Below the pieces are notes generated by a model. It saw only the letters and a program-made list of their open reading frames with translations, did no database searches and was not told where the DNA came from. Source: Butyriboletus loyo (taxonomy: Eukaryota > Basidiomycota > Agaricomycetes > Boletales > Boletaceae). From it: a stretch of DNA of 64,000 bases. The stretch covers positions 62,001 to 126,000 of the forward strand of contig JBBPSI010000007.1 in the NCBI GenBank assembly GCA_038093515.1. Reading direction: 5' to 3'. Of this stretch, positions 1 to 64,000 are shown piece after piece; position 1 is the stretch's first letter, and every line of letters starts with the position of its first letter. The translations under genes and the position numbers were made by a program.

Positions 1-292
1 TGTAACAACCACATGAGGAGTAAACGTGTCCCTCTGCGCCAGGCCCGCTGACGTTGCTAGATGACTCTAAGCCTCCGGGGCTGTGAAAGGGCTAGATATG
101 TCACAAGGCAACTAAACAAGAAGTTAAAATGTAATCAAATCCGTAGTTTGAGCTTTCTTGAGCTCATAACCTACGAGGTCATTTCATTGTCAATGACAGT
201 CACGTGATGGAGTTCACGTCGAACTTCGACGAAACCTGGACCGCAACTTGGTCTCTTGCCTTGCTCGCGCGCGGCCACGAAAGTTCGTAACA
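1..292. other. Left edge, no gene seen
   Basis: I see no coding signal in the first 292 bases. The stretch is the upstream region of the RING-finger gene that starts at 293, and may also include the end of a gene lying outside the window. Confidence 0.4.
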
Positions 293-1744
293 ATGGCAGA
301 ACCCGAAGATGAAGATGACTTTCCCAACGATTATGACGGCCTTGACTTTGATAATATTCCCGAACTCCAAGCACCGACAATCCGTACTCCTGAAGTCTCC
401 GTTCCCTCGGTTGACCTCCGAAACATCGTACCATCCGCCGCGGCGAGTCCGGTACCATCTACTGGGTCAGATAGCATCGAGGAGATGGATTCCTCCTTCC
501 TTGCCGCTGTAGATGCGCTGGAAGCTCACGCACTCGGCGAAGTGCCCCAAGGTAAGGAACACCGAAGACTCGAAGCGCTCAGAAGTTGTTATCACGCGGA
601 TCTAGGCTCTGGATTATTGTCACGCGCGGAGCCTGGTTTGTTCCCTGTGTATCATGTCGTACCCATGCATTACTAAACAACATACAAAGGTGGTCACCCA
701 GTTGATGGTAAAAGTGCGTTGTCATTGGAACTCATTGATGAGCGATTGAATTTAGAGGACACATTAAACACAGTTTCCAACTCTTCCCAAGGTGGTATGT
801 CTGTTCCACTGTTGCGGGCCGCGTCTCGCGGGGCTTCGCACGCATATATGGTGTTGTCTGTAACAATTTTCATGGTGCTCACGCGTTTGGGATAGAGGGC
901 ACAAGAAGCCTGAATCAATCTCACGAGTATTCTATGCAATCACCAGGATTATCCTCCATGAACAGGCAGGGGAAGAGGAAGGCTGTGCCACAGGAAGACG
1001 TAGACGTACGGTCCATCTTGGCGGGATATGAAGCCGAGCTCACTTGCCCTATGTACGTCCATCCCATGCGATTTTCTATCTGCATTTCTGAGACACTATT
1101 TTCCAAAAGTTGCTGTGATCTGCTGTGGGTTCCCGTTGAGATCTGACCGCTTGACCAGAGAGCTTACTTCTGAGCATGTTAGCGTTGGTGCACACGTAGC
1201 AAATCCGTGCGGACATACTTGTTGCGGCGAGTGTGGCTACGGGTGGTTGGCACGGAATGTACGCGCTACATCCTTGATACAACGGCCTTCGTGACTGGTT
1301 CATTCCCAGAAATGCGAACCAACCTGTGCCGTATGTCGGTCGAGTTTATCCGTTCGAAAACCTCTACTTCCGAACTTTTCCGTGGACAATTTTGTGCGGC
1401 AACACCTTCAGGCGCTAGCGAAAAGTGGACGACCAGAGTGGCAAGAGAAAGGATATAGAAGTATTGAATGGAATATACGACTAGAGTTGAGTTTGTGCCC
1501 ATTTATCGCTCTATGCCGCTGGTTGATACTCGACGTCATCAGGTCCTGGAAAAAACAGGCTGCCGTCAGCGCGGCAAAGGAAAAAACAAAAGAGACTTCC
1601 CGCCTACGACGGCACCAAGCACGCTACTATCAGGTCGATGAGTATCCATACGCAGCTCCGTGGCTAATCGACGAAATCATGGACGATGACGAGGGTGCGA
1701 TTGTCGCACGTGTGACGCGACGAGGAACTCGCTCTAGACGTTGA
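293..1744 (+). CDS. C3HC4 RING-finger protein, probable E3 ubiquitin ligase
   Basis: The start MAEPEDEDDFPNDYDGLDFD opens an acidic N-terminal region, followed by a segment reading GHPVDGKSALSLELIDERLN. After several short introns a RING domain assembles from three exons: CPICCDLL, then NPCGHTCCGECGYGWLARN, then CEPTCAVCRSSL. All eight zinc ligands of a C3HC4 RING are present (CxxC, C-x-H, CxxC, CxxC). After the RING come SVDNFVRQHLQALAKSGRPE and a basic, lysine/arginine-rich tail. RING proteins of this kind normally recruit an E2 enzyme and ubiquitinate a substrate; nothing here shows which. The RING junction needs the acceptor at the TTAG near 1172, which gives LLVGAHVANPCGH. The stop at 1742-1744 is clear. 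I do not recognise a named orthologue. Confidence 0.75.
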
Positions 1745-1940
1745 GTGATCATCGATGCATCACCAGGGCAGGGCCTACAACTGGAACATTCTGTGGATGG
1801 ACGATTCTTCTGCATGCACTTTTCCTACACAGAATGTACAATATAATGGTGCGTTCGGGAGGAGTGAATGTACAATGCTGTAAGGTTGGATCCTTGAGGC
1901 CTCGTCTTTGCTACAAGACAAAAGACGCAGTTCGATGCCT

Positions 1941-3106
1941 TCAATAATCATATTCCTGCTCATCATCACTCCTGACATCTCGATTGCTCCGCTTGTCCTT
2001 GTGTGCATAGTTGGACATTGACTGGATGATGATATCATCAAGTATTTCTGGTGGTAGATCGTATTCAGAAGTTCGGACCACAATCGCATACACAGCTGAC
2101 AACAGTTTCAACGTAGTCCGGGGGAGAAATTGAACGTGAGCGAATACCATTTTCAATTTTCTCTAGTGACTGGTTAGTGACGACCTGCTTCTTACGAAGC
2201 CCCTTGACGAAAGGCGTGAATCTGTCCAAATCTTGATAACTGGCAAGTCCAGGGCAGTGAGTGCTGGAGAGGAAGCACATACCGGATTTGCAGTCTCTCA
2301 CGAAGTTGCATACTTGCATAGCTTGAGCGCGTCCCCCCTTGCGAGAAAAACCAGAGATGGCGAATCTCATGAGCTCTCCGGTGAGATCAGCCAGCCCAAG
2401 TAAATAGTCATCCTTGGACAGTGGAAGGTACTGAGGCGAGGGCGTACTGATTTAAATCGTACCAAGGATAAAATAGGCAATGTCCACGCACAGGGACGCC
2501 ACGATCGTCCGACAAGGCGGTCTGTACTTGGCTAAATGTGACCAAGGTGTCATGGCCAAGATAGTGAGCGAAGCTCAGAGCCTCGATGTATCTGAATGAA
2601 GGACATCATTTGAGGGGCAAGAGAGCATGCTGACGGGACATCTACTCTTGTAGACCTGGGGAGACGGATTGATGGTGGCGCCAGAAGGAGTCGCCCTGTA
2701 TTTCCGACTTGATAGTTGCATATATGTCGCGGACCTCGCGGAGCTTTTCGATTCCACGTTCGTATGCGTGTTTTGAATGTGCTCGGATATCTTGTACGTC
2801 CTCGTTCATGATGCGGTGCAGGAGGAAGATGACCTTTTTCGAGAGGTTGGTCACATCACGACTTGCCTATGTACACAGAGCTTGAGTATCGGCTAACGTG
2901 GTGACCTTGGTGTACGGTGCGTCAAGTGGATTTACCTTTATGAGACGTTCCCGTCTGTCGTTGTGATCGTCAAGCTCGTGTTGGAACTGAATGAAGATCG
3001 GTTGGAGGGACATGTGGAGTGACAGAGTGACAGAGGATTGCCAAGTTTCTGCTGCCAGAGATGTGATAGCGTTCGGGCCCAAAGCTGGCTGTTCCATGTG
3101 CGGCAT
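1941..3106 (-). CDS. Translin-associated factor X (TRAX) family protein
   Basis: Exon 1 carries IFIQFQHELDDHNDRRERLI and splices to ASRDVTNLSKKVIFLLHRIM, the signature N-terminal helix of TRAX. Next come EVRDIYATIKSEIQGDSFWR, a segment with LTGELMRFAISGFSRKGGRA, and a last helix KLLSAVYAIVVRTSEYDLPP. TRAX pairs with translin in the C3PO endoribonuclease, which cleaves small RNAs and processes tRNA leaders; TRAX supplies the catalytic acidic residues in that family. No translin gene is visible in this window. At least five short introns interrupt the gene. The ATG at 3106 is the first in frame, although MSLQPIFIQF further on is also possible. The protein ends in an acidic RSDDEQEYDY tail. Confidence 0.85.
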
Positions 3107-3254
3107 TGTTGCGGCTGCGTACCGCGATCAGAGATTCTGTGGAAGGACGACAACTTTACAGCGTAATAGTAAGTCCAGTCTCGGCAAGGTACACGTTATC
3201 ATAGCCTTGTCTTGTTCGCATTTCCCCCGTTCATCTCTCGTGATCACCCCAATT

Positions 3255-3590
3255 CTACACACGCCGGTACGAGGCCACGTTCGCGGTGTACGCCATGTCA
3301 ACTTGCGAGTGGCCTGCTCTTCCAGGAACTCGGCGCGACGTCTTATTGCTTCGTCTTTAAACGCCCCAGCAGGACAACTCTCGATTCCAGATCGGGTTCA
3401 TAGCATGCGGTTGACGGCTTGATCGCAGAGATGGGGTACGCTCCGATGTTCCTCGTCCGTTGACAAACCCTGTCGATCAAGTCACTGAGTCTGTCCAACA
3501 AACGCGTCAAGCCACACTGTGTTTATGCGATCGCTCTCCAGGGTACATACATCGTGATAATTACAGCAATGCTCCGTCCTGCTCTGCCAT
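3255..3590 (-). CDS. Putative small spliced gene, unrecognised
   Basis: Between TRAX and the RXT2-like gene I can assemble a reading frame of about 65 residues: MAEQDGALL, then SDLIDRVCQRTRNIGA, then CPAGAFKDEAIRRRAEFLEE and a basic end TWRTPRTWPRTGV. The first intron is bounded by gtaatt at 3560 and an acag acceptor; the second begins gtaccc. Both splices are my inference, chosen because they join two amphipathic, charged helical segments that are otherwise in different frames. I do not recognise the family. Noncoding leader sequence of TRAX is the alternative. Confidence 0.35.
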
Positions 3591-3743
3591 CCCTACACTC
3601 AGCTGTGAAACCGTATGTATTTCAACCCCCAGTACGTGTCATGACATCGATCATCAACTTGTCAAGATGTTGTAAAAAAATAGCATCCAACAATTACACC
3701 GATACAGCGTAGCACCCAATTTCCAGGACCGCCCAAATCCAAG

Positions 3744-4735
3744 TCAATCCAAAGCCGCGTTAAAAGCAGAATCTTGCATCTCTTTAATGGCCTTTTCTCG
3801 TATCATCTCCCAAACCATGTTACGCTGGAAGCGAACATCACCCAAGCCCTCTCGTATCTCCTCCAGCCTTTCGACGTACTCACGGTCATCGTCCTGTAGC
3901 TCCCGCAACGTTGCCAGTGATTTCTCCAGCGTGTCTTGCTGCATTTGAGGAGAAGCAAAATGAGAAGGATCGACAACAGGCGGCCCGTCGTGTGTGTATG
4001 ACAGAAAGAGCTTGTGAGCATTCGGAAGGTACTCCGGAGAACGGGCAAGTCTGCCATCCAGGTCATCTTCCCCAACATCGCCATCAGCTTCCTCCCGTTT
4101 CGGTATCACCTCTTCCACTCGCTGCTCCTTGCCCGCGTCTTCGTTGATGACCTGCCATAACCTCCCAAGTGCCCGTTTCAAGATGGCCTCACCCTCAATG
4201 AGACTGTTGGTCGCGTGCTCGAGTTCGTCAAGCAAGTTTGAACGAAAAGAATGTGTTATAGAGTTATCCATCACGAAGGAGGTAAAGCTGTGATGTTGCG
4301 TCACTGGAGGCGGGTATGGAGCAACGAGGGGTGGAGATGGTGAGCGTAGGTGTGGCAGTATTGGCGGCGAAGCAGAGCGTCGTTCGATAGGCAACAGATT
4401 TCGCATACGTTGTCGCGCTCGATCTTCAGCCTGTACGCATGTAAGAGACATCGAGGACGAATGGAAATGGTTCACCTCCCACTCATCCATGTTGGGTCCC
4501 CAGGCTGCTATCTTTCCTCTTCGGACCCATCTGCAACCTTTCATCGTTTTTTTCCCCCAGTTTCCACCTGAGACACTGATGTTCAGTGATTCCGTCTCGG
4601 GGTCGAATCCCTGTGAAGGATAATACCACGCGTTGTGGTCGTTCAAGACGAATGGACTGTGACGACGATCGTAAGCGGCCCATCTACGGGACGGTCCAAT
4701 ACTTACTTCGCGTCTTCCTGCATGGATTTCTGCAT
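3744..4735 (-). CDS. RXT2-like subunit of the Rpd3L histone deacetylase complex
   Basis: The best start is the ATG at 4735 (MQKSMQEDAN), spliced over a 50-base intron (4657-4706, GTAAGT...CACAG) to PFVLNDHNAWYYPSQGFDPE. Next comes NWGKKTMKGCRWVRRGKIAA, which resembles the conserved N-terminal box of RXT2 proteins. A second, in-frame 51-base intron removes the residues between DEWE and AEDRARQRMR. The rest has a proline/serine-rich stretch and two predicted helical regions, SNLLDELEHATNSLIEGEAI and a C-terminal coiled coil ending RFQRNMVWEMIREKAIKEMQ. RXT2 is a structural subunit of the large Rpd3-Sin3 complex, which deacetylates histones at promoters. The assignment rests on remembered family features, not an alignment. 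RPD3 itself lies about 7 kb away. Confidence 0.5.
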
Positions 4736-4875
4736 ATTGTGCCGTCCGCTGAACAACAGATGGACCGTACTGAGAGGGAGGACGCGACACCGGCAAAAGC
4801 CGAATCGTACACAAAACTGTTCAAGGCATTCTCCTGAGCGTCAGGTTATTTTACATCCGTTCTATTGCAATCTTT

Positions 4876-6422
4876 CTAACTAACAGTCTCAGAAGGCTGA
4901 TTGGATTCCTCTGGCCTCAACGGCGCCTCCCCTTGTGCGAGCCTTGCGTGCTCGAAGCTCCCCATACCCTCAAGACCCCACCGGCCCATCATAGCTTTGT
5001 CCTAGAAATGCCAAGATATGTGAGAGTGTGTATAGTTAAAGCGAAAGTACAATACCTCATCCCAAGGTAAGCCTAGGCCATTTGAATTCAATGAAACTCT
5101 CAAAATGCACAGAAAGGACAACTCACAAGGTGTTGTCAGCATCTTCTCTCCGGTAAAGACAGCATTGGCACCCGCCATGAAACACATGACTTGCTCTGAC
5201 TCGCTGAGAGTGTTTCGTCCTGCAGCGAGTCTGATTATAGTTCCTGGAAGAACGATACGAGCAGTAGCTATCGTCCGAAGTAGGGTATGGTATGCGACCG
5301 GCTGAGATGGCCAAGTTAATAGTAACCGCTATCCCGGGACTGCACTTACCTCATTATCTTCCAACGGAGTCCCTGGGATGGGGACCAGCGCATTCACCGG
5401 GAAGGACTCTGGGTGTTCGGACATGCTGAGGTGTTTATGGGTAAGCAGCATACCATTCACCACAATGCGAATCCTCACTTTGAAACTTCATGGATAAGTC
5501 CAACCCGGTCCTGATCAGATTCCCCGAGGCCCAAAATACCACCTGAACAAACACTAATCCCAGCTTTGCGTACAGCATCGATAGTACCCAGTCGTTCGTC
5601 GTACGATCGCGTAGTGATGACCTAGATCAAGTGTTACGATCCGTCGCATCTTTGAACATCAGAAAAGTTCACACCTTGGGATAAAATTCTCGAGATGTGT
5701 CGAGATTGTGGTTGTATGCGGTAAGTCCTCTGCACAGGTCGTCAACAAAGCATCGACGCAGGAAGAATGATTGGAGGCGCACGCTTCCTTGAGTTGCTTG
5801 GCCTGCTCCGGGGATAGCATGCCGAGCGTGGTGCAGACCTCCATTCCCATTCCGCGAACTTCCCGGACCATTTTCAGGATTTTCTCGAAACCCCGTTTTC
5901 GGCCAGCAAGGTCCCTCCATGCGGCACCCATGCAGAATCTGGTGCTGCCATTCTCTCTTGCTTTCCGTGCAGCTTCCAGGACGGGCTCGATGTCAAGCAG
6001 CTTGGAAGCCTTGGTAGGCGTGGAGTATCGCGATGATTGGGAGCAGTAGGAACCTGTAGGTCATTTCATGCGGGAATACGATCAAAGGCTAGATTCACTT
6101 ACAGTCCTCAGAACATCCTCCGGCTGCATCGCACTGTTTAGAATGGATGGGCAGGGAGATAGAGCGGGCTTATCGTACTTTTGATATTCATCAGGGTACA
6201 GAGCTGAATCTTGGCTGGGTCGTGGTTTTGGCGGTGTATCGTAGCTGCTCGGAAGACAAGGTCTAGGAGAAGACCATCGTATATCTTTTGGATTTCTTGG
6301 CGAGTCCAGTCATGACGGATACTTGCGACGCCAGCAGGATCAGACGCAATAGTCGCGAGCAACCGTCGGTTGGCGAAGCTCAGAGAGGGTGCGAGTGCTC
6401 CACGAAGGAACGACGGAAACAT
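4876..6422 (-). CDS. BIO2: Biotin synthase
   Basis: This radical SAM enzyme inserts sulfur into dethiobiotin to form biotin, in mitochondria in fungi. The N-terminus [20 protein letters not shown] is basic and hydrophobic like a mitochondrial presequence, followed by [20 protein letters not shown]. The cluster-binding CxxxCxxC motif (GGCSEDCSYC) is split by an intron near 6095 and restored by splicing. Further blocks are [58 protein letters not shown] and the C-terminal [19 protein letters not shown]. The last exons join TPC to LPWDE and then [20 protein letters not shown] through introns of 54 and about 50 bases. The only biotin gene in the window is this one, so the pathway is not clustered here. 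Confidence 0.93.
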
Positions 6423-6926
6423 GATGCGGAGACGCCAAGGTCGGTGAAAGAGATCTGGGGTATTGATAAAATGAGGGAAGTCGGAGATTGGACGGTGTAC
6501 GTTCTCGGGGCGAGCGCTACCGTACGATACTCAATCGCGATGCCATATATTATGCCCCGCTCTGGTTACTCAGAATACGGCGGGGCTAAGCTCGGCGTTA
6601 ACATGGCGGGTGCAGTAGGACGCTGGTGTGGTGGGATAAAACGAAAGACGGCCATCAGATATTCATTACAACAAATATATCGTACTACCAACCAACGTAA
6701 CAAGAAAGCAAAGAAAGTGGGAAAATGCTACACGCGATCAGGACCTGCAAGCGATCGAAAACATAGATGCAATGAATGGTATGATATAATGTTAAAATGA
6801 AAATGCTAAGATATGACGGATGTCCGTGGCGGGTCAATCATCACCGAGAGTTCGTGCATGAACGGCGTACAAAATGTAACAAATCATGAGGGTAAAGGAG
6901 TGTGGGGTAGGAACAAAATGGATGTC
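6423..6926. other. Intergenic, BIO2 promoter and BTG-gene 3' flank
   Basis: About 500 bases separate the BIO2 start from the end of the BTG-domain gene, both on the minus strand. An open + frame (6288-6800) runs through it but overlaps BIO2 antisense and encodes nothing recognisable. I see no RNA gene or repeat. Confidence 0.5.
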
Positions 6927-7802
6927 TTAGACCCGACGCCAGGACGCGGCTGCGGACTTTGCCTTTGAGGGAGCAGCACCAAGCATGACACCGCCGGTCA
7001 ACACTGTGGTCTTGCCGCCATCATAAGGAGTGACTTCGGTCTTGGAGGTGTCGACAAAGACCCGTACTTGCCTCGCCTTCTCGCGACGAGAACTCTTGCT
7101 GGAAGATGCCGACCGGTTAGATGTCGATGGGCAGGAGTCTGTGCGGGTGGTGGAGGCATATGAAAAGCATGAGCTCGAGTTGGAAGAGCGAGAGCTGGAA
7201 CGAGAATCCGAAGAGACCGCTGAGAGTGGGGATTCGGAACGAGCGGGGGGTGAGAAGTGGTCAATAACTGGCGTCGCCCAGGTGGGTGCGCTAACTTCGT
7301 CAGCGATCATTGCGAATATTTCGTCGTCGTCTGCGCTCTCGCTCTCGAGAAGCTGTTGAGCCATGGTCTTTGAGTGAGACTTGGCGTTGGAAGGGAGGAC
7401 AGGGGAAACAGCTTCCGCAAGAAACTCCTCAGACCAGACGGTCACGAGCTTTGAACCTTTGCCGAAACGAATGGATATGCAACCAGGGTCGATGAAGAAA
7501 TCAAATTCACGACCGCCGAGAGCGGAAATCCAGTCGAACCATTGGATACCAGATGCGAGGCAAGCAGAATAGATAGCCCGAGGGGGGAGGCAGGTTGGTG
7601 AGAGGGTGAGACAGCGGCGGCCAGAGCCACGGAGCGGTTCTTCGGGTACCCAAGTGGATGCCAAAAGGGCAGTGAGGTTTGCCTCGAGGACGAGCTGGAG
7701 CTTAATGACAGTGGCAGCGGGGTAGGAGATGATGAGGGGGCGAGTCAAATAGGTGATGGCGTGGGTAAGGGTGACAGAGAGGGCGGAGACAGGGGAAGTC
7801 AT
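6927..7802 (-). CDS. BTG/Tob-family anti-proliferative domain protein
   Basis: A single uninterrupted frame encodes 291 residues. Residues 1-120 or so read as a BTG domain: an N-terminal helical part (ALSVTLTHAITYLTRPLI), the box GSGRRCLTLSPTCLPPRAIY, and the closing WISALGGREFDFFIDPGCIS followed by IRFGKG. The rest is a disordered serine-rich tail ending KSKAAASWRRV-like basic residues. In animals BTG/Tob proteins bridge the CAF1 deadenylase of CCR4-NOT to RNA-bound partners and slow proliferation. A role in mRNA deadenylation here is inference from that family. The absence of introns stands out beside intron-rich neighbours. It is read from the ATG at 7802. Confidence 0.7.
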   Translation of the reverse strand: MTSPVSALSVTLTHAITYLTRPLIISYPAATVIKLQLVLEANLTALLASTWVPEEPLRGSGRRCLTLSPTCLPPRAIYSACLASGIQWFDWISALGGREFDFFIDPGCISIRFGKGSKLVTVWSEEFLAEAVSPVLPSNAKSHSKTMAQQLLESESADDDEIFAMIADEVSAPTWATPVIDHFSPPARSESPLSAVSSDSRSSSRSSNSSSCFSYASTTRTDSCPSTSNRSASSSKSSRREKARQVRVFVDTSKTEVTPYDGGKTTVLTGGVMLGAAPSKAKSAAASWRRV

Positions 7803-8295
7803 GATGGAAAAGCGATAGCGAGAGAAGAACTAGAATGCGAAAGAGTTGAATCGCGCAGCGATGAAGTGAGTGCGGGAGAGAAGATACGTGAAGACGTTAA
7901 GAAGGCGGGAGTGTATGTTTTTTTTCGTAGATTCGGATTGAGAATCAGACTGGGTCAATGGGTGAGAACGACAGGCTAGAGAGGTGGGTCAGCGAACAGG
8001 AAAGGGTGAGCAAAGGAGTCGGACCTGGCTGCAGGGGAGAAAATGAAGTGGACGGGATTGTCAAAATCCTGATGGAGACGCGGAGGAGGGTGGGGGGAGG
8101 GGCTTTATACAGTTGAGACTGGCCCGTGCCAAGCTGGTTCCCGGGAGCGGTCGCGAGGGGAGAACAAAAGACTGTACCATCCTCCGCTGAACCTGCCTTT
8201 TTCGTGCACAATAACAAGTCATTTCATTTATTGTGTCCCTCCTTCCTTTGTTCCGCTTCTCGCTTCCTGCTCCTAATACAATTCTATCTAATTTA
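7803..8295. other. Intergenic, BTG-gene promoter
   Basis: About 490 bases between the 3' end of the thioesterase gene and the BTG gene. It contains purine-rich runs on the + strand, such as near 8075-8100, but no feature I can name. Confidence 0.4.
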
Positions 8296-9708
8296 TCACA
8301 GCTTCGCCAGGTCTGGTCCTCGCCTATTAGCACGCACGACACCCTCCTGGCAAGTGACAGCGACCAGTGTTCCACCACGACTATACAACTACAAACCAGT
8401 TCCAGTGCATGTCAAGACCCTGAAACCAACGCTTACCCTTCCGTGCACGACCCCACGTCCGTCCCCGGCACGGGGACACACCACCTGTGGCCTTTCGTCA
8501 GTGCCAACCGAGAGATTGCCTGACCACATAGCTCACCACATAGAGCAGGCCGTCCTCGCAACGAAAACTATCACTAGCCGCGATCGAGAAGTTCACCAGA
8601 CCAGCTTACACAACGAATCGCGTGAGCAGCTTACTCATAATACCAGACTGAGTGATCCAACGTGGCCTGAATCGAACATCAGATTCGAAGCTTCGTTCGG
8701 TAGAAATAGATTCACACTCATCGCATAGCCATCTGGGCCCTTGGAGAACCTCTTCAGCTTGAGTGTGTCGCTCGCGACCGTGATGCTACACCAAAGTTAA
8801 CTTCTGCCTCATCTGACGTCCCTGGAATCCATACAAATTAAGGTCTGACATGTACGCCAAAATGCACTGGCAGTCTTCCGTCAAAAACGAACGCTGACAC
8901 GGTCGGAATGCTCCTACTTTCTGGTACGCCGTCTCGTAAGCGTCCGTTTGGCCAGTCCTTGCCTGCATCCAGAACATGGACGTCAGCGTCCCGTGTTCAT
9001 TGGTGGTCGCATGAGCGGCTCTTCTGACAGCAATGGGGCCATTGGCACGCTCCTGCAGAACTCTCGGTCACACGAAAAGTATCCAATGGGTGAGAGAAGC
9101 GTACCGCAGCATAAGTCAGATAGACCTCCTTCAACTTCTGGTCAAGCTCATCTCGAGCCGCACGACGCCGGAACAGGTCTTCTTCCAGTTCGCAATCGTC
9201 TAGGCTTGGGACTCCAGCCGGCACCGGCCACTGGTGTGAGGGCTGCCATAGCTCAGGAATATGGAATGAACACAGTAACTGAAAGATGATTTTGCCATTT
9301 TGGACTGCTTTCACGCTGCAGGTACTGTACGAGCGGCCCTCGCGTAAGCGTTCCACGAAATATATGATGGGTACAGCGGGCGATGCGCTGAGCAGGAAGT
9401 AACACTTGAACTTTGTGAGCACTTTCACTCAGGGCGAAATGGAGGCGCCCCTTACATGAAATGACTATTGCAATGAGCTCTCAAATTCACAAGAGAGTAA
9501 AACTGAGGTTACACACATGGAGACCAAAGGCAGGATCAACACACTTCGTAGCAGAAACGATGGCTTGGGAGATCACCTGTCCGCCGAACACACCGCGCGC
9601 TCGGACTGGCACGAATAACTTTACAGAACGGAAGAGGTTCGCGTCAATTTGCTCGACCTCTAGAGAGGTTGAAATCTTGGAGCTCTCGGCTTGGTTGCTT
9701 TCCTCCAT
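8296..9708 (-). CDS. Acyl-CoA thioesterase II (ACOT8/TES1 type), probably peroxisomal
   Basis: The enzyme hydrolyses acyl-CoA to free acid and CoA and is built from two hot-dog folds. The N-terminal fold shows LEVEQIDANLFRSVKLFVPV, then ARGVFGGQVISQAIVSATKC, CYFLLSASPAVPIIYFVERL and LREGRSYSTCSVKAVQNGKI. The C-terminal fold is split across many small exons: CILAYMSDLNF joins ITVASDTLKLKRFSKGPDGY, then ATLDHSVWYY, then SFRCEDGLLYV, then CPRAGDGRGVVHGR, and finally GGTLVAVTCQEGVVRANRRG before the stop at 8296. These blocks match the canonical order of TesB-type thioesterases. No SKL-type C-terminal peroxisomal signal is clear (the end is PDLAKL; AKL is a weak PTS1-like tripeptide). The start MEESNQAESSKI lies only about 96 bases downstream of the XPA stop. 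Confidence 0.88.
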
Positions 9709-9804
9709 GTTGAAGAGGCGAGACGTTTGAATGAAGAGTCCCAGCTGGCTCGTGGGCTATGAAGTTACCGGCAGCTTCCCGGAAACATATGCAAGCAAGG
9801 AAAC

Positions 9805-10926
9805 TCATATGATCTCCACTTGTACTGTAAATCCACATTCATGACAGATTTGCTGTCCGTGCCCGTCGTCAGTCGTTTCTACACGACCAAACGCGTGTTT
9901 GTGTTCCTCGTCCTTTCTCCGCTGCCATACCCCTTCCCGAGTCCTTTTCCGTAACTCCCTAAGCCCCTCCTCAAATTTATTGTTCTTTTTCCTTTTCTTC
10001 TCCTCTGTTCGCCGTTCCCACTCCGCATCCAGCGCTTCTGGTGAGCCCCATTTTTTCCACGCAAAGTCTTCGACTTGGCACCGTAGGAAGAGCATCATGT
10101 TCGCAAATGTGGATTTATGAGGATTCGCCTTCAAAAGGTGCGGAAGGAGCTCGCGGTCCCGTAATTCGGCTAAGAAGACTTAGCTCACTGAGATGCGATA
10201 TCTCGCAGAACCCAATCACTTACCGTCGGTGAGAAGGTAGTCCTACGTCGGGCGTGTGTGGTCATGTCATCCCTGAGTGAGTGTGACGAGAGACATACCT
10301 CCTTGCATTCTGTTTTCGTCAGTAAACTATACTTTTCTGGGCACTGGTCTTTACATTTGTTGCAAACCAGACACCCGAATATTTTCTTAAAGGTATAATC
10401 AATGTCCGCCGTGTTACATTCCTTGCATTTCGGATTGAGTGATGGATCGAGATACATTGCTGTGGATGGTTGGGGAAGCACGTATCAATGATGACCGACG
10501 AACTCACGGGGTTCTGCGTTCTGCATTGTCCGCTGTCTCTCTCTCTCACGTTCTTTGGCGCGAAGATCCTCATGAACCTCCTTGCCGTCCTCGACCAAGA
10601 AGCCCCCTTTGGAGTTGACCATCTTGGAGAGATCATACTCAAAGTAGGACCCAAGACGCGAGTCGCGTTTGAGGGGCTTGGAAGTGGGCGAGGTCGACAT
10701 CGCAGAGGCTACTTCGAGAGGTCGCTTCTGGTTTACATTCAGGACTGACGAGGATGAAGTGGACCCTTCTTCCTGGCGCCTCTGTCTGGCTTTCGCTGTT
10801 ATGATGTTCAGGCAGGGGGATAAAAACTTGATAGACCAATTCATGCACACCTCTCAGTCGATTGAGTTCAAACCGTTTGGCATCCTCAGGGGTCAAGGTC
10901 GAGGACGGTGGCGTTCCCTTCTGCAT
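9805..10926 (-). CDS. RAD14: XPA/Rad14 nucleotide-excision repair protein
   Basis: XPA verifies damaged DNA during nucleotide-excision repair. The model begins MQKGTPPSSTLTPEDAKRFE and continues LNRLR joined to AKARQRRQEEGSTSSSSVLN. The C4 zinc finger is complete: CKECNTADIDYTFKKIF followed by GCLVCNKCK. After it come YSLLTKTECKE, the DNA-binding block PHKSTFANMMLFLRCQVEDF and WKKWGSPEALDAEWERR, and the C-terminal helix EEGLRELRKRTREGVWQRRK. The protein ends HGQQICHECGFTVQVEII. Four or five short introns are needed. Gene order and strand suggest an independent transcript closely followed by the thioesterase gene. Confidence 0.93.
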
Positions 10927-11030
10927 GTCGCATGTTGATGTCAAGAAGCTGCTCGGTCGGCTGAGACTCTGATGACACATGTTTACACTGCAAGTCACAC
11001 TACCCGTAATACAGTCGTCCCCTGCCCCGG

Positions 11031-13342
11031 CTAGCTATCCTCAGTGGAGTTCTCATCCACTGCCATGTCGTCCTTGGATGTCTCTGAGGTCCCGTTGCCA
11101 TTACTGGTACCAGATTCCATTGCCGCCACTCCGCTGTCAATCACCGACGGGGGCTCGTCAGTATCCATAGCGAGTGGTGTTTTGAGTGTTTGCGAAATCA
11201 GTGTGGTATGGCCACTCGGTCCAGCGCCGTGGGTCGAGCTGGCAGCACCAGCGCTGAGAATCCCGCCCCCGATCCCGAATCTCCTCATCTCCCCACTTTC
11301 GGTCTCGCTAGAGCGACTTCTACTCTCGCGCCCTCGATCTTTGTGGTTTGCGTAATTCCTTCTACCACCTTCTCCTTCATCATCTGAATCAGAAAGCTCG
11401 CCGTCCGCCTGAACACGCGAATCGAGTAAGCGCCGATGTCTTCGGCTGTCGGGTGGTATGAGGTCTTGGTCTTCATTCATGTCGTCCATCGCATCATCCA
11501 GAGGCATCTTTGGAATGTCTGACAAAGCGAATAAGTGAACATTATACAATAATTCGCTCCATACCTGTCATCTGCACACTCGGCGGACCCTTCAACTTTC
11601 GCAAGTTTTCCATCACGATATTCTTCACCCGCTCCAAGTATTCTGGAGTGTTCATATCCTCAGTGTTCGACGCCTTTACATCCAGTTCATAGTCCGGCCC
11701 AAAATACTCGTAGTATTCGTTGACCGGTATTTCTATCGGAGTCTCTGTCAGTCTCCACTTTATTGAGTTTGGATGCGTCGTTTCGTACCAGGTCCGAGCT
11801 CAACCCCGGCAGCCAATCCTGTCTCGTATGCCCACGCACGACTGACGTTGCGCATCGTATACCCCCCTCCCCCAAGAAGCAACAGTGGCTTGTTGAACGA
11901 CTTGACAAACTTGACGCAATTTGCGTGCCCTAGCGGATACTCAGTTTGCGATATGTATACCATGTCTTGAGGAACTTACCTCTCATAGAAAGATTGAGAC
12001 ATCCGAGCTTGTCTCCCGACAATGAATCCGTGCCGCATTGTAGCACAATGGCTGAAGGGTCATACGATTCCATAACCTGTCGTATTATCTGCATCGAATA
12101 AACATTTTGCAAACTGACAATCGTTCCAGTGTTGCTCACCGGCTCAAAGACAGATTTATAGTTCTCATCTGAGATACCGTCTCGCAATGGAAAGTTCAGA
12201 GCAAAATACTTTCCTTTCCCGATGCCTACATCCTGTTTGATTCATAGGAATCTTAAAAGCATAATCTCAAAGAGAAGATGCTTACACGCAGTTCACCTGT
12301 TCCAGGGAAATATTCACCATACTTGTGGAAACTGACCGTCATGACACGATCCGTAGTGTAGAATGCTTCTTCTACACCATCGCCGTGATGGACGTCGATG
12401 TCAATGTAGACCACACGAGTATGATACCTAATACATCGTCAAGGTTTGTTTGAGCTCTCGTCTAAAAGTATGAACAAACTGACCGAAGCAATTCCAGTAT
12501 GCCGAGGACGATATCTGCGGGGTTAGGTTAACCAACGTGCCGTCGGGGAAAAATATTTACAATTTACCGTTGACATAGCAAAAGCCACTAGCCTCACTCT
12601 TCTTTGCATGATGCAGTCCGCCAGCCCAGTTGATGGCAATATCACACTTGTCCCGGCTTAGGCGAGCGGCGCCCTCTAGCCCAGCGCATTAATCAAATGG
12701 AGCTCTCTGAACTGTAACTTGACTAACCCATAGAACCACCAGCAGATATAGAACAATAGTCAAAAAGCCCGTCAAAAACGGGGCAATCGTCACCAACATT
12801 GTCTATTACATGGCGGAACGTTAGAGCGTAGATGGGTTAACTGAAACGACCTTGTTGAACTTACATTTATGTTGTTCTTTAATATAAGAGTTCATGTTGT
12901 TGGGCGTTATTCTACTGAGAAAATCAACATACTCGTCAGAATGGAACTGGGTCATCTCGCGCTTCGTTGCGGGTTTTGCGCGCTATAACATGGGGAACAG
13001 GAAAAACGTCAGTCTCGAACAGGCACAGCTCTATACACTCACGAAAATTTCCATTTTCTTGTATAGTCCGTAGTTCATGACGAGGGAATGACACATCCGT
13101 ATTCGAGTCGGTTTCATCCTGGTAGCGGAAGCCATTCAGACCCGCACACGAAAAAGTACAGGACTTTGGGATACATACGGATGCCCAGGGCCATAGTGGA
13201 AGCCCCCGATGTCTGAGTCGAAAAAATAGCACTAGAAGCCAAGAAAGAATGATACTGGCCAATGCGTATGATGCAGGAAAAAAACACGTACGACCCGCTT
13301 TTTGGGGGCTTCGCCGTCAAGGGGCAACATACTCTCGGACAT
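11031..13342 (-). CDS. RPD3: Class I histone deacetylase RPD3/HDAC1
   Basis: Zinc-dependent lysine deacetylase acting on histone tails in Sin3-type complexes. After [17 protein letters not shown] the exons give [98 protein letters not shown] and [20 protein letters not shown], which hold the active-site histidines and zinc-binding Asp/His. [20 protein letters not shown] and [20 protein letters not shown] follow. The last exon (11031 to about 11530) is a low-complexity acidic/serine tail ending [11 protein letters not shown], typical of fungal Rpd3. I count at least ten introns of about 50-70 bases. Confidence 0.95.
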
Positions 13343-13571
13343 CTTCCACAACGTTGATGGACGAGGCTGGAGCAGTGACAAGCTATATGAGATCTAGAAT
13401 CCGGTGTGTTTCTGCGCGCTAGTTTCAATCAATCGGGTTGAATGCAATTACTCACGTGCACGACACATCTAAGATGGACGTTGCAACATCGCGCACTTAG
13501 TACCGAGGATGGATTGGATGGGACTACTAAAAAAACATGCTCGGTAATGTACGTTCGACAATCCACATCGA

Positions 13572-14413
13572 TCAAATTTTAGCTTTTCCTAGTGGAGCGG
13601 GACTTCCTTTGTACACCAAGGTGGAAGGAGCGAACCCGAAATCGTCTGGCAAAAAGATGCCCTGTGCAAGAGTCAGTGATAAGACACCGCGTAGTGGACG
13701 TGGAAGCGAACAATTTCCCCGGTTATTACGCGGACCTATGGTAATTTCAGAAACATGTGGGGGACTGACTTGAAGATTATGTCCTTACCATGGACCAATG
13801 ATGGACCGCGTGCAGTGCAGCAAACCATAACTCCACGGAAGCTGAGTCATTCAGAACATTTCGTGGGCTGATTTTCTCTTACCTCTCTGCCAAAGGTGGT
13901 TTCGAAGGTGTGCGGAAAGGGTGTCACAGCGTTCAAAGTGATGGCTTGATCGAGCGCAATCGAAGGGGATGTTTCAAGCTCTTTGAGACGTGATATCGCG
14001 GAGGCCAACGCGTCATGAGCTTCGGAAAGGTGGCTCTCCATGGGGGTGTTTCGGCTGCGTAGATCGTAAGACAAGACGAAGGGTTGACCTCCGACTACAC
14101 AGTCGATCAGGAGAATGAAATGATCCCGTGCATGGCGTAGATGTTTCCCTATTGGAGGCAGCATCAACGTTAAAGCGAGAATGGGATATACAGGCAATAG
14201 GATACCAATGGTTGAGCCCGGGAGATATTTGGACTGTACGGTAAGCTGATTGTTGTCAGTCAGGACATTATCGACGAGATCAAGCGCTTGCTGCAAAACG
14301 GTGGAAGAGACGAAAAGAAGCTCGGATAATTGTGACGAGTGTGGATTATGATCGGGGCCATTGGCATGGCTGGCGTCAGGCTTTGTCGATTCGGACATGG
14401 CTGACAAGGACAT
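13572..14413 (-). CDS. DinB-fold (YfiT-like) protein of unknown function
   Basis: The model starts MSLSAMSESTKPDASHANG and carries LQQALDLVDNVLTDNNQLTV, then QSKYLPGSTIG joined over an intron to KHLRHARDHFILLIDCVVGG. A later exon gives WFAALHAVHHWSM, and the last one GIFLPDDFGFAPSTLVYKGS to the stop at 13572. The pattern of one His in IGKHLRHARDH and paired His in HAVHHW matches the metal-binding triad of DinB/YfiT four-helix proteins. In bacteria these are metal-dependent thiol transferases or hydrolases; the fungal role is unknown. The middle splice positions are approximate. Confidence 0.65.
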
Positions 14414-14820
14414 GTCGAGATCGAGCGTTGTTGGATGTGTGTGTGATTGAAGTCTGGCAGATAAATAGGTGAACAGGGTCAATCAGGCAGTATATTTTCG
14501 TCGAGACAGATTCATGGGAGTTGTGTCTAACGACCACTGGGTAGCATATTCCTTAGCCAAATTTCGAACAGTCCACGAAACAAAGATAGGCTGCCCGAAC
14601 TCAAGGCAAGGAGATTCGTTCTACCAGAGATGCTCCCAAACCCACAGAGTGGTGGATCAGAGACAGGAAGATCGTCAACGAATCCACGTCCACCGTCGTC
14701 GTCGCTCTGGTCCTGACGTGGCCAAACTCAGCTCCCCTCTTTTCACATCCTGCTGACGTAAGCCAATCCTCGCGCCCATACCCGAGGTGAACTTGTTGGC
14801 ACTTTCTCTCCATCTACCAT
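14414..14820. other. Divergent intergenic region, DinB-like / LSC2
   Basis: About 400 bases between two divergent starts, so it should hold both promoters. A pyrimidine-rich stretch (cactttctctccatc) sits just before the LSC2 ATG, as often seen near fungal transcription starts. No other feature seen. Confidence 0.4.
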
Positions 14821-16503
14821 ATGCTTGCTTCAGTCAGAAAGACGGGCTCCGTTGCTCGTGTAAGTCCAACTTCACCCGGAAGCCCTCGCGTATCCTGACC
14901 ATGTTTCCAATTCGTTCACTCAAAGGCCGTCCGTGCTGGCCAACGCCGTTTTCTCTCTATACACGAGTACCAGTCCGTGAACCTCCTCAATGCAGTATGC
15001 GGGTACCTTCCTCTCTTTCACTCGGTTTGCTCACCTCACCTCTAGTATGGTATCCCGACTCCAAAGAGCATTGCCGCACAGAATCCCGACGAAGCTTTCA
15101 AGGTCGCAGATAATTTCGGTATGTCCTAGTCTCCCGGGCCCCCGTGAAAAGAAAGGGACCCACCCCTGTTCGTCTATAGGCACAAACAAACTGGTCATCA
15201 AGGCCCAGGTTCTTGCCGGCGGCCGAGGCAAGGGAACTTTTGACAACGGCTTCAAGGGAGGTGTGCACACTATTGACACGTATGTCCTTTTGTGTGCAGA
15301 CTTCGTCAATGCTGACTGTGTAATAGTCCTGAACAGGCGCGGGAAATTTCCAAGCAGATGATCGGTGCCAACTTGATCACGAAGCAAACTGGTTCTGCTG
15401 GCAGGATCTGTAAAGCTGTTGGTTCCATCCTCGGTGTCGAGTTCGTGCTGCTCATCTTTGTCAGGTTATGCTTGCCGAACGACGTGATCCCGCGCACGAG
15501 TACTACGTTGCAATCCTTAACGATCGTGTCACTCAGGGCCCTGTTTTGGTGGCGTCCAATCAAGGCGGGATGAACATCGAGGAAGTGGCCGAAAAGGACC
15601 CTCAGTCCATTATCACTACTCCAATCGATGCCGAGAAGGGCGTCGATCCTTTGGTCGCTTTGGAGCTTGCAAAGACACTCGGGTTCAAAGACGCAACAAC
15701 TCAGAAGGAAGCTGCGGATATTTTTGTGACATTATACAAGCTATTCAAAGACAAAGATGCTACCCAGATTGAGATTAACCCTATGGCCGAAACCACGGAC
15801 GGCCATGTTCTTTGGTAGGTCAGTACACCCACGCCTGTGTAATTCTGCTGGAACCTTGTTTTCCCAGCATGGATGCCAAACTTGGCTTTGACGATAACGC
15901 CGAGTTCCGGCAGAAGGATGTCTTCGACCTTCGTGACATTTCTCAAGAAGAGCCTTCCGAGGTTGAGGCACAAAAGGCCAATTTGAACTTCATCAAACTC
16001 GATGGTAGCATCGGCTGTTTGGTTAACGGTGCAGGTTTGGCCATGGCTACCATGGACGTGCTCTCGCTACACGGCGGAAATCCTGCTAATTTCCTCGATG
16101 TCGGAGGGTGAGGGGTGAACTTTCTGCATCATATAACAACGTTCATTTTGGGTGCAGTGGCGCTACCCCCGAGACCGTCAAGAAGGCGTTCCAGATCCTC
16201 CTGACTGACCCCAAGGTCAAGAGTATTTTCATCAATATCTTTGGGGGTATTATGAGGTGTGATTACATTGCCGAGGGTGTTATCCGTGCCACCAAGGAGC
16301 TCGGCCTCAGCATCCCACTGGTTGTTCGACTCAAGGGCACGAAGGAAGAAGAAGCGAAGCAGTATGTACCCATCCGTATCCTTGACAGCGCGAGATCCAC
16401 TGATCCTTTACCTAGGATGATCAAGGAATCTGGTCTTAAGATTATACCCTTTGATGACCTCGACACAGCTGCTGAGAAAGCTGTCGAGTTGGCACACGCG
16501 TAG
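14821..16503 (+). CDS. LSC2: Succinyl-CoA ligase beta subunit, mitochondrial
   Basis: TCA-cycle enzyme subunit that makes succinate and a nucleoside triphosphate from succinyl-Co[14 protein letters not shown] starts a mitochondrial presequence. Then come [32 protein letters not shown], and the ATP-grasp segment [20 protein letters not shown]. Further blocks are [56 protein letters not shown] joined to [34 protein letters not shown] and the CoA-ligase part [20 protein letters not shown]. The last exon is [20 protein letters not shown] to the stop at 16503. At least eight short introns are present, and the frame is intact throughout. Confidence 0.95.
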
Positions 16504-16664
16504 AGACTAGAATTTGACATAGAGTATCTTTCTCCCCCTCTTAATGATTACTGTCATCTTGCATACGTCAATCTTCTGTGGTGAACAGGTTAAAGTTGCA
16601 TTCAAAAGGAACAGAAATATCAATATATCAACCAATTGGACGTATGTAATGCGAGCACAGGTTT

Positions 16665-19600
16665 TCACCATGTTGGCCGAGAGAAAGGAACATGCGTGTA
16701 CACGGGTTGTGGAGGAATATGACTTTGTGAATGGGATGGTTGCTGCATATGAGGGACAACAGACATGCCCTCTGAACGGTCCTGTCTGCGTTCTGGGGGA
16801 CCAGAATTCATGTACGGAGGACGGTGCCCAGGGGCAATCATCGCAGGTGGGTGCATCAGCACTGGGCTACCATTATACATTGGTACATTCGTTGGTGCGC
16901 TAGGATGCATGACTGGACTCATAATTGGCATTCCGCGCGGACGTGGCGGCGCTGAGCCAGTTGGTGGCATATTTTGGGGAGAGAGACCAGAAGGGTAAAC
17001 GGGATGGACCGATGTTGGCGCGGGATATGCTACCATTTGGGTAGGGTAAGGTGAAGGGACAGGCCGTACCCCATTATTGTTCTGGGAGGTCTGCATATGT
17101 ACCCACATCGGCTGGTTGTATAGTTGAGGGTGTCCGTTCATAGGGACCCGCGGTATGGGGCTTGGCGCGGTGGGAGGATACAGCACAGTAGGACTCGGGG
17201 AGTGGGCAAGCATTGGCGACGGGAACGCAGAAAAGTGGGGTCGTATGGCAGTACCAGGAGCCTGAAGAGGGGTTGGATAGTTGAAGGTCGGAGGGCGGGT
17301 GATTGGGCCATTGGCAGCGGATGGCGACAAAGGTGGAGGACGGTGGGATGGTACATTGGAGGGGGTCGGAACTTGCTGGAATGCACGGGTTACATCGTGA
17401 AGAGATATTTTCGAAGCAACTGCAGCGCTGGTTGGTGGTGGCGTTTCACCGTCCTCGGACTTGACTTCTTGGATAGTGAAGGGTAATGCAGTGAGGTCGT
17501 CAGCGATACCTTCCAAGGAGTTTACAGCAGACATTTGTTCTTTGTCTGCGGTTTGAGACCAGACAGCCCTAAGATGATCAGGGTCAGGTGCCCTGGCAGG
17601 TGAATCCTTGCTAGAGAAGCTCAATGGCGACTTTGTCCAGGGAGTACTGAAGGATGTGGATGCTGGGGTACGCAGCGATCGTTCAGTCTAATAACATACA
17701 TAAGCTAAGAACAATGTTGTGAATCAGTTTGAACATACAGATTCCTCTGAGACTTTGCCGTCTGCTTGTGTAATCAAGCTCAGGGTAGGAAGTTGCATGT
17801 CGCGGTTTGCTTCATCGACACTAGGACTTGCAATTGCAGTAGACCCCCTGGATTCCGAGGGGACCGTTGCCGGTGAGGCGTCGACAATCGACGAGGACAA
17901 GAGCATACTCGATTCCGGTTGAGGAACTTGTATACCTTCCTCCAACTCACTGGCTACTGTAAAATTAACAGTAGCCTTGGAGTCTTGGTAAGATGAACTG
18001 GGATCACGATAAAACCCAACGACTGAGCCTGCTGGCAACTTTGGCTGTATCCTCTGGCGCGCCAAGTAGGATTCTGATTTTGCGGACATTTCTTGTGCAA
18101 CCGCGAGCTCAGAGGGAAGTGCTGTAAGTTCTGGAGGTGGAGAACAACTTGTGACATTTAAAGTAAGCGGTGTTTCCTCTGGAAGCGCGGTTTTCTGGGT
18201 CGTGGAGGAGGGAGCGGGTCCCCTGCGCCATGTGGGAAGGCTGTCGACTGCCTTCGAACGTCCAGGTGCTGTACTGATTTTATGAAATCCAGAAGGCAGG
18301 TTAACCTTGGGTAGAGAAGCGGAGTGCGTGCGGGTGGCCCTCGGCAATTGAACTCTATACCTAAGTTTACTACCTTTGCCTGGAAGGGGACGCTTGAACA
18401 GAATCTCGTTCACCGACAAATCTCGCTTGTTCATCCCGTCAACAGGTGGGTTCCAAGATAAGGTGTCAAAGCGAACATGACTAGACGAGTTTTTCAGTAG
18501 GTGTAGTTGCCGCTTAGGAACTGCGTCAATTGGCCGAAAAGTTGTAGGCAAATTGACAACAAGAGAAACTGGTCGAGGGGAACGGGGGGGATCGCAGCCA
18601 GTGATGCCAGAAACTTCTTGATTTAAATCTGGCTGAAGTTGTCTCAGGGCTGGAGGCAACCATTTGGCGTCTTTCGACAGGGTCTTGGTTGAGGTCGGAG
18701 GTTCCAGTACCCGGACTTTCGGTTTAGCAGTACAGGCACGCCAATCCATAGGTTCATTTGATGAAGCCCCCCTTCCTACATCAACTTGCATATTATCCAA
18801 GGCACCCTTGATACGGGACATGGCGTCGTCCAAGGCCGACATTGTGACTTGTCGAAAAGGCGCTGGGCCTTTACTAAGACGATGATGAGAAACCGTTGGG
18901 GATGGATGGCTCCGTGCAAAAGTGTGTGCACCGTTGGGCCCAGTAAACCTATGAGAATCATGTTCCCTCATCCCTTGGGTTGGTGCAGTTGGGATCGAAG
19001 AGGAAGGAACCTGGATCTGCTCACTTGAAGGGAGAGCATATGCTTCCGGGACGATGGGAAGAGTGTGACGTTCGGAAGATGGCGAAGTAATGGTTTTGGC
19101 ATCGAGAGCATGCGGAGGAGCATCTTCAAAGAAATCACTGGCGACCGGTCGTACAGGGAATGAATGACGGTCAGAAGATGAGGGTAAATAGGATGAGGGT
19201 GTTGGTGTCACCGATGCCAGCGGAGCCTGCTCGCTGCCGCCTACAAATTTACCAAGATCGGAAAAATCAACAACCTCGAGGTTATCGTCGGCAAGGACAT
19301 TAGATGCTTCTTGGAACATCGGAGGTGAAAGAGCTGGGAGCTGTTGTGGTTGGAGCCGTGTCTTGCTGCGCCACGAATCAACCTGTTCTGAAGGCGGGAA
19401 GGGCTCATTTCCGGAGGTGGTACTCGAGCGTGAAACCTTAGTGTCACGTTGCGGATGTGCAACAGGCTTCAGTGAAGGCTGCCGCTCGTTAGCATTGTCC
19501 TGAGTAACTTCAGAAGATCCATGGGCTTCGGGGTCGGTAACGAGCTGATTCTCGTCCTGCGCAGAAGTGACGGCCTGCCGAATAATCTCTTCAGCAGCGG

Positions 19601-21757
19601 CTTTCTAAGACGTTGGATGAGTTAGCCGTATCGTAGTTTGTGCAAAAGGGACTCACCTGGGCCTGCATCATTCGTGCTTCAAGTTCGGTTGCCTTCTTTC
19701 TCGCGCGTTCTTTCTCTTTTTCACGTTCTTCCTCCTCCAATTGCCGCCTCTGTTTTGCGCGCTCCGCAGATATATGCATAGCGGTTTTGTGTACTCCTTC
19801 GATGTCCAGGACTGATGAGGTACCCGATAGTTGTCCCCCGGGAGTAGTTGCATGGGATGCACCCGGTAACTGGGAAACCCTAGAAGCTTGGGTCGATACG
19901 TTTGCGGGAAGGACGGACAACTGTTGAAAAGGAGAATCTCGTGCTTGAGATCTCCGGGAGAACGGGACATCCGAAGAATGAGATGACCCTTGCTGTTGAC
20001 TATCAGGGATTGAACTAGCAAAGGAAGCACTTGAGAGTCGGCGAGGTCGTTTCTCGCCAATACCGCGGGAATCGTGAAAAGATCCTGATAGGCCACCAGG
20101 GTCTCTAGGTCTAACCTTGTTCTGACCATAGTCGCCTCCGGGAGCATGTAGACCAGCATCACGCTCCACGTTCCGTCTACCTATGAAATCCCCAGGGTAG
20201 TTCCTTGATGACTGCGCCAAAGTATCATGAGCCCCCTCAGAAGGTTTCTGTAATAGGTGCACAGGATGTACCGGACTATGAGGGGGAAAATCCCTGATAA
20301 AGCGAGGTTCAGCAGGTGAAAGAGCGGGCTCTCCGTGAGCATTCCGCCTTGAAAACCCGAGGCTGGAACCAAGTCGATTTGGAAAATGGGGACTGGTGTA
20401 AGGCTCTAACCTATTGGAACGCTCATTGAAAAGTACCCTTGACCCCTCCACCGAGGAATGGCCGGGTTGGGATGGAGTAGGAGAAACCGATATGTGTTGG
20501 GAAGACCGACTGGGCAAATCCCTTTGAAGCACGATAGGTGACTGCCTGGTACGAGGCCAGCTACGATCAAAATCATCTGCAAACCTCTCTTCTTTGCGGA
20601 CGGGCTCAGTGGACACATGGTCAGTGGTTGAGATGGGAGTTTCTCCATCCACAGGGATGGTTGTGGTACTCGCGGCCTGTGGCTGTCCGGTAACGGATGG
20701 TGCTACTTTGTACTGTCGACCATCCTCGAACTCGATGACATTGTCCAGGAAGTTGTCGTCATCTTCCTCCATCTAGGAATGGTCAAATGAGAGTACCACC
20801 GGATAAATGATGACGGACCTCATCCCAATGATGGGCATTCGGATCAAGGTGTACGCCCCTGAACGCATCAGCTTCCTGGGGCGGTACTCGATGAGGATCC
20901 TCGGGCTTTGGCTCCTCGGGTTTAATGATGCGTCCTGTGGATGAAAGATGAGCATCTTTGTGCCGACGGACTTGACAACTGGTGAGCAACTGGCCTTGAG
21001 CAACCTCAGCCGCGGTAGGGAAATCACTGCGTGCAGTGCTGTCAGAGGTTACGGGAAGAGGCTTTGCGTTTCCCCAAGCAGGTTTTGCGGAGGTATCCTT
21101 CTTGACCAGGGGAGACGACGAGGTCATGGCATTCCTTGGTTGGGGCTGTATGACCTTTCCAGCATGGGGGAACTGGGGGGCTGCAGGTGTTGATGTAGGC
21201 GGCTGGGGTGGTGGTGCATTCGACGAACCCGATGGCGTGGTAGAGACGGGTGGAGTAGCAGAGGAAGGGCGGGACCAACCTGGACCAGTAGTTGTGGATA
21301 ATTGGGCGGTTGACGTGAGCTTGGCAGTCACTAGCTTGGAATGCGAAGTAGATGACTGAGGGGCAGGCCGTGCTGTTGGGAGACGTGAGACAGACCAACA
21401 AAATAAGGATGAAGAGGACATACGGGCAGGGCTACCAGTCTTGGCAGCTGTAGCGAGGCTAGCGACAGCAGAGGCTGCAGCAGAGGAGGTAGAGTGTTTC
21501 TGGAGAAATTTCTTGTTTATGTTGACCGCGTTAAACCTCTTGGGGTGAGGAATGGCGAAGGGGGAGTAGGTTGCGGACGATAGAGGAGCAGGAGGGGCGT
21601 GATCTGGGGTGGAGTTGGTGCACGGTTGTTCCGGGTTCGGTGCCGGGGATTGTGCACAGGCGTGCAAAGGTTCTCCGGTGGGGGGACGAGTCACTGCCTC
21701 GGGTCCATCTTGCGACGGTTCGGATGGTACGAGCTCTGCTTTGTCGGTATTGGCCAT
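16665..21757 (-). CDS. Very large Ser/Pro-rich disordered protein with BAT2-N-like start
   Basis: Four long exons joined by three short introns give a protein of roughly 1,600 residues. Exon 1 (20819-21757) starts MANTDKAELVPSEPSQDG and has PHPKRFNAVNINKKFLQKHS, then a stretch ending GPGWSRPSSATPP. It splices over 46 bases from HHWDE to MEEDDDNFLDNVIEFEDGRQ. Exon 2 includes a coiled coil (EEEEREKEKERARKKATELE). Exon 3 is very serine/proline rich. Exon 4 includes DHLRAVWSQTADKEQMSAVN, then a proline/methionine/asparagine-rich tail ending VYTHVPFSRPTW. The N-terminal NAVNINKKF plus GPGWSRPSS arrangement recalls the BAT2/PRRC2 N-terminal region of RNA-associated animal proteins; that is a suggestion only. 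Function unknown. Confidence 0.7.
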
Positions 21758-21986
21758 AAACGCGCCCCAGGACGCTGATCGTTGAGCTTGACGGAGAAGA
21801 AGGCGTGTCGGTGACGAGTGGGACGTTGAGGTGTCGAGGAGGCTGGTCGTTTGTCCTCGCGAGACGATGTGCTGAGCGGCGCGCTGGTCGAGTTTGGTGC
21901 TCGCTGCAGCAGATGAAATTGCACGCGGCGGGGTGACCGACGTGTCTCCTTTTTTGGGCAGGGTGCTACTACACGCTCGTACATCT

Positions 21987-22793
21987 CTACATCTCCATCA
22001 TCTCCCTCTCCTTCGTCTCCAGTCGCTCCACCTCCCCCTCCAGCGCGATATTTGCCATCTCAATCTGCAAGATGCTCGACAAAAGCTCAGTCCACCTCGT
22101 CTCCAGTGTCGTCAGTTGTGCACCGTAGCGCGTCTGGCAACCGGCCATCAGCGACCAATCTCCCCGACCAATCTGTATGGGCGCACCTGCGAGTTCTTCC
22201 GCTCTCTGTTCACCTCGGTCGTGAGCTGTTTCAATTCTTCGAGCGCTCTCTCGGATTGCTTGGCCGTCTCCTCCAACAAGTAATTGTTTATGCGCCAAGC
22301 ATTCTGACCATACGTTTGTAGGAGCGCAAGGTTGGTATATCTGACAACACCGTGAATCGAGGCACGGCCATTCTGCAAGTGACAGGACAGACCGCAAGCG
22401 CTGGTGCTCAAGTTGAGCATGTGCATTTCGAAGGGCTTCCCGCCACTCCTCATCAGTTCCTGGTGATGATGTAGGCGCAGGTAGTTGATACCTCACAGTG
22501 TCCAGTGGAGGCAGGGGCTGGTGAGCCTCTACACGCGCGAGCTCCGCAGCCAGTAGGGGATTGTTCTATGTCGTGTGTAGCTGAGGTTCACGGAACCGAG
22601 AGGAGATTTCTACACCCACCTTGAACAACTCAAACGGAGGTAGGACGAGGGGATGTATGGTCTGCGGGGGCTTGGGCTCACGCGCCAGCTCCTTGTCGAC
22701 CTTTTCTTTGAGGATGGGATACTGCTCGAGGTCATTGTCGTAGTACGGAAGTGAATCGAAGAGCACTGTTTTGTCGTCAGTGAGCGAGGCCAT
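21987..22793 (-). CDS. BCAS2/SPF27 family pre-mRNA splicing factor
   Basis: Component of the Prp19/NineTeen complex of the spliceosome (Cwf7 in fission yeast). MASLTDDKTVLFDSLPYYDN starts a typical N-terminus, followed by DLEQYPILKEKVDKELAREP and LVLPPFELFK. An intron then leads to NNPLLAAELARVEAHQPLPP and PAPTSSPGTDEEWREALRNA. Downstream exons give a long coiled coil ending EMANIALEGEVERLETKERE before the stop at 21987. Small introns occur around 22.2-22.4 kb. The start codon lies 61 bases from that of the complex I gene on the other strand. Confidence 0.9.
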
Positions 22794-22854
22794 GGTAAAG
22801 TTGCGTCGTAAATTCCTACTCCGACCAATCCGTTCTACCAACCACAACCACCCG

Positions 22855-23907
22855 ATGTCCTTGCGGGCAACTATCCGCGCAGCTGGCGTCCTCAGACACT
22901 CCAGCATTCTCTTGCGGCGCAGCATCCAGTCCTCATCCTCGTCCAGAGGTACCCACTTGCTTCTAATCCTCGGGCTACTCTCATCCTTGTCCAGCTTCCG
23001 TCCCTCCGTTCACCGAGCCTACTTCTCCCAACCCAACAGCAACAAAGTATGCGCAGACCACAGAGTCACTGCACACTTACGGCTCGTATTTGACTCAGTG
23101 CCTCCCAAAGTTCATCCAACAGTTTTCAGTCCTCAAGGATGAGCTTATCCTTCACGTTGCACCCTCGGCGATAGTTCCTGTTCTGACCTTCTTGCGAGAC
23201 CACTCCCAGTGCCAATTCAAGAGCGTCGTTGATATTACTGCAGTGGATTTCCCTGAAAGAGAGAAGCGCTTCGAGGTTGTATACAACTTGCTCAGCATCA
23301 AACACGCCGGTAGGATTCGGGTAAAGACGTATGCCGGGGAGGCCGACCCTGTACCAAGCGTTGTCTCTGTCTTCCGTGGTGCTGATTGGTATGAGAGGGA
23401 GGTATGGGACATGTTTGGCGTGTTCTTTTCCGGTCATCCAGACCTGTAAGTTCCTCACGCGCAGCATCTCCGTCCGTTGTTCACTGGATTCCTAGACGTC
23501 GCATATTGACAGATTATGGTCGGTGAATCAAGTTCGCCTTATTTCTCATGCTGGACTTATCTGTGCAGGCTTCGAAGGACACCCCTTACGCAAAGATTTT
23601 CCCCTGACAGTAAGTCAAAACATGATCCCGTAAATTATGATTCCAAGACCTTGGTTAGGGGTACTCGGAGGTCCGCTACGATGAGGAGCGGAAACGTGTT
23701 GTTTACGAACCACTGCAGCTTACGCAGGCATTCCGGTGATTTCTTGCTTTCATACGTGTGCCATCGGTTTTCCTCATCATATCCTTGCGCAGGAACTTCG
23801 AATCACTCTCACCTTGGGAGCAAGTTGGAGCTGGCACTACACCCATTAGACCCGCAGACCTCAAACCCGTTCCTCCCCCAAAGCCAGAGGAATCACCAAA
23901 GAAGTGA
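22855..23907 (+). CDS. NADH:ubiquinone oxidoreductase 30-kDa subunit (NDUFS3)
   Basis: Peripheral-arm subunit of mitochondrial complex I. MSLRATIRAAGVLRHSSILL is a classical arginine-rich presequence. After the first intron the frame reads SVPPFTEPTSPNPTATKYAQ, then [60 protein letters not shown] and ERKRVVYEPLQLTQAFRNFE. The signature ERE(V/I)WDMFGV and the [15 protein letters not shown] block identify the family. The end, PPPKPEESPKK, stops at 23907. Four introns of about 50-75 bases. Confidence 0.95.
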
Positions 23908-24022
23908 AGAAATCACCTCATCCATAGCAACGTTGCTTTTCGCTGGACATCGATACACTTGCTAATGCATGAGAGAGTGCTACCCATGACATAGATGGTT
24001 CTGACGCATTGTCTGAGCATGC

Positions 24023-25425
24023 TCATATCGTGTCCTGGCTGGAATTTGGCGTATTATCATCATTCTGCATGTCTTTCTTCTCCCAACCCATCCTCGACGC
24101 AAGATAGTCCTGTCCAAGAACCTCGACAGCGACCCTCAGTGATTCTGCAACAAGATCTTCAACCCAGTCGTACTGATCCCAGAGTTCTAGCCAGCCAGCG
24201 GGGATTGCTTGTGTTACCGTGGTGCGCACCAGCTGATGCCCTGGGTCAGCTAGATGTAAGATGAATTGTAAATAGTTGTCTGTCGCGTCAGGAGTTGCCT
24301 GTGCCAGCTGAGGAAGAGAATACGATCGCGTGAAAGGCTGGACTCGGAGATAAACTGAAGAGTAAATGACTGGGTTATCGACTGATGACTCCCTTGTGGC
24401 GCCCTTGGTTTGGCTCTTGATCAGCTCGTCCAAATTGGCCTAGAGAAAGAATTGAATAGGGAAGCTTTCCAGGGTGTTATGACATTACCTGAGCAAGCTT
24501 CAGCGCAGCCTCATAGCCATCAACAATGTTGAGTTCTCGGACAGAATCTGGGGAGTCCTTGGGTTTGGACTCTTCACCGCGGTTGACGATGAGGTCACCA
24601 CCCTCGATTTGCTCCATAATCTATAGAATAGACTAAGTAACGAGAATGGATAGGTGGGTAAATATGACTTACTCGCGCGAGTGAGCGATACACGAGGGTC
24701 TCGATGCCATCGTATCCCCGCATGTCATGGCTAAGCCAGACTTGAATAACCTCATGTTCCGAGATTGGAGGAGCAACGACATTCAAGATGTCATTGAGGG
24801 TAGACAATCCAACTCTCTTGAAGTCCTGGCCTGATGATCGTCAGGAAGCTTTTGTTAATTGTCGTCATCTTTGCATACCAAGTTTGTCCAGTTGGGCCGT
24901 CTTCGCATACTCGAGGACGCCTTCTCCCCATTTGCTGACTTGCTCATTCTTGGGCAAGTTCTTCACTTGTTCATCAACGACGATTTTGGCTTGCTGATAT
25001 GCAACGGAGGCGCTGCTCCATACACTCGACCATCCCCATCCCCCTGGTGAAATGGTAGACGCGGCCGCTGCTGCATCGAGTTTGGTGGCGGAGACTGACT
25101 CTGGCTTCCCGGACAATGAAGACGTAGAGGACGACGGATGCACACCCACCCTGACGCGCTCAGTACCCTTGCGAAGGGAAGGGGTTCCAGCACGCGAGAT
25201 GGGGCGATCTATCGGCGGCGCTGTTAAACGGGTAGGCTCTGAGCTTTTCTGGGTAATTTCATCGATGAAAGCGAGGACTTCAGCGGGATCTCCCTCGTTG
25301 CTCGTATGCATATTCGAAGGTGTAGTCTGGCGATAGGTGGGAGGGCCTGCGGAGGGTTGGAGGTTGTCGAGGTCGTCGAGGAATTGAAGGGCTTCTTCCT
25401 GCTTGGACTTTGCTTTGGATGTCAT
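24023..25425 (-). CDS. MTC1-like protein (maintenance of telomere capping 1)
   Basis: Starts MTSKAKSKQEEALQFLDDLD followed by a serine/threonine-rich linker with NEGDPAEVLAFIDEITQKSS. The core has PGGWGWSSVWSSASVAYQQA, NLPKNEQVSKWGEGVLEYAK, VGLSTLNDILNVVAPPISEH and EVIQVWLSHDMRGYDGIETL. The C-terminal half includes SVYLRVQPFTRSYSLPQLAQ and WLELWDQYDWVEDLVAESLR. This is the arrangement of fungal Mtc1, a COPI-associated Golgi-vesicle protein whose loss affects telomere capping in yeast. The mechanism is not evident from sequence. Divergent from the chromodomain gene, with 143 bases between starts. Confidence 0.8.
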
Positions 25426-25568
25426 GTCGGATTAATGTTGAGACGGATGAGCGCCAAATACTTGGGCGCGTGCGCGTAGGGGATCACGTGTTACCCAATT
25501 AGATTCAGCCTTGATCCTTTTCTTAAACCTTATCGACAGCACATTGGTTCCATACTTGCTTCGACAAT

Positions 25569-28500
25569 ATGAGAAAAAAGAGAAAGGACGAAGAGGAGGA
25601 GGTATACCACGTCGGTAAGACCTGCACCAGCGTATAGACTACTCCGTGGCAACAAAGGATTTCCAGAGGTCATCGCGAGAGCACGGGTCAGTGAAGACAG
25701 TGATTGGGTAAGTGGCTCGCTCTAGCCATATTCTCCAATTCCGATGCATCAAATTATCTAGGAATATCTCGTGAAGGTGATCAGCACCGTTCGATGACAG
25801 CTAAACTTCTCATTCAACCCCCATCACACAGTGGGCGGGTTATGATTCGGACGCAGATAGGTGTGTATTATATCATAACATCCACTATGCTTCGTGGCAT
25901 TTAGTGCTTGTAGCTGGGAACCTTCGGCTAACGTACGGCAATGCGAGCGACTACTGGCAAGCTTTTGGAAACATATTGGTATGGATAATGAGGACTATCC
26001 TATCGGACACGAGGTAGCGGCTGGAGAAGACTGGATAAGTTCGTCCTTCAATTTACTATTTCCCGCAAATTCTCAACCGTTCACAGATAAAGAGAAGCGA
26101 TATTTCGCAGAGACATTTTCCAAGTCCTCGAAACAAGATTCAGATAAGGCGACGAACAAGAAGGATAGACAGGTCGGGAAAACGTTGACATGAGATCCAT
26201 GGCTAAATGACATTCTAGGGGAGACGAAAGTCGAAGTCGAGCACACCGCCTATATCAGAAAGTTCCACGAGTGACTCCGAGAGTCCAAACAGAGTACCTT
26301 TACCGAAAACACTCACTAGGAAGAAGCCCAATAGCGAAGCATACATCGCTGACACAGAAGTACGTACCTCCCATCCGTTACTTTCATCCGTGCACTTGAT
26401 TGATTCCTCTCAACATTGTAGTCCGAGTCTGAGTCCGATGGCCATCTCCGCAAGCAGGTGAGGATTGCATCCCGCTCGAAAGCCACCACAGCCTCCTCAA
26501 AGGAAATCCCTAAGGTGGGTCCTACTTCTTGCTTTCCAAAATAGTACTTTTGCCAAACAGATTCTGGCCCAGGTCGCACGACAAGAATTACCGCCAGCGA
26601 CCGGTGGTCCGTCGTCTATCGCACCACCCAAGGTTGCCGTTGTACGCACTCATCAAGATCAAAGGATCAATCCTCTCGTCAAGGCCATGAATCTACCTTC
26701 TCAGAGTGTCGAGGCCGGAAGCTCGCTCTCCACCAAGCAGCGTGTGGCTGCTGGAATACCGCCACCTTTTATTGGCCTGAAGCCGCTTCCACCCGCACCT
26801 AAGAAGTCGCTTCCACCACTCTCGTTTAAGAAGAACAAATCGCTTGTTGGCCCCAGTAGCCAGATGAAAGACGCTATTGTGTCGAGCACGTCCATTGCAA
26901 CACCTACATCACCTGTAGTTCAACCCACAGATGTTGATGCAGTTGTGGTCATGTCCCCTCAGCCAATGGATGTTGATCAGCCCGTCGATCTCTTTGATTC
27001 TATCTTGGATGATGCTGAACTGCCAGATGGAAGGTACGTGGTCCAGGGGAAGTAGAGCCTATCTAAAATGTGATTGCATGACAGCTCCGAAATATTTGCT
27101 GCTCCAATACCACCAAAATCCCAGGAAGAGATCAATGCAGAGAAGTTCTTGCAAGCTCTTCATATTCCTGCGTAAGTAATATATTATTTTTTCTTCAATC
27201 TGATTAAATATTCATATTACATCCAGGCTCAGTGGCCCTTTGTGAGTAATGTTATGATTTCATGAGATCTGCTTCATTGGGACTGAATGTTTGGGTCAAT
27301 AAAGGGAGGCTATGATATCTAATCAGTCTGACCAGCCAACAACTGAGTTGAATAAGACACTGGCCATACCAAAGTATGTTGGGTTGGTGAATAGTATTCT
27401 ATTGCTGACCTTCCTTCCAGAATACCTAAGAAGTGGAGATGGTCTGGTGATCTATTCATCAGCACTTCTGAGAGCAAAACAGAACTTCTCTCTGCTGTTT
27501 CTATATCAGATCCCAGTGGCACAAGCAACAGTTCCCACATCAACCTCTTGTTATCATCACTAGACTCACTCTGGATCTCAAAGCTATATTCAATTATTGA
27601 TCTATCACCCCTTCTTCGAGCCTGTGGAAAACCCCAGTACTTTGGTGGGCTGGAGTCAAATGAGCCTAGTGAAGAGGTGATCATGCATGGTTTGGAACTT
27701 CACTTGAAAAGTGAAGGACTGGTTGGCTTTCTTGATTCTTTGCTTAACATTTTATTGACTCTGCTTTATAGGCTGCAGCAATTCCATTGCTCCTTGATGG
27801 CTCTGAAGTAGCAGCCCTTATTGTCTTTCCAGGGACACAACAGGGGTTAACCAAGGTTCTACAAGTACCAGACCATCTACTGTCTGGAATCTCCCTTCTT
27901 GTTGTGCTTTTGCCATTTTCAGTGTCAACCATGACATCTACCAATGTTACTGGATGGAGATCCATTGAGGCTGTGACACAGTCCTCATCCAACCTACAGG
28001 ATCTGCTGGTACCCCCTGAGCTTCCCCAAGAGGCTGTGCTGTATCAGGCAATGTCCTTGTTGTGCTTTCCAAAGGCACTGCTGGACTTTCTCAATAACTC
28101 CCTCACAAGAAGAACATATTGTATCTGGCCCTTGCCTGATCAATTGTCACCAGGGTTGGATACTGCTATGCTCCAATGCATTCTCAAATCAACCAATGCT
28201 GTGTTAGCCAACCTTGAAGAGGATGTACGGGTTGTCTTCATATCCAATAGGCATTTAGACATGTTGCATACTATGCCATCACTGGTCACAAAGCGGGTCA
28301 ACTCTCCTGAAGTCCAATTTTGGACATATGGCTATTCTCTAAGCATGACCTTTCAGAGATGGAGAGTTCAGGAAATCTATCCACTAGGTATGAGGGGTTC
28401 AGTTAATGTTGTTTTGCTGCTGCAACTTAATTTACTGTAGGGGGTATTATAACATTCACTGCTTCTGCACTTGCAGAAGATCTGGTGGGTTGCCATCATC

Positions 28501-29103
28501 TAATATCCCAGATCATAGAGCATCCACTTTGGGATTGCTACCTCATTCCTGAAGTTTTGGCTATGAGTTACCTGTTGTGTAATAGTGGGGACCTGAGTTC
28601 TGCTAAGTGAGTCTGAACCTCCATATTAAACACCTTTGTTTAGCAACCTTACAGTGAATCATGCTTGACTCCTATTTTGGGCTTTATTGATCTTGGGATG
28701 GTTTCTGTAATTAGAATGCCTGAAAAAGGTCATTCTAACCAAGCAGTTTGGCTCTCCCAGGTCTTCAATCATTCCAGGGCTTGTGGGAATGAGCTGTTGG
28801 AAACCTATCTTGGAGTTCTTAGGAGCCATCCTACCACCTCAGGCATGACAACTGAACAGCTCATCACTTTTACAAATGATGAGGTCATCAAAGATATTTC
28901 AAATGCTCAAATTCAACCAATATTCATGGAAAACTATAGGAGATTTGTAGTGATCAGAGCTGCCTCTGAGAACAGTATAGCATTTGGCAAAGATGGAGTA
29001 GGTCTTTCCTTGTTTGTCTCATGATCTTCTATTGATTGTACTTCAGCTTGAGTGGTCACCACTCTCCCTGTTTGACTTCAAAGATGACTATTTTCAGCCA
29101 TGA
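25569..29103 (+). CDS. Chromodomain protein with large C-terminal domain (Chp1-like architecture)
   Basis: After MRKKRKDEEEEVYHV, small exons assemble a chromodomain: VITRARVSEDSDW, EYLVK, WAGYDSDAD, SWEPSANVRQCERLLASFWK. The aromatic cage positions (Y in VYHV, W in VKWAGY, W in SWEP-type region) look intact, so binding of methylated H3K9 is plausible. A low-complexity linker follows (TPTSPVV, PQPMDVDQPVDLFDSILDDA). From about 27.07 kb the gene encodes a long folded C-terminal part with AALIVFPGTQQGLTKVLQVP, VRVVFISNRHLDMLHTMPSL, GGIITFTASALAEDLVGCHH and ENYRRFVVIRAASENSIAFG, ending DFKDDYFQP. The architecture recalls fission yeast Chp1 of the RITS heterochromatin complex; this is not proven. 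No in-frame stop or frameshift is needed, but the second half is almost devoid of CpG. Confidence 0.75.
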
Positions 29104-29400
29104 CCACCCTAGTTCCATACCTGATTGTTGCATACCTACATGGATTCATGAATTTGTCAGACATCTTTGGGTTGAGAGAGCTCTGTAGAGCATCCCATAG
29201 TGCTATGCCTAATTCAAGTAAAACTACTTGTAACACCCAGCTTACTATGCTGCAGAGATCTTCACTAGTCTCGAACCAGATGTTCTGAGAAGTACCAGGC
29301 TAGGTGTGTGAACACTTCCTAGGGCCCAAGCTTCTGAAAAGTCACCAAAAGCAGGTGGTCTGAGACTAGATCTTCACCTGACTTGAGCTGAACAGATGGC
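27181..29400. other. CpG-depleted block
   Basis: I count only four CG dinucleotides in these 2,220 bases (near 27616, 28228, 28293 and 29272). By contrast the 60 bases at 26581-26640 alone hold seven. GC content is moderately lower but not enough to explain the loss; TG and CA are abundant. The block covers the 3' exons and introns of the chromodomain gene plus about 300 bases beyond its stop, then CpG returns from about 29,400. This pattern is what long-term CpG methylation followed by deamination leaves behind. Confidence 0.85.
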
Positions 29401-29468
29401 ATCGACACATTCCTGAAATCAACTTCTCCACCTGCGACATGCCAGGTAGCAGGCATAGTATCAGAGCA
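29229..29468 (+). mobile_element. Possible degenerate LTR fragment
   Basis: Downstream of the chromodomain gene, TGTAACACCCAG at 29229 looks like the 5' end of a Ty3-type LTR. About 225 bases later TAGTATCAGAGC (29457-29468) resembles the primer-binding-site region, complementary to a tRNA 3' end, that follows many LTRs. No coding sequence of a retroelement, no second LTR and no clear target-site duplication are visible. It lies at the edge of the CpG-poor block. This is pattern matching only. Confidence 0.25.
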
Positions 29469-29737
29469 TACTTGTTGTAAACAATGATGGCAGTAGCTTC
29501 ATTGTTCCATCAAGTCGGAGATGCGCTATCGAGAAGATTTTGTCCGAACAAGCTGGATAACTGGAATAATGTTTACTGTCAAATGAACTAGGTTAACCCC
29601 AAAACCGAATAGTACACGGGCTAAAGCGGTCCAACGTTCTGGCACATGTGATTGATGTGTCCGGTGTTGAAAGTGTCGCCGGGTCACAGGTTTAAGGAAG
29701 GTTTTACCTAATTTTCGACTCGTCTCGTTTGCTCGCC
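29469..29737. other. Intergenic, PXMP4 promoter
   Basis: With normal CpG content, this stretch precedes the PXMP4 start. I see no gene or repeat; it should contain the PXMP4 promoter. Confidence 0.4.
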
Positions 29738-30471
29738 ATGTCAGGTCTCGACGCTTTGCTGCTTAATCCTGCTTTTCATGACTGCCTTGCGATCATCAAG
29801 GGTGCCAGGAATGGGTTCGTTTATGGCGTCAAAGTCAGATTCCCTCACGCCCTCATAATGGCGATACTCTTCGGACGTGGAGAGTATGTCCGTTCGTGCA
29901 GTCACGCCAACACTCTGCTAAACCCCATGAGTTAGCTGGAAGACGCGGGGTCGTGTTATCTACCAAGCAACGAAGCAGCATGCCCTCAACCTAGCAAAGT
30001 TCGTCTCGCTGTACAAGATTCTACTGTTACTCCAGAGGAAGGCGAACGGAGGGAAGGAACGCAGTGCAGATACGTTCATCGCTGGATTGATTGGGGGGTA
30101 TGTCGTGTTCGGGGACAGGACCGCGGTCAACGAGCAGGTACGCTCCGCGCTCACGCCATGTCGTCGTGCTTAGTGTTTTCGTGAAGATCGTACTCTACGT
30201 GGTTTCGAGGGTGATCGCAGCATTTTTACCCCGTGCAGGGATACCTTATTCAAAGACATCGTCGCCGAATGGGTCCGCCCTCGCTCGTCCCGTCCCACCA
30301 GATCCTCGGTGCTTTTCGGTATTCGCGGCGTTGGCATGGGGCGCTGTGATGTGGTTGTTCAAAAATCGCGGCGAGAGCATCCAGCCTGGCATGTTCAACT
30401 CTATGACCTACTTATACCGTGACTCGGAAGTCTGGAAAGACCTTAGGACGCTCCTTTGGCACAACACATGA
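29738..30471 (+). CDS. Peroxisomal membrane protein 4 (PXMP4/PMP24, Tim17-like family)
   Basis: Starts MSGLDALLLNPAFHDCLAII and has the family segment NGFVYGVKVRFPHALIMAIL. The first intron (GTATGT...TTAG) joins FGRGD to WKTRGRVIYQATKQHALNLA. Then come KFVSLYKILLLLQRKANGGK, FIAGLIGGYVVFGDRTAVNE, IVLYVVSRVIAAFLPRAGIP and FSVFAALAWGAVMWLFKNRG, ending PGMFNSMTYLYRDSEVWKDL before RTLLWHNT. Four hydrophobic segments and glycine-rich turns fit a small multi-spanning membrane protein of peroxisomes. Its role is poorly known in any species. Confidence 0.9.
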
Positions 30472-30647
30472 TCTTACAAGATATATACTTGCGTAATGCC
30501 GGGAACACAGAGATACTCGATGCTCGTTTCCCAGTTAGAACGCCAGTTCCACTATCCCTTTGTTACCCTCGTGTTGTGGCAGATAGTCAATGGTTCTTGG
30601 AATTCGATTGCACTTGTACTGGATGGTTCGTGAGCAAATGACTACGT

Positions 30648-31619
30648 TCACGGTGATAAATACGTTACCTCGAGCATCTTGATGGCTGCCGAACAAGCCT
30701 TGTGACATGTTTTGCACAAGTCGAACTGTTTCAAGAGCACATTCATTTCGGCCGCTACGTCGGTGGCTAGCTGACTATGAACAATTTCTTCCATTTGGCA
30801 GCCGTCGCAGGACATCTCACCTGCTTCAAGTTGGGCGGCCAGCATCGTCCGAGAATCATTCCATGCTCGCATACTGTTTTCTTGATGTGCGGCACATACT
30901 CCATACCCAAAAGGGAAAATATCTTCCCGCAGAAGAATCGTTTTGAGTTGCTGTATTCTGTAACCGTGCAGACGGACAAGATCATGGTATGCGGAGACGG
31001 AAGGGATGAGCGCGATTTGATCCCCGGAGTAGGTGGAAAGTGGTGGGTGCAAGAGGTATGCACTCGCTTCAGCTGCCACGTCATCGAGATGGTTCCTCGT
31101 GGCAAACGCGTAAACCTCGAGAGGGTGGATAGAAGCATTGGCAAAAAGATGTGAGTGAAGGCCGCGTCGGAGAGGTTCTGAGAGGTCGTATTTATCGGCG
31201 ACGCGGAACATGTCCGGAAGTAGCGGAAACGGGATGAGAGGCCCCTGGTACAATGAGGCTGGTTTTCCCATCCGACGTGTCTGGCGAGCAGACGGGTCAA
31301 GGGAAGGCGGTGGCGGCGGGAAGTGTAGCAGTCTGAGCAACAGACGTAGTGTCGAAGCAGATTCGTCAAGCTCTAGGACTTCTTGAACCTCATGAGTGTT
31401 AACAAAACTATATTCCTGGTCACAACACGAGAACATGTTCCCTGTAATATCATGTCTTTAGTACTTTTTTCCTGGAAGAAAGCAAGATTCGGGAAGCGAA
31501 CGGAAGACTTCGGATGTCCGGAGTGCACTCTTGTGCACGTTAAATTCCTCCTGGTCAGGAATCGACCTAATTCGAAAATCCGGTGTCTGGGGTGCATAGA
31601 GCTCAAAGCCATCAAACAT
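30648..31619 (-). CDS. BTB/POZ domain protein
   Basis: The model starts MFDGFELYAPQTPDFRIRSI, then EEFNVHKSALRTSEVFR, and after an intron NMFSCCDQEYSF and LELDESASTLRLLLRLLHFP. The HKSAL-type motif and the LLRLLHFP strand-helix pattern are typical of the BTB fold found in large basidiomycete families. Downstream are MFRVADKYDLSEPLRRGLHS, EVYAFATRNHLDDVAAEASA and a cysteine-containing tail (CDGCQ, CKTCHKACSAAIKMLE). BTB domains dimerise and often serve as Cullin-3 adaptors, but many fungal copies are uncharacterised. An upstream exon is possible, because a TCTCC preceding the ATG could be exonic. The stop at 30648 may likewise be replaced by another exon after KMLE. Confidence 0.7.
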
Positions 31620-32040
31620 GGAGACTGTTGTGAGTATATTTGGGATAGTACTTCGAGCTCCCGTCATTATAACCAGCGTAGGAATGCACCACGCAGCAAA
31701 GTCGCAATCGTCATGAGTCATCTCTAGAAACAGACACGAATGCGTGAGAGTATGAATGTGTAGACGGTTGTTTCCATGCGTTGCAAAATACATCGTAGAC
31801 CTAAATCACGTATGAACACAGCGTGAGACGAAATGATGTGACGAGGCGGTTAGAAGGGGACATCAGCCTTGGAAAATCGAAAAGAAAAACAAAGAAGGGA
31901 GACGGGAAGGGAAGGGAAAAGAAGAGAAAGAATGGGATGCATGCCCGTGGAGTCATGGAGAGCAAAAGGCGATGGAGGTATCATCAGAGAGAGGTAAAAA
32001 GGACTGAAATCTAAATACCGAAAACCCTAGAGAGTATCCA
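31620..32040. other. Intergenic with purine-rich tract
   Basis: About 420 bases between the BTB start and the Ras stop. The stretch 31,870-31,935 is nearly all purine on the + strand (runs such as gggagacgggaagggaaggg). It is pyrimidine on the sense strand of the Ras gene, immediately downstream of its stop. No gene seen. Confidence 0.5.
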
Positions 32041-32883
32041 TCACATCACTACACACTTTGGCTTCTTAGGGTCCTTGAGCGGCTTATCACCCTGCTTGCC
32101 ATTCGTTCCAGGCTCCAATCGTTTTGTCTGTCGTAGCGCGCGGACGAGATTTGTAAAGAGCAGCTCCACGTTATACGCGGTCCTGGCCGAGGTCTCCATG
32201 AACTCGCATCCAAACGTTCGCGCAAGGGCAATGCCCTCCTCACGTGATACCTCACGTTCGTAAGTCTTGTCGCACTTGTTGCCCACCAACATAAAAATTG
32301 GCTTTTGACGCTTTACTTTGAGCATTGACTGTCGGAAAACTTCGAGTCGTTCAAATGTCGAACGTGAGGCGATCGAGTACACAAGTATAAACCCTTGACC
32401 CTCGCTACGGGGACTTGAGTAGTGGTCAAGGAAGGGTGGTGTGGGATACTAACCGTACCCATTGGTCTCTTAGGGTGGCGTACTCCTCTAGCGAATGGAT
32501 AAGAATTGGGATTTCAGCCATGGAATGGATGGCGTACCTTGTCCGGCAGTATCGATGACCTCTACAAAGCACATCTTATTGTCCACGATGAGCTGTTTCC
32601 TATAAGCGTCTTCTATCGTGGGGTCATACGTCTGAGCGGAAGAAAATTAAACAAGGTGCCGAACAAGTAGACAGAAACCGTACCTCTGCGATTGAAGAGT
32701 GAACTGATGCGTTAGACATGACATCGAATGTGTCGACTTACCGACGAAGCAGTTTAGGGTGAACTGAAGTGTGATCAGGGGGTGTGTTATAACACATGAC
32801 ACATGGGAGAGACTTACTTGGACGGCCAACGCAGTTTTGCCGACACCACCATCACCTAAGACGGCTACTCGCCAACTGTCCAT
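32041..32883 (-). CDS. Ras-type small GTPase with CaaX box
   Basis: All G motifs are present: P-loop [16 protein letters not shown], switch [14 protein letters not shown]3 [16 protein letters not shown]4 VGNKCDK, G5 ETSA. The C-terminus [11 protein letters not shown] supplies a CaaX box (CVVM, terminal Met favouring farnesylation) next to basic residues, so membrane attachment is likely. EDAYRKQ and [20 protein letters not shown] place it with Ras/Rap/Rsr1 rather than Rho or Rab. The P-loop reads GDGGVGK, with Asp at the position equivalent to Ala11 of H-Ras and Gly at 12 and 13. At least four introns; the first falls directly after the P-loop exon. Confidence 0.9.
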
Positions 32884-34559
32884 AGCTCGTCGACAGGAAA
32901 TGAAGAAAAGATGTGAGATTGGGAAAGTAATGTGTGGGATGGCAGGAGTCTGTGGACAGAGCTGAGTGGCATTGAGAGAGCAGGACAGAGAAGCAGACCT
33001 TGGATTGGCTCAGTGGAAGAGATGGGGGTCCGAGAGAGGGGAGAGGAAAGAAGAATATGTCGTGCAAAATCGTGCAAGGTCGTAAAAATGAAGGCACGAA
33101 AAACGGCCTAGTATAGAGCAGGAAAGTGTAGTGAGGAGGAGGGAAAGAAGACGGCGCTGGTCAAAGTCTCGCTGCTCCCTCGAAGCGTCGTATTTCTATT
33201 CTGCAGCGGCACTGCAAGTTTGCTGATGACCGGCTAAACTCTCACAATCTCGCTCGTTTTTGTCCCAATTCGCCCCAAACTCGGAAACTACGCAAATTAT
33301 ATTTCCTCTCCATCCCCCGCACGTCCTTTGTCCTCCCCCTCCTCAACGAGCCTCGCTCCCCAGAGCCCCATCACTCTGACCTTGCGATGCTGGCAGCAGG
33401 TTTGCATCTGTCTGTCAAGCTCCTGAGCAACTCAGTGCTACCGAAGGCAACGATAAGATCCAGAGTTATATGAAGGGGTCCGGGAAAATCATCCGGTATT
33501 TGTCTACGTGTGCTTCGTCATTCCGAGAGAATAGTGAAAAAAAAAAGGATTAACGCGAGTGTTCTCCAGCATCTGACGCATTTGACAAACCTTAGTAAAG
33601 TTGAGTTCACGACACGCCTTTGCCTCGTTTCTGGCCGTCGTCTGATGGAACCGAGGTCGCGAAACATAGCGTCTTTCAATTGGTGGAATTGAGTATGGGT
33701 TCACAAATACTTGCGGCTGCACAACAAGCAGCGTCAATGCAAGGCAAGGTCGATTCATGAGCCGCCCATCCTGATCCGCGCCATATAACCGGCACGCTTA
33801 GCATCTGGATGATCCCGAAAACAGGCCGTCCGCTGTCCCAAAGAGGTCGAATTGAAGCTCGCGATCCTGACCATGTGAACGTTTTCCGGTGCTTAGATTT
33901 AGACGCGCACGTAACGACGTGTCAAAACGAGATCATGACAGGGGAAACCCTGACCGCACAGCCATAGTTCAGAGGAGAATCGTCCCAAGAGACCAAGAGC
34001 ACACCATCTTCCGGGAAAGCCTTGTCGCAGCTGGTCTGCGTGGGCTTGAACTGTGCCGATGATTGCCTCGCTCGATAGCTACACGTGGTAGGTAACCCCC
34101 GATCCGAGCTGCCACGGAGAATGCCACCCTCGGAGTCGCATACGGTGCGGGTCCACCTCCACCACCCTCGTCCGCGCCGATGTCGAATCACTGGGCAGCA
34201 GACGTACTAACAGTCTTGGGATGAGAGATTCTCAACTGTCCAACCGACGGACATCTCTATTAACAGTACTTGGTACGTGCCTATGTGTGGTGAGTGTAGG
34301 TTGGGAAAGAGGACACGAAACAGGTATCAATCTGGGAACCGAAGGCGGGTGACTCAGTGGCAGTACTAGAACATGTGTACCTATACTCTAATGCAACAGT
34401 GGGGGTGGCGAATAATAAAGATTGAATAAGAACCTCCAAAATGCAGCCTAGTAGCGAAACAGTGCACGGAAGTGTCCGTGGACACACGAAGTTCACGGGG
34501 CGGAGAGTAGATACGTCCTCCAGGGGAACAGTATTCATGTGACGAGAAAGAGGAAGAGC
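32884..34559. other. Long intergenic region without a convincing gene
   Basis: About 1.7 kb. The first 400 bases should be the Ras-gene promoter and leader. Short open frames exist (33504-33758 and 33922-34191 on the minus strand) but neither has splice partners, a domain or a good start. 33,290-33,370 is a pyrimidine-rich stretch. I see no tRNA, repeat or transposon motif. Confidence 0.45.
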
Positions 34560-34898
34560 TCAGTCTTGTCGACTGAACTCTCCCTGTGTCAGGTCAAGGA
34601 TGAAGGTCGTCTTGAAGTTTTTGGGAGGCTCGATGAGTTTGATAGGCTTCGTTGACGAAAGGGTAGTATTTTGTGATATGGAGGCGAACGGTCGGATGGG
34701 GCGAGAGGGTGCAAAGTGGGGGTTGCGACGTGGCAATGGTCGTGGGGGAGCAGAGACGGAGGGTCCGGCGAGCGGCGAGGAGACGTATTGGGACGCAGCA
34801 CCGAGCTGGGAGCGCACGGGGGACATGGCGAGAGCTGCTGGCAAAAAAAAAAAAGAGTGAGTAGGGGGCAGCGGGGGAGGCTGGTGAGACTGACCCAT
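34560..34898 (-). CDS. Small protein, possibly mitochondrial, unrecognised
   Basis: Best read with an intron directly after ATGG at 34898-34895: gtcagt, then a branch-like CTCAC, a run of T and ttgccag. Splicing gives MAALAMSPVRSQLGAASQYV, then an Arg/Ser/Pro-rich stretch (PLPRRNPHFAPSRPIRPFAS) that looks like a mitochondrial presequence. It ends with a conserved-looking PPKNFKTTFILDLTQGEFSR before QD stop, about 93 residues. I do not recognise the family. A continuous reading through the intron is also open, so the frame itself does not decide the splice; the long pyrimidine tract does. Confidence 0.45.
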   Translation of the reverse strand: MGQSHQPPPLPPTHSFFFLPAALAMSPVRSQLGAASQYVSSPLAGPSVSAPPRPLPRRNPHFAPSRPIRPFASISQNTTLSSTKPIKLIEPPKNFKTTFILDLTQGEFSRQD

Positions 34899-35559
34899 TT
34901 AGCGACGAGGTGGGGATGAACAAGGACCGTGATGATGCCGAGTCACAGACTGGCGGTCGTTTGGGTAGATTTTTATATTCGAGCTGCAAATCCGCTGGGG
35001 GGTGGAATTAGAAGCCAACAAAGCGAGACAGGTTGGGGTTCGGCTGGAGTACACCAAACACTTGCAAACAATCACTGCCGCAGGGGCGAGTATATTCAAA
35101 TGTACAGCGTCATGGTACAGGTTTCGTAGGAAATAAAGCAAGGCATCCTGCTGTAAATAACTGTGCGTGAACAATAGTGTTTGCCTCCGACGATGCAATA
35201 TGACATGAACAGTTAATGAGAAGAAACTATCGAATTCCAATGAAACTAGTCCTTGTCGAGGTTGTGGATGATATAGTGATACACTTCGGGCAACAGTCGG
35301 CGAAGGCCCTTGTGTCGCAGCAAACAAAGGGCAAACCGGGGCTCGAAGCTGCGATCGTGCCCTTATAAGGCAGCTGACGTGACATGTATACCAAATTAGG
35401 ATAGCAGTCACAATACGGCATGAACGAGGATGAGATCGAGGTGAGAACGTGGACGTGGACGGATGGTAGGTTGTCGAGGTCCACTCTGGCAGTGAGACCG
35501 TCGGAGCAATATGCCATATGCCATATGGACTTCTGCGTGGCTGCGAGCGAGGGCAGCGC
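34899..35559. other. Intergenic, Yippee 3' flank
   Basis: About 660 bases. A 273-codon minus-strand frame (34899-35720) runs through it but overlaps the Yippee gene in another frame and has no recognisable sequence. I see no supported gene. Confidence 0.45.
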
Positions 35560-36045
35560 TTATTGAACGTCGACGAGGAGATTGCGCTCCAGAATATACT
35601 TTCCCTCTTTGTATTTCTGGGAAACCTCGTATGCTCGATCCTGTAATCGCAGTTAGGTGAGAGTGATTGCGATAAGAGAGGCGAATACAAACGTATTTCC
35701 ATCCAAGGATGGTAGCACACTTGACGCAGTAAATGTCCCGAACAGTGTGGTTACCTGTCGTCATCTGGCGGTCATTGGGTTCGCCTTCGACGACATTGAC
35801 ACTGCCAACGGTCTGAGCTGTTGGAAGCGAACACGATGGTAGAGCACTTACACCCCATCGAAGAGATAGGCGCGCCCGTGCTGGCCATTGAACGCCTTTC
35901 GGGACATTTAGTGGCAAGGACGGGAGGAACACACTAGGACACTCACTCGAGATATCATCGAGTGAATGGTGGCGAGATGAGTCTTGCACTTGGAACAGCC
36001 ATAGATGCGCTCGCCGGCGAGATAACGGCGGTACTTCATGCCCAT
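35560..36045 (-). CDS. Yippee-family zinc-binding protein
   Basis: Starts [20 protein letters not shown], continuing [45 protein letters not shown] and [16 protein letters not shown], ending [19 protein letters not shown]. The two CxxC pairs (CSKC and CVKC) form the Yippee zinc site, and spacing fits the family. Yippee proteins are among the most conserved small eukaryotic proteins; the domain resembles the cereblon/Mis18 fold and in several species is linked to the GID/CTLH ligase, but the activity is unclear. Three introns. An upstream in-frame ATG is absent close by, so 36045 is the likely start. Confidence 0.93.
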
Positions 36046-36430
36046 GTCGGATGGGGAGGATTCAGTGGACGAGTGTGCGGTATATACGGGCTTCTTTATA
36101 CAGAGGACGTGGGAAGGAAGCGGTGAGGAGATGCAAGTCAAGTCGAGGTCGGCTGCCGAAGTAGAGAGTCCCCTTTACGGTCGGGCGACCATTTAGGTGG
36201 CGGCCTTTCCCGCCTTTGGCCCACATGCAACTGTACTATCGATGGCATACCGCCGCAGCCTGGCACCTTGCCCATCCTACGAACCCATCATTAACAGCGC
36301 TCTAACGCCAATCCGTGCGTGATACGCATCTATTTTATCATTCTCTCGGCCCGGTCAGTGGCAGGGGTCCTCGCAATGGTGGCCCGGGTCCACCGCACCG
36401 CACCGCCCAACGCTCGTGCTGCGGACGAGA
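36046..36430. other. Divergent intergenic region, Yippee / Nudix
   Basis: About 385 bases between two divergent start codons; should hold both promoters. No RNA gene or repeat recognised. Confidence 0.4.
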
Positions 36431-38073
36431 ATGTACAAGTACAGTAGTGACGAAATGTCGCAAGGTCAGTCTAGCGTCTTCTTCGCGGGTCGCTCCTTCT
36501 CATTCCTCCAACAAGACAAGATCATACCCCTCCTGTCCCGTGCACTCCATCGCATCCGCACCACTCCTCCTCGCATCATCGCATCCCCAGCAACTCGTGA
36601 GTCTCCCCCCCTTCCTTCCCTCTCCCTCCCTCACTCTCCCCACCAGAACCTCGTCGTGCCGCAGTGGCCATCGTCATTCGCATCGTCCCCTCACCGACCA
36701 CTCCGCTTCCAGCTGATGTGTCCGTTCCGACTCTCGGTCAATTTTTCGACCTCGACTGGGTCAGGGATCCCGCTGCTCGCCCGGAGATTCTTTTCTTGCA
36801 GAGAGACGGCGCCTCCTCATCGGACGCTCTAAAGACCAGCTTGTCAGGCGAGGGCGGCACGCATCGTAGTAGCACAGCCGAAGCACACCTCGCCTTTCCA
36901 GGTGGAAGAACGGAGGAGGGGGACGAAGGTGGTCTCTATACAGGTACGTCTACCTTGCTCCATCAACCCCTCGTCGTCTTCGTCGTCTGAACGCCCGATA
37001 CCCAGCTATGCGGCAAACGTGGGAGGAAATCGGTTTGGATCTCGCCGAGCGCGACTTCACATGTATCGGACAGCTTGATGACCGGGAAATCACCACTTCC
37101 CTGGGGAAACGGTTGCTCATGATACTTTCCCCCTTTGTCTTTTTGCAGCTCACTCCCCGCGCCCTCTCGACGGATCCCGCCAACGGCACTAGCATCCATT
37201 GGACCCCCCTTGAAGCGCTCGTCACTGCCGTGTTACCTGAAACGGTCGGACTCGTGGATTCAAGAGGAAAGTGGTCAAGTGTATCAGTAGATGCTGCTTC
37301 GAGGTTGACACCTCGGCATGCTGCTGTCCTAAAACTTCTGGTTCGCGTCCTTGTCGGCAGTATGCAGTTCCCCGCTATTCTCCTCAGCGTACCACATTCC
37401 GAACTATCCCTTGCTGCCGGATCCCCCCTCCCGGCGAGTGCTTCCTACCCCGTGTTGACACAAGATGTGCTCGAAAAGGGGATTATATCTGACAAGGTGG
37501 CCCCGGAGAAGCGCAAGAAACCGACCACCCATCGTCAGCTCAAGCTGTGGGGTCTCTCGCTTGGAATGACATTGGACCTCGTGTCGAACATGTTACCCGA
37601 TCCGTTACAGTCACGGCAAATGACTGGACAGCGCCCCCTTAACCTGAAGTTACCTTTCCGACCTTTCGGCAGTGAAGTTATGCGCGTTGACGCTATCGCC
37701 CCCAGCCTTGCAAGTGTATTTCCCCGGTTCTCATATCCGGATGTCAACTTTTGGATCTGGTAAGCCTTGCCTCGTCGTCTTACTCATCACTTTGTTCATC
37801 ACGCCATGCTAGGGTGTTTGGCAAGCGCTATCGTGAAGTCGTACGTAGTTGGGAGGCCAGTATTCGCGAGGGCGGTTCAAACGATCGACGGCAAGCTTTA
37901 TTTTGTCTGTTCTTTCGCACGTACTGATTGCTTCACACAGCCTCAACTGGGCTGGAACCGCTTTGAACAACTTTTACGCTGCAGTGCGCAAGGCGCTCGT
38001 TGTTGTCATCGTCCTTCGTGCTGTTGGTGTCCTCTTCGGCCTTTTATTCGCTGGATGGTGGGTCTTGGCCTAA
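36431..38073 (+). CDS. Nudix hydrolase (CoA-pyrophosphatase-like) with C-terminal membrane anchor
   Basis: Starts MYKYSSDEMSQ (or the in-frame ATG at 36455), joined to DKIIPLLSRALHRIRTTPPR and then QPRRAAVAIVIRIVPSP. The Nudix box is assembled over an intron: LAFPGGRTEEGDEGGLYT plus AMRQTWEEIGLDLAERDF. The EE pair of REUxEE is present, but its first Glu is Gln (RQTWEE). GQLDDREITTSLGKRLLMIL follows, a region shared with CoA/8-oxo-dNTP-type Nudix enzymes. The last exon ends in a hydrophobic helix (ALVVVIVLRAVGVLFGLLFA then GWWVLA), suggesting a tail-anchored membrane protein. Substrate is not deducible. Total about 450 residues, long for the family. Confidence 0.8.
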
Positions 38074-38337
38074 GTGTCACGTTGATTTATCCTTCCAGAC
38101 ATTGAACCTTTCATATTGGGTTGCATTTTCTCCTCGGTACGTTTTGTCAACCGGGACATTGTCTCCAAAACCGTACATTAGTCACGCGTGTGCCTGTACG
38201 CACTTTGTTTCAAGTACATGCAAGCGACTAGTTCTATACATATTTTCATCTGTCTACTATTGTTGTATGAGACATTTCTACATTCCGCCTTGAGTTAATG
38301 GTGATATTACATCTGTCCATCTTGTGATGTGTAACTT

Positions 38338-40618
38338 TTACCCCAGGGGTAAACCGCACACTTCACAGTCATGTCCCCCATGTCCGTTTTCAAAAGTGCA
38401 ATGAGGACAGATCCTGACTCGAGAGTTGCCGCCTCGACTCCGAGCAGCCTCTTCCGCGGTGATCTGGTCGAAGATATCCTGGGGAATTTCGTCATGCATA
38501 TGTTCCAAGTCTGTTGGAGCTGACGGAGTCGGACGAACAGCTGTTGAGTAGATCATTGTACCCCAGGAGATAATGCCATGTTATACAGGAAGAACTCACG
38601 AGCACTTTCACGGGCAAAGGTTATCAGAGTCTGCCATCCGTCCGTCTTCATGAGGGCATCCAACACGGAGGGATCTTCCAATAATCGGGGCGAAGTGGCC
38701 GTCCGTATAAGGATCTTTATGTCGTCCTGAACATGTTGCGTTAACTGGGAGCGCGAGTCATCGAGTCATCGAAAACCATACCGGTGACAGTAGCTGGGTA
38801 ACTTCAAGGAATGCAATCAAGTGCCAATCACTAATCCATTTTGCGACCTCAAGACGTTTTACCTTGTTGCGCATATCCTCGAGGGACGGTGTTCCCAGAC
38901 GGTTGAGCGAACTCAGAATGCTCTCAACCTGCTGATCTTCGAGCCCGGGACGATTTTCAATGGCAAACTCCGTCGATTGGAACATTGGATTTGGTGCTTG
39001 GGGAAAGCCATGAGTGACCTGTCGAACATTTTATGATTCCTAGGATAGCACGACGCCAAGTCACACCTACATTGACAAGAAGATACTCCACTGGAAAACA
39101 GGGTTTCGCGCTCTTCTTAACCTCGAGACCATATTCATTCTTGAACCGATAGAACACGTCGGGAACGTAACGTGCGGAATCTTGGCTACGGTCTTCCTCC
39201 TTTACTCGGACGATGCCGGGTTCTACGCTGGCTTCGATCATATCCGCTGCAACCATGGCACATGCTTGCTCTGATACTTGGTAGGCGGAGATGTCAACTT
39301 GGCCATCTTCTGTCGCAGTAAGAATGGCGGTAACCATACGCGAGCCAAAAGCGCCACTCGAGGACGATCGAGATGGGGTGGGATTAGCTTTTTGAACTGT
39401 GGCAGAAAAGATAGCTTCCAGCGAAGAAACAAAATACGACTGCGCGTGTCTCTTGTAGACATTCTTGGTTCGGTCACCTGGAGTTGGGTCAAGATCCGTG
39501 AAAATATACCCAACTATCGATAGAGGTGTTGACGCTGATTTAACCAGTTCCCTGATGCGCCGTTCGTCTTCGCATGGAATGCCCAGAGTCAGACCATCAA
39601 GCTCGCCCTCTTGGGGGGGTTCATAGATTGCCTCTACAACGGCTTTAATGCCCGCCGGCACCTCGTTGTAAGGCTCATAACGTCCGACGAGCCAGCCAAA
39701 ACGCTGAAGGCCAGTTGCTCTCCAGGCTTGTAGGAATCGTTCCACGATGGATTGTGTTGCGAATTCCAAGTGGTCTACCATTCGGAACGGTTGAGACTGT
39801 AGAGTGATCCCAGACGGCTGACAGGCGGTACATATTCCTGATGGCCATGGTGGATGATTACCTGTCGGACAGGGCACCTTGACTTTGTACGAAGTGGGGG
39901 AAAGCGGGGGGAGGGCCTGAGCAGCAGTGGATGATGACTTTGGAGAGAGTTTGTGGATGTATGCATGATAAGACAAGTGCTTTATGCTGTGCTCAGCCTG
40001 GTAGGCCGCGTCATAGGGTTCCAAGGGCATGCAGTAGTCACACATGCCATTCGATGCATGTTTGCAAAAGCGCGAGTCACGACTACGGGGAATTTTTCCG
40101 TCCCTTGATCGCCAATAGGAGTCGACGGGATCCTCTTGCACGATCTCCCATATGTTGTTTTGCTTTGAGGGGCGTGTTTCGTTTGTGGTGGGGGACAAGG
40201 GATCTGGGTGGGTGGAGGTGGACATATCCTGATAGTTTACAAAGATAAGATCACCATGTCTGGAGAAACCATAAGCAGGAGGCGAGCAGAGATGCCAGGG
40301 AGGCGTACTTCAATCCGAGTGACTGTAAATTTCGGCCGGTGAGACGTGTGACGAGGGTCTCGTTGCCTCGTGGCTGATTTGAGATGGTGATTGACGTTGG
40401 ATCGACGTTCTTGCTGGCAGTCTGGATGATCTGGAGAAGTCAGGTCAGCTGGAGCCGCCAGGGAGAGGATTGAATGTGCCTTGTCGAGGAGGAGATGGAT
40501 GTCATCGGATGGTAAAAGCTCGAAACGAAAGTTTCCATCCTTGGACCTGATTCTGATCAACTGACAGAAGTTTTAAATCGATTGTACGTCGTCTGGAACG
40601 ATGGTGAATACTTGCCAT
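38338..40618 (-). CDS. NPL4: NPL4, Cdc48/p97 ubiquitin cofactor
   Basis: Works with Ufd1 and the Cdc48 ATPase to extract ubiquitinated proteins, for example in ERAD. The N-terminal ubiquitin-like part is split over four tiny exons: M, LIRIRSKDGNFRFELLPSDD plus IHLLLDK, IIQTASKNVDPTSITISNQP onward, and HGDLIFVNYQDM. The zinc-finger region has FCKHASNGMCDYCMPLEPYD and HLSYHAYIHKL; the MPN-like core includes QRFGWLVGRYEPYNEVPAGI and EAIYEPPQEGELDGL. The C-terminus carries an NZF finger, ICPHCTFENGHGGHDCEVCG, spaced C-x2-C-x3-N-x6-C-x2-C. The first two introns (40561-40615 and 40431-40479) begin with GC instead of GT. Confidence 0.93.
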
Positions 40619-40780
40619 GATCTCGCTTGACTGGAGGAGCCAACGCGACGAAGCCGGCTTTGCAGGTCAATACTGATTACATAAGCACATTTTCCGTCAT
40701 CATGGCAAGGGATGGCGAATGTTAATGAACCCGGTGCAGTCTCGAGACCGAGATATGGCCTTCTTATCCATTCCCGCACC

Positions 40781-41771
40781 ATGCCCTCGTCCTCAGAAAA
40801 CCAACGAGAACTCGACTGTCTCCCAGACGACACTAACGCCGAGTTGGCCCTCTGGAAACAGCTCGCATTTGACATGCCCTCCCCCGCAGACAACTGCCGC
40901 GACGACCACCGTCTCTCGAATGACGACGCCACTACACCCAACGTAGGGTCTCCCGCTCAACATTCCATGACATACCTTACCTGTTTGCTCTGATGCCAGA
41001 GTTCCCAAATCCCCTCGACGCACTTCCAGGTTCCCCATACTGCTCCACCCCCAATCCCCGCAGAGACATACAATTATCTCATCCATGCGCTCCTCTCGCT
41101 GCAGGGCTCGGCATCCCATGCATACCCTCAGAGTTATCGACCAACGTACCCGTATCCAATCCATTCAAGTCCCCTCCCAGATCACCATTGGCCACCCGGC
41201 ACCGTTTCCCCAATCTCAACCGACTCTATAGCTGGTCCTTCGTCGTTTTACCCAACAAACCGCGCTGCACCACAAAGCGCCACCTCTTCGCAGTTGCTCC
41301 CCTCTCCTGCAGCGACCGCGCCCGCCGCACAAGACCCAGAGGGGACAGAGGATGCGATGTCCATCGATGAAGACAAGCGGCGCAGAAACACGGCTGCCTC
41401 GGGTGAGGATGTGCGCCACTCAGGGCAGATCGGCGTTCTAACTGGATAGGGTGCCCACAGCACGATTTAGGTTAAAGAAGAAGCTCAATACGCTCACCCT
41501 CGAGCGTTCAATTGCAGACTTGACTGGAAAGACAGAAGAACTCGAACGGGAGGCAACGGATCTCCGACGAGAGAACGCATGGCTAAAAGAGATCGTCCTT
41601 CTCAAAGGTAGAAATCTTGCTACTTTGAACGCTGGATCACAAGCGCCAGCGCCCAGGAATCGACATGACCAAGACGACATGGACGATCGTACCCGCGCCG
41701 AGTCAGAGCCCAAGTCGACAGTGAAACGCAGGGGAAAAGGAAAAGCTAAGGAGAGCCAAGGGGGGACTTGA
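40781..41771 (+). CDS. bZIP transcription factor
   Basis: MPSSSENQRELDCLPDDTNA opens the protein. Exon 1 ends DDATTPN and splices to SSQIPSTHFQVPHTAPPPIP, then ETYNYLIHALLSLQGSASHA and a proline-rich region. MSIDEDKRRRNTAAS joins over a short intron to ARFRLKKKLNTLTLERSIAD, giving the basic region motif N-x-x-(A)-S-A-R-F-R. A leucine-zipper-like coiled coil follows (LTGKTEELEREATDLRRENA, WLKEIVLLKG). The tail is basic (KRRGKGKAKES). The SARFR variant is seen in cys-3/MetR-type sulfur regulators and related fungal bZIPs, but the target is unknown here. Divergent from NPL4, 162 bases between starts. Confidence 0.85.
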
Positions 41772-42596
41772 TTTTATTGATATGGGAATCAATTTTATCA
41801 GATGCATTTGGGTTCAACCTATCTAGCGCTTGTCTACTACAGTCTGGAGTCTCTTAGTGCCAGTTTCCTCATCGACCGCTTATAGTATATACCTGGTACA
41901 GCCTGCCGAATCTACACTCCGCTCAGCCGAGCTAACACGGCAGCGATGACATGCCACACGCTCAAACTCAAGTAGAATTTATGCCTATGAAGTGTCTTTT
42001 TTTTGGATATCTAGGCGTCGTCAACGATATCTTGACCACAGAATATTAGGAGCTCTAACTATGTGCAGTATCAAACGAGGGTGAATTAAAGGATATCCAC
42101 CTTCTGACGAGAAGTAAGAGGGAGAACCCTGTGCGATGTCATGTGGGTGTTACATTAGCTGAGCTATAGGATGTTAGAAACCCGGAGGTTTGAGAGCAAG
42201 TGTCTGGTAGGGGGCTGGATTCACGAATGAACCATGATAGTGCGGCCCGGGACTGGGATAAGAAATCTGGGATGAGGGGCCCGCGATGGGATCAAAAGGA
42301 GTACACCGGCCTGTAGAAATGGAGGATCGTGATGGCAGAAGTAAGCTAGTTCTGTCGCGCGAGATGGTCCAGCCTCAGGTTGGGGGGCTGGTGTTGTAGC
42401 TGCGCGTTTTGAACCTTGACCACGACGTTTTTTTTTAGTAAATAATGCAGAAAAACGAGGATTGTTGGCGAGCTCGGGACTTTTGTGTGCTATTGTTTTT
42501 TTTTTTAAAAACTAACCGAGTGGTTGACCAGGAAAGCGGTAACCGATAATAGAGTGATGGTGTGCTACACGGATTCCCACGCGTCCACTCCTTGAC
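41772..42596. other. Intergenic region without a gene
   Basis: About 820 bases with runs of T (near 41996 and 42428) and a T/A run at 42495-42510. No open frame with splice partners and no RNA gene found. The right end should be the COX19 promoter. Confidence 0.45.
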
Positions 42597-42972
42597 ATGT
42601 CATTTGGACGTCCACCATCCGCCAATGTCGGTTTCCAGGTCGCTCCTCCTGACCGTGGTTCCTTCCCCCTTGATCACGATGGTATAGATTGATTTTCATC
42701 CATTGGCATCGCGTTGACCTTGCCAAGGTGAATGCAGAGACAGAATGATGCAGTACATGACTTGCCTCAAGAAAAATTCCAGTACGTCCACGCCTTGCAG
42801 GTCATTCAACAAACAATATCTCGAGTGCCGAATGACCAAGTGAGTCCTCCGCCTTCTCTCTTTCATTAAATAACTTGCGTGATATTGCAGGGGACTCATG
42901 GAACGCGATGATTTCAAGAACCTCGGACTGGGAAATGTCGATAACGCAGACGTGAATCGGAATCGTCGCTGA
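42597..42972 (+). CDS. COX19: COX19, twin Cx9C protein for cytochrome oxidase assembly
   Basis: Three small exons give about 92 residues, and no single frame shows the gene. Exon 1, MSFGRPPSANVGFQVAPPDR then GSFPLDHDG, joins GECRDRMMQYMTCLKKN and PCRSFNKQYLECRMTK, and exon 3 adds GLMERDDFKNLGLGN and a basic end. Both Cx9C motifs are exact (C-RDRMMQYMT-C and C-RSFNKQYLE-C), the hallmark of Mia40-oxidised intermembrane-space proteins. COX19 helps deliver copper to cytochrome c oxidase. GLMERDDFKNLG is the COX19-specific tail. Introns begin gtatag at about 42682 and gtgagt at about 42841. Confidence 0.92.
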
Positions 42973-43518
42973 AGTTATCTAGTCGGACCCAGTTCGTCCA
43001 CGCCAACAAACGTACCACAAACCATAACATGTTGAGACTCTCACGTAAAGTTATTCGGGGTAGACAGGAAATTTCCTTCACTGCTTGAATTCGTTTGTCT
43101 ATTCACTTATCGGTCAGTGTCCTCCAGTTGCTATCATCACGTTACCTAGTTGTGCTTTGTTCCCCCGAATGTGTAGGCATAGACAATGGATTCAAGCAGG
43201 GCTAGCAACTCAGTGCCCGATACCGTTCTGGTGGTTGCAAATCCAGGAGAGATTAAAGGCGTTGTCTGTTAATTCCGTGTCTCTCGGCATGATGAAAACT
43301 TGCACGTTCGCCAAGTTCGCAACCAAATCGAGTAGCTTACTTTATTCATAACGAGATGTTTCTCCGACCTAGCGAAGAACGTTCGTCTGGACAGTGGTCG
43401 AGTCCTGCGGCCCAATAAGATTTTTTTTCCGCGACGCCAGTCCGGGTCACCCGGATTTCTGGGCGTGTGCTACCGCTCTGTCCACACTGGCGATCACCAG
43501 TACTGACTCGGTCCTTTC
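42973..43518. other. Intergenic, no gene seen
   Basis: About 545 bases between COX19 and the GDPD gene. A short frame at 43085-43351 has no support. Likely 3' flank of COX19 plus the GDPD promoter. Confidence 0.4.
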
Positions 43519-45163
43519 ATGCTTGCCCGCGCATACCTGATATTTGCTTCTCTGGGAGCGTTTCTTGTGCTAGCTTCGCCTGCACAAGAGACATTCACAT
43601 CAAATCACAAACCTTACGATGTACAGGTGCCCTTTTTCCCCCTCGCTGATCAATACTCGTTTCACAAGATATATCCAACAGGCCCATCGAGGCGGGAGAG
43701 GTAATACGGTCGAAAGCATATTGCCGAGCTTTGCATGGTATGCTAGCATTTGTGGTACTTGCATGAATCAGTCGTGAAATCTGAGAAAAGGGGGCTTGTT
43801 GACGGCGCAACGACTCTAGAGCTCGATAATGGTATCACGTCGGTCAGTACCATCTCCACGTTTATCTTTCTGAGATCTCACCTAAGTAGGATAGCGAGGT
43901 TGTCGTATGGCATGACAACCAGATAATGGCAGAAAAGTGTACAGATACTCATCCTGTTGTAAGTTACGGGTCACTTTTGCACTTTACCTTCTCACCGATG
44001 TCTACAAAGTTCCCTGGCGACCCTATGTACCCATACGTTGGCAAATTAATTGCAAACTTGACGTTAGCCCAAATAAAGACCCTTGACTGTGGGTCAAAGC
44101 GGCAGCCTGACTTTCGTATGCGGCCTCCGTTTTTCTGCGCATCTCGTGACGATAACCTTGGCCAAAAGCTCAACAACTTCTTTACCCCGGTGCTCGTATA
44201 CCAACACTCCAGGAAGTTTTTGACTTTGTGGAGTGCGCAGATCCCTCGCATCGGGTATTGTGGAATATAGAATCAAAGCTCAACCCTGAGCATCCTAATC
44301 GTACTGCGAGCGTTGAAGATTTCGTACAGAAGCAACATGCGATTTTCTCTGCTAGCCCTTATTACAAGTCAATCACAGTAAGTTGCGTCATCAAAAAGTG
44401 GAGTGCCTCCTGACGCTGGTTCTCAGTATCAAAGTTTCGATTGGAGAACTCTAGTTGCAATGAAGGTAACAGCATTTTTCAAGCTGTAATATGCCTCGGA
44501 CGCTGGAATTTTAACAGGAACTTGATCCTCTGATCACAACATCAGCATTGATCGACGAGTAAGCACGGTCCGATATTTGCTTCTGCTTGCTGCGCTGACC
44601 TCGAACAGGGAGACGGCTTTCATGTCGGACAACAGCACCAGCCCGTGGCTTGGCGGTTTACACCTCGACAGCTTCCCGGGTCCAACCCTGGGTCAAAAGA
44701 TGGCCCAAGCCGCACAGGCTATCAATGCAGATATTCTCTCGCCGTGTGGGACGTGCTTTATCCCTTCGTATGCTACCTTTGAAGACGATCTCAATTTCAC
44801 AACACAAGCCATGGTCTGGGAAGCTCATGGTCTTGACCTGAGTGTCAAGCCATGGACAGTCAGTTTTCGAACATCTAATTTGCAATGTCATGTCATGCTG
44901 ATTCGGTGTCACAGATGAACGGTCTCGATAGAATTGACGAGTTGCTCCGATTTGGTGTAGATGGCATAATCACAGATTGTATGTCGTGTGTCACTCGTTG
45001 CAGTGTATCATCTCAATGCACAACAGATCCTAACGTTGTCAGGAGACGGGCAAAACAGCAAGGTTTAGCAGTAGCACCAAAGTACCCCAAGCTTCGCGTC
45101 TTTTCGTGCTTGGAGAAACATTTACAAACAACGCGTGGATCAGCGTCGACTGCGGCACAGTAG
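43519..45163 (+). CDS. Secreted glycerophosphodiester phosphodiesterase-domain protein
   Basis: The start MLARAYLIFASLGAFLVLAS is a clear signal peptide, followed by PAQETFTSNHKPYDVQ. Splicing then gives AHRGGRGNTVESILPSFAW with the catalytic His and Arg, GLVDGATTLELDNGIT with the metal-binding Glu, and DSEVVVWHDNQIMAEKC with the second His: the expected GDPD order. Later blocks are PMYPYVGKLIANLTLAQIKT, ARIPTLQEVFDFVECADPSH, VLWNIESKLNPEHPNRT, YQSFDWRTLVAMKELDPLIT and LLRFGVDGIITD. Single frames look broken by stops, but each break lies in a GT-AG intron, so the gene seems intact. It probably hydrolyses glycerophosphodiesters outside the cell or in the secretory route. Confidence 0.88.
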
Positions 45164-45382
45164 AAGGCACCGAATCGTATGGGCACGTGATGTTCAGGTT
45201 GCAACACGAATAGATTATATAGAAAAATTCGAATGAAATGTATTTGAATTCATTGTCAGATTTACCCAAGTCTGCGTACGCAGTGGAGGGTGTTCGTCAT
45301 CGGCCGGCATGTGCTGCTGCTGCTGGATGCCGTCGGCAGTGCTTTTTTTTGAGTACAACATGTCACATCTGGGTTTTTGAAA

Positions 45383-46952
45383 ATGTCCCCGCCTGTAAAG
45401 CCCGTCATCATTGTAGCTGGGGGAGGGATATCAGGGGTAAGTCCGACTTTCGCTCAACCCGACGCTGACTATCGGTACGACGAGACTAGGCAGCGATTGC
45501 TCTGTTCCTGTCACGCCTGAACGCGAATGTCACCATTCTCGAGAACCGCCCCAGTCGACCCACGCACGTTGAAGGCGGGATTTTGATGTTGGCTCCAAAT
45601 GGAATGCATGTCTTGAATGCACTTGATCTGGCTCGCACTCTTCTAGAGCGGGATAGCGGCGTCCAAGTGCCCTGGATAACGATCAATGATTCTGCCGGCG
45701 GACTCATTGGCAAGGTGCCGCAAGGTTCCCAGAAACGCTACGGGTTTGCCTCAACCATGGTCATGCGCGCGGACCTTCATGATGTCTTGCTGGACGAAGT
45801 AGAGAGACAGCGACTCCATGTCAAGTGGGGCGCTCAAGTGCAATCCATCGAAGAATCCGACGACGGTGTACTCGTGCGTTGGAACCAGAATGGAGAATCG
45901 CAGGAAAAGAAGGTCGACCTCTTGGTTGGAGCAGATGGTGTTTGGAGCACGGTCCGACCAAGGTAATGTCAAACCCGCTCCGGTAAGATCAGCATTCCAA
46001 CTGCTCTTTCGAAGCATGTACAATTGCCTTGGACTCCCCGCACCCAAGCCAGAATACAGCGGTCTAGTCGGCATAGGCACTCTCATCAACATAGATAGCG
46101 TGCCTGGCTTATCGGGCCTCCTTACCCCAGATCGGCCATGTATCATGATTCATGGGCGACAGGGGTTTGTCGGTATGGCAATCTTTGACAAGGAAAGGAA
46201 TAAGGTGGGATGGTAAGTGTCACCACTTCACTGCCAGGATACGATGCGCACACTCAATGCTCATCCCAACTTCAGGTGGACGACACATGAGGCACCACAT
46301 CGAACTCGAGAGGAATGGAAAGTTCCCAAGAAGCAGGCCCTGCTCGAGGTGAATAAATTTATTTCTATGCACCCCACCACTCAGGTCGTTTCCACAGATG
46401 CAGAAGCGATACTCGGACTGGGCATTCCCGGTTCCCCAACTGATTGCTGCGGCAGGCTGCTGCTGATGAACTATTCGTCTGGCCTGTATTCGAAGTTCGC
46501 AAGCTGGAACGCTGGCACAGTCGACGCACGGTTCTCGTCGGCGACGCTGCTCATGGTACGTGGGATCTCCTCTCTTAGAAGTCGCGTTGGCAGTCAAGTC
46601 CGGCTCTACAGCGATGCCACCGCACTCAGGACAAGGGGCATCTCAGGCGCTCGAGGATGCCGGTTATCTTGCCTACCTTTTGCGGAAGCAGATTGAAAGT
46701 GCCCCATTATCTGTTTCTGGGGCGAATGAAGTGGCCTGGACATCCATGCTGGCTACTTTTCAGACGGACCGACAGCCTCGGGTCAATGAGATAGTGGACG
46801 AGGCAAACCGTCGCGGTAGCCTGAAGAAGGAGCACAGTGTGCTTGGGCATTTTGTGTGGATGTGGATCATGTGGATTATGCTTTTGTTCGTGCGGGAAAG
46901 CTGGGGAGACGGCTGGCTTGGGTACAAGGTGCCAGGTATTGACGAATGGTAG
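45383..46952 (+). CDS. FAD-dependent monooxygenase (p-hydroxybenzoate hydroxylase fold)
   Basis: MSPPVKPVIIVAGGGISG plus AAIALFLSRLNANVTILENR forms the dinucleotide-binding GxGxxG fold. GILMLAPNGMHVLNALDLAR, MVMRADLHDVLLDEVERQRL and VDLLVGADGVWSTVR (the DG motif) follow. Near the end RRTVLVGDAAH joins over an intron to AMPPHSGQGASQALEDAGYL, the GD motif that contacts FAD ribose. A likely intron at 46386-46455 links HPTTQ to AAADELFVWPVFEVRKLERW. The C-terminus has a hydrophobic stretch (VWMWIMWIMLLFVRES) that may contact a membrane. Such enzymes hydroxylate aromatic or isoprenoid substrates using NAD(P)H; the substrate is not evident, and no secondary-metabolism neighbours are present. Confidence 0.85.
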
Positions 46953-47051
46953 TTCATTGTGGCTGTACATACTGTTTGCTTCGGGAATACGCGGGTGTCG
47001 TCAAAGACTCTCTCTTGCACCAGAAATTGTCTCCAACCACCGCCTTTAAAG

Positions 47052-48043
47052 ATGGCCTCGGTCAGAAAATCACTCAACCTCGCCCCCACCGTCCGCGCCC
47101 TCCCCAGTGGCCTCCCCAGCGCACCCCGGCTCAACCTCGCCGCTCGTGCACCCGCGGACGTACATGACCACGGACATGGTGCCGCTCCTCGCTCGGACGC
47201 GCCGAGGAGCTTCGCTGCTGGCGTGAAGACGACCTCTGTGGGCCTTGTCTCCAGGACCTACGTTTGTAAGCATGCCTCGAAAGTAAACGTCTACCCGTGC
47301 TAATCCCGACCTCCAAAAAAAACAGCCCCGCCTACAACGTCTTTCTGCCAACCTCGTCTCCTTCACACGTCTGCCGTTGCAAGAGACGCTCCCGAGGTCC
47401 CCGACTTTTCTTCATACCGTCCCAAGTCGGATGACGCTAACCGTGCCATGTCGTACTTTATGGTTGGTTCTCTTGGCGTCCTTTCCGCCTCTGTCGCCAA
47501 GTCTGCCATCACTGGCTTCCTTGAGACGATGGCCGCCTCCGCCGATGTCCTTGCGCTCGCAAAGACCGAAGTCGACCTTGCCAGTATCCCAGAGGGCAAA
47601 AACGTAATCATCAAGTGGCGCGGAAAGCCTGTCTTTATTCGTCACCGCACACCTGACGAGATCCAAGAGGCTAAGAGTGTCAACTGGAAAACGTTTAGGG
47701 ATCCAGAGAGCGACGAGAATCGGACGAAGAAACCCGAATGGCTGGTCATGGTCGGTGTTTGCACCCATCTGGGTTGTGTCCCAATTGGTGAAGCAGGTGA
47801 TTTCGGAGGGTGGTTCTGTCCTTGCCATGGTTCACATTATGATATCTGTAAGCGTCATCTATTCCAGCCGTACCTTTGGTTAACATACTCCCAACAGCCG
47901 GTCGCGCACGCAAAGGACCAGCACCGGTAAAGAAAACTATTTCTGGTTTGACTTTGATAATTGAAGTGATTCTTTTGCAGCTTAATCTGGAGATTCCTCC
48001 CTATGAGTTCAATGATGCGGATGGCAAGGTCATCATCGGGTAA
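47052..48043 (+). CDS. RIP1: Rieske iron-sulfur subunit of cytochrome bc1 complex
   Basis: MASVRKSLNLAPTVRALPSG starts an arginine-rich mitochondrial presequence. After an intron RLHTSAVARDAPEVPDFSSY leads to ANRAMSYFMVGSLGVLSASV, the single membrane helix with the hinge ADVLALAKTEVDLASIPEGK. The cluster ligands are CTHLGC and CPCHGSHYD, with SGRARKGPAP immediately after an intron. The end is LEIPPYEFNDADGKVIIG. It transfers electrons from ubiquinol to cytochrome c1. Four or five short introns, frame intact, expected length. Confidence 0.96.
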
Positions 48044-48600
48044 AGGCTGGCTACCTTGATATCATTAGAATTTATGTGATTCGCAAACACATACAATTAG
48101 AGGCCTTTGCATGAAACCGTGACTTCTAGTCCGAAATGGACAGTTAAGATACCATTTATGCGAGTAAGTGTAAGCTGCCAACTAATGAGTGTCCTAAGCT
48201 AGTGGTAGTTGCATACTGTTAGTCTTGACAGGATTGTCGCTAGAATATTTGAAGAATAGATCCAGGCGCGCGTACTTATGGATAGATATCAGTGGGCTAA
48301 AGCACTATGAAGGAGTAAAAGTTGGATGCTGGGCGAACGGGGAGGAACCACGTCTACCCAGGAAACGCGAGACACTATTGCCTTTGGCGAATTCCTCGTC
48401 ATCTAGCACATTGCGAGGTCTTCGAGTAAGTTTGTCCCAAAGGCTTGGAGGGATTGAAGGGGAAGGTTGAGTTGGGCGGCGTCACCGCCGAAGAGTACGA
48501 GGACGGTGGGGAATGTCGGTGTACTGAGATGCCATCGCATCGAGCTACTGGGATCGGGGTTGTGGGATTAAGTGCGGACAAGAGCTCCCGACTTCAATGG
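48044..48600. other. Convergent 3' region, possible kinase tail
   Basis: Between the convergent RIP1 and kinase genes. The minus-strand frame at 48399-48581 is Ser/Pro-rich (HSPPSSYSSAVTPPNSTFPF) and could be a further 3' exon of the kinase gene. A CCCAG acceptor sits before it at about 48547, but I cannot fix a donor. Confidence 0.35.
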
Positions 48601-50178
48601 TCAGGTCGTTGCGTTAGGTTCCACGGTGGCTTGTCGCGGGAGTTCCGCACTATTGTCCTCAGATAAGCGACCAAGAGTTTCTGGGTCGTCGCCGTGGTTG
48701 CGTTTGGAGGCAATGCTCAAGGTTTTGGTCTTCTGTGCAATCCTTGAGCTGGGTCCAATAAGAAATGGTGTTTGGGAACTTGTGATAGTCGATCCAAAGT
48801 CCCAGGATTCTGTAGTACGCTGAGTCGTCAGACTTTCTGGGTGGTGACGGCGTTCTTGACGCATGGTTAGTGGGGGAAGCCCGTCTAATACTGTCCCAAC
48901 GAGATATGATTTCTTTTTTGCATTCTTGAAAAATGGGGTTCGCAAAAGTTCAGCTGCTGTTGGGCTGCATGTGTGTGAGGGAACGGATGATAGGCAAAAT
49001 AACACAAGAACTACTTGCCGTTTCGAGGGATGTTTGGCGAGACAGGCATCGACGATCTCCTTGAACGCACGGGAATAGTGGTGTACACCTCCTTCCCGAT
49101 CGAGGGTTGGTGGTTTTCCCTGGACACTGGAGAGAAAATATGAACGGATAACGATAACTGGTGGGTCAAATGGTAACGTGACGCACGTCTGGAGAAGGAC
49201 GGTGTGTGCACTTTCGCGCGATCGTGGTGGACGGCCTTGCGTAAGTTCGATGGCAGTAATTCCGAATGACCAAATATCAGCCTTGGCGTCGTAACATTTT
49301 CCTTGGATAAGCTCTGGCGCCATCCAGCATGGCTGTCAACGGCAGATGAGTGGAAGTGCTAGGCGCAGGCGGGTGAGCAAGGACCCACGGTACCAACGAA
49401 AGACTTGCGCTTGCCGAACTGTGGGCGTGAGAGAGGGATACCATCGTCTGAATATTTGGGGTGAAGTGGGAGGTCGGGTTTCAAGTTTGAGGTGGCAGAG
49501 CCGATGGGATGGATGTCCGGTTGTTCACCATCGTCTACGAGGGGAGCGGCAACGCCAAGGTCACCTACTAAAACAGTGCCGTCATCATCGACGAGCAGAT
49601 TGGCTGCCTTTATGTCACGATGAATAAATCCATTTATATGGAGGTAACTGGACGGAGTTGTTAGAGGGATCGGAGGGACTGGGGAAGAGGACCGACTTGA
49701 GGCCTTGCAGTGCTTGTTTGAGGATACACTTTACGACTTGCTCCTCCATACCACCGGACCAAGCATAGTTCATGATATCCGCGGCACTGCCTTTGTTCAT
49801 GAGACGGAGAGCGATGTAGAGTTTGTGGCCCTCAATCCAGCTTCCACGTACACGGAGGACATTTGGGTGCTTTGAAAGGGACATGAGCTGAGTCTCGCGC
49901 TGAAGGAGAGCGAGAGAATGTGGGGGAAGGGAGTCGAGATCAAGGACCTTGAGCGCGCACGGACACGGACGAGGGGGTTCCGGAGGGGGAGGGTTGTACA
50001 CAGCCGCGTACACGACGGAGGACGCACCGAATCCGATGGGGGAACCGATAATGTAGTCGTCGGGGCGGTCGCTGAGCGAGAACGAAGTGAGGGAGAGAAA
50101 GATTGAGCTGGATAAGGGCGCATACCTGAAGAGTCGCCATTCATCTTTGACGGCGCCGATAAAGTTCTTGACCGACAT
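48601..50178 (-). CDS. STE20/FRAY (SPAK-OSR1)-like protein kinase
   Basis: MSVKNFIGAVKDEWRLF splices to DRPDDYIIGSPIGFGASSVV (glycine loop), then CALKVLDLDSL (catalytic Lys) and LSKHPNVLRVRGSWIEGHKL. The catalytic loop is GFIHRDIKAANLLVDDDG; the next motif is VGDLGVAA, DLG instead of DFG. CWMAPELIQ, YDAKADIWSFGITAIELTQG and HPSKRPTAAELLRTPFFKNA complete the kinase domain. GFIHRDIKAANLL, the DLGVAAPL segment and the LTQGRPP helix point to the FRAY/OSR1 branch that governs ion and osmotic stress responses. A Ser/Thr-rich tail follows. The stop at 48601 may be replaced by a downstream exon. Confidence 0.82.
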
Positions 50179-50346
50179 GATGGACACGGAGGGTGTCGTG
50201 GTCGTCGAGGACGACGTGGACAAGTGGGTCAGCTGATGTCTCAATCTGATTTGGTCGCCGCGACTCCAATGCAAAGCTGGATCCGTGTTCGGGCACCCGT
50301 TTAGTTGTTCTCCTCTTCCTCCTCCGCATCTCTCCGCTCACATTTT

Positions 50347-52381
50347 ATGGCACCAAAGGAACCATGCGCTAAATATCAGTACGTCCTTACTTCTTCAGGC
50401 CCAAAGATTGTCCCCGTCCAAGACAATGTTTCGAAGTTGGAGGAGTCTCCAGCAGATTACAACGCTGGGGGCTATCTGCCCGTAAAAATTCACGACGTCT
50501 TCAAGGATGGTCGCTATCTCGTCGTCAGAAAACTCGGGTATTCCCCTTTCTCATCCTTTCAACCCTTTCTCATTCCTCTTACAGCTGGGGTCACTTTTCT
50601 ACCGTCTGGCTCGTTCACGACACCCAGTGCGTCCCCCCTCTCTCCCTCTTCGTCCTCTTTTTCACTCTCCCCAGCCAATCCCGTTATTCTGCCCTCAAGG
50701 TCGTCAAGTCCGCTTCCCGCTATGCTGACACAGCCCGTGATGAGATAAAGCTTCTCGCCAAAGTATCAAACGTAAATCCCGCTCATTCGGGTCGTGCTTA
50801 CGTCGTCTCCTTCCTTGACTCTTTCACTCACGTTGGGCCGGAAAATCACATATGTATCGTTTTTGAGCCCCTTGGAGAGAGCCTCCTGGCTCTCATTGAG
50901 CGTAACAAGAAAAAGGGTGTCCCGCAGCCCCTTGTTAAGTTGATCGCCAGGCAGGTGCTTCTTGGTCTCCAGTACCTCCACGATGAGTGTGACCTAGTAC
51001 ACACTGACATCAAGCCAGAGAACATTCGTATGTCCATTTTCTACATTCCTCTCGTCTACTTATGCTCTTCTCCAGTCATCTCCATCCCGGACGTTGAGGC
51101 GCACATCCTCACGGAACTCTCTGTATCCCCTTCTCCCCGTTCGCGTCAAGTCGGTGTACCCCACCCCACGAAGTCCCGCTTGGGCATGACCATCCCCATC
51201 CGTCGACCGCCCGGCCGCGAACGTCACGTCGAGATTTTCGATTCACAACCATTGTCAAGCCCTTCGTCTAGATGCGGTAGCATCAGCGCCAGTGCAGGTA
51301 GCCCAAGTCTTCATAACCACTTCTTGCCTACCATTATTCCGCGCGAACCCTCTTCTACTAGCGAACTCTCAAAGTACCCTGTCTCTCCAGATTCCAAAGT
51401 CACTCCCATTGAACAGCCCTCCGGGGCATCAAGCACCTCCTCTTTTTCAATGTACGCTGGTAGCAATAGTATCCTCAGCACTCCTCCAACTTCCGTGGGG
51501 AGTGCAGATATCCCTGCGTTATCCAAGATGGCTTCCATCACAGTCTCCGACCTTCCTCCGCATTTAAAGGAAAAATCTCCACCGGACTCGCGTCATTCTC
51601 GTGCGGAGTCCCTAACTTCGCCTTTCATCCAATCACATTCTCCAAGTGAGATTCCCCACGCTCCCATTGGTCCGTCGTTGCTCTCCCGGACTGCCCCTCA
51701 GCGGACAAGTTCCTCTGCTCCGAACCACTCATCCACCTCTACCTCTACCGCTTGTCCTACCCCCCAGCTTCCTCCAAGTCCTCTTGGACATACTCCGCTC
51801 ACGATCAAGATCGCCGACCTAGGCAACGCAACACCCTCAAAGCAACATTACACTGAAGATATCCAGACCCGTCAATATCGCGCCCCTGAAGCTATCCTCG
51901 GGCGGCGTGACTGGGGAACTCGTGTCGACATATGGAGTGTGGCATGCGTCGTTTTCGAACTATTGACCGCCGAATACCTTCTCGATCCACACGGGCAGGG
52001 CGAATTATTTACCAAAGATGATGATCATATGGCACAGATTATCGAGCTAGTGGGTGATTTTCCTCTTGAGGCGAAGATGGGGGGTAGGTATAGTAGAGAA
52101 CTGTTCGATCACACAGGTCAGTCCTCCAAGCTTACTGTCGAATTGTTTCCTGATGCATTCCAGGTGCACTGCGGTACATCAAAACTCTGAAGCCATGGCC
52201 GCTGTGCCGCGTGATGGTGGAAAAGTATCTATTGTCGAATGCTGCTGCTGTGCATCTCTGCGCTTTCCTGGAGCCCATGCTCGCGGTTGATCAGCGAGAG
52301 CGTAAAGAAGCACGAGATATGATTGACCATGAATGGTTGAACGTCGATGACGAAGAATGGGCAGGTGTGGATGAGTGGTAA
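50347..52381 (+). CDS. SR-protein kinase (SRPK/Sky1/Dsk1 family)
   Basis: MAPKEPCAKYQYVLTSSGPK starts the protein; LEESPADYNAGGYLPVKIHD and VFKDGRYLVVRKLG give the conserved SRPK entry into the kinase domain. SALKVVKSASRYADTARDEI holds the catalytic Lys. IARQVLLGLQYLHDECDLVH and TDIKPENI form the catalytic loop. A spacer of about 270 residues, serine/proline-rich, splits the kinase. The second half has IKIADLGNATPSKQHYTEDI, TRQYRAPEAILGRRDWGTRV and DIWSVACVVFELLTAEYLLD. SRPKs phosphorylate RS-repeat splicing factors, and the spacer controls location in the family. The start is 168 bases from that of the divergent FRAY-like kinase. Confidence 0.93.
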
Positions 52382-52914
52382 ACAAACGTACCATCGTCCA
52401 ACGGCCCAAGTTGTGCTGGAAGTTGTGCTGGGACAAATAGATTCTAGAACGACCTCTCATGGGTTATGATATTCGGACACTGTCTATATATGTTCCATCC
52501 TTTGCGTTCTCCTTCGTTGCTGTTTACATAGGATACATCATGCATCCACCAGGATTACATACCTGGTTTCATCTACTCGTGGTATTTGTGCGCACAATGG
52601 AGTAAATCGATTGAGAAGGCCAGAATCAATGCCATGTATTTGTTAACACAGAAAGTCCAGTATTATTAGGTTCGACTTGAAATTTTCCTCTCGTGGAATC
52701 CAGTTCCAAACTTTCATGTCTGTTTACCGTGTGCAACATTGTTCACTCGTTATTTACAGTACTATATTTTTACTATCTCTATACTCGGTTATAGACATAT
52801 ATTCCATTCAACTTTGAGTGATGTTTCCTGGTCAATAGCTCTGGATTGGAAACTGGGAGAGAAATACATGATCAGAATCTTTGAAACTTGACCAGCTAGC
52901 GATGAATCAATCTA
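52382..52914. other. Convergent intergenic region, no gene
   Basis: About 530 AT-rich bases between the SRPK stop and the SprT-protease stop on the other strand, so it holds two convergent 3' ends. No open frame of note. Confidence 0.5.
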
Positions 52915-54889
52915 TTAGTCTGTTGGGTTGTTGATAGATATGCCTTTGAGTGCGTCCACAAGGCCCGAGATATCATTGTCATCGAGATCTGTTGAAGGTA
53001 GGGAAGTCTGCTGCATGACAGGATTGTTCCTAGTTGGACTCCCAACCTTCAAGTGGGGAGAGTCTGAGAAGGTAGATCAGCAACACAGCACTGCGATGCG
53101 ACAGAATGGTTCATCTGTACCTCGTGGCCTGGCTATGGCCATACGGCTGACCTTGGGGGTCATCTTCCTTCTTTCGACAAATAGAGGGATTAGCTTGCCC
53201 GCTCTACAGGCCCCACACACTGTCCCAGTGAAACATTAAAGCTACACAAGTAACTGCTATATTCGCATGCTTTGACTTACCACATTCATCCGGCCGTATG
53301 GATTTGGAGTATCTACCATAGCTAGGAGCGACTGATCAGACACTTCCGGAAGGACTTCATCGTGCTTACGTCTTTGAGCACTTCTCGCATTCTAAAATCG
53401 AGTGAGATCAAAGGAGATACCAATAAGACAACAGTAACAGGCTCACTCCATTCATATGGGTATGATATTTCATAGTTATGCCGGGTCTACCATAATTAGT
53501 CCAGGTGTTTCTGAGCCAAGCGTGAATTTCTTACAGAAATATGGATATTCGGATGCTTGTACATCACTTTGTTCGCCCTGGTAATAAATTTTTCGATCAT
53601 AGATCAAATAGTAAAAACGGCATGATACTAACCATGATTTAAAAAGTTGACCATGTCCTTCCAGAGGGTGGTTATCAATCACCCAGCATGCTAAATGGCA
53701 CATCTCGTGAGACAGGGTATTTCGAATGCGCTCTAAATGATTCATTCAAATTATCGGTAAAACACGTTGCGTACAACCAGCTCACCATCACAATCCAAGA
53801 TCTTGGACGCCAATTCAATCTTCATGGTATGTACGCCATCACGTGAGCTAAAAATTAAAAATAGTCAACGCGGGCAAGGTCCCTAGAGATGTAGTTCACC
53901 CACCGGTGCCAGCGAGCTCGGCCCGCAGTTGTCAACAGTCGTTTGCTCCATTCTAGAGTAGTATTCCCTGGGAGGCGATCACCAAAAACGTCTCTGTTGA
54001 GTTCGGCGAATAGTTCGGTGGCATACTTCTGTCGTCGGGCTTGCTCTTTTGCCTTGTGCGCTGAACGCCCCTTTTTTTCGGTAGGTGACTTCCGTGCAGC
54101 CTGGGAGCATCCAGGAACAGCATTATTCCTCAGAGAGTCGAGCAACGGGTTGCCCTTTGCAACATCTTGACCTACACCAATAAACGGGGTGTTGGTGAAA
54201 CCTCCCTCCGTATACTGACAGAAAGTCCTGACAATACCTTTGGCAGGGGGGATGCTTCGGATTGGCCTTCGGGAGCTTGGGGGATCATTCCTAGACAAAA
54301 AATGGGCAAATCGGAACAATATTCCACGAACCACGCACAATACGAGAATGCAGCCCTTGTCAGACTCTCCGTCGTCACTTGTATCGGCATACAAAGGTAT
54401 GGATTGTCCGGAAGGTGGCCGTTGTCTCCTCGAGCCCGCAAACCCTTTTCTTCGTGGCCCTTTGACCAAAGGGGACAACATATCCGGAAGGTCCGAGGAG
54501 TTACTCAACTCGCTGTCGCTCAATTCGATCACATCATTCTCCCAGGTAGAATCTGACTTGTGATGTTTGTTTTCTCCTTGCAACGCGGATACGAACTTGC
54601 TGCAGCCATCATGGGAATTCACGGAGGAAATGGTACTCTGCTGGAATCTTACCTAGGATGTGGCTGACAAAACCTACAGATAATAGCATCATTAGTGATT
54701 TCAGTACAAAGAAAATCGCTTACACGTCGTCCTCAGAATCAGATGAAATCTCTATGATTGGGAGGGCAGGACTATTTTCGGTGAAGGGTGACGGCCTGTT
54801 AGACAGTCGCAGTCGGGTTGAATGGTAGAGTCGGAATAAAGAGTTACCACGGCTTACCTCGACTTGTCTTTTTCGTTGCCCGGTATCAT
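52915..54889 (-). CDS. GCNA-like SprT metalloprotease with SUMO-interacting motifs
   Basis: Starts MIPGNEKDKSR and splices to SPFTENSPALPIIEISSDSE, then VNSHDGCSKFVSALQGENKH and ENDVIELSDSELSNSSDLPD. Both PIIEISSDSE and DVIELSDSE look like SUMO-interacting motifs. The SprT domain begins KYATELFAELNRDVFGDRLP and has TLEWSKRLLTTAGRARW, VHTMKIELASKILDCD and RIRNTLSHEMCHLACWVIDN with the zinc-binding HEMCH. WKCEKCSKTYGRYSKSIRPD and ECVCGACRAGKLIPLF form a zinc ribbon. This layout (disordered SIM region, SprT, ribbon) is that of GCNA, which removes DNA-protein crosslinks. Introns are many and some junctions in the 5' part are uncertain. The tail ends DALKGISINNPTD. Confidence 0.85.
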
Positions 54890-55016
54890 GACATTACTAT
54901 GCAATGCACCACTTTAGTCGCGTCGCGCTGGTGAAGTAAGTAGTCGCACGTGCGTGTCGAACATCATCACGTGGTACATACTAATCATTAGTAATTCGCG
55001 GAGATCCGATATCACC

Positions 55017-55117
55017 GCCCGCCTAGCTCAATCGGATAGAGCGTCAGACTTTTACAATTGTACGGGTCGTGCAAGGCGTTGATCTGAAGGCTGCGAGTTC
55101 GACCCTCGCGGTGGGCT
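55017..55117 (+). tRNA. tRNA-Lys (anticodon UUU), 27-base intron
   Basis: The acceptor GCCCGCC pairs with GGTGGGC (one G-T pair), the D arm is GCTC/GAGC, the anticodon stem TCAGA/TCTGA and the T arm GCGAG/CTCGC with loop TTCGACC. The anticodon loop reads CTTTTA-A, giving anticodon TTT. A 27-base intron lies between positions 37 and 38 (55055-55081), the canonical place. A run of T at about 55124 should terminate Pol III transcription. Confidence 0.93.
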
Positions 55118-55354
55118 ATGAATTTTTTCTTCTTCCCCTTAGTTCGTCTCAGTAATTAATAGTTGTCGCTTTGAGTTCGGTAATCGACTGTTGCAATCCT
55201 CCATAAAGACGCTCCTGAAGTCTATGGACAATTCACACCATGAGCCATTTAGCCTGAGGGGGAGGTCACCCGCAGCACCTCGACAGGAGATTATTTAACA
55301 ACAACAAAAGTAAAGCAAAGCAAAAAAGCAAAAAACAAACTGTTCAAAACTTAT
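55118..55354. other. Spacer between the two tRNA-Lys genes
   Basis: About 237 bases; an A-rich stretch at 55299-55342 acts as a T-rich terminator region for the minus-strand tRNA. No other feature. Confidence 0.5.
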
Positions 55355-55437
55355 AGCCCACCGCGAGGGTCGAACTCGCAGCCTTCAGATCGCCTAGTCT
55401 AAGAGTCTGACGCTCTATCCGATTGAGCTAGGCGGGC
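55355..55437 (-). tRNA. tRNA-Lys (anticodon CUU), 9-base intron
   Basis: Same acceptor, D, anticodon-stem and T arms as the gene at 55017, base for base, including the unusual T at position 73. The anticodon loop is CTCTTA-A, anticodon CTT. A 9-base intron (55391-55399 on the + strand) sits between positions 37 and 38. A four-T run follows about ten bases downstream on the minus strand. Confidence 0.93.
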
Positions 55438-55618
55438 GATGTGTGTGCATTAACCAATTATGTATGACTGCTCATAACAACGCGGAGAAGAACACACGCA
55501 CCACACCATCAAGTACTGTTACAACATGATCAAACCAAAGATGATGACTACAGTCATTGAACATTATACCCCGACTCTGCGTAAATGAATAAGAGGCCAC
55601 CACCCAACCACGGCAAAC

Positions 55619-58375
<2,757 letters not shown>

Positions 58376-58495
58376 GGTGTGAGCGACTTAAGCACAGCAG
58401 GCGGCGCGAGTACGCGACTGGATCTGTTCAGGGCAAGTCCTTTCGCGTTCGACGAAACTGTGGACCATCAACAGCTTGCCTGGAACGAAAGTAGG

Positions 58496-58568
58496 TCCCG
58501 TTTAGCTCAGTTGGTAGAGCGCGTCACTAGTAATGACGAGGTCAGTCGTTCAAGTCGGCTAATGGGAA
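58496..58568 (+). tRNA. tRNA-Thr (anticodon AGU)
   Basis: The acceptor TCCCGTT pairs with AATGGGA (one G-T). The D arm is GCTC/GAGC with AGTTGGTA, the anticodon stem CGTCA/TGACG with loop CTAGTAA, so anticodon AGT. The T arm is AGTCG/CGGCT (one G-T) with loop TTCAAGT. No intron. TTTTTT follows at once as a Pol III terminator. The gene sits between the divergent MCM5 and CSN6 starts. Confidence 0.93.
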
Positions 58569-58650
58569 TTTTTTGGGCTTGCTTTTCTTGGCACGAAGGC
58601 CAGTAAGTACTAGCTGAGATTACGCTTGATCTACCCTGCCAAAGACCAAC

Positions 58651-60113
58651 ATGACTCCAATGGACATCGACGAACCTTCAGTCGTCCTCCCAGCGACTAC
58701 TACGTCCAGCCTTTCTCTTTTACTGTACGTCGAAACCTCGCTCCACCAATATATCAAACCTCACAGCGTGCATACAGTCACCCCCTCCCAATCTTAAATG
58801 TCTCTGAGCACCTCACGCGATTGAAACTTCAGACGAAATCGCATCTACCATTTGGTAAGCTTTCTTCTTCGATCGACCACTAGCCGGACTGTGGACTGTG
58901 TATAGTGCTTGGTGCGTTACTTGGCACACAGAACGGTCGAGAGGTTGAAATCGTCAACACGTTCGAGTTAGCAGTAGAAAATGGATGTGATGACATGGTT
59001 GATCATGGCTTTTTAGTGCAAAGACGGGATCAGTGTAGGTCAGTTTTCCTGGAGCGTTTTCTGCCTCACATGTCTGCCTAGATAAACAGGTGTTCCCTTC
59101 GTTGGAATTCATTGGGTGGTACACCGTGGCACCGACTCCGACTTCGCGTCATATAGCGCTTCAGGATCAGGTCAGTTCGAGTTATTATGCCCTGTCCCTC
59201 GATAGTTGATAGTTCGCTATACAGTTCACAGGGTACTGCTCCACGCCACTGCTCCTTCTACTTCAGCCCTCTTCATCTGTATCCACCTCCTCTGACATCA
59301 CTAGCCAAACCCTTCCTTTCAAGGCTTATGAACCTTCTGTGGAGATCAGAGACAAAAAGACGCGATCCGTGTTTATTGAGGCACCATACAAAGTCGAAAC
59401 GGGAGAAGCAGAGCGCATCGCTGTCGATTGGACAGCAAAGGGTGGAGGGGGGAGTACTAGTTGCGAGTATCTAACCGTCTTAACGCCTCGCAATACTCGG
59501 CTAATGTTGCTCAGTGGAATCTCATTTGCAGGCGCAAAGAGCTGCAGTCAAGATGCTTCATGAAAGGATCTTAGTGCTCGTACAGTATGTCACGAACGCG
59601 ATCGCAGGTGGGGGGGGTCGTTGTTGGTCATTCCCATCATCTGAATGGCGGATCATACTACAGGCCAAGTCCCCAAGGATCACACAATTCTTCGATCAAT
59701 TTCCGCATTGATTGCATCTCTTCCTGCAAGTGAAAACAAGGGTTTTCGCGAGGAATTCGACACGGTAAGTCTAGCTCTATTTTATAGCCCTTTTGAGCTC
59801 GTATCTGTCATTATGCCTCGACTCGGATGCTCCCTGAACCATTTTGACACTGCTCGATGATCTCTAGGAATATGAGGACGTACAGCTCACGGCTTTTTTG
59901 TCTGCACTGACAAAATCAACAAATACCTTGAATGATGTGCGCGATGCTTGTTAGCAGGGATGAGCCTTATGTCTGATGAATCGCCCCTAGCTGGTCGATA
60001 AGTACCTTGTCCTGAATGGTACTCCGCGTGACGAACGGGCCATGGGACCTGGCCCAAGGAGGCGGATGGGTAGGCAAGGAGGCATGCTTGGAGATTGGGC
60101 GATGCACTCTTAG
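58651..60113 (+). CDS. CSN6: COP9 signalosome subunit 6 (MPN domain)
   Basis: MTPMDIDEPSVVLPATTTSS then LSLLL splices to HPLPILNVSEHLTRLKLQTK, the CSN6 signature at the start of the MPN fold. VLGALLGTQNGREVEIVNTF, FLVQRRDQ, FPSLEFIGWYTVAPTPTSRH and PFKAYEPSVEIRDKKTRSVF continue it. As in other CSN6, the JAMM metal motif (HxHxxS) is absent, so the subunit is non-catalytic. The C-terminal helices include QAQRAAVKMLHERILVLVQY and EEFDTEYEDVQL, then TAFLSALTKSTNTLND joined to LVDKYLVLNG. The end is GRQGGMLGDWAMHS. The signalosome removes NEDD8 from cullins. Confidence 0.9.
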
Positions 60114-60158
60114 ACCGGAGCACATGGGCTGATATATCATTAATCCGTGACACCTTTT

Positions 60159-61077
60159 ATGCACAGGCTTGGACAATTCGACCGCACATCGATGAGTTAC
60201 CTGGGGTGCTGGATACCTAACATATGCGCGTTATTGGGGACGGACAGACCATGGGTCTTGGAGGCTCGTCTAGCCAGTGAGAAAAGGAGGCCCAGCGTTT
60301 CAGAGTATGTACGCAGTGTTGGCTATCCTTCGCTACTTCCACCCAGTTCAAGACATGAATCGCCGCAAGACACACCAACTCTCTCGTCCCTCGCTGGGGG
60401 GCTGTTCAACACTAGAGGGGTGTACGTCCTGGATTATAGTTGGCTGTGTGGGGTGTGTAGGTGCCAGTATTGCGTTCATAGAATCTTTGCTCGCTGGGGA
60501 TTGTCTGGAAACCCAGCCCTGTGGGCAACGTTCTTTGGGGGCGAGTTTACAGGCCCAACGTTGGACTGTGAAGGATTGTCAATTGTTCACGTTCGAAGGT
60601 GTTATTGCCCACCGAGTTCTCCGTATGTCTTTGGCAAATTCCAGTTGAAGTCTCGCCCGATTTCGATGTAATCTTTATATCAGCGAGGCAGCAGTTCAAC
60701 GTTCAATATCAGACCTTCCCATCTACTTCGTGACTTCGTTCTGTGATGCTTTTGCCTTGTTGGTGCTCTGGGTCCCATCACCCGAATGTCTTGAGCCAGC
60801 TCGACAGCCCCTTGATCGTCGATGTCGCCCAAGAATATGCCACAAGCTTGAAAAGGCTGGAGGTGACAACACGACGGTAGTACTTGCAACCCTTGGTATA
60901 GTTAGTGTTTGCTCACTTATTGCTGCACAGGTCTTAGATGAAATGAAAGTCCCGATGAGGTTTGGAATACTTATGACATTAGCTCTCTGGCAAACCATAG
61001 GGCAGTCATTGCCCTCATTTTTCACGGACTTTGCCCTGGAGCAGAGGTGCGAGCCGTCTCGTGAAGAGAACTGCTGA
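60159..61077 (+). CDS. Unrecognised spliced gene
   Basis: Only 46 bases after the CSN6 stop. Exon 1 reads MHRLGQFDRTSMSYLGC and SVSEYVRSVGYPSLLPPSSR, ending GLFNTRG. A 46-base GTACGT...CAG intron (60422-60467) leads to VIAFIESLLAGDCLETQPCG, WTVKDCQLFTFEGVIAHRVL; a gtatgt intron (60623-60643, short) to LEVSPDFDVIFISARQQFNV and QYQTFPSTS; and another to PLIVDVAQEYATSLKRLE. The last part could be VLDEMKVPMRFGILMT onward to 61077. The joins change frame three times yet give coherent mixed polar/hydrophobic sequence, which argues for a real gene. I do not recognise a family. The 21-base intron is too short as drawn, so that junction is probably wrong in detail. Confidence 0.4.
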
Positions 61078-61178
61078 AATAGATTCATTTGACTACTTAT
61101 CTCTGCCAGGTATCCATTCGGACGCACGCCGTAGAAGTCTCAAGATATTAGGCAACGAAAAATACAGGTTACAACACA

Positions 61179-62103
61179 CTAAGCACCAACTGCCTCCATG
61201 GTTGGCAGGTATCCCTCCTTGAGACTTCTCTCCAGTCTTCTGATCTCCTCGATCGAGGTCGCCTTTGCGATGGCCTGCTTGACTCTCTCTGCTTCCTCTT
61301 TTGACATTAGTCGGCCAGCCTTGCCAGCGAGTGGTACTGGCTTAGGCTCGTCGATCGTAATGGCAACCTTTGTGCTTTGTTTTGAAACGGTCGTAGATAT
61401 TGTCGTCGCGAGTGCGGTGGGTAGACCCTCTGCAGTAAGAAACAGTGACCTGCCTGCCTGTCGCTCCTACATGGTGTGGAAGCATTCAAGCTGTATCGAG
61501 GACCGACGCGAAAACGATTTCTGGCGCACCTTATCTCGGATCCTCTGAAAATCCAGAACTCTCAGCGACGGTATTCTCCACGCAAGCCACTCGCGATACC
61601 ATTTCTTTTCCCGTACAGGGTTCCCAATCAAGGATAGGTACTTGAGATTTTTTAGTTCTTTGAGCGGTTCGAGATCTCCGAGCTCGGAGATGCTGTTTGC
61701 AGTAAGGACGAGGGTGGTGAGATTGGGGACTGACAAGTTGATGGACGAAGAGATGGACGAGACACGGTTATTGGCGAGGAGGAGTGTGCGTAGGCGTTTG
61801 AGGAGGGGCAGGTTCCCGAGTGCGGCGATGGAATTATCCGTCAGGTCTATGGCATCGTGCTGGTCCTGAGTTGGGGTAAGTTTGATGAGATCACGAGGAG
61901 CGCGATAGATGTGATCAGACGACACATACCTTAGTGACACCAAAGTTTTCGATGGTGGGGATTTTGTATCCTTTGTGGGCATCAGCGATACGTGCGATAT
62001 ACGACTTTTTGGCCGGCTCACCGCGCAGATCGAGCTGGCGCTCTCTGACAGGGTTTATTGCGGAGGGTGCTTGGGCGAGCAGCTCTGGGGTGAGCTTGAC
62101 CAT
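61179..62103 (-). CDS. LEA1: U2 snRNP A' protein (U2A'/Lea1), leucine-rich repeat
   Basis: Starts MVKLTPELLAQAPSAINPVR, then RQLDLRGEPAKKSYIARIAD, AHKGYKIPTIENFGVTK, DQHDAIDLTDNSIAALGNLP, LLKRLRTLLLANNRVSSISS and LTTLVLTANSISELGDLEPL. The repeats end KNLKYLSLIGNPVREKKWYR and IPSLRVLDFQRIRDKVR, the cap typical of U2A'. After an intron the tail includes AEERVKQAIA-like helices (MSKEEAERVKQAIAKATSIE) and stops after TMEAVGA. U2A' dimerises with U2B'' on stem-loop IV of U2 snRNA. Three introns. Confidence 0.95.
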
Positions 62104-62206
62104 GGCTGAAGCGGAGGCCGTTTCAGACTCAGACCAAAACGAGGCATCCAAACTGAACCTGCCTGGTCGACTACGACGACGCGCTCAATCACATCCTCCT
62201 CCAATA

Positions 62207-64000
62207 ATGAAACCCATATACCAGAGACTCAACCTGTTCGTGCGCGTCTCCGTCCTCGCACTGCATTCTGTCCTCACACACACCCAGATTTATCGTTGGC
62301 CAGGATGCCTACACCTTTGCTCCCGTGGAACCGCTCGGCGCACAGTCCCTTACCATACACAGGTCGACTGGTGACATAGTTCTCAACCGTGAATCTTTCT
62401 TGGTCTCGCGATGCACACTGCTCTTGCTGACGCCCGTGATATTCAGCGCCCAACACGCCTGCACCCCCTGCTGCTTCGAGGTATGAAAAGACGGTGTACG
62501 GGATACTTGGCATGATCTCTTTGGCACTGTGTGCGTTCCCGATGTTCGATTTTTGCTTGCAAGGGACCCATCACATCCTACGACAGCGGAGTACATCATC
62601 ATCCTTACTGGTCGCGAGCACCGAGCACGCTTCATGGGGCACGATATATACCGTGCTGCAGACTTCGATATCCTTCCCCTTAATCCAAATCTCTCCGCCC
62701 AGAATGCACCACATCCTGTCGAGGGACATCTGCTGGCGCTCGTGCGGTCCCATTTGCTCGGCGGCCACTTCTTGTTTAGCTATGGGTGGGATTTGTCTAC
62801 ACGCTTGCAGACACAGTGGGCCGAGAGGGAGAATAGCCACGAAAGGTCTCTTTGGGAACAGGTAAATGTAATGATTTGGACCAAAAATACCGTGTCTAAT
62901 AGCTCGCAAGGCGGATGGCAGGTTTTTCTGGAACAAGTGCGCATGTCGTGTTATCCCTTCAGCAGGAGTTTGACAGTCGCTTTAGGTTCCTGCAGTCAAG
63001 ATTGATTGACACCGATATTGCACAAGATGTGAGACAAACAATCATCTTTTACTGTGGCATCTCTTATGCTGAAACACGAACAGCTCAGTCCCTACATCCT
63101 TCCTATAGTATACGGCAGTGGGTGTTCGGTGACAGACAATCACACATTCATGCTGACATCAACAACCAGCATTTGATGTTCGCACTAGCTATATCCATGG
63201 GCACCGGCTTCAGCTATGTCTCATCAGCCGGAGGTCACGGTACCGTGCGGGTACACGGTACTTCCGCCGGGGCGTAGACCAGGATGGGCACGTTGCAAAC
63301 TTTAATGAGACAGAACAGATCCTTCTCGTCGAAGAACAAGCAGCAGGCCGTATTTCCAACGTCGAAACACTTTCGCACCAGCTCAGCTTTGCCCAGATTC
63401 GAGGGAGCGCTCCTGTGTTTTGGGCTGAAGTCAATACGCTGAGGTACAAACCTGATTTGCAAGTAATGGACCTTCAAGATGCCGTAAGTAGCTCACTTTT
63501 CGGGGTGTGATAAAATGCACATTATCCTCAAAGGTCGATTCCTTGCGTCGTCATCTACAAGAACAAGTTTCGATCTATGGCGAACAGAGCTTGGTTAACT
63601 TAGTCAACCAAAAGGGGTATGAACAGCCCATCAAAGATGCATACGAACGCATCTTTAATCAAGTGTGTTATTCTTAGTCGTGCTTATTGTACCGCTCACG
63701 CATCTGTCCAGGCTGAGGTGGCAAACGTTAAATACCAGTATTTCGATTTCCACAATGAATGCAAGAATATGCGTTGGGACCGTATCAATATCCTCGTTGA
63801 AAGGATGCAAGATGACCTTTTGAGGCATGGGTATGGTGCTGTCGTCGATATGAATCCGCCTACTCAAGTGTCCATAGCTATTTCCACCTCGACATGTCTC
63901 GACCTGATCCTGTGAAAACTCAGCGAGGAGTTGTCCGTACAAATTGCATGGACAGCTTGGATCGCACGAACGTTGTGCAGGCGACGTTAGCAAAGTGGAC
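62207..64000 (+). CDS. SAC1: SAC1 phosphoinositide phosphatase, 5' part (truncated by window end)
   Basis: MKPIYQRLNLF joins DAYTFAPVEPLGAQSLTIHR, STGDIVLN, then YEKTVYGILGMISLAL, YIIILTGREHRARFMGHDIY and FDILPLNPNLSAQNAPHPVE. Further exons give LLGGHFLFSYGWDLSTRLQT, GHVANFNETEQILLVEEQAA, IRGSAPVFWAEVNTLRYKPD, VSIYGEQSLVNLVNQKGYEQ and FDFHNECKNMRWDRINILVE. The last codons read VRTNCMDSLDRTNVVQ, the catalytic CX5R(T/S) loop. SAC1 is an ER/Golgi enzyme that removes phosphate from PI4P; its C-terminal membrane helices must lie beyond the window. An in-frame ATG at 62102 would extend the start by 35 residues and overlap the LEA1 start codon. Confidence 0.93.

What the first reader, a model, noticed from the sequence alone, without database searches (positions are those of the whole stretch)
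27181..29400. Sharp CpG desert inside an intact chromodomain gene
Four CG dinucleotides in 2,220 bases, against seven in a single 60-base stretch just upstream (26581-26640). The depletion begins in the middle of the gene, covers exons and introns alike, and stops about 300 bases past the stop codon. Reading frames remain open. CpG methylation plus deamination is the obvious cause and in basidiomycetes is usually reserved for transposons. A coding gene, itself a chromodomain (putative heterochromatin) protein, bearing that scar on only one half is unexpected. Possible explanations: the 3' half belongs to a multi-copy family silenced by methylation, or the gene's own body is heterochromatic and under self-regulation.
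Basis: partly seen in the sequence, partly recalled or inferred. Interest (0 to 1): 0.75.

Follow-up and report, generated by a model that had tools for sequence, protein, structure and literature searches.

The report
Methylation scar in a heterochromatin gene
In a bolete mushroom, half of an intact, single-copy gene for a Chp1-like gene-silencing protein has lost nearly all its CpG sites, the kind of scar seen on jumping genes in the same genome, which suggests this silencing gene has long been a target of silencing itself.

Summary
27181-29400 holds 4 CpGs (o/e 0.04; GpC 0.92; TpG 1.40, CpA 1.37) against 0.90 for the window. The core is 27172-29402, with partly depleted shoulders of about 300 bp left and 100-150 bp right. 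Exons and introns are hit alike; the three coding CpGs left in the core are all in Arg CGN codons.

A dispersed repeat (29197-29642) crosses the right edge and gives a polarised test. Where 26 other copies have CG, ours kept 12 of 162 left of 29403 but 92 of 181 right of it. CpG-to-TpG/CpA decay thus happened in place, with its edge inside one insertion.

Five of 5 Tc1/mariner reads of this genome carry such deserts; DNMT1-class and DNMT5 genes are present. The desert itself is single copy.

The gene is more than a chromodomain gene: its C-terminal half folds like the Chp1-Tas3 core of RITS (3tix, E 3e-15), and the scar covers that SPOC-PIN half.

Best reading: a long-lived CpG-methylated domain on a functioning Chp1-like gene. 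The trigger is inferred, not shown; self-targeting and a past duplication remain open.

The parts
25569..29103 (+). Chp1-like gene, 17 exons, 900 aa (exons 25569-25614, 25667-25707, 25762-25776, 25832-25860, 25914-26038, 26087-26172, 26219-26359, 26422-26514, 26561-27033, 27085-27171, 27227-27241, 27305-27373, 27421-27721, 27772-28387, 28441-28606, 28655-28997, 29047-29103)
   Evidence: Spliced by hand with GT-AG introns, guided by orthologues (four of them 892-910 aa). Identity to the Boletaceae orthologues that cover each half: 63-73% upstream of the edge, 69-79% downstream. No transcript data
25605..25974 (+). Chromodomain (aa 13-64), over five exons; upstream of the desert, CpG normal
   Evidence: PF00385 E 9.6e-12; orthologue profile matches chromodomains of CDYL, Chp1 (2rsn E 2.1e-8), Swi6, MPP8 and others; coordinates
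27172..29402 (.). Core of the CpG desert: 4 CpG of about 133 expected at flank density
26901..27171 (.). Left shoulder, CpG share about 30% of normal
   Evidence: CpG/(CpG+TpG+CpA) 0.08-0.10 against 0.30
29403..29560 (.). Right shoulder, partial depletion inside the repeat copy
   Evidence: Share 0.09 then 0.24; repeat-based retention 16 of 51, 0 of 21, 44 of 55 in 29402-29450, 29450-29500, 29500-29550
27422..27931 (+). SPOC domain (about aa 408-561), inside the desert
28378..29086 (+). PIN-like C-terminal domain (about aa 710-896), inside the desert
27617..27618 (+). Surviving CpG in Arg codon 473 (CGA); Arg in 15 of 17 aligned sequences, ours included
28228..28229 (+). Surviving CpG in Arg codon 660 (CGG); Arg in 17 of 17 aligned sequences, ours included
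28294..28295 (+). Surviving CpG in Arg codon 682 (CGG); variable site in orthologues
29197..29642 (.). Old dispersed repeat copy, 64-89% identical to copies and fragments elsewhere; the desert edge at 29402 lies inside it

Best explanation
The 3' half of a functioning, single-copy Chp1-like gene in a bolete has long been kept as a bounded CpG-methylated, presumably heterochromatic, domain of about 2.5 kb, by the same kind of process that decays Tc1/mariner transposons in this genome. Methylated C deaminated to T on both strands until CpG was nearly exhausted. Purifying selection kept the protein open, so the coding CpGs left in the core sit in Arg codons. Shown: CpG-specific decay in place, an edge inside one repeat insertion, soft edges, no second copy found, a conserved open protein, the Chp1-like architecture, and DNMT1/DNMT5, Argonaute and Pre-SET genes in the genome. 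Inferred: that the agent was 5-methylcytosine, and that the domain is old, probably older than the split from Butyriboletus. Inferred and weaker (about 0.3; lowered from 0.35): the domain is nucleated at the gene's own 3' end, so that the gene for a heterochromatin platform is throttled by heterochromatin, as seen at clr4+ in fission yeast mutants. An antisense transcript starting in the repeat near 29500 is one way to get these borders.
For: CpG o/e 0.04 with GpC 0.92 and TpG/CpA near 1.4; both strands, excess TG 42 and CA 33. Introns are hit as exons are. Repeat test: CG kept in 12 of 162 cells left of 29403 and 92 of 181 right; TG/CA 117 and 54; control GC kept 64 of 134 and 95 of 200. By site, 8 sites on the left where at least 40% of copies have CG give 1 CG, 6 TG/CA, 1 AG; 11 on the right give 8 CG, 2 CA, 1 CT. 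In the 24 other copies with cells on the left, retention there is 0.15-0.74 against 0.07 here. Deserts in 5 of 5 Tc1/mariner reads, holding 6 of 132 matches. DNMT5, DNMT1-class, Argonaute and Pre-SET present. Soft edges. Survivors in Arg codons; protein no less conserved in the desert half than upstream. Few CpG-type amino-acid changes on this branch: 1 of 51 in the desert half, 3 of 38 upstream, and no faster branch than Butyriboletus (0.139 and 0.136 in the desert half), so the decay is probably old. Chp1-like fold. Precedent: heterochromatin accumulating on clr4+ or rik1+, with sequence 3' of clr4+ required (PMC4395908, part of the abstract and passages).
Against: No methylation, H3K9me or small-RNA data exist here. 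No orthologous DNA could be read, so 'old' rests on protein-level inference, and the 1-of-51 result could also reflect strong purifying selection. Eight of nine reads at DNMT, Argonaute and Pre-SET genes (two of them overlapping) show normal CpG over the 3.1-3.5 kb seen, so heterochromatin genes are not generally scarred; one DNMT1-like gene shows a mild version. GC fell by 142-180 bases against the gene's 5' part or the flanks, more than the CpG deficit of 90-129, so CpG loss may not be the whole change. The clr4+ precedent is RNAi-independent: it persists without dcr1, and the authors say it uses none of the known assembly pathways, so it does not speak for an RNA-guided route. The downstream gene lies on the same strand, so convergent transcription with a neighbour is not evident. 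Reviews say gene-body methylation is largely lost in fungi and that basidiomycete methylation sits on TEs (passages).
Confidence: 0.7

Rival explanations
1. A past duplication of this 2.2-2.6 kb segment triggered duplication-sensed methylation or CpG-directed RIP-like mutation (as MIP/RIP do); the partner copy was later lost and the scar is a fossil with no present function.
For: The other strong deserts seen in this genome are multi-copy Tc1/mariner elements. Arbitrary borders, one near an exon-intron junction and one inside a repeat, are natural for a duplicated segment. MIP and RIP are described in a 2026 review (PMC13297926, passages).
Against: No second copy found in 30.3 Mb by DNA or protein search. 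The 30 RVT_1 loci read have whole-locus o/e 0.67-1.37, with only three containing a 500-bp window below 0.5 (0.21, 0.41, 0.46), so repetition alone is not sufficient here. Shoulders of 100-300 bp are not what a clean breakpoint gives. Survivors in Arg codons suggest long exposure rather than one burst. Against this, the assembly is fragmented (420 contigs), so a lost or collapsed copy cannot be excluded.
Confidence: 0.2
2. Silencing of the downstream dispersed repeat (29197-29642) spread leftwards into the gene.
For: The desert includes part of the repeat. Genes near TEs are more methylated in Pleurotus according to a review (PMC7862722, passage).
Against: In 25 of 26 other places read no 500-bp window is below o/e 0.43; the exception, C327, has a Tc1/mariner element next to the repeat. 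The right part of this very copy keeps CpGs as other copies do (92 of 181), so the repeat is not the centre of the domain.
Confidence: 0.08
3. Not methylation: codon bias, a compositional segment, or gene conversion/transfer from a CpG-poor source.
For: GC content also drops, 0.51 to 0.43, by more bases than the CpG deficit.
Against: GpC unchanged, introns and 3' flank equally hit, TpG/CpA excess, and repeat CpGs turned to TG/CA in place. Orthologue identity in this half (69-79%) is ordinary for Boletaceae.
Confidence: 0.02

Closest known systems
CpG-decayed DNA transposons (Tc1/mariner copies of the same genome)
   Same: CpG o/e 0.03-0.07 over three reads of 1.7-3 kb, TpG/CpA 1.3-1.4; a fourth has a 1,125-bp CpG-free run with TpG 1.20 and CpA 1.25
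   Different: Those are multi-copy elements, many with frame stops; this is one conserved single-copy gene on a contig without any of the 132 DDE_3 matches listed
Ectopic heterochromatin on clr4+/rik1+ in fission yeast mst2 epe1 mutants (PMC4395908; part of the abstract and passages seen)
   Same: Heterochromatin on genes needed for heterochromatin assembly; sequence 3' of clr4+ required; negative feedback
   Different: RNAi not required there. Fission yeast has no DNA methylation (recalled), so no mutational scar; an acute mutant response there, a lasting state in a wild genome here
Chp1, RITS core subunit of fission yeast
   Same: Chromodomain plus SPOC plus DomII/PIN; best structural match of the C-terminal half
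   Different: 15% sequence identity in the aligned part, overall TM 0.33-0.38; Tas3 and Argonaute binding unknown
RIP / MIP
   Same: C:G to T:A change or methylation of DNA, both strands
   Different: Needs a duplicated target, and none is found; CpG context

Membership tests
Chp1 (RITS platform) | N-terminal chromodomain | tested here: met
   PF00385 E 9.6e-12 at aa 13-64; orthologue profile hits many chromodomains, Chp1 2rsn E 2.1e-8 among them
Chp1 (RITS platform) | SPOC domain after the linker | tested here: met
Chp1 (RITS platform) | C-terminal DomII/PIN unit | tested here: met
Chp1 (RITS platform) | Binds Tas3 and Argonaute; acts with siRNA | not testable with these tools
   Argonaute genes are present; no Tas3 search was made
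Chp1 (RITS platform) | H3K9me-binding aromatic cage | tested here: inconclusive
   Y13, W35 and Y38 stand where the cage residues are expected (listing; cage positions recalled)
HP1 | Chromoshadow domain | tested here: not met
   The Pfam scan gives the chromodomain only; the C-terminal half is SPOC/PIN-like
TASOR (HUSH) | N-terminal pseudo-PARP domain (DUF3715) | tested here: not met
   No such Pfam hit; family definition from passages of PMC7532188
CpG-methylation scar | CpG loss with TpG and CpA gain, GpC and TpA unchanged | tested here: met
CpG-methylation scar | 5mC present at the locus now | not testable with these tools
   Assembly only
RIP/MIP target | Duplicated sequence | tested here: not met
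   No second copy by DNA or protein search, except the last ~206 bases; a copy lost from the genome or assembly cannot be seen
Silenced transposon | Mobile-element sequence or transposase in the decayed segment | tested here: not met
   The decayed segment is the SPOC-PIN part of a conserved gene; only its last ~206 bases are a dispersed repeat

The most novel reading that the evidence does not exclude
Boletaceae carry a standing, self-targeted silencing domain on the SPOC-PIN half of their Chp1-like gene: heterochromatin made with Chp1's help is laid on the gene for Chp1 itself, as a thermostat, over evolutionary time, and the CpG desert is its mutational record. If so, feedback of heterochromatin on its own factors, as in engineered fission yeast mutants, exists in nature and can be found by scanning assemblies for CpG deserts in intact genes. 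A milder CpG-poor stretch in a DNMT1-like gene of the same genome would be a second case.
Probability: 0.25. Interest if true: 0.9.

Novelty: new variant of a known kind. Interest (0 to 1): 0.72.

Why it matters
Fungal CpG methylation is described as a transposon mark, and gene-body methylation as largely lost because it mutates coding sequence (review passages). Here an intact, conserved, single-copy gene bears the full transposon-type scar over half its length, and the gene encodes a heterochromatin platform. This makes two open questions testable with ordinary sequencing: whether heterochromatin factors are restrained by heterochromatin in wild fungi, and how a methylated domain with set borders can persist on a working gene. 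It also suggests a cheap screen: CpG deserts inside open reading frames mark genes with a long history of silencing.

Tried and rejected
Multi-copy family: not supported by DNA and protein search of the own genome. Repeat as nucleus of silencing: 25 of 26 other places keep CpG. Retrotransposons as the usual desert: the 30 RVT_1 loci read have whole-locus o/e 0.67-1.37, three with a 500-bp window below 0.5, the lowest 0.21 in L022; so I turned to Tc1/mariner after seeing one beside a repeat copy. Arg loss as a sign of decay: none, 16 Arg of 522 aligned positions here against 10-18 in the Boletales orthologues over 351-522 positions; one Arg to Trp (codon 458, TGG; Arg in 6 of 6 Boletaceae compared). 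CpG-type amino-acid changes on this branch: 1 of 51 in the desert half, 3 of 38 upstream (six Boletaceae used, two near-duplicate Boletus left out). Relative rate: no acceleration (nine sequences, older gene model). The alignment leaves out P0016; the structure alignment leaves out P0006. Dating by orthologous DNA: not possible, no fungal DNA collection at hand.

Literature: papers with 'CpG depletion', 'basidiomycete', 'DNA methylation' and 'transposable elements' together: 0. Boletales plus DNA methylation plus CpG: 3 papers, listing only. Chp1 with basidiomycete or Agaricomycetes terms: no title or abstract start about a basidiomycete Chp1 among 15 of 121 and 10 of 2,173 papers listed; a fungal RNAi review names Chp1 for fission yeast only in the passages shown. 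That is all that stands behind any statement about what is in print. [quoted passage not shown]

My first gene model broke the frame. The second (881 aa) missed one intron and misplaced two splice sites. The third (900 aa) is used for the counts given, except the searches and the tree, made with the 881-aa model, which it replaces. The first repeat tally counted three places twice; one search drops the duplicates.
Full report
OBSERVATION. The finding is correct. In 27181-29400 there are 4 CpGs in 2,220 bases, o/e 0.04, while GpC is 0.92, TpG 1.40, CpA 1.37 and TpA 0.68; the window as a whole has CpG o/e 0.90. The three longest CpG-free runs of the 64 kb lie here (978, 611, 446 bp; the next is 140). 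The fully depleted core is 27172-29402. On its left, 26901-27200 keeps about 30% of the normal CpG share; on its right the share is 0.09 in 29401-29500, 0.24 in 29501-29600 and normal after that. So the domain has soft edges, roughly one to two nucleosomes wide (that scale is my inference).

GENE. With introns placed by GT-AG and by orthologues, the gene runs 25569-29103 on the + strand, 17 exons, 900 aa. Within the desert, exons hold 3 CpG of 76.0 expected from base composition, introns 0 of 10.4 and the stretch from stop to 29402 1 of 15.2. Upstream, exons hold 64 of 69.2 and introns 16 of 21.0. Arg codons are CGN 10 to AGR 9 upstream and CGN 3 to AGR 13 in the desert half. The three coding CpGs left in the core are in the Arg codons 473, 660 and 682; codon 660 is Arg in 17 of 17 aligned sequences, 473 in 15, and 682 is variable. 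A further CpG sits on the left edge, 27171, across the splice donor. Selection on the protein, not codon preference, seems to decide what survives.

DECAY IN PLACE. A dispersed repeat copy occupies 29197-29642 and crosses the right edge. Against 26 other copies of this genome, wherever a copy has CG our copy has CG in 12 of 162 cells and TG or CA in 117 for 29197-29402, but CG in 92 of 181 and TG or CA in 54 for 29403-29642. The control dinucleotide GC is kept equally on both sides, 64 of 134 and 95 of 200. Cells are not independent. By site, of 8 sites on the left where at least 40% of copies have CG, ours has 1 CG, 6 TG/CA and 1 AG; of 11 on the right, 8 CG, 2 CA and 1 CT. Among the 24 other copies with cells on the left, retention there is 0.15-0.74; ours is 0.07. 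The loss therefore happened where the sequence now sits, after the repeat arrived, and its border lies inside one insertion.

WHAT ELSE LOOKS LIKE THIS. In 68 other loci of this genome (223,043 bases with overlaps, about 166,000 distinct 40-mers; 780 windows of 500 bp; chosen by repeat, reverse-transcriptase and methyltransferase searches, so biased) the only other place below o/e 0.2 is one on C327, seen in three overlapping loci; it is a Tc1/mariner element. I then fetched four more reads with Tc1/mariner (PF13358) matches: all four contain deserts, o/e 0.03-0.07 over the whole read in three, and in the fourth a 1,125-bp CpG-free run that stops abruptly. The five reads hold 6 of the 132 matches. 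TpG and CpA are raised to 1.2-1.44 in the four fetched reads. The 30 reverse-transcriptase loci have whole-locus o/e 0.67-1.37; three contain a 500-bp window below 0.5, the lowest 0.21. None of the 132 matches listed lies on contig C7, which holds the window. The genome encodes DNMT5 (C4; best match 7r76, E 1e-75, called Rad8 there; that it is Cryptococcus DNMT5 is recalled), a DNMT1-class enzyme (C2), a further PF00145 protein on C18, DNMT2, several Argonaute loci and one Pre-SET gene. So the machinery for CpG methylation and for heterochromatin is present.

AGE. Two protein-level tests find no mark of a recent mutational burst on this branch. Changes that a CpG transition could have caused are 1 of 51 in the desert half and 3 of 38 upstream, and the terminal branch is hardly longer than that of Butyriboletus in either half (0.139 and 0.136; 0.192 and 0.174). 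The excess of TG+CA, about 75, is smaller than the CpG deficit, 90 to 129 depending on the base composition assumed, as expected if some decay products have mutated further; but GC fell by 142-180 bases, more than the deficit, so other changes or a lower starting GC play in. These are indirect; orthologous DNA would settle it.

MECHANISM. Steps shown: CpG-specific C-to-T decay on both strands, in place, with soft borders, on a gene without a second copy whose protein stayed under selection. Step inferred with good support: 5-methylcytosine, maintained by DNMT1/DNMT5, was the cause. Step inferred weakly: why here. The most attractive possibility is self-targeting. In fission yeast lacking Mst2 and Epe1, heterochromatin accumulates on clr4+ (or rik1+ if that is blocked), lowers expression, and needs sequence 3' of clr4+ (PMC4395908, part of the abstract and passages). 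That case does not need RNAi, although convergent genes there are reported to form transient RNAi-dependent heterochromatin (same paper). Here the domain covers the 3' half and 3' flank of a gene for a Chp1-like platform. The right border is the tighter one and lies in the repeat, so an antisense transcript starting near 29500 and fading near 26900 would give these borders; no RNA data are available. The main rival is a lost duplication that triggered MIP- or RIP-like marking.

COUNTER-EVIDENCE. Eight of nine reads at DNMT, Argonaute and Pre-SET genes have normal CpG (two reads overlap, and only part of each gene was read). One DNMT1-like locus (L011) has a CpG-poor stretch of about 0.8 kb in coding sequence (minimum o/e 0.36 over 700 bp; 1 of 1,792 overlapping control windows was at or below 0.45, Tc1/mariner and desert loci left out), a hint but not a desert. 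I could not sample ordinary genes outside the window: the kinase search gave no loci.

VERDICT. A real and unusual feature: a transposon-type CpG scar on half of an intact Chp1-like gene. The chemistry is of a known kind; the target is not the usual one.

Noticed in passing
L011, about 320-1330 of its reverse complement (contig C18, DNMT1-like gene): CpG-poor stretch (minimum o/e 0.36 over 700 bp) with raised TpG and CpA overlapping coding sequence of a DNA-methyltransferase gene; 1 of 1,792 control windows was at or below 0.45.
   Followed up: partly
L007 1-1318 (C327:3328-4645): Tc1/mariner element without CpG in its two outer parts, interrupted by an insert that still has CpGs: the insert seems younger than the decay.
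   Followed up: partly
L080 (C25:37000-39999): Three kilobases with 5 CpGs in a contig with many Tc1/mariner matches; perhaps a large heterochromatic block or centromere.
   Followed up: no
L082 (C118:7801-9500), position 1125: Abrupt switch from a CpG-free Tc1/mariner stretch to CpG o/e about 1 with GC 0.55-0.60.
   Followed up: no
L022 1-500 (contig C123, reverse-transcriptase locus): A 500-bp window with CpG o/e 0.21 and GC 0.35 beside a retroelement whose whole locus has o/e 0.73.
   Followed up: no
Orthologues P0003, P0008, P0009, P0012: Four of 17 public gene models start at or near the 3' half, as if gene predictors break the gene where the desert begins here; perhaps a composition change in those species too.
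   Followed up: no
29738 onwards, + strand: The next gene (MSGL...) is fused to the orthologue in the Chiua virens model P0007 (PF02466), so the gene order is conserved there and the downstream gene is on the same strand.
   Followed up: partly
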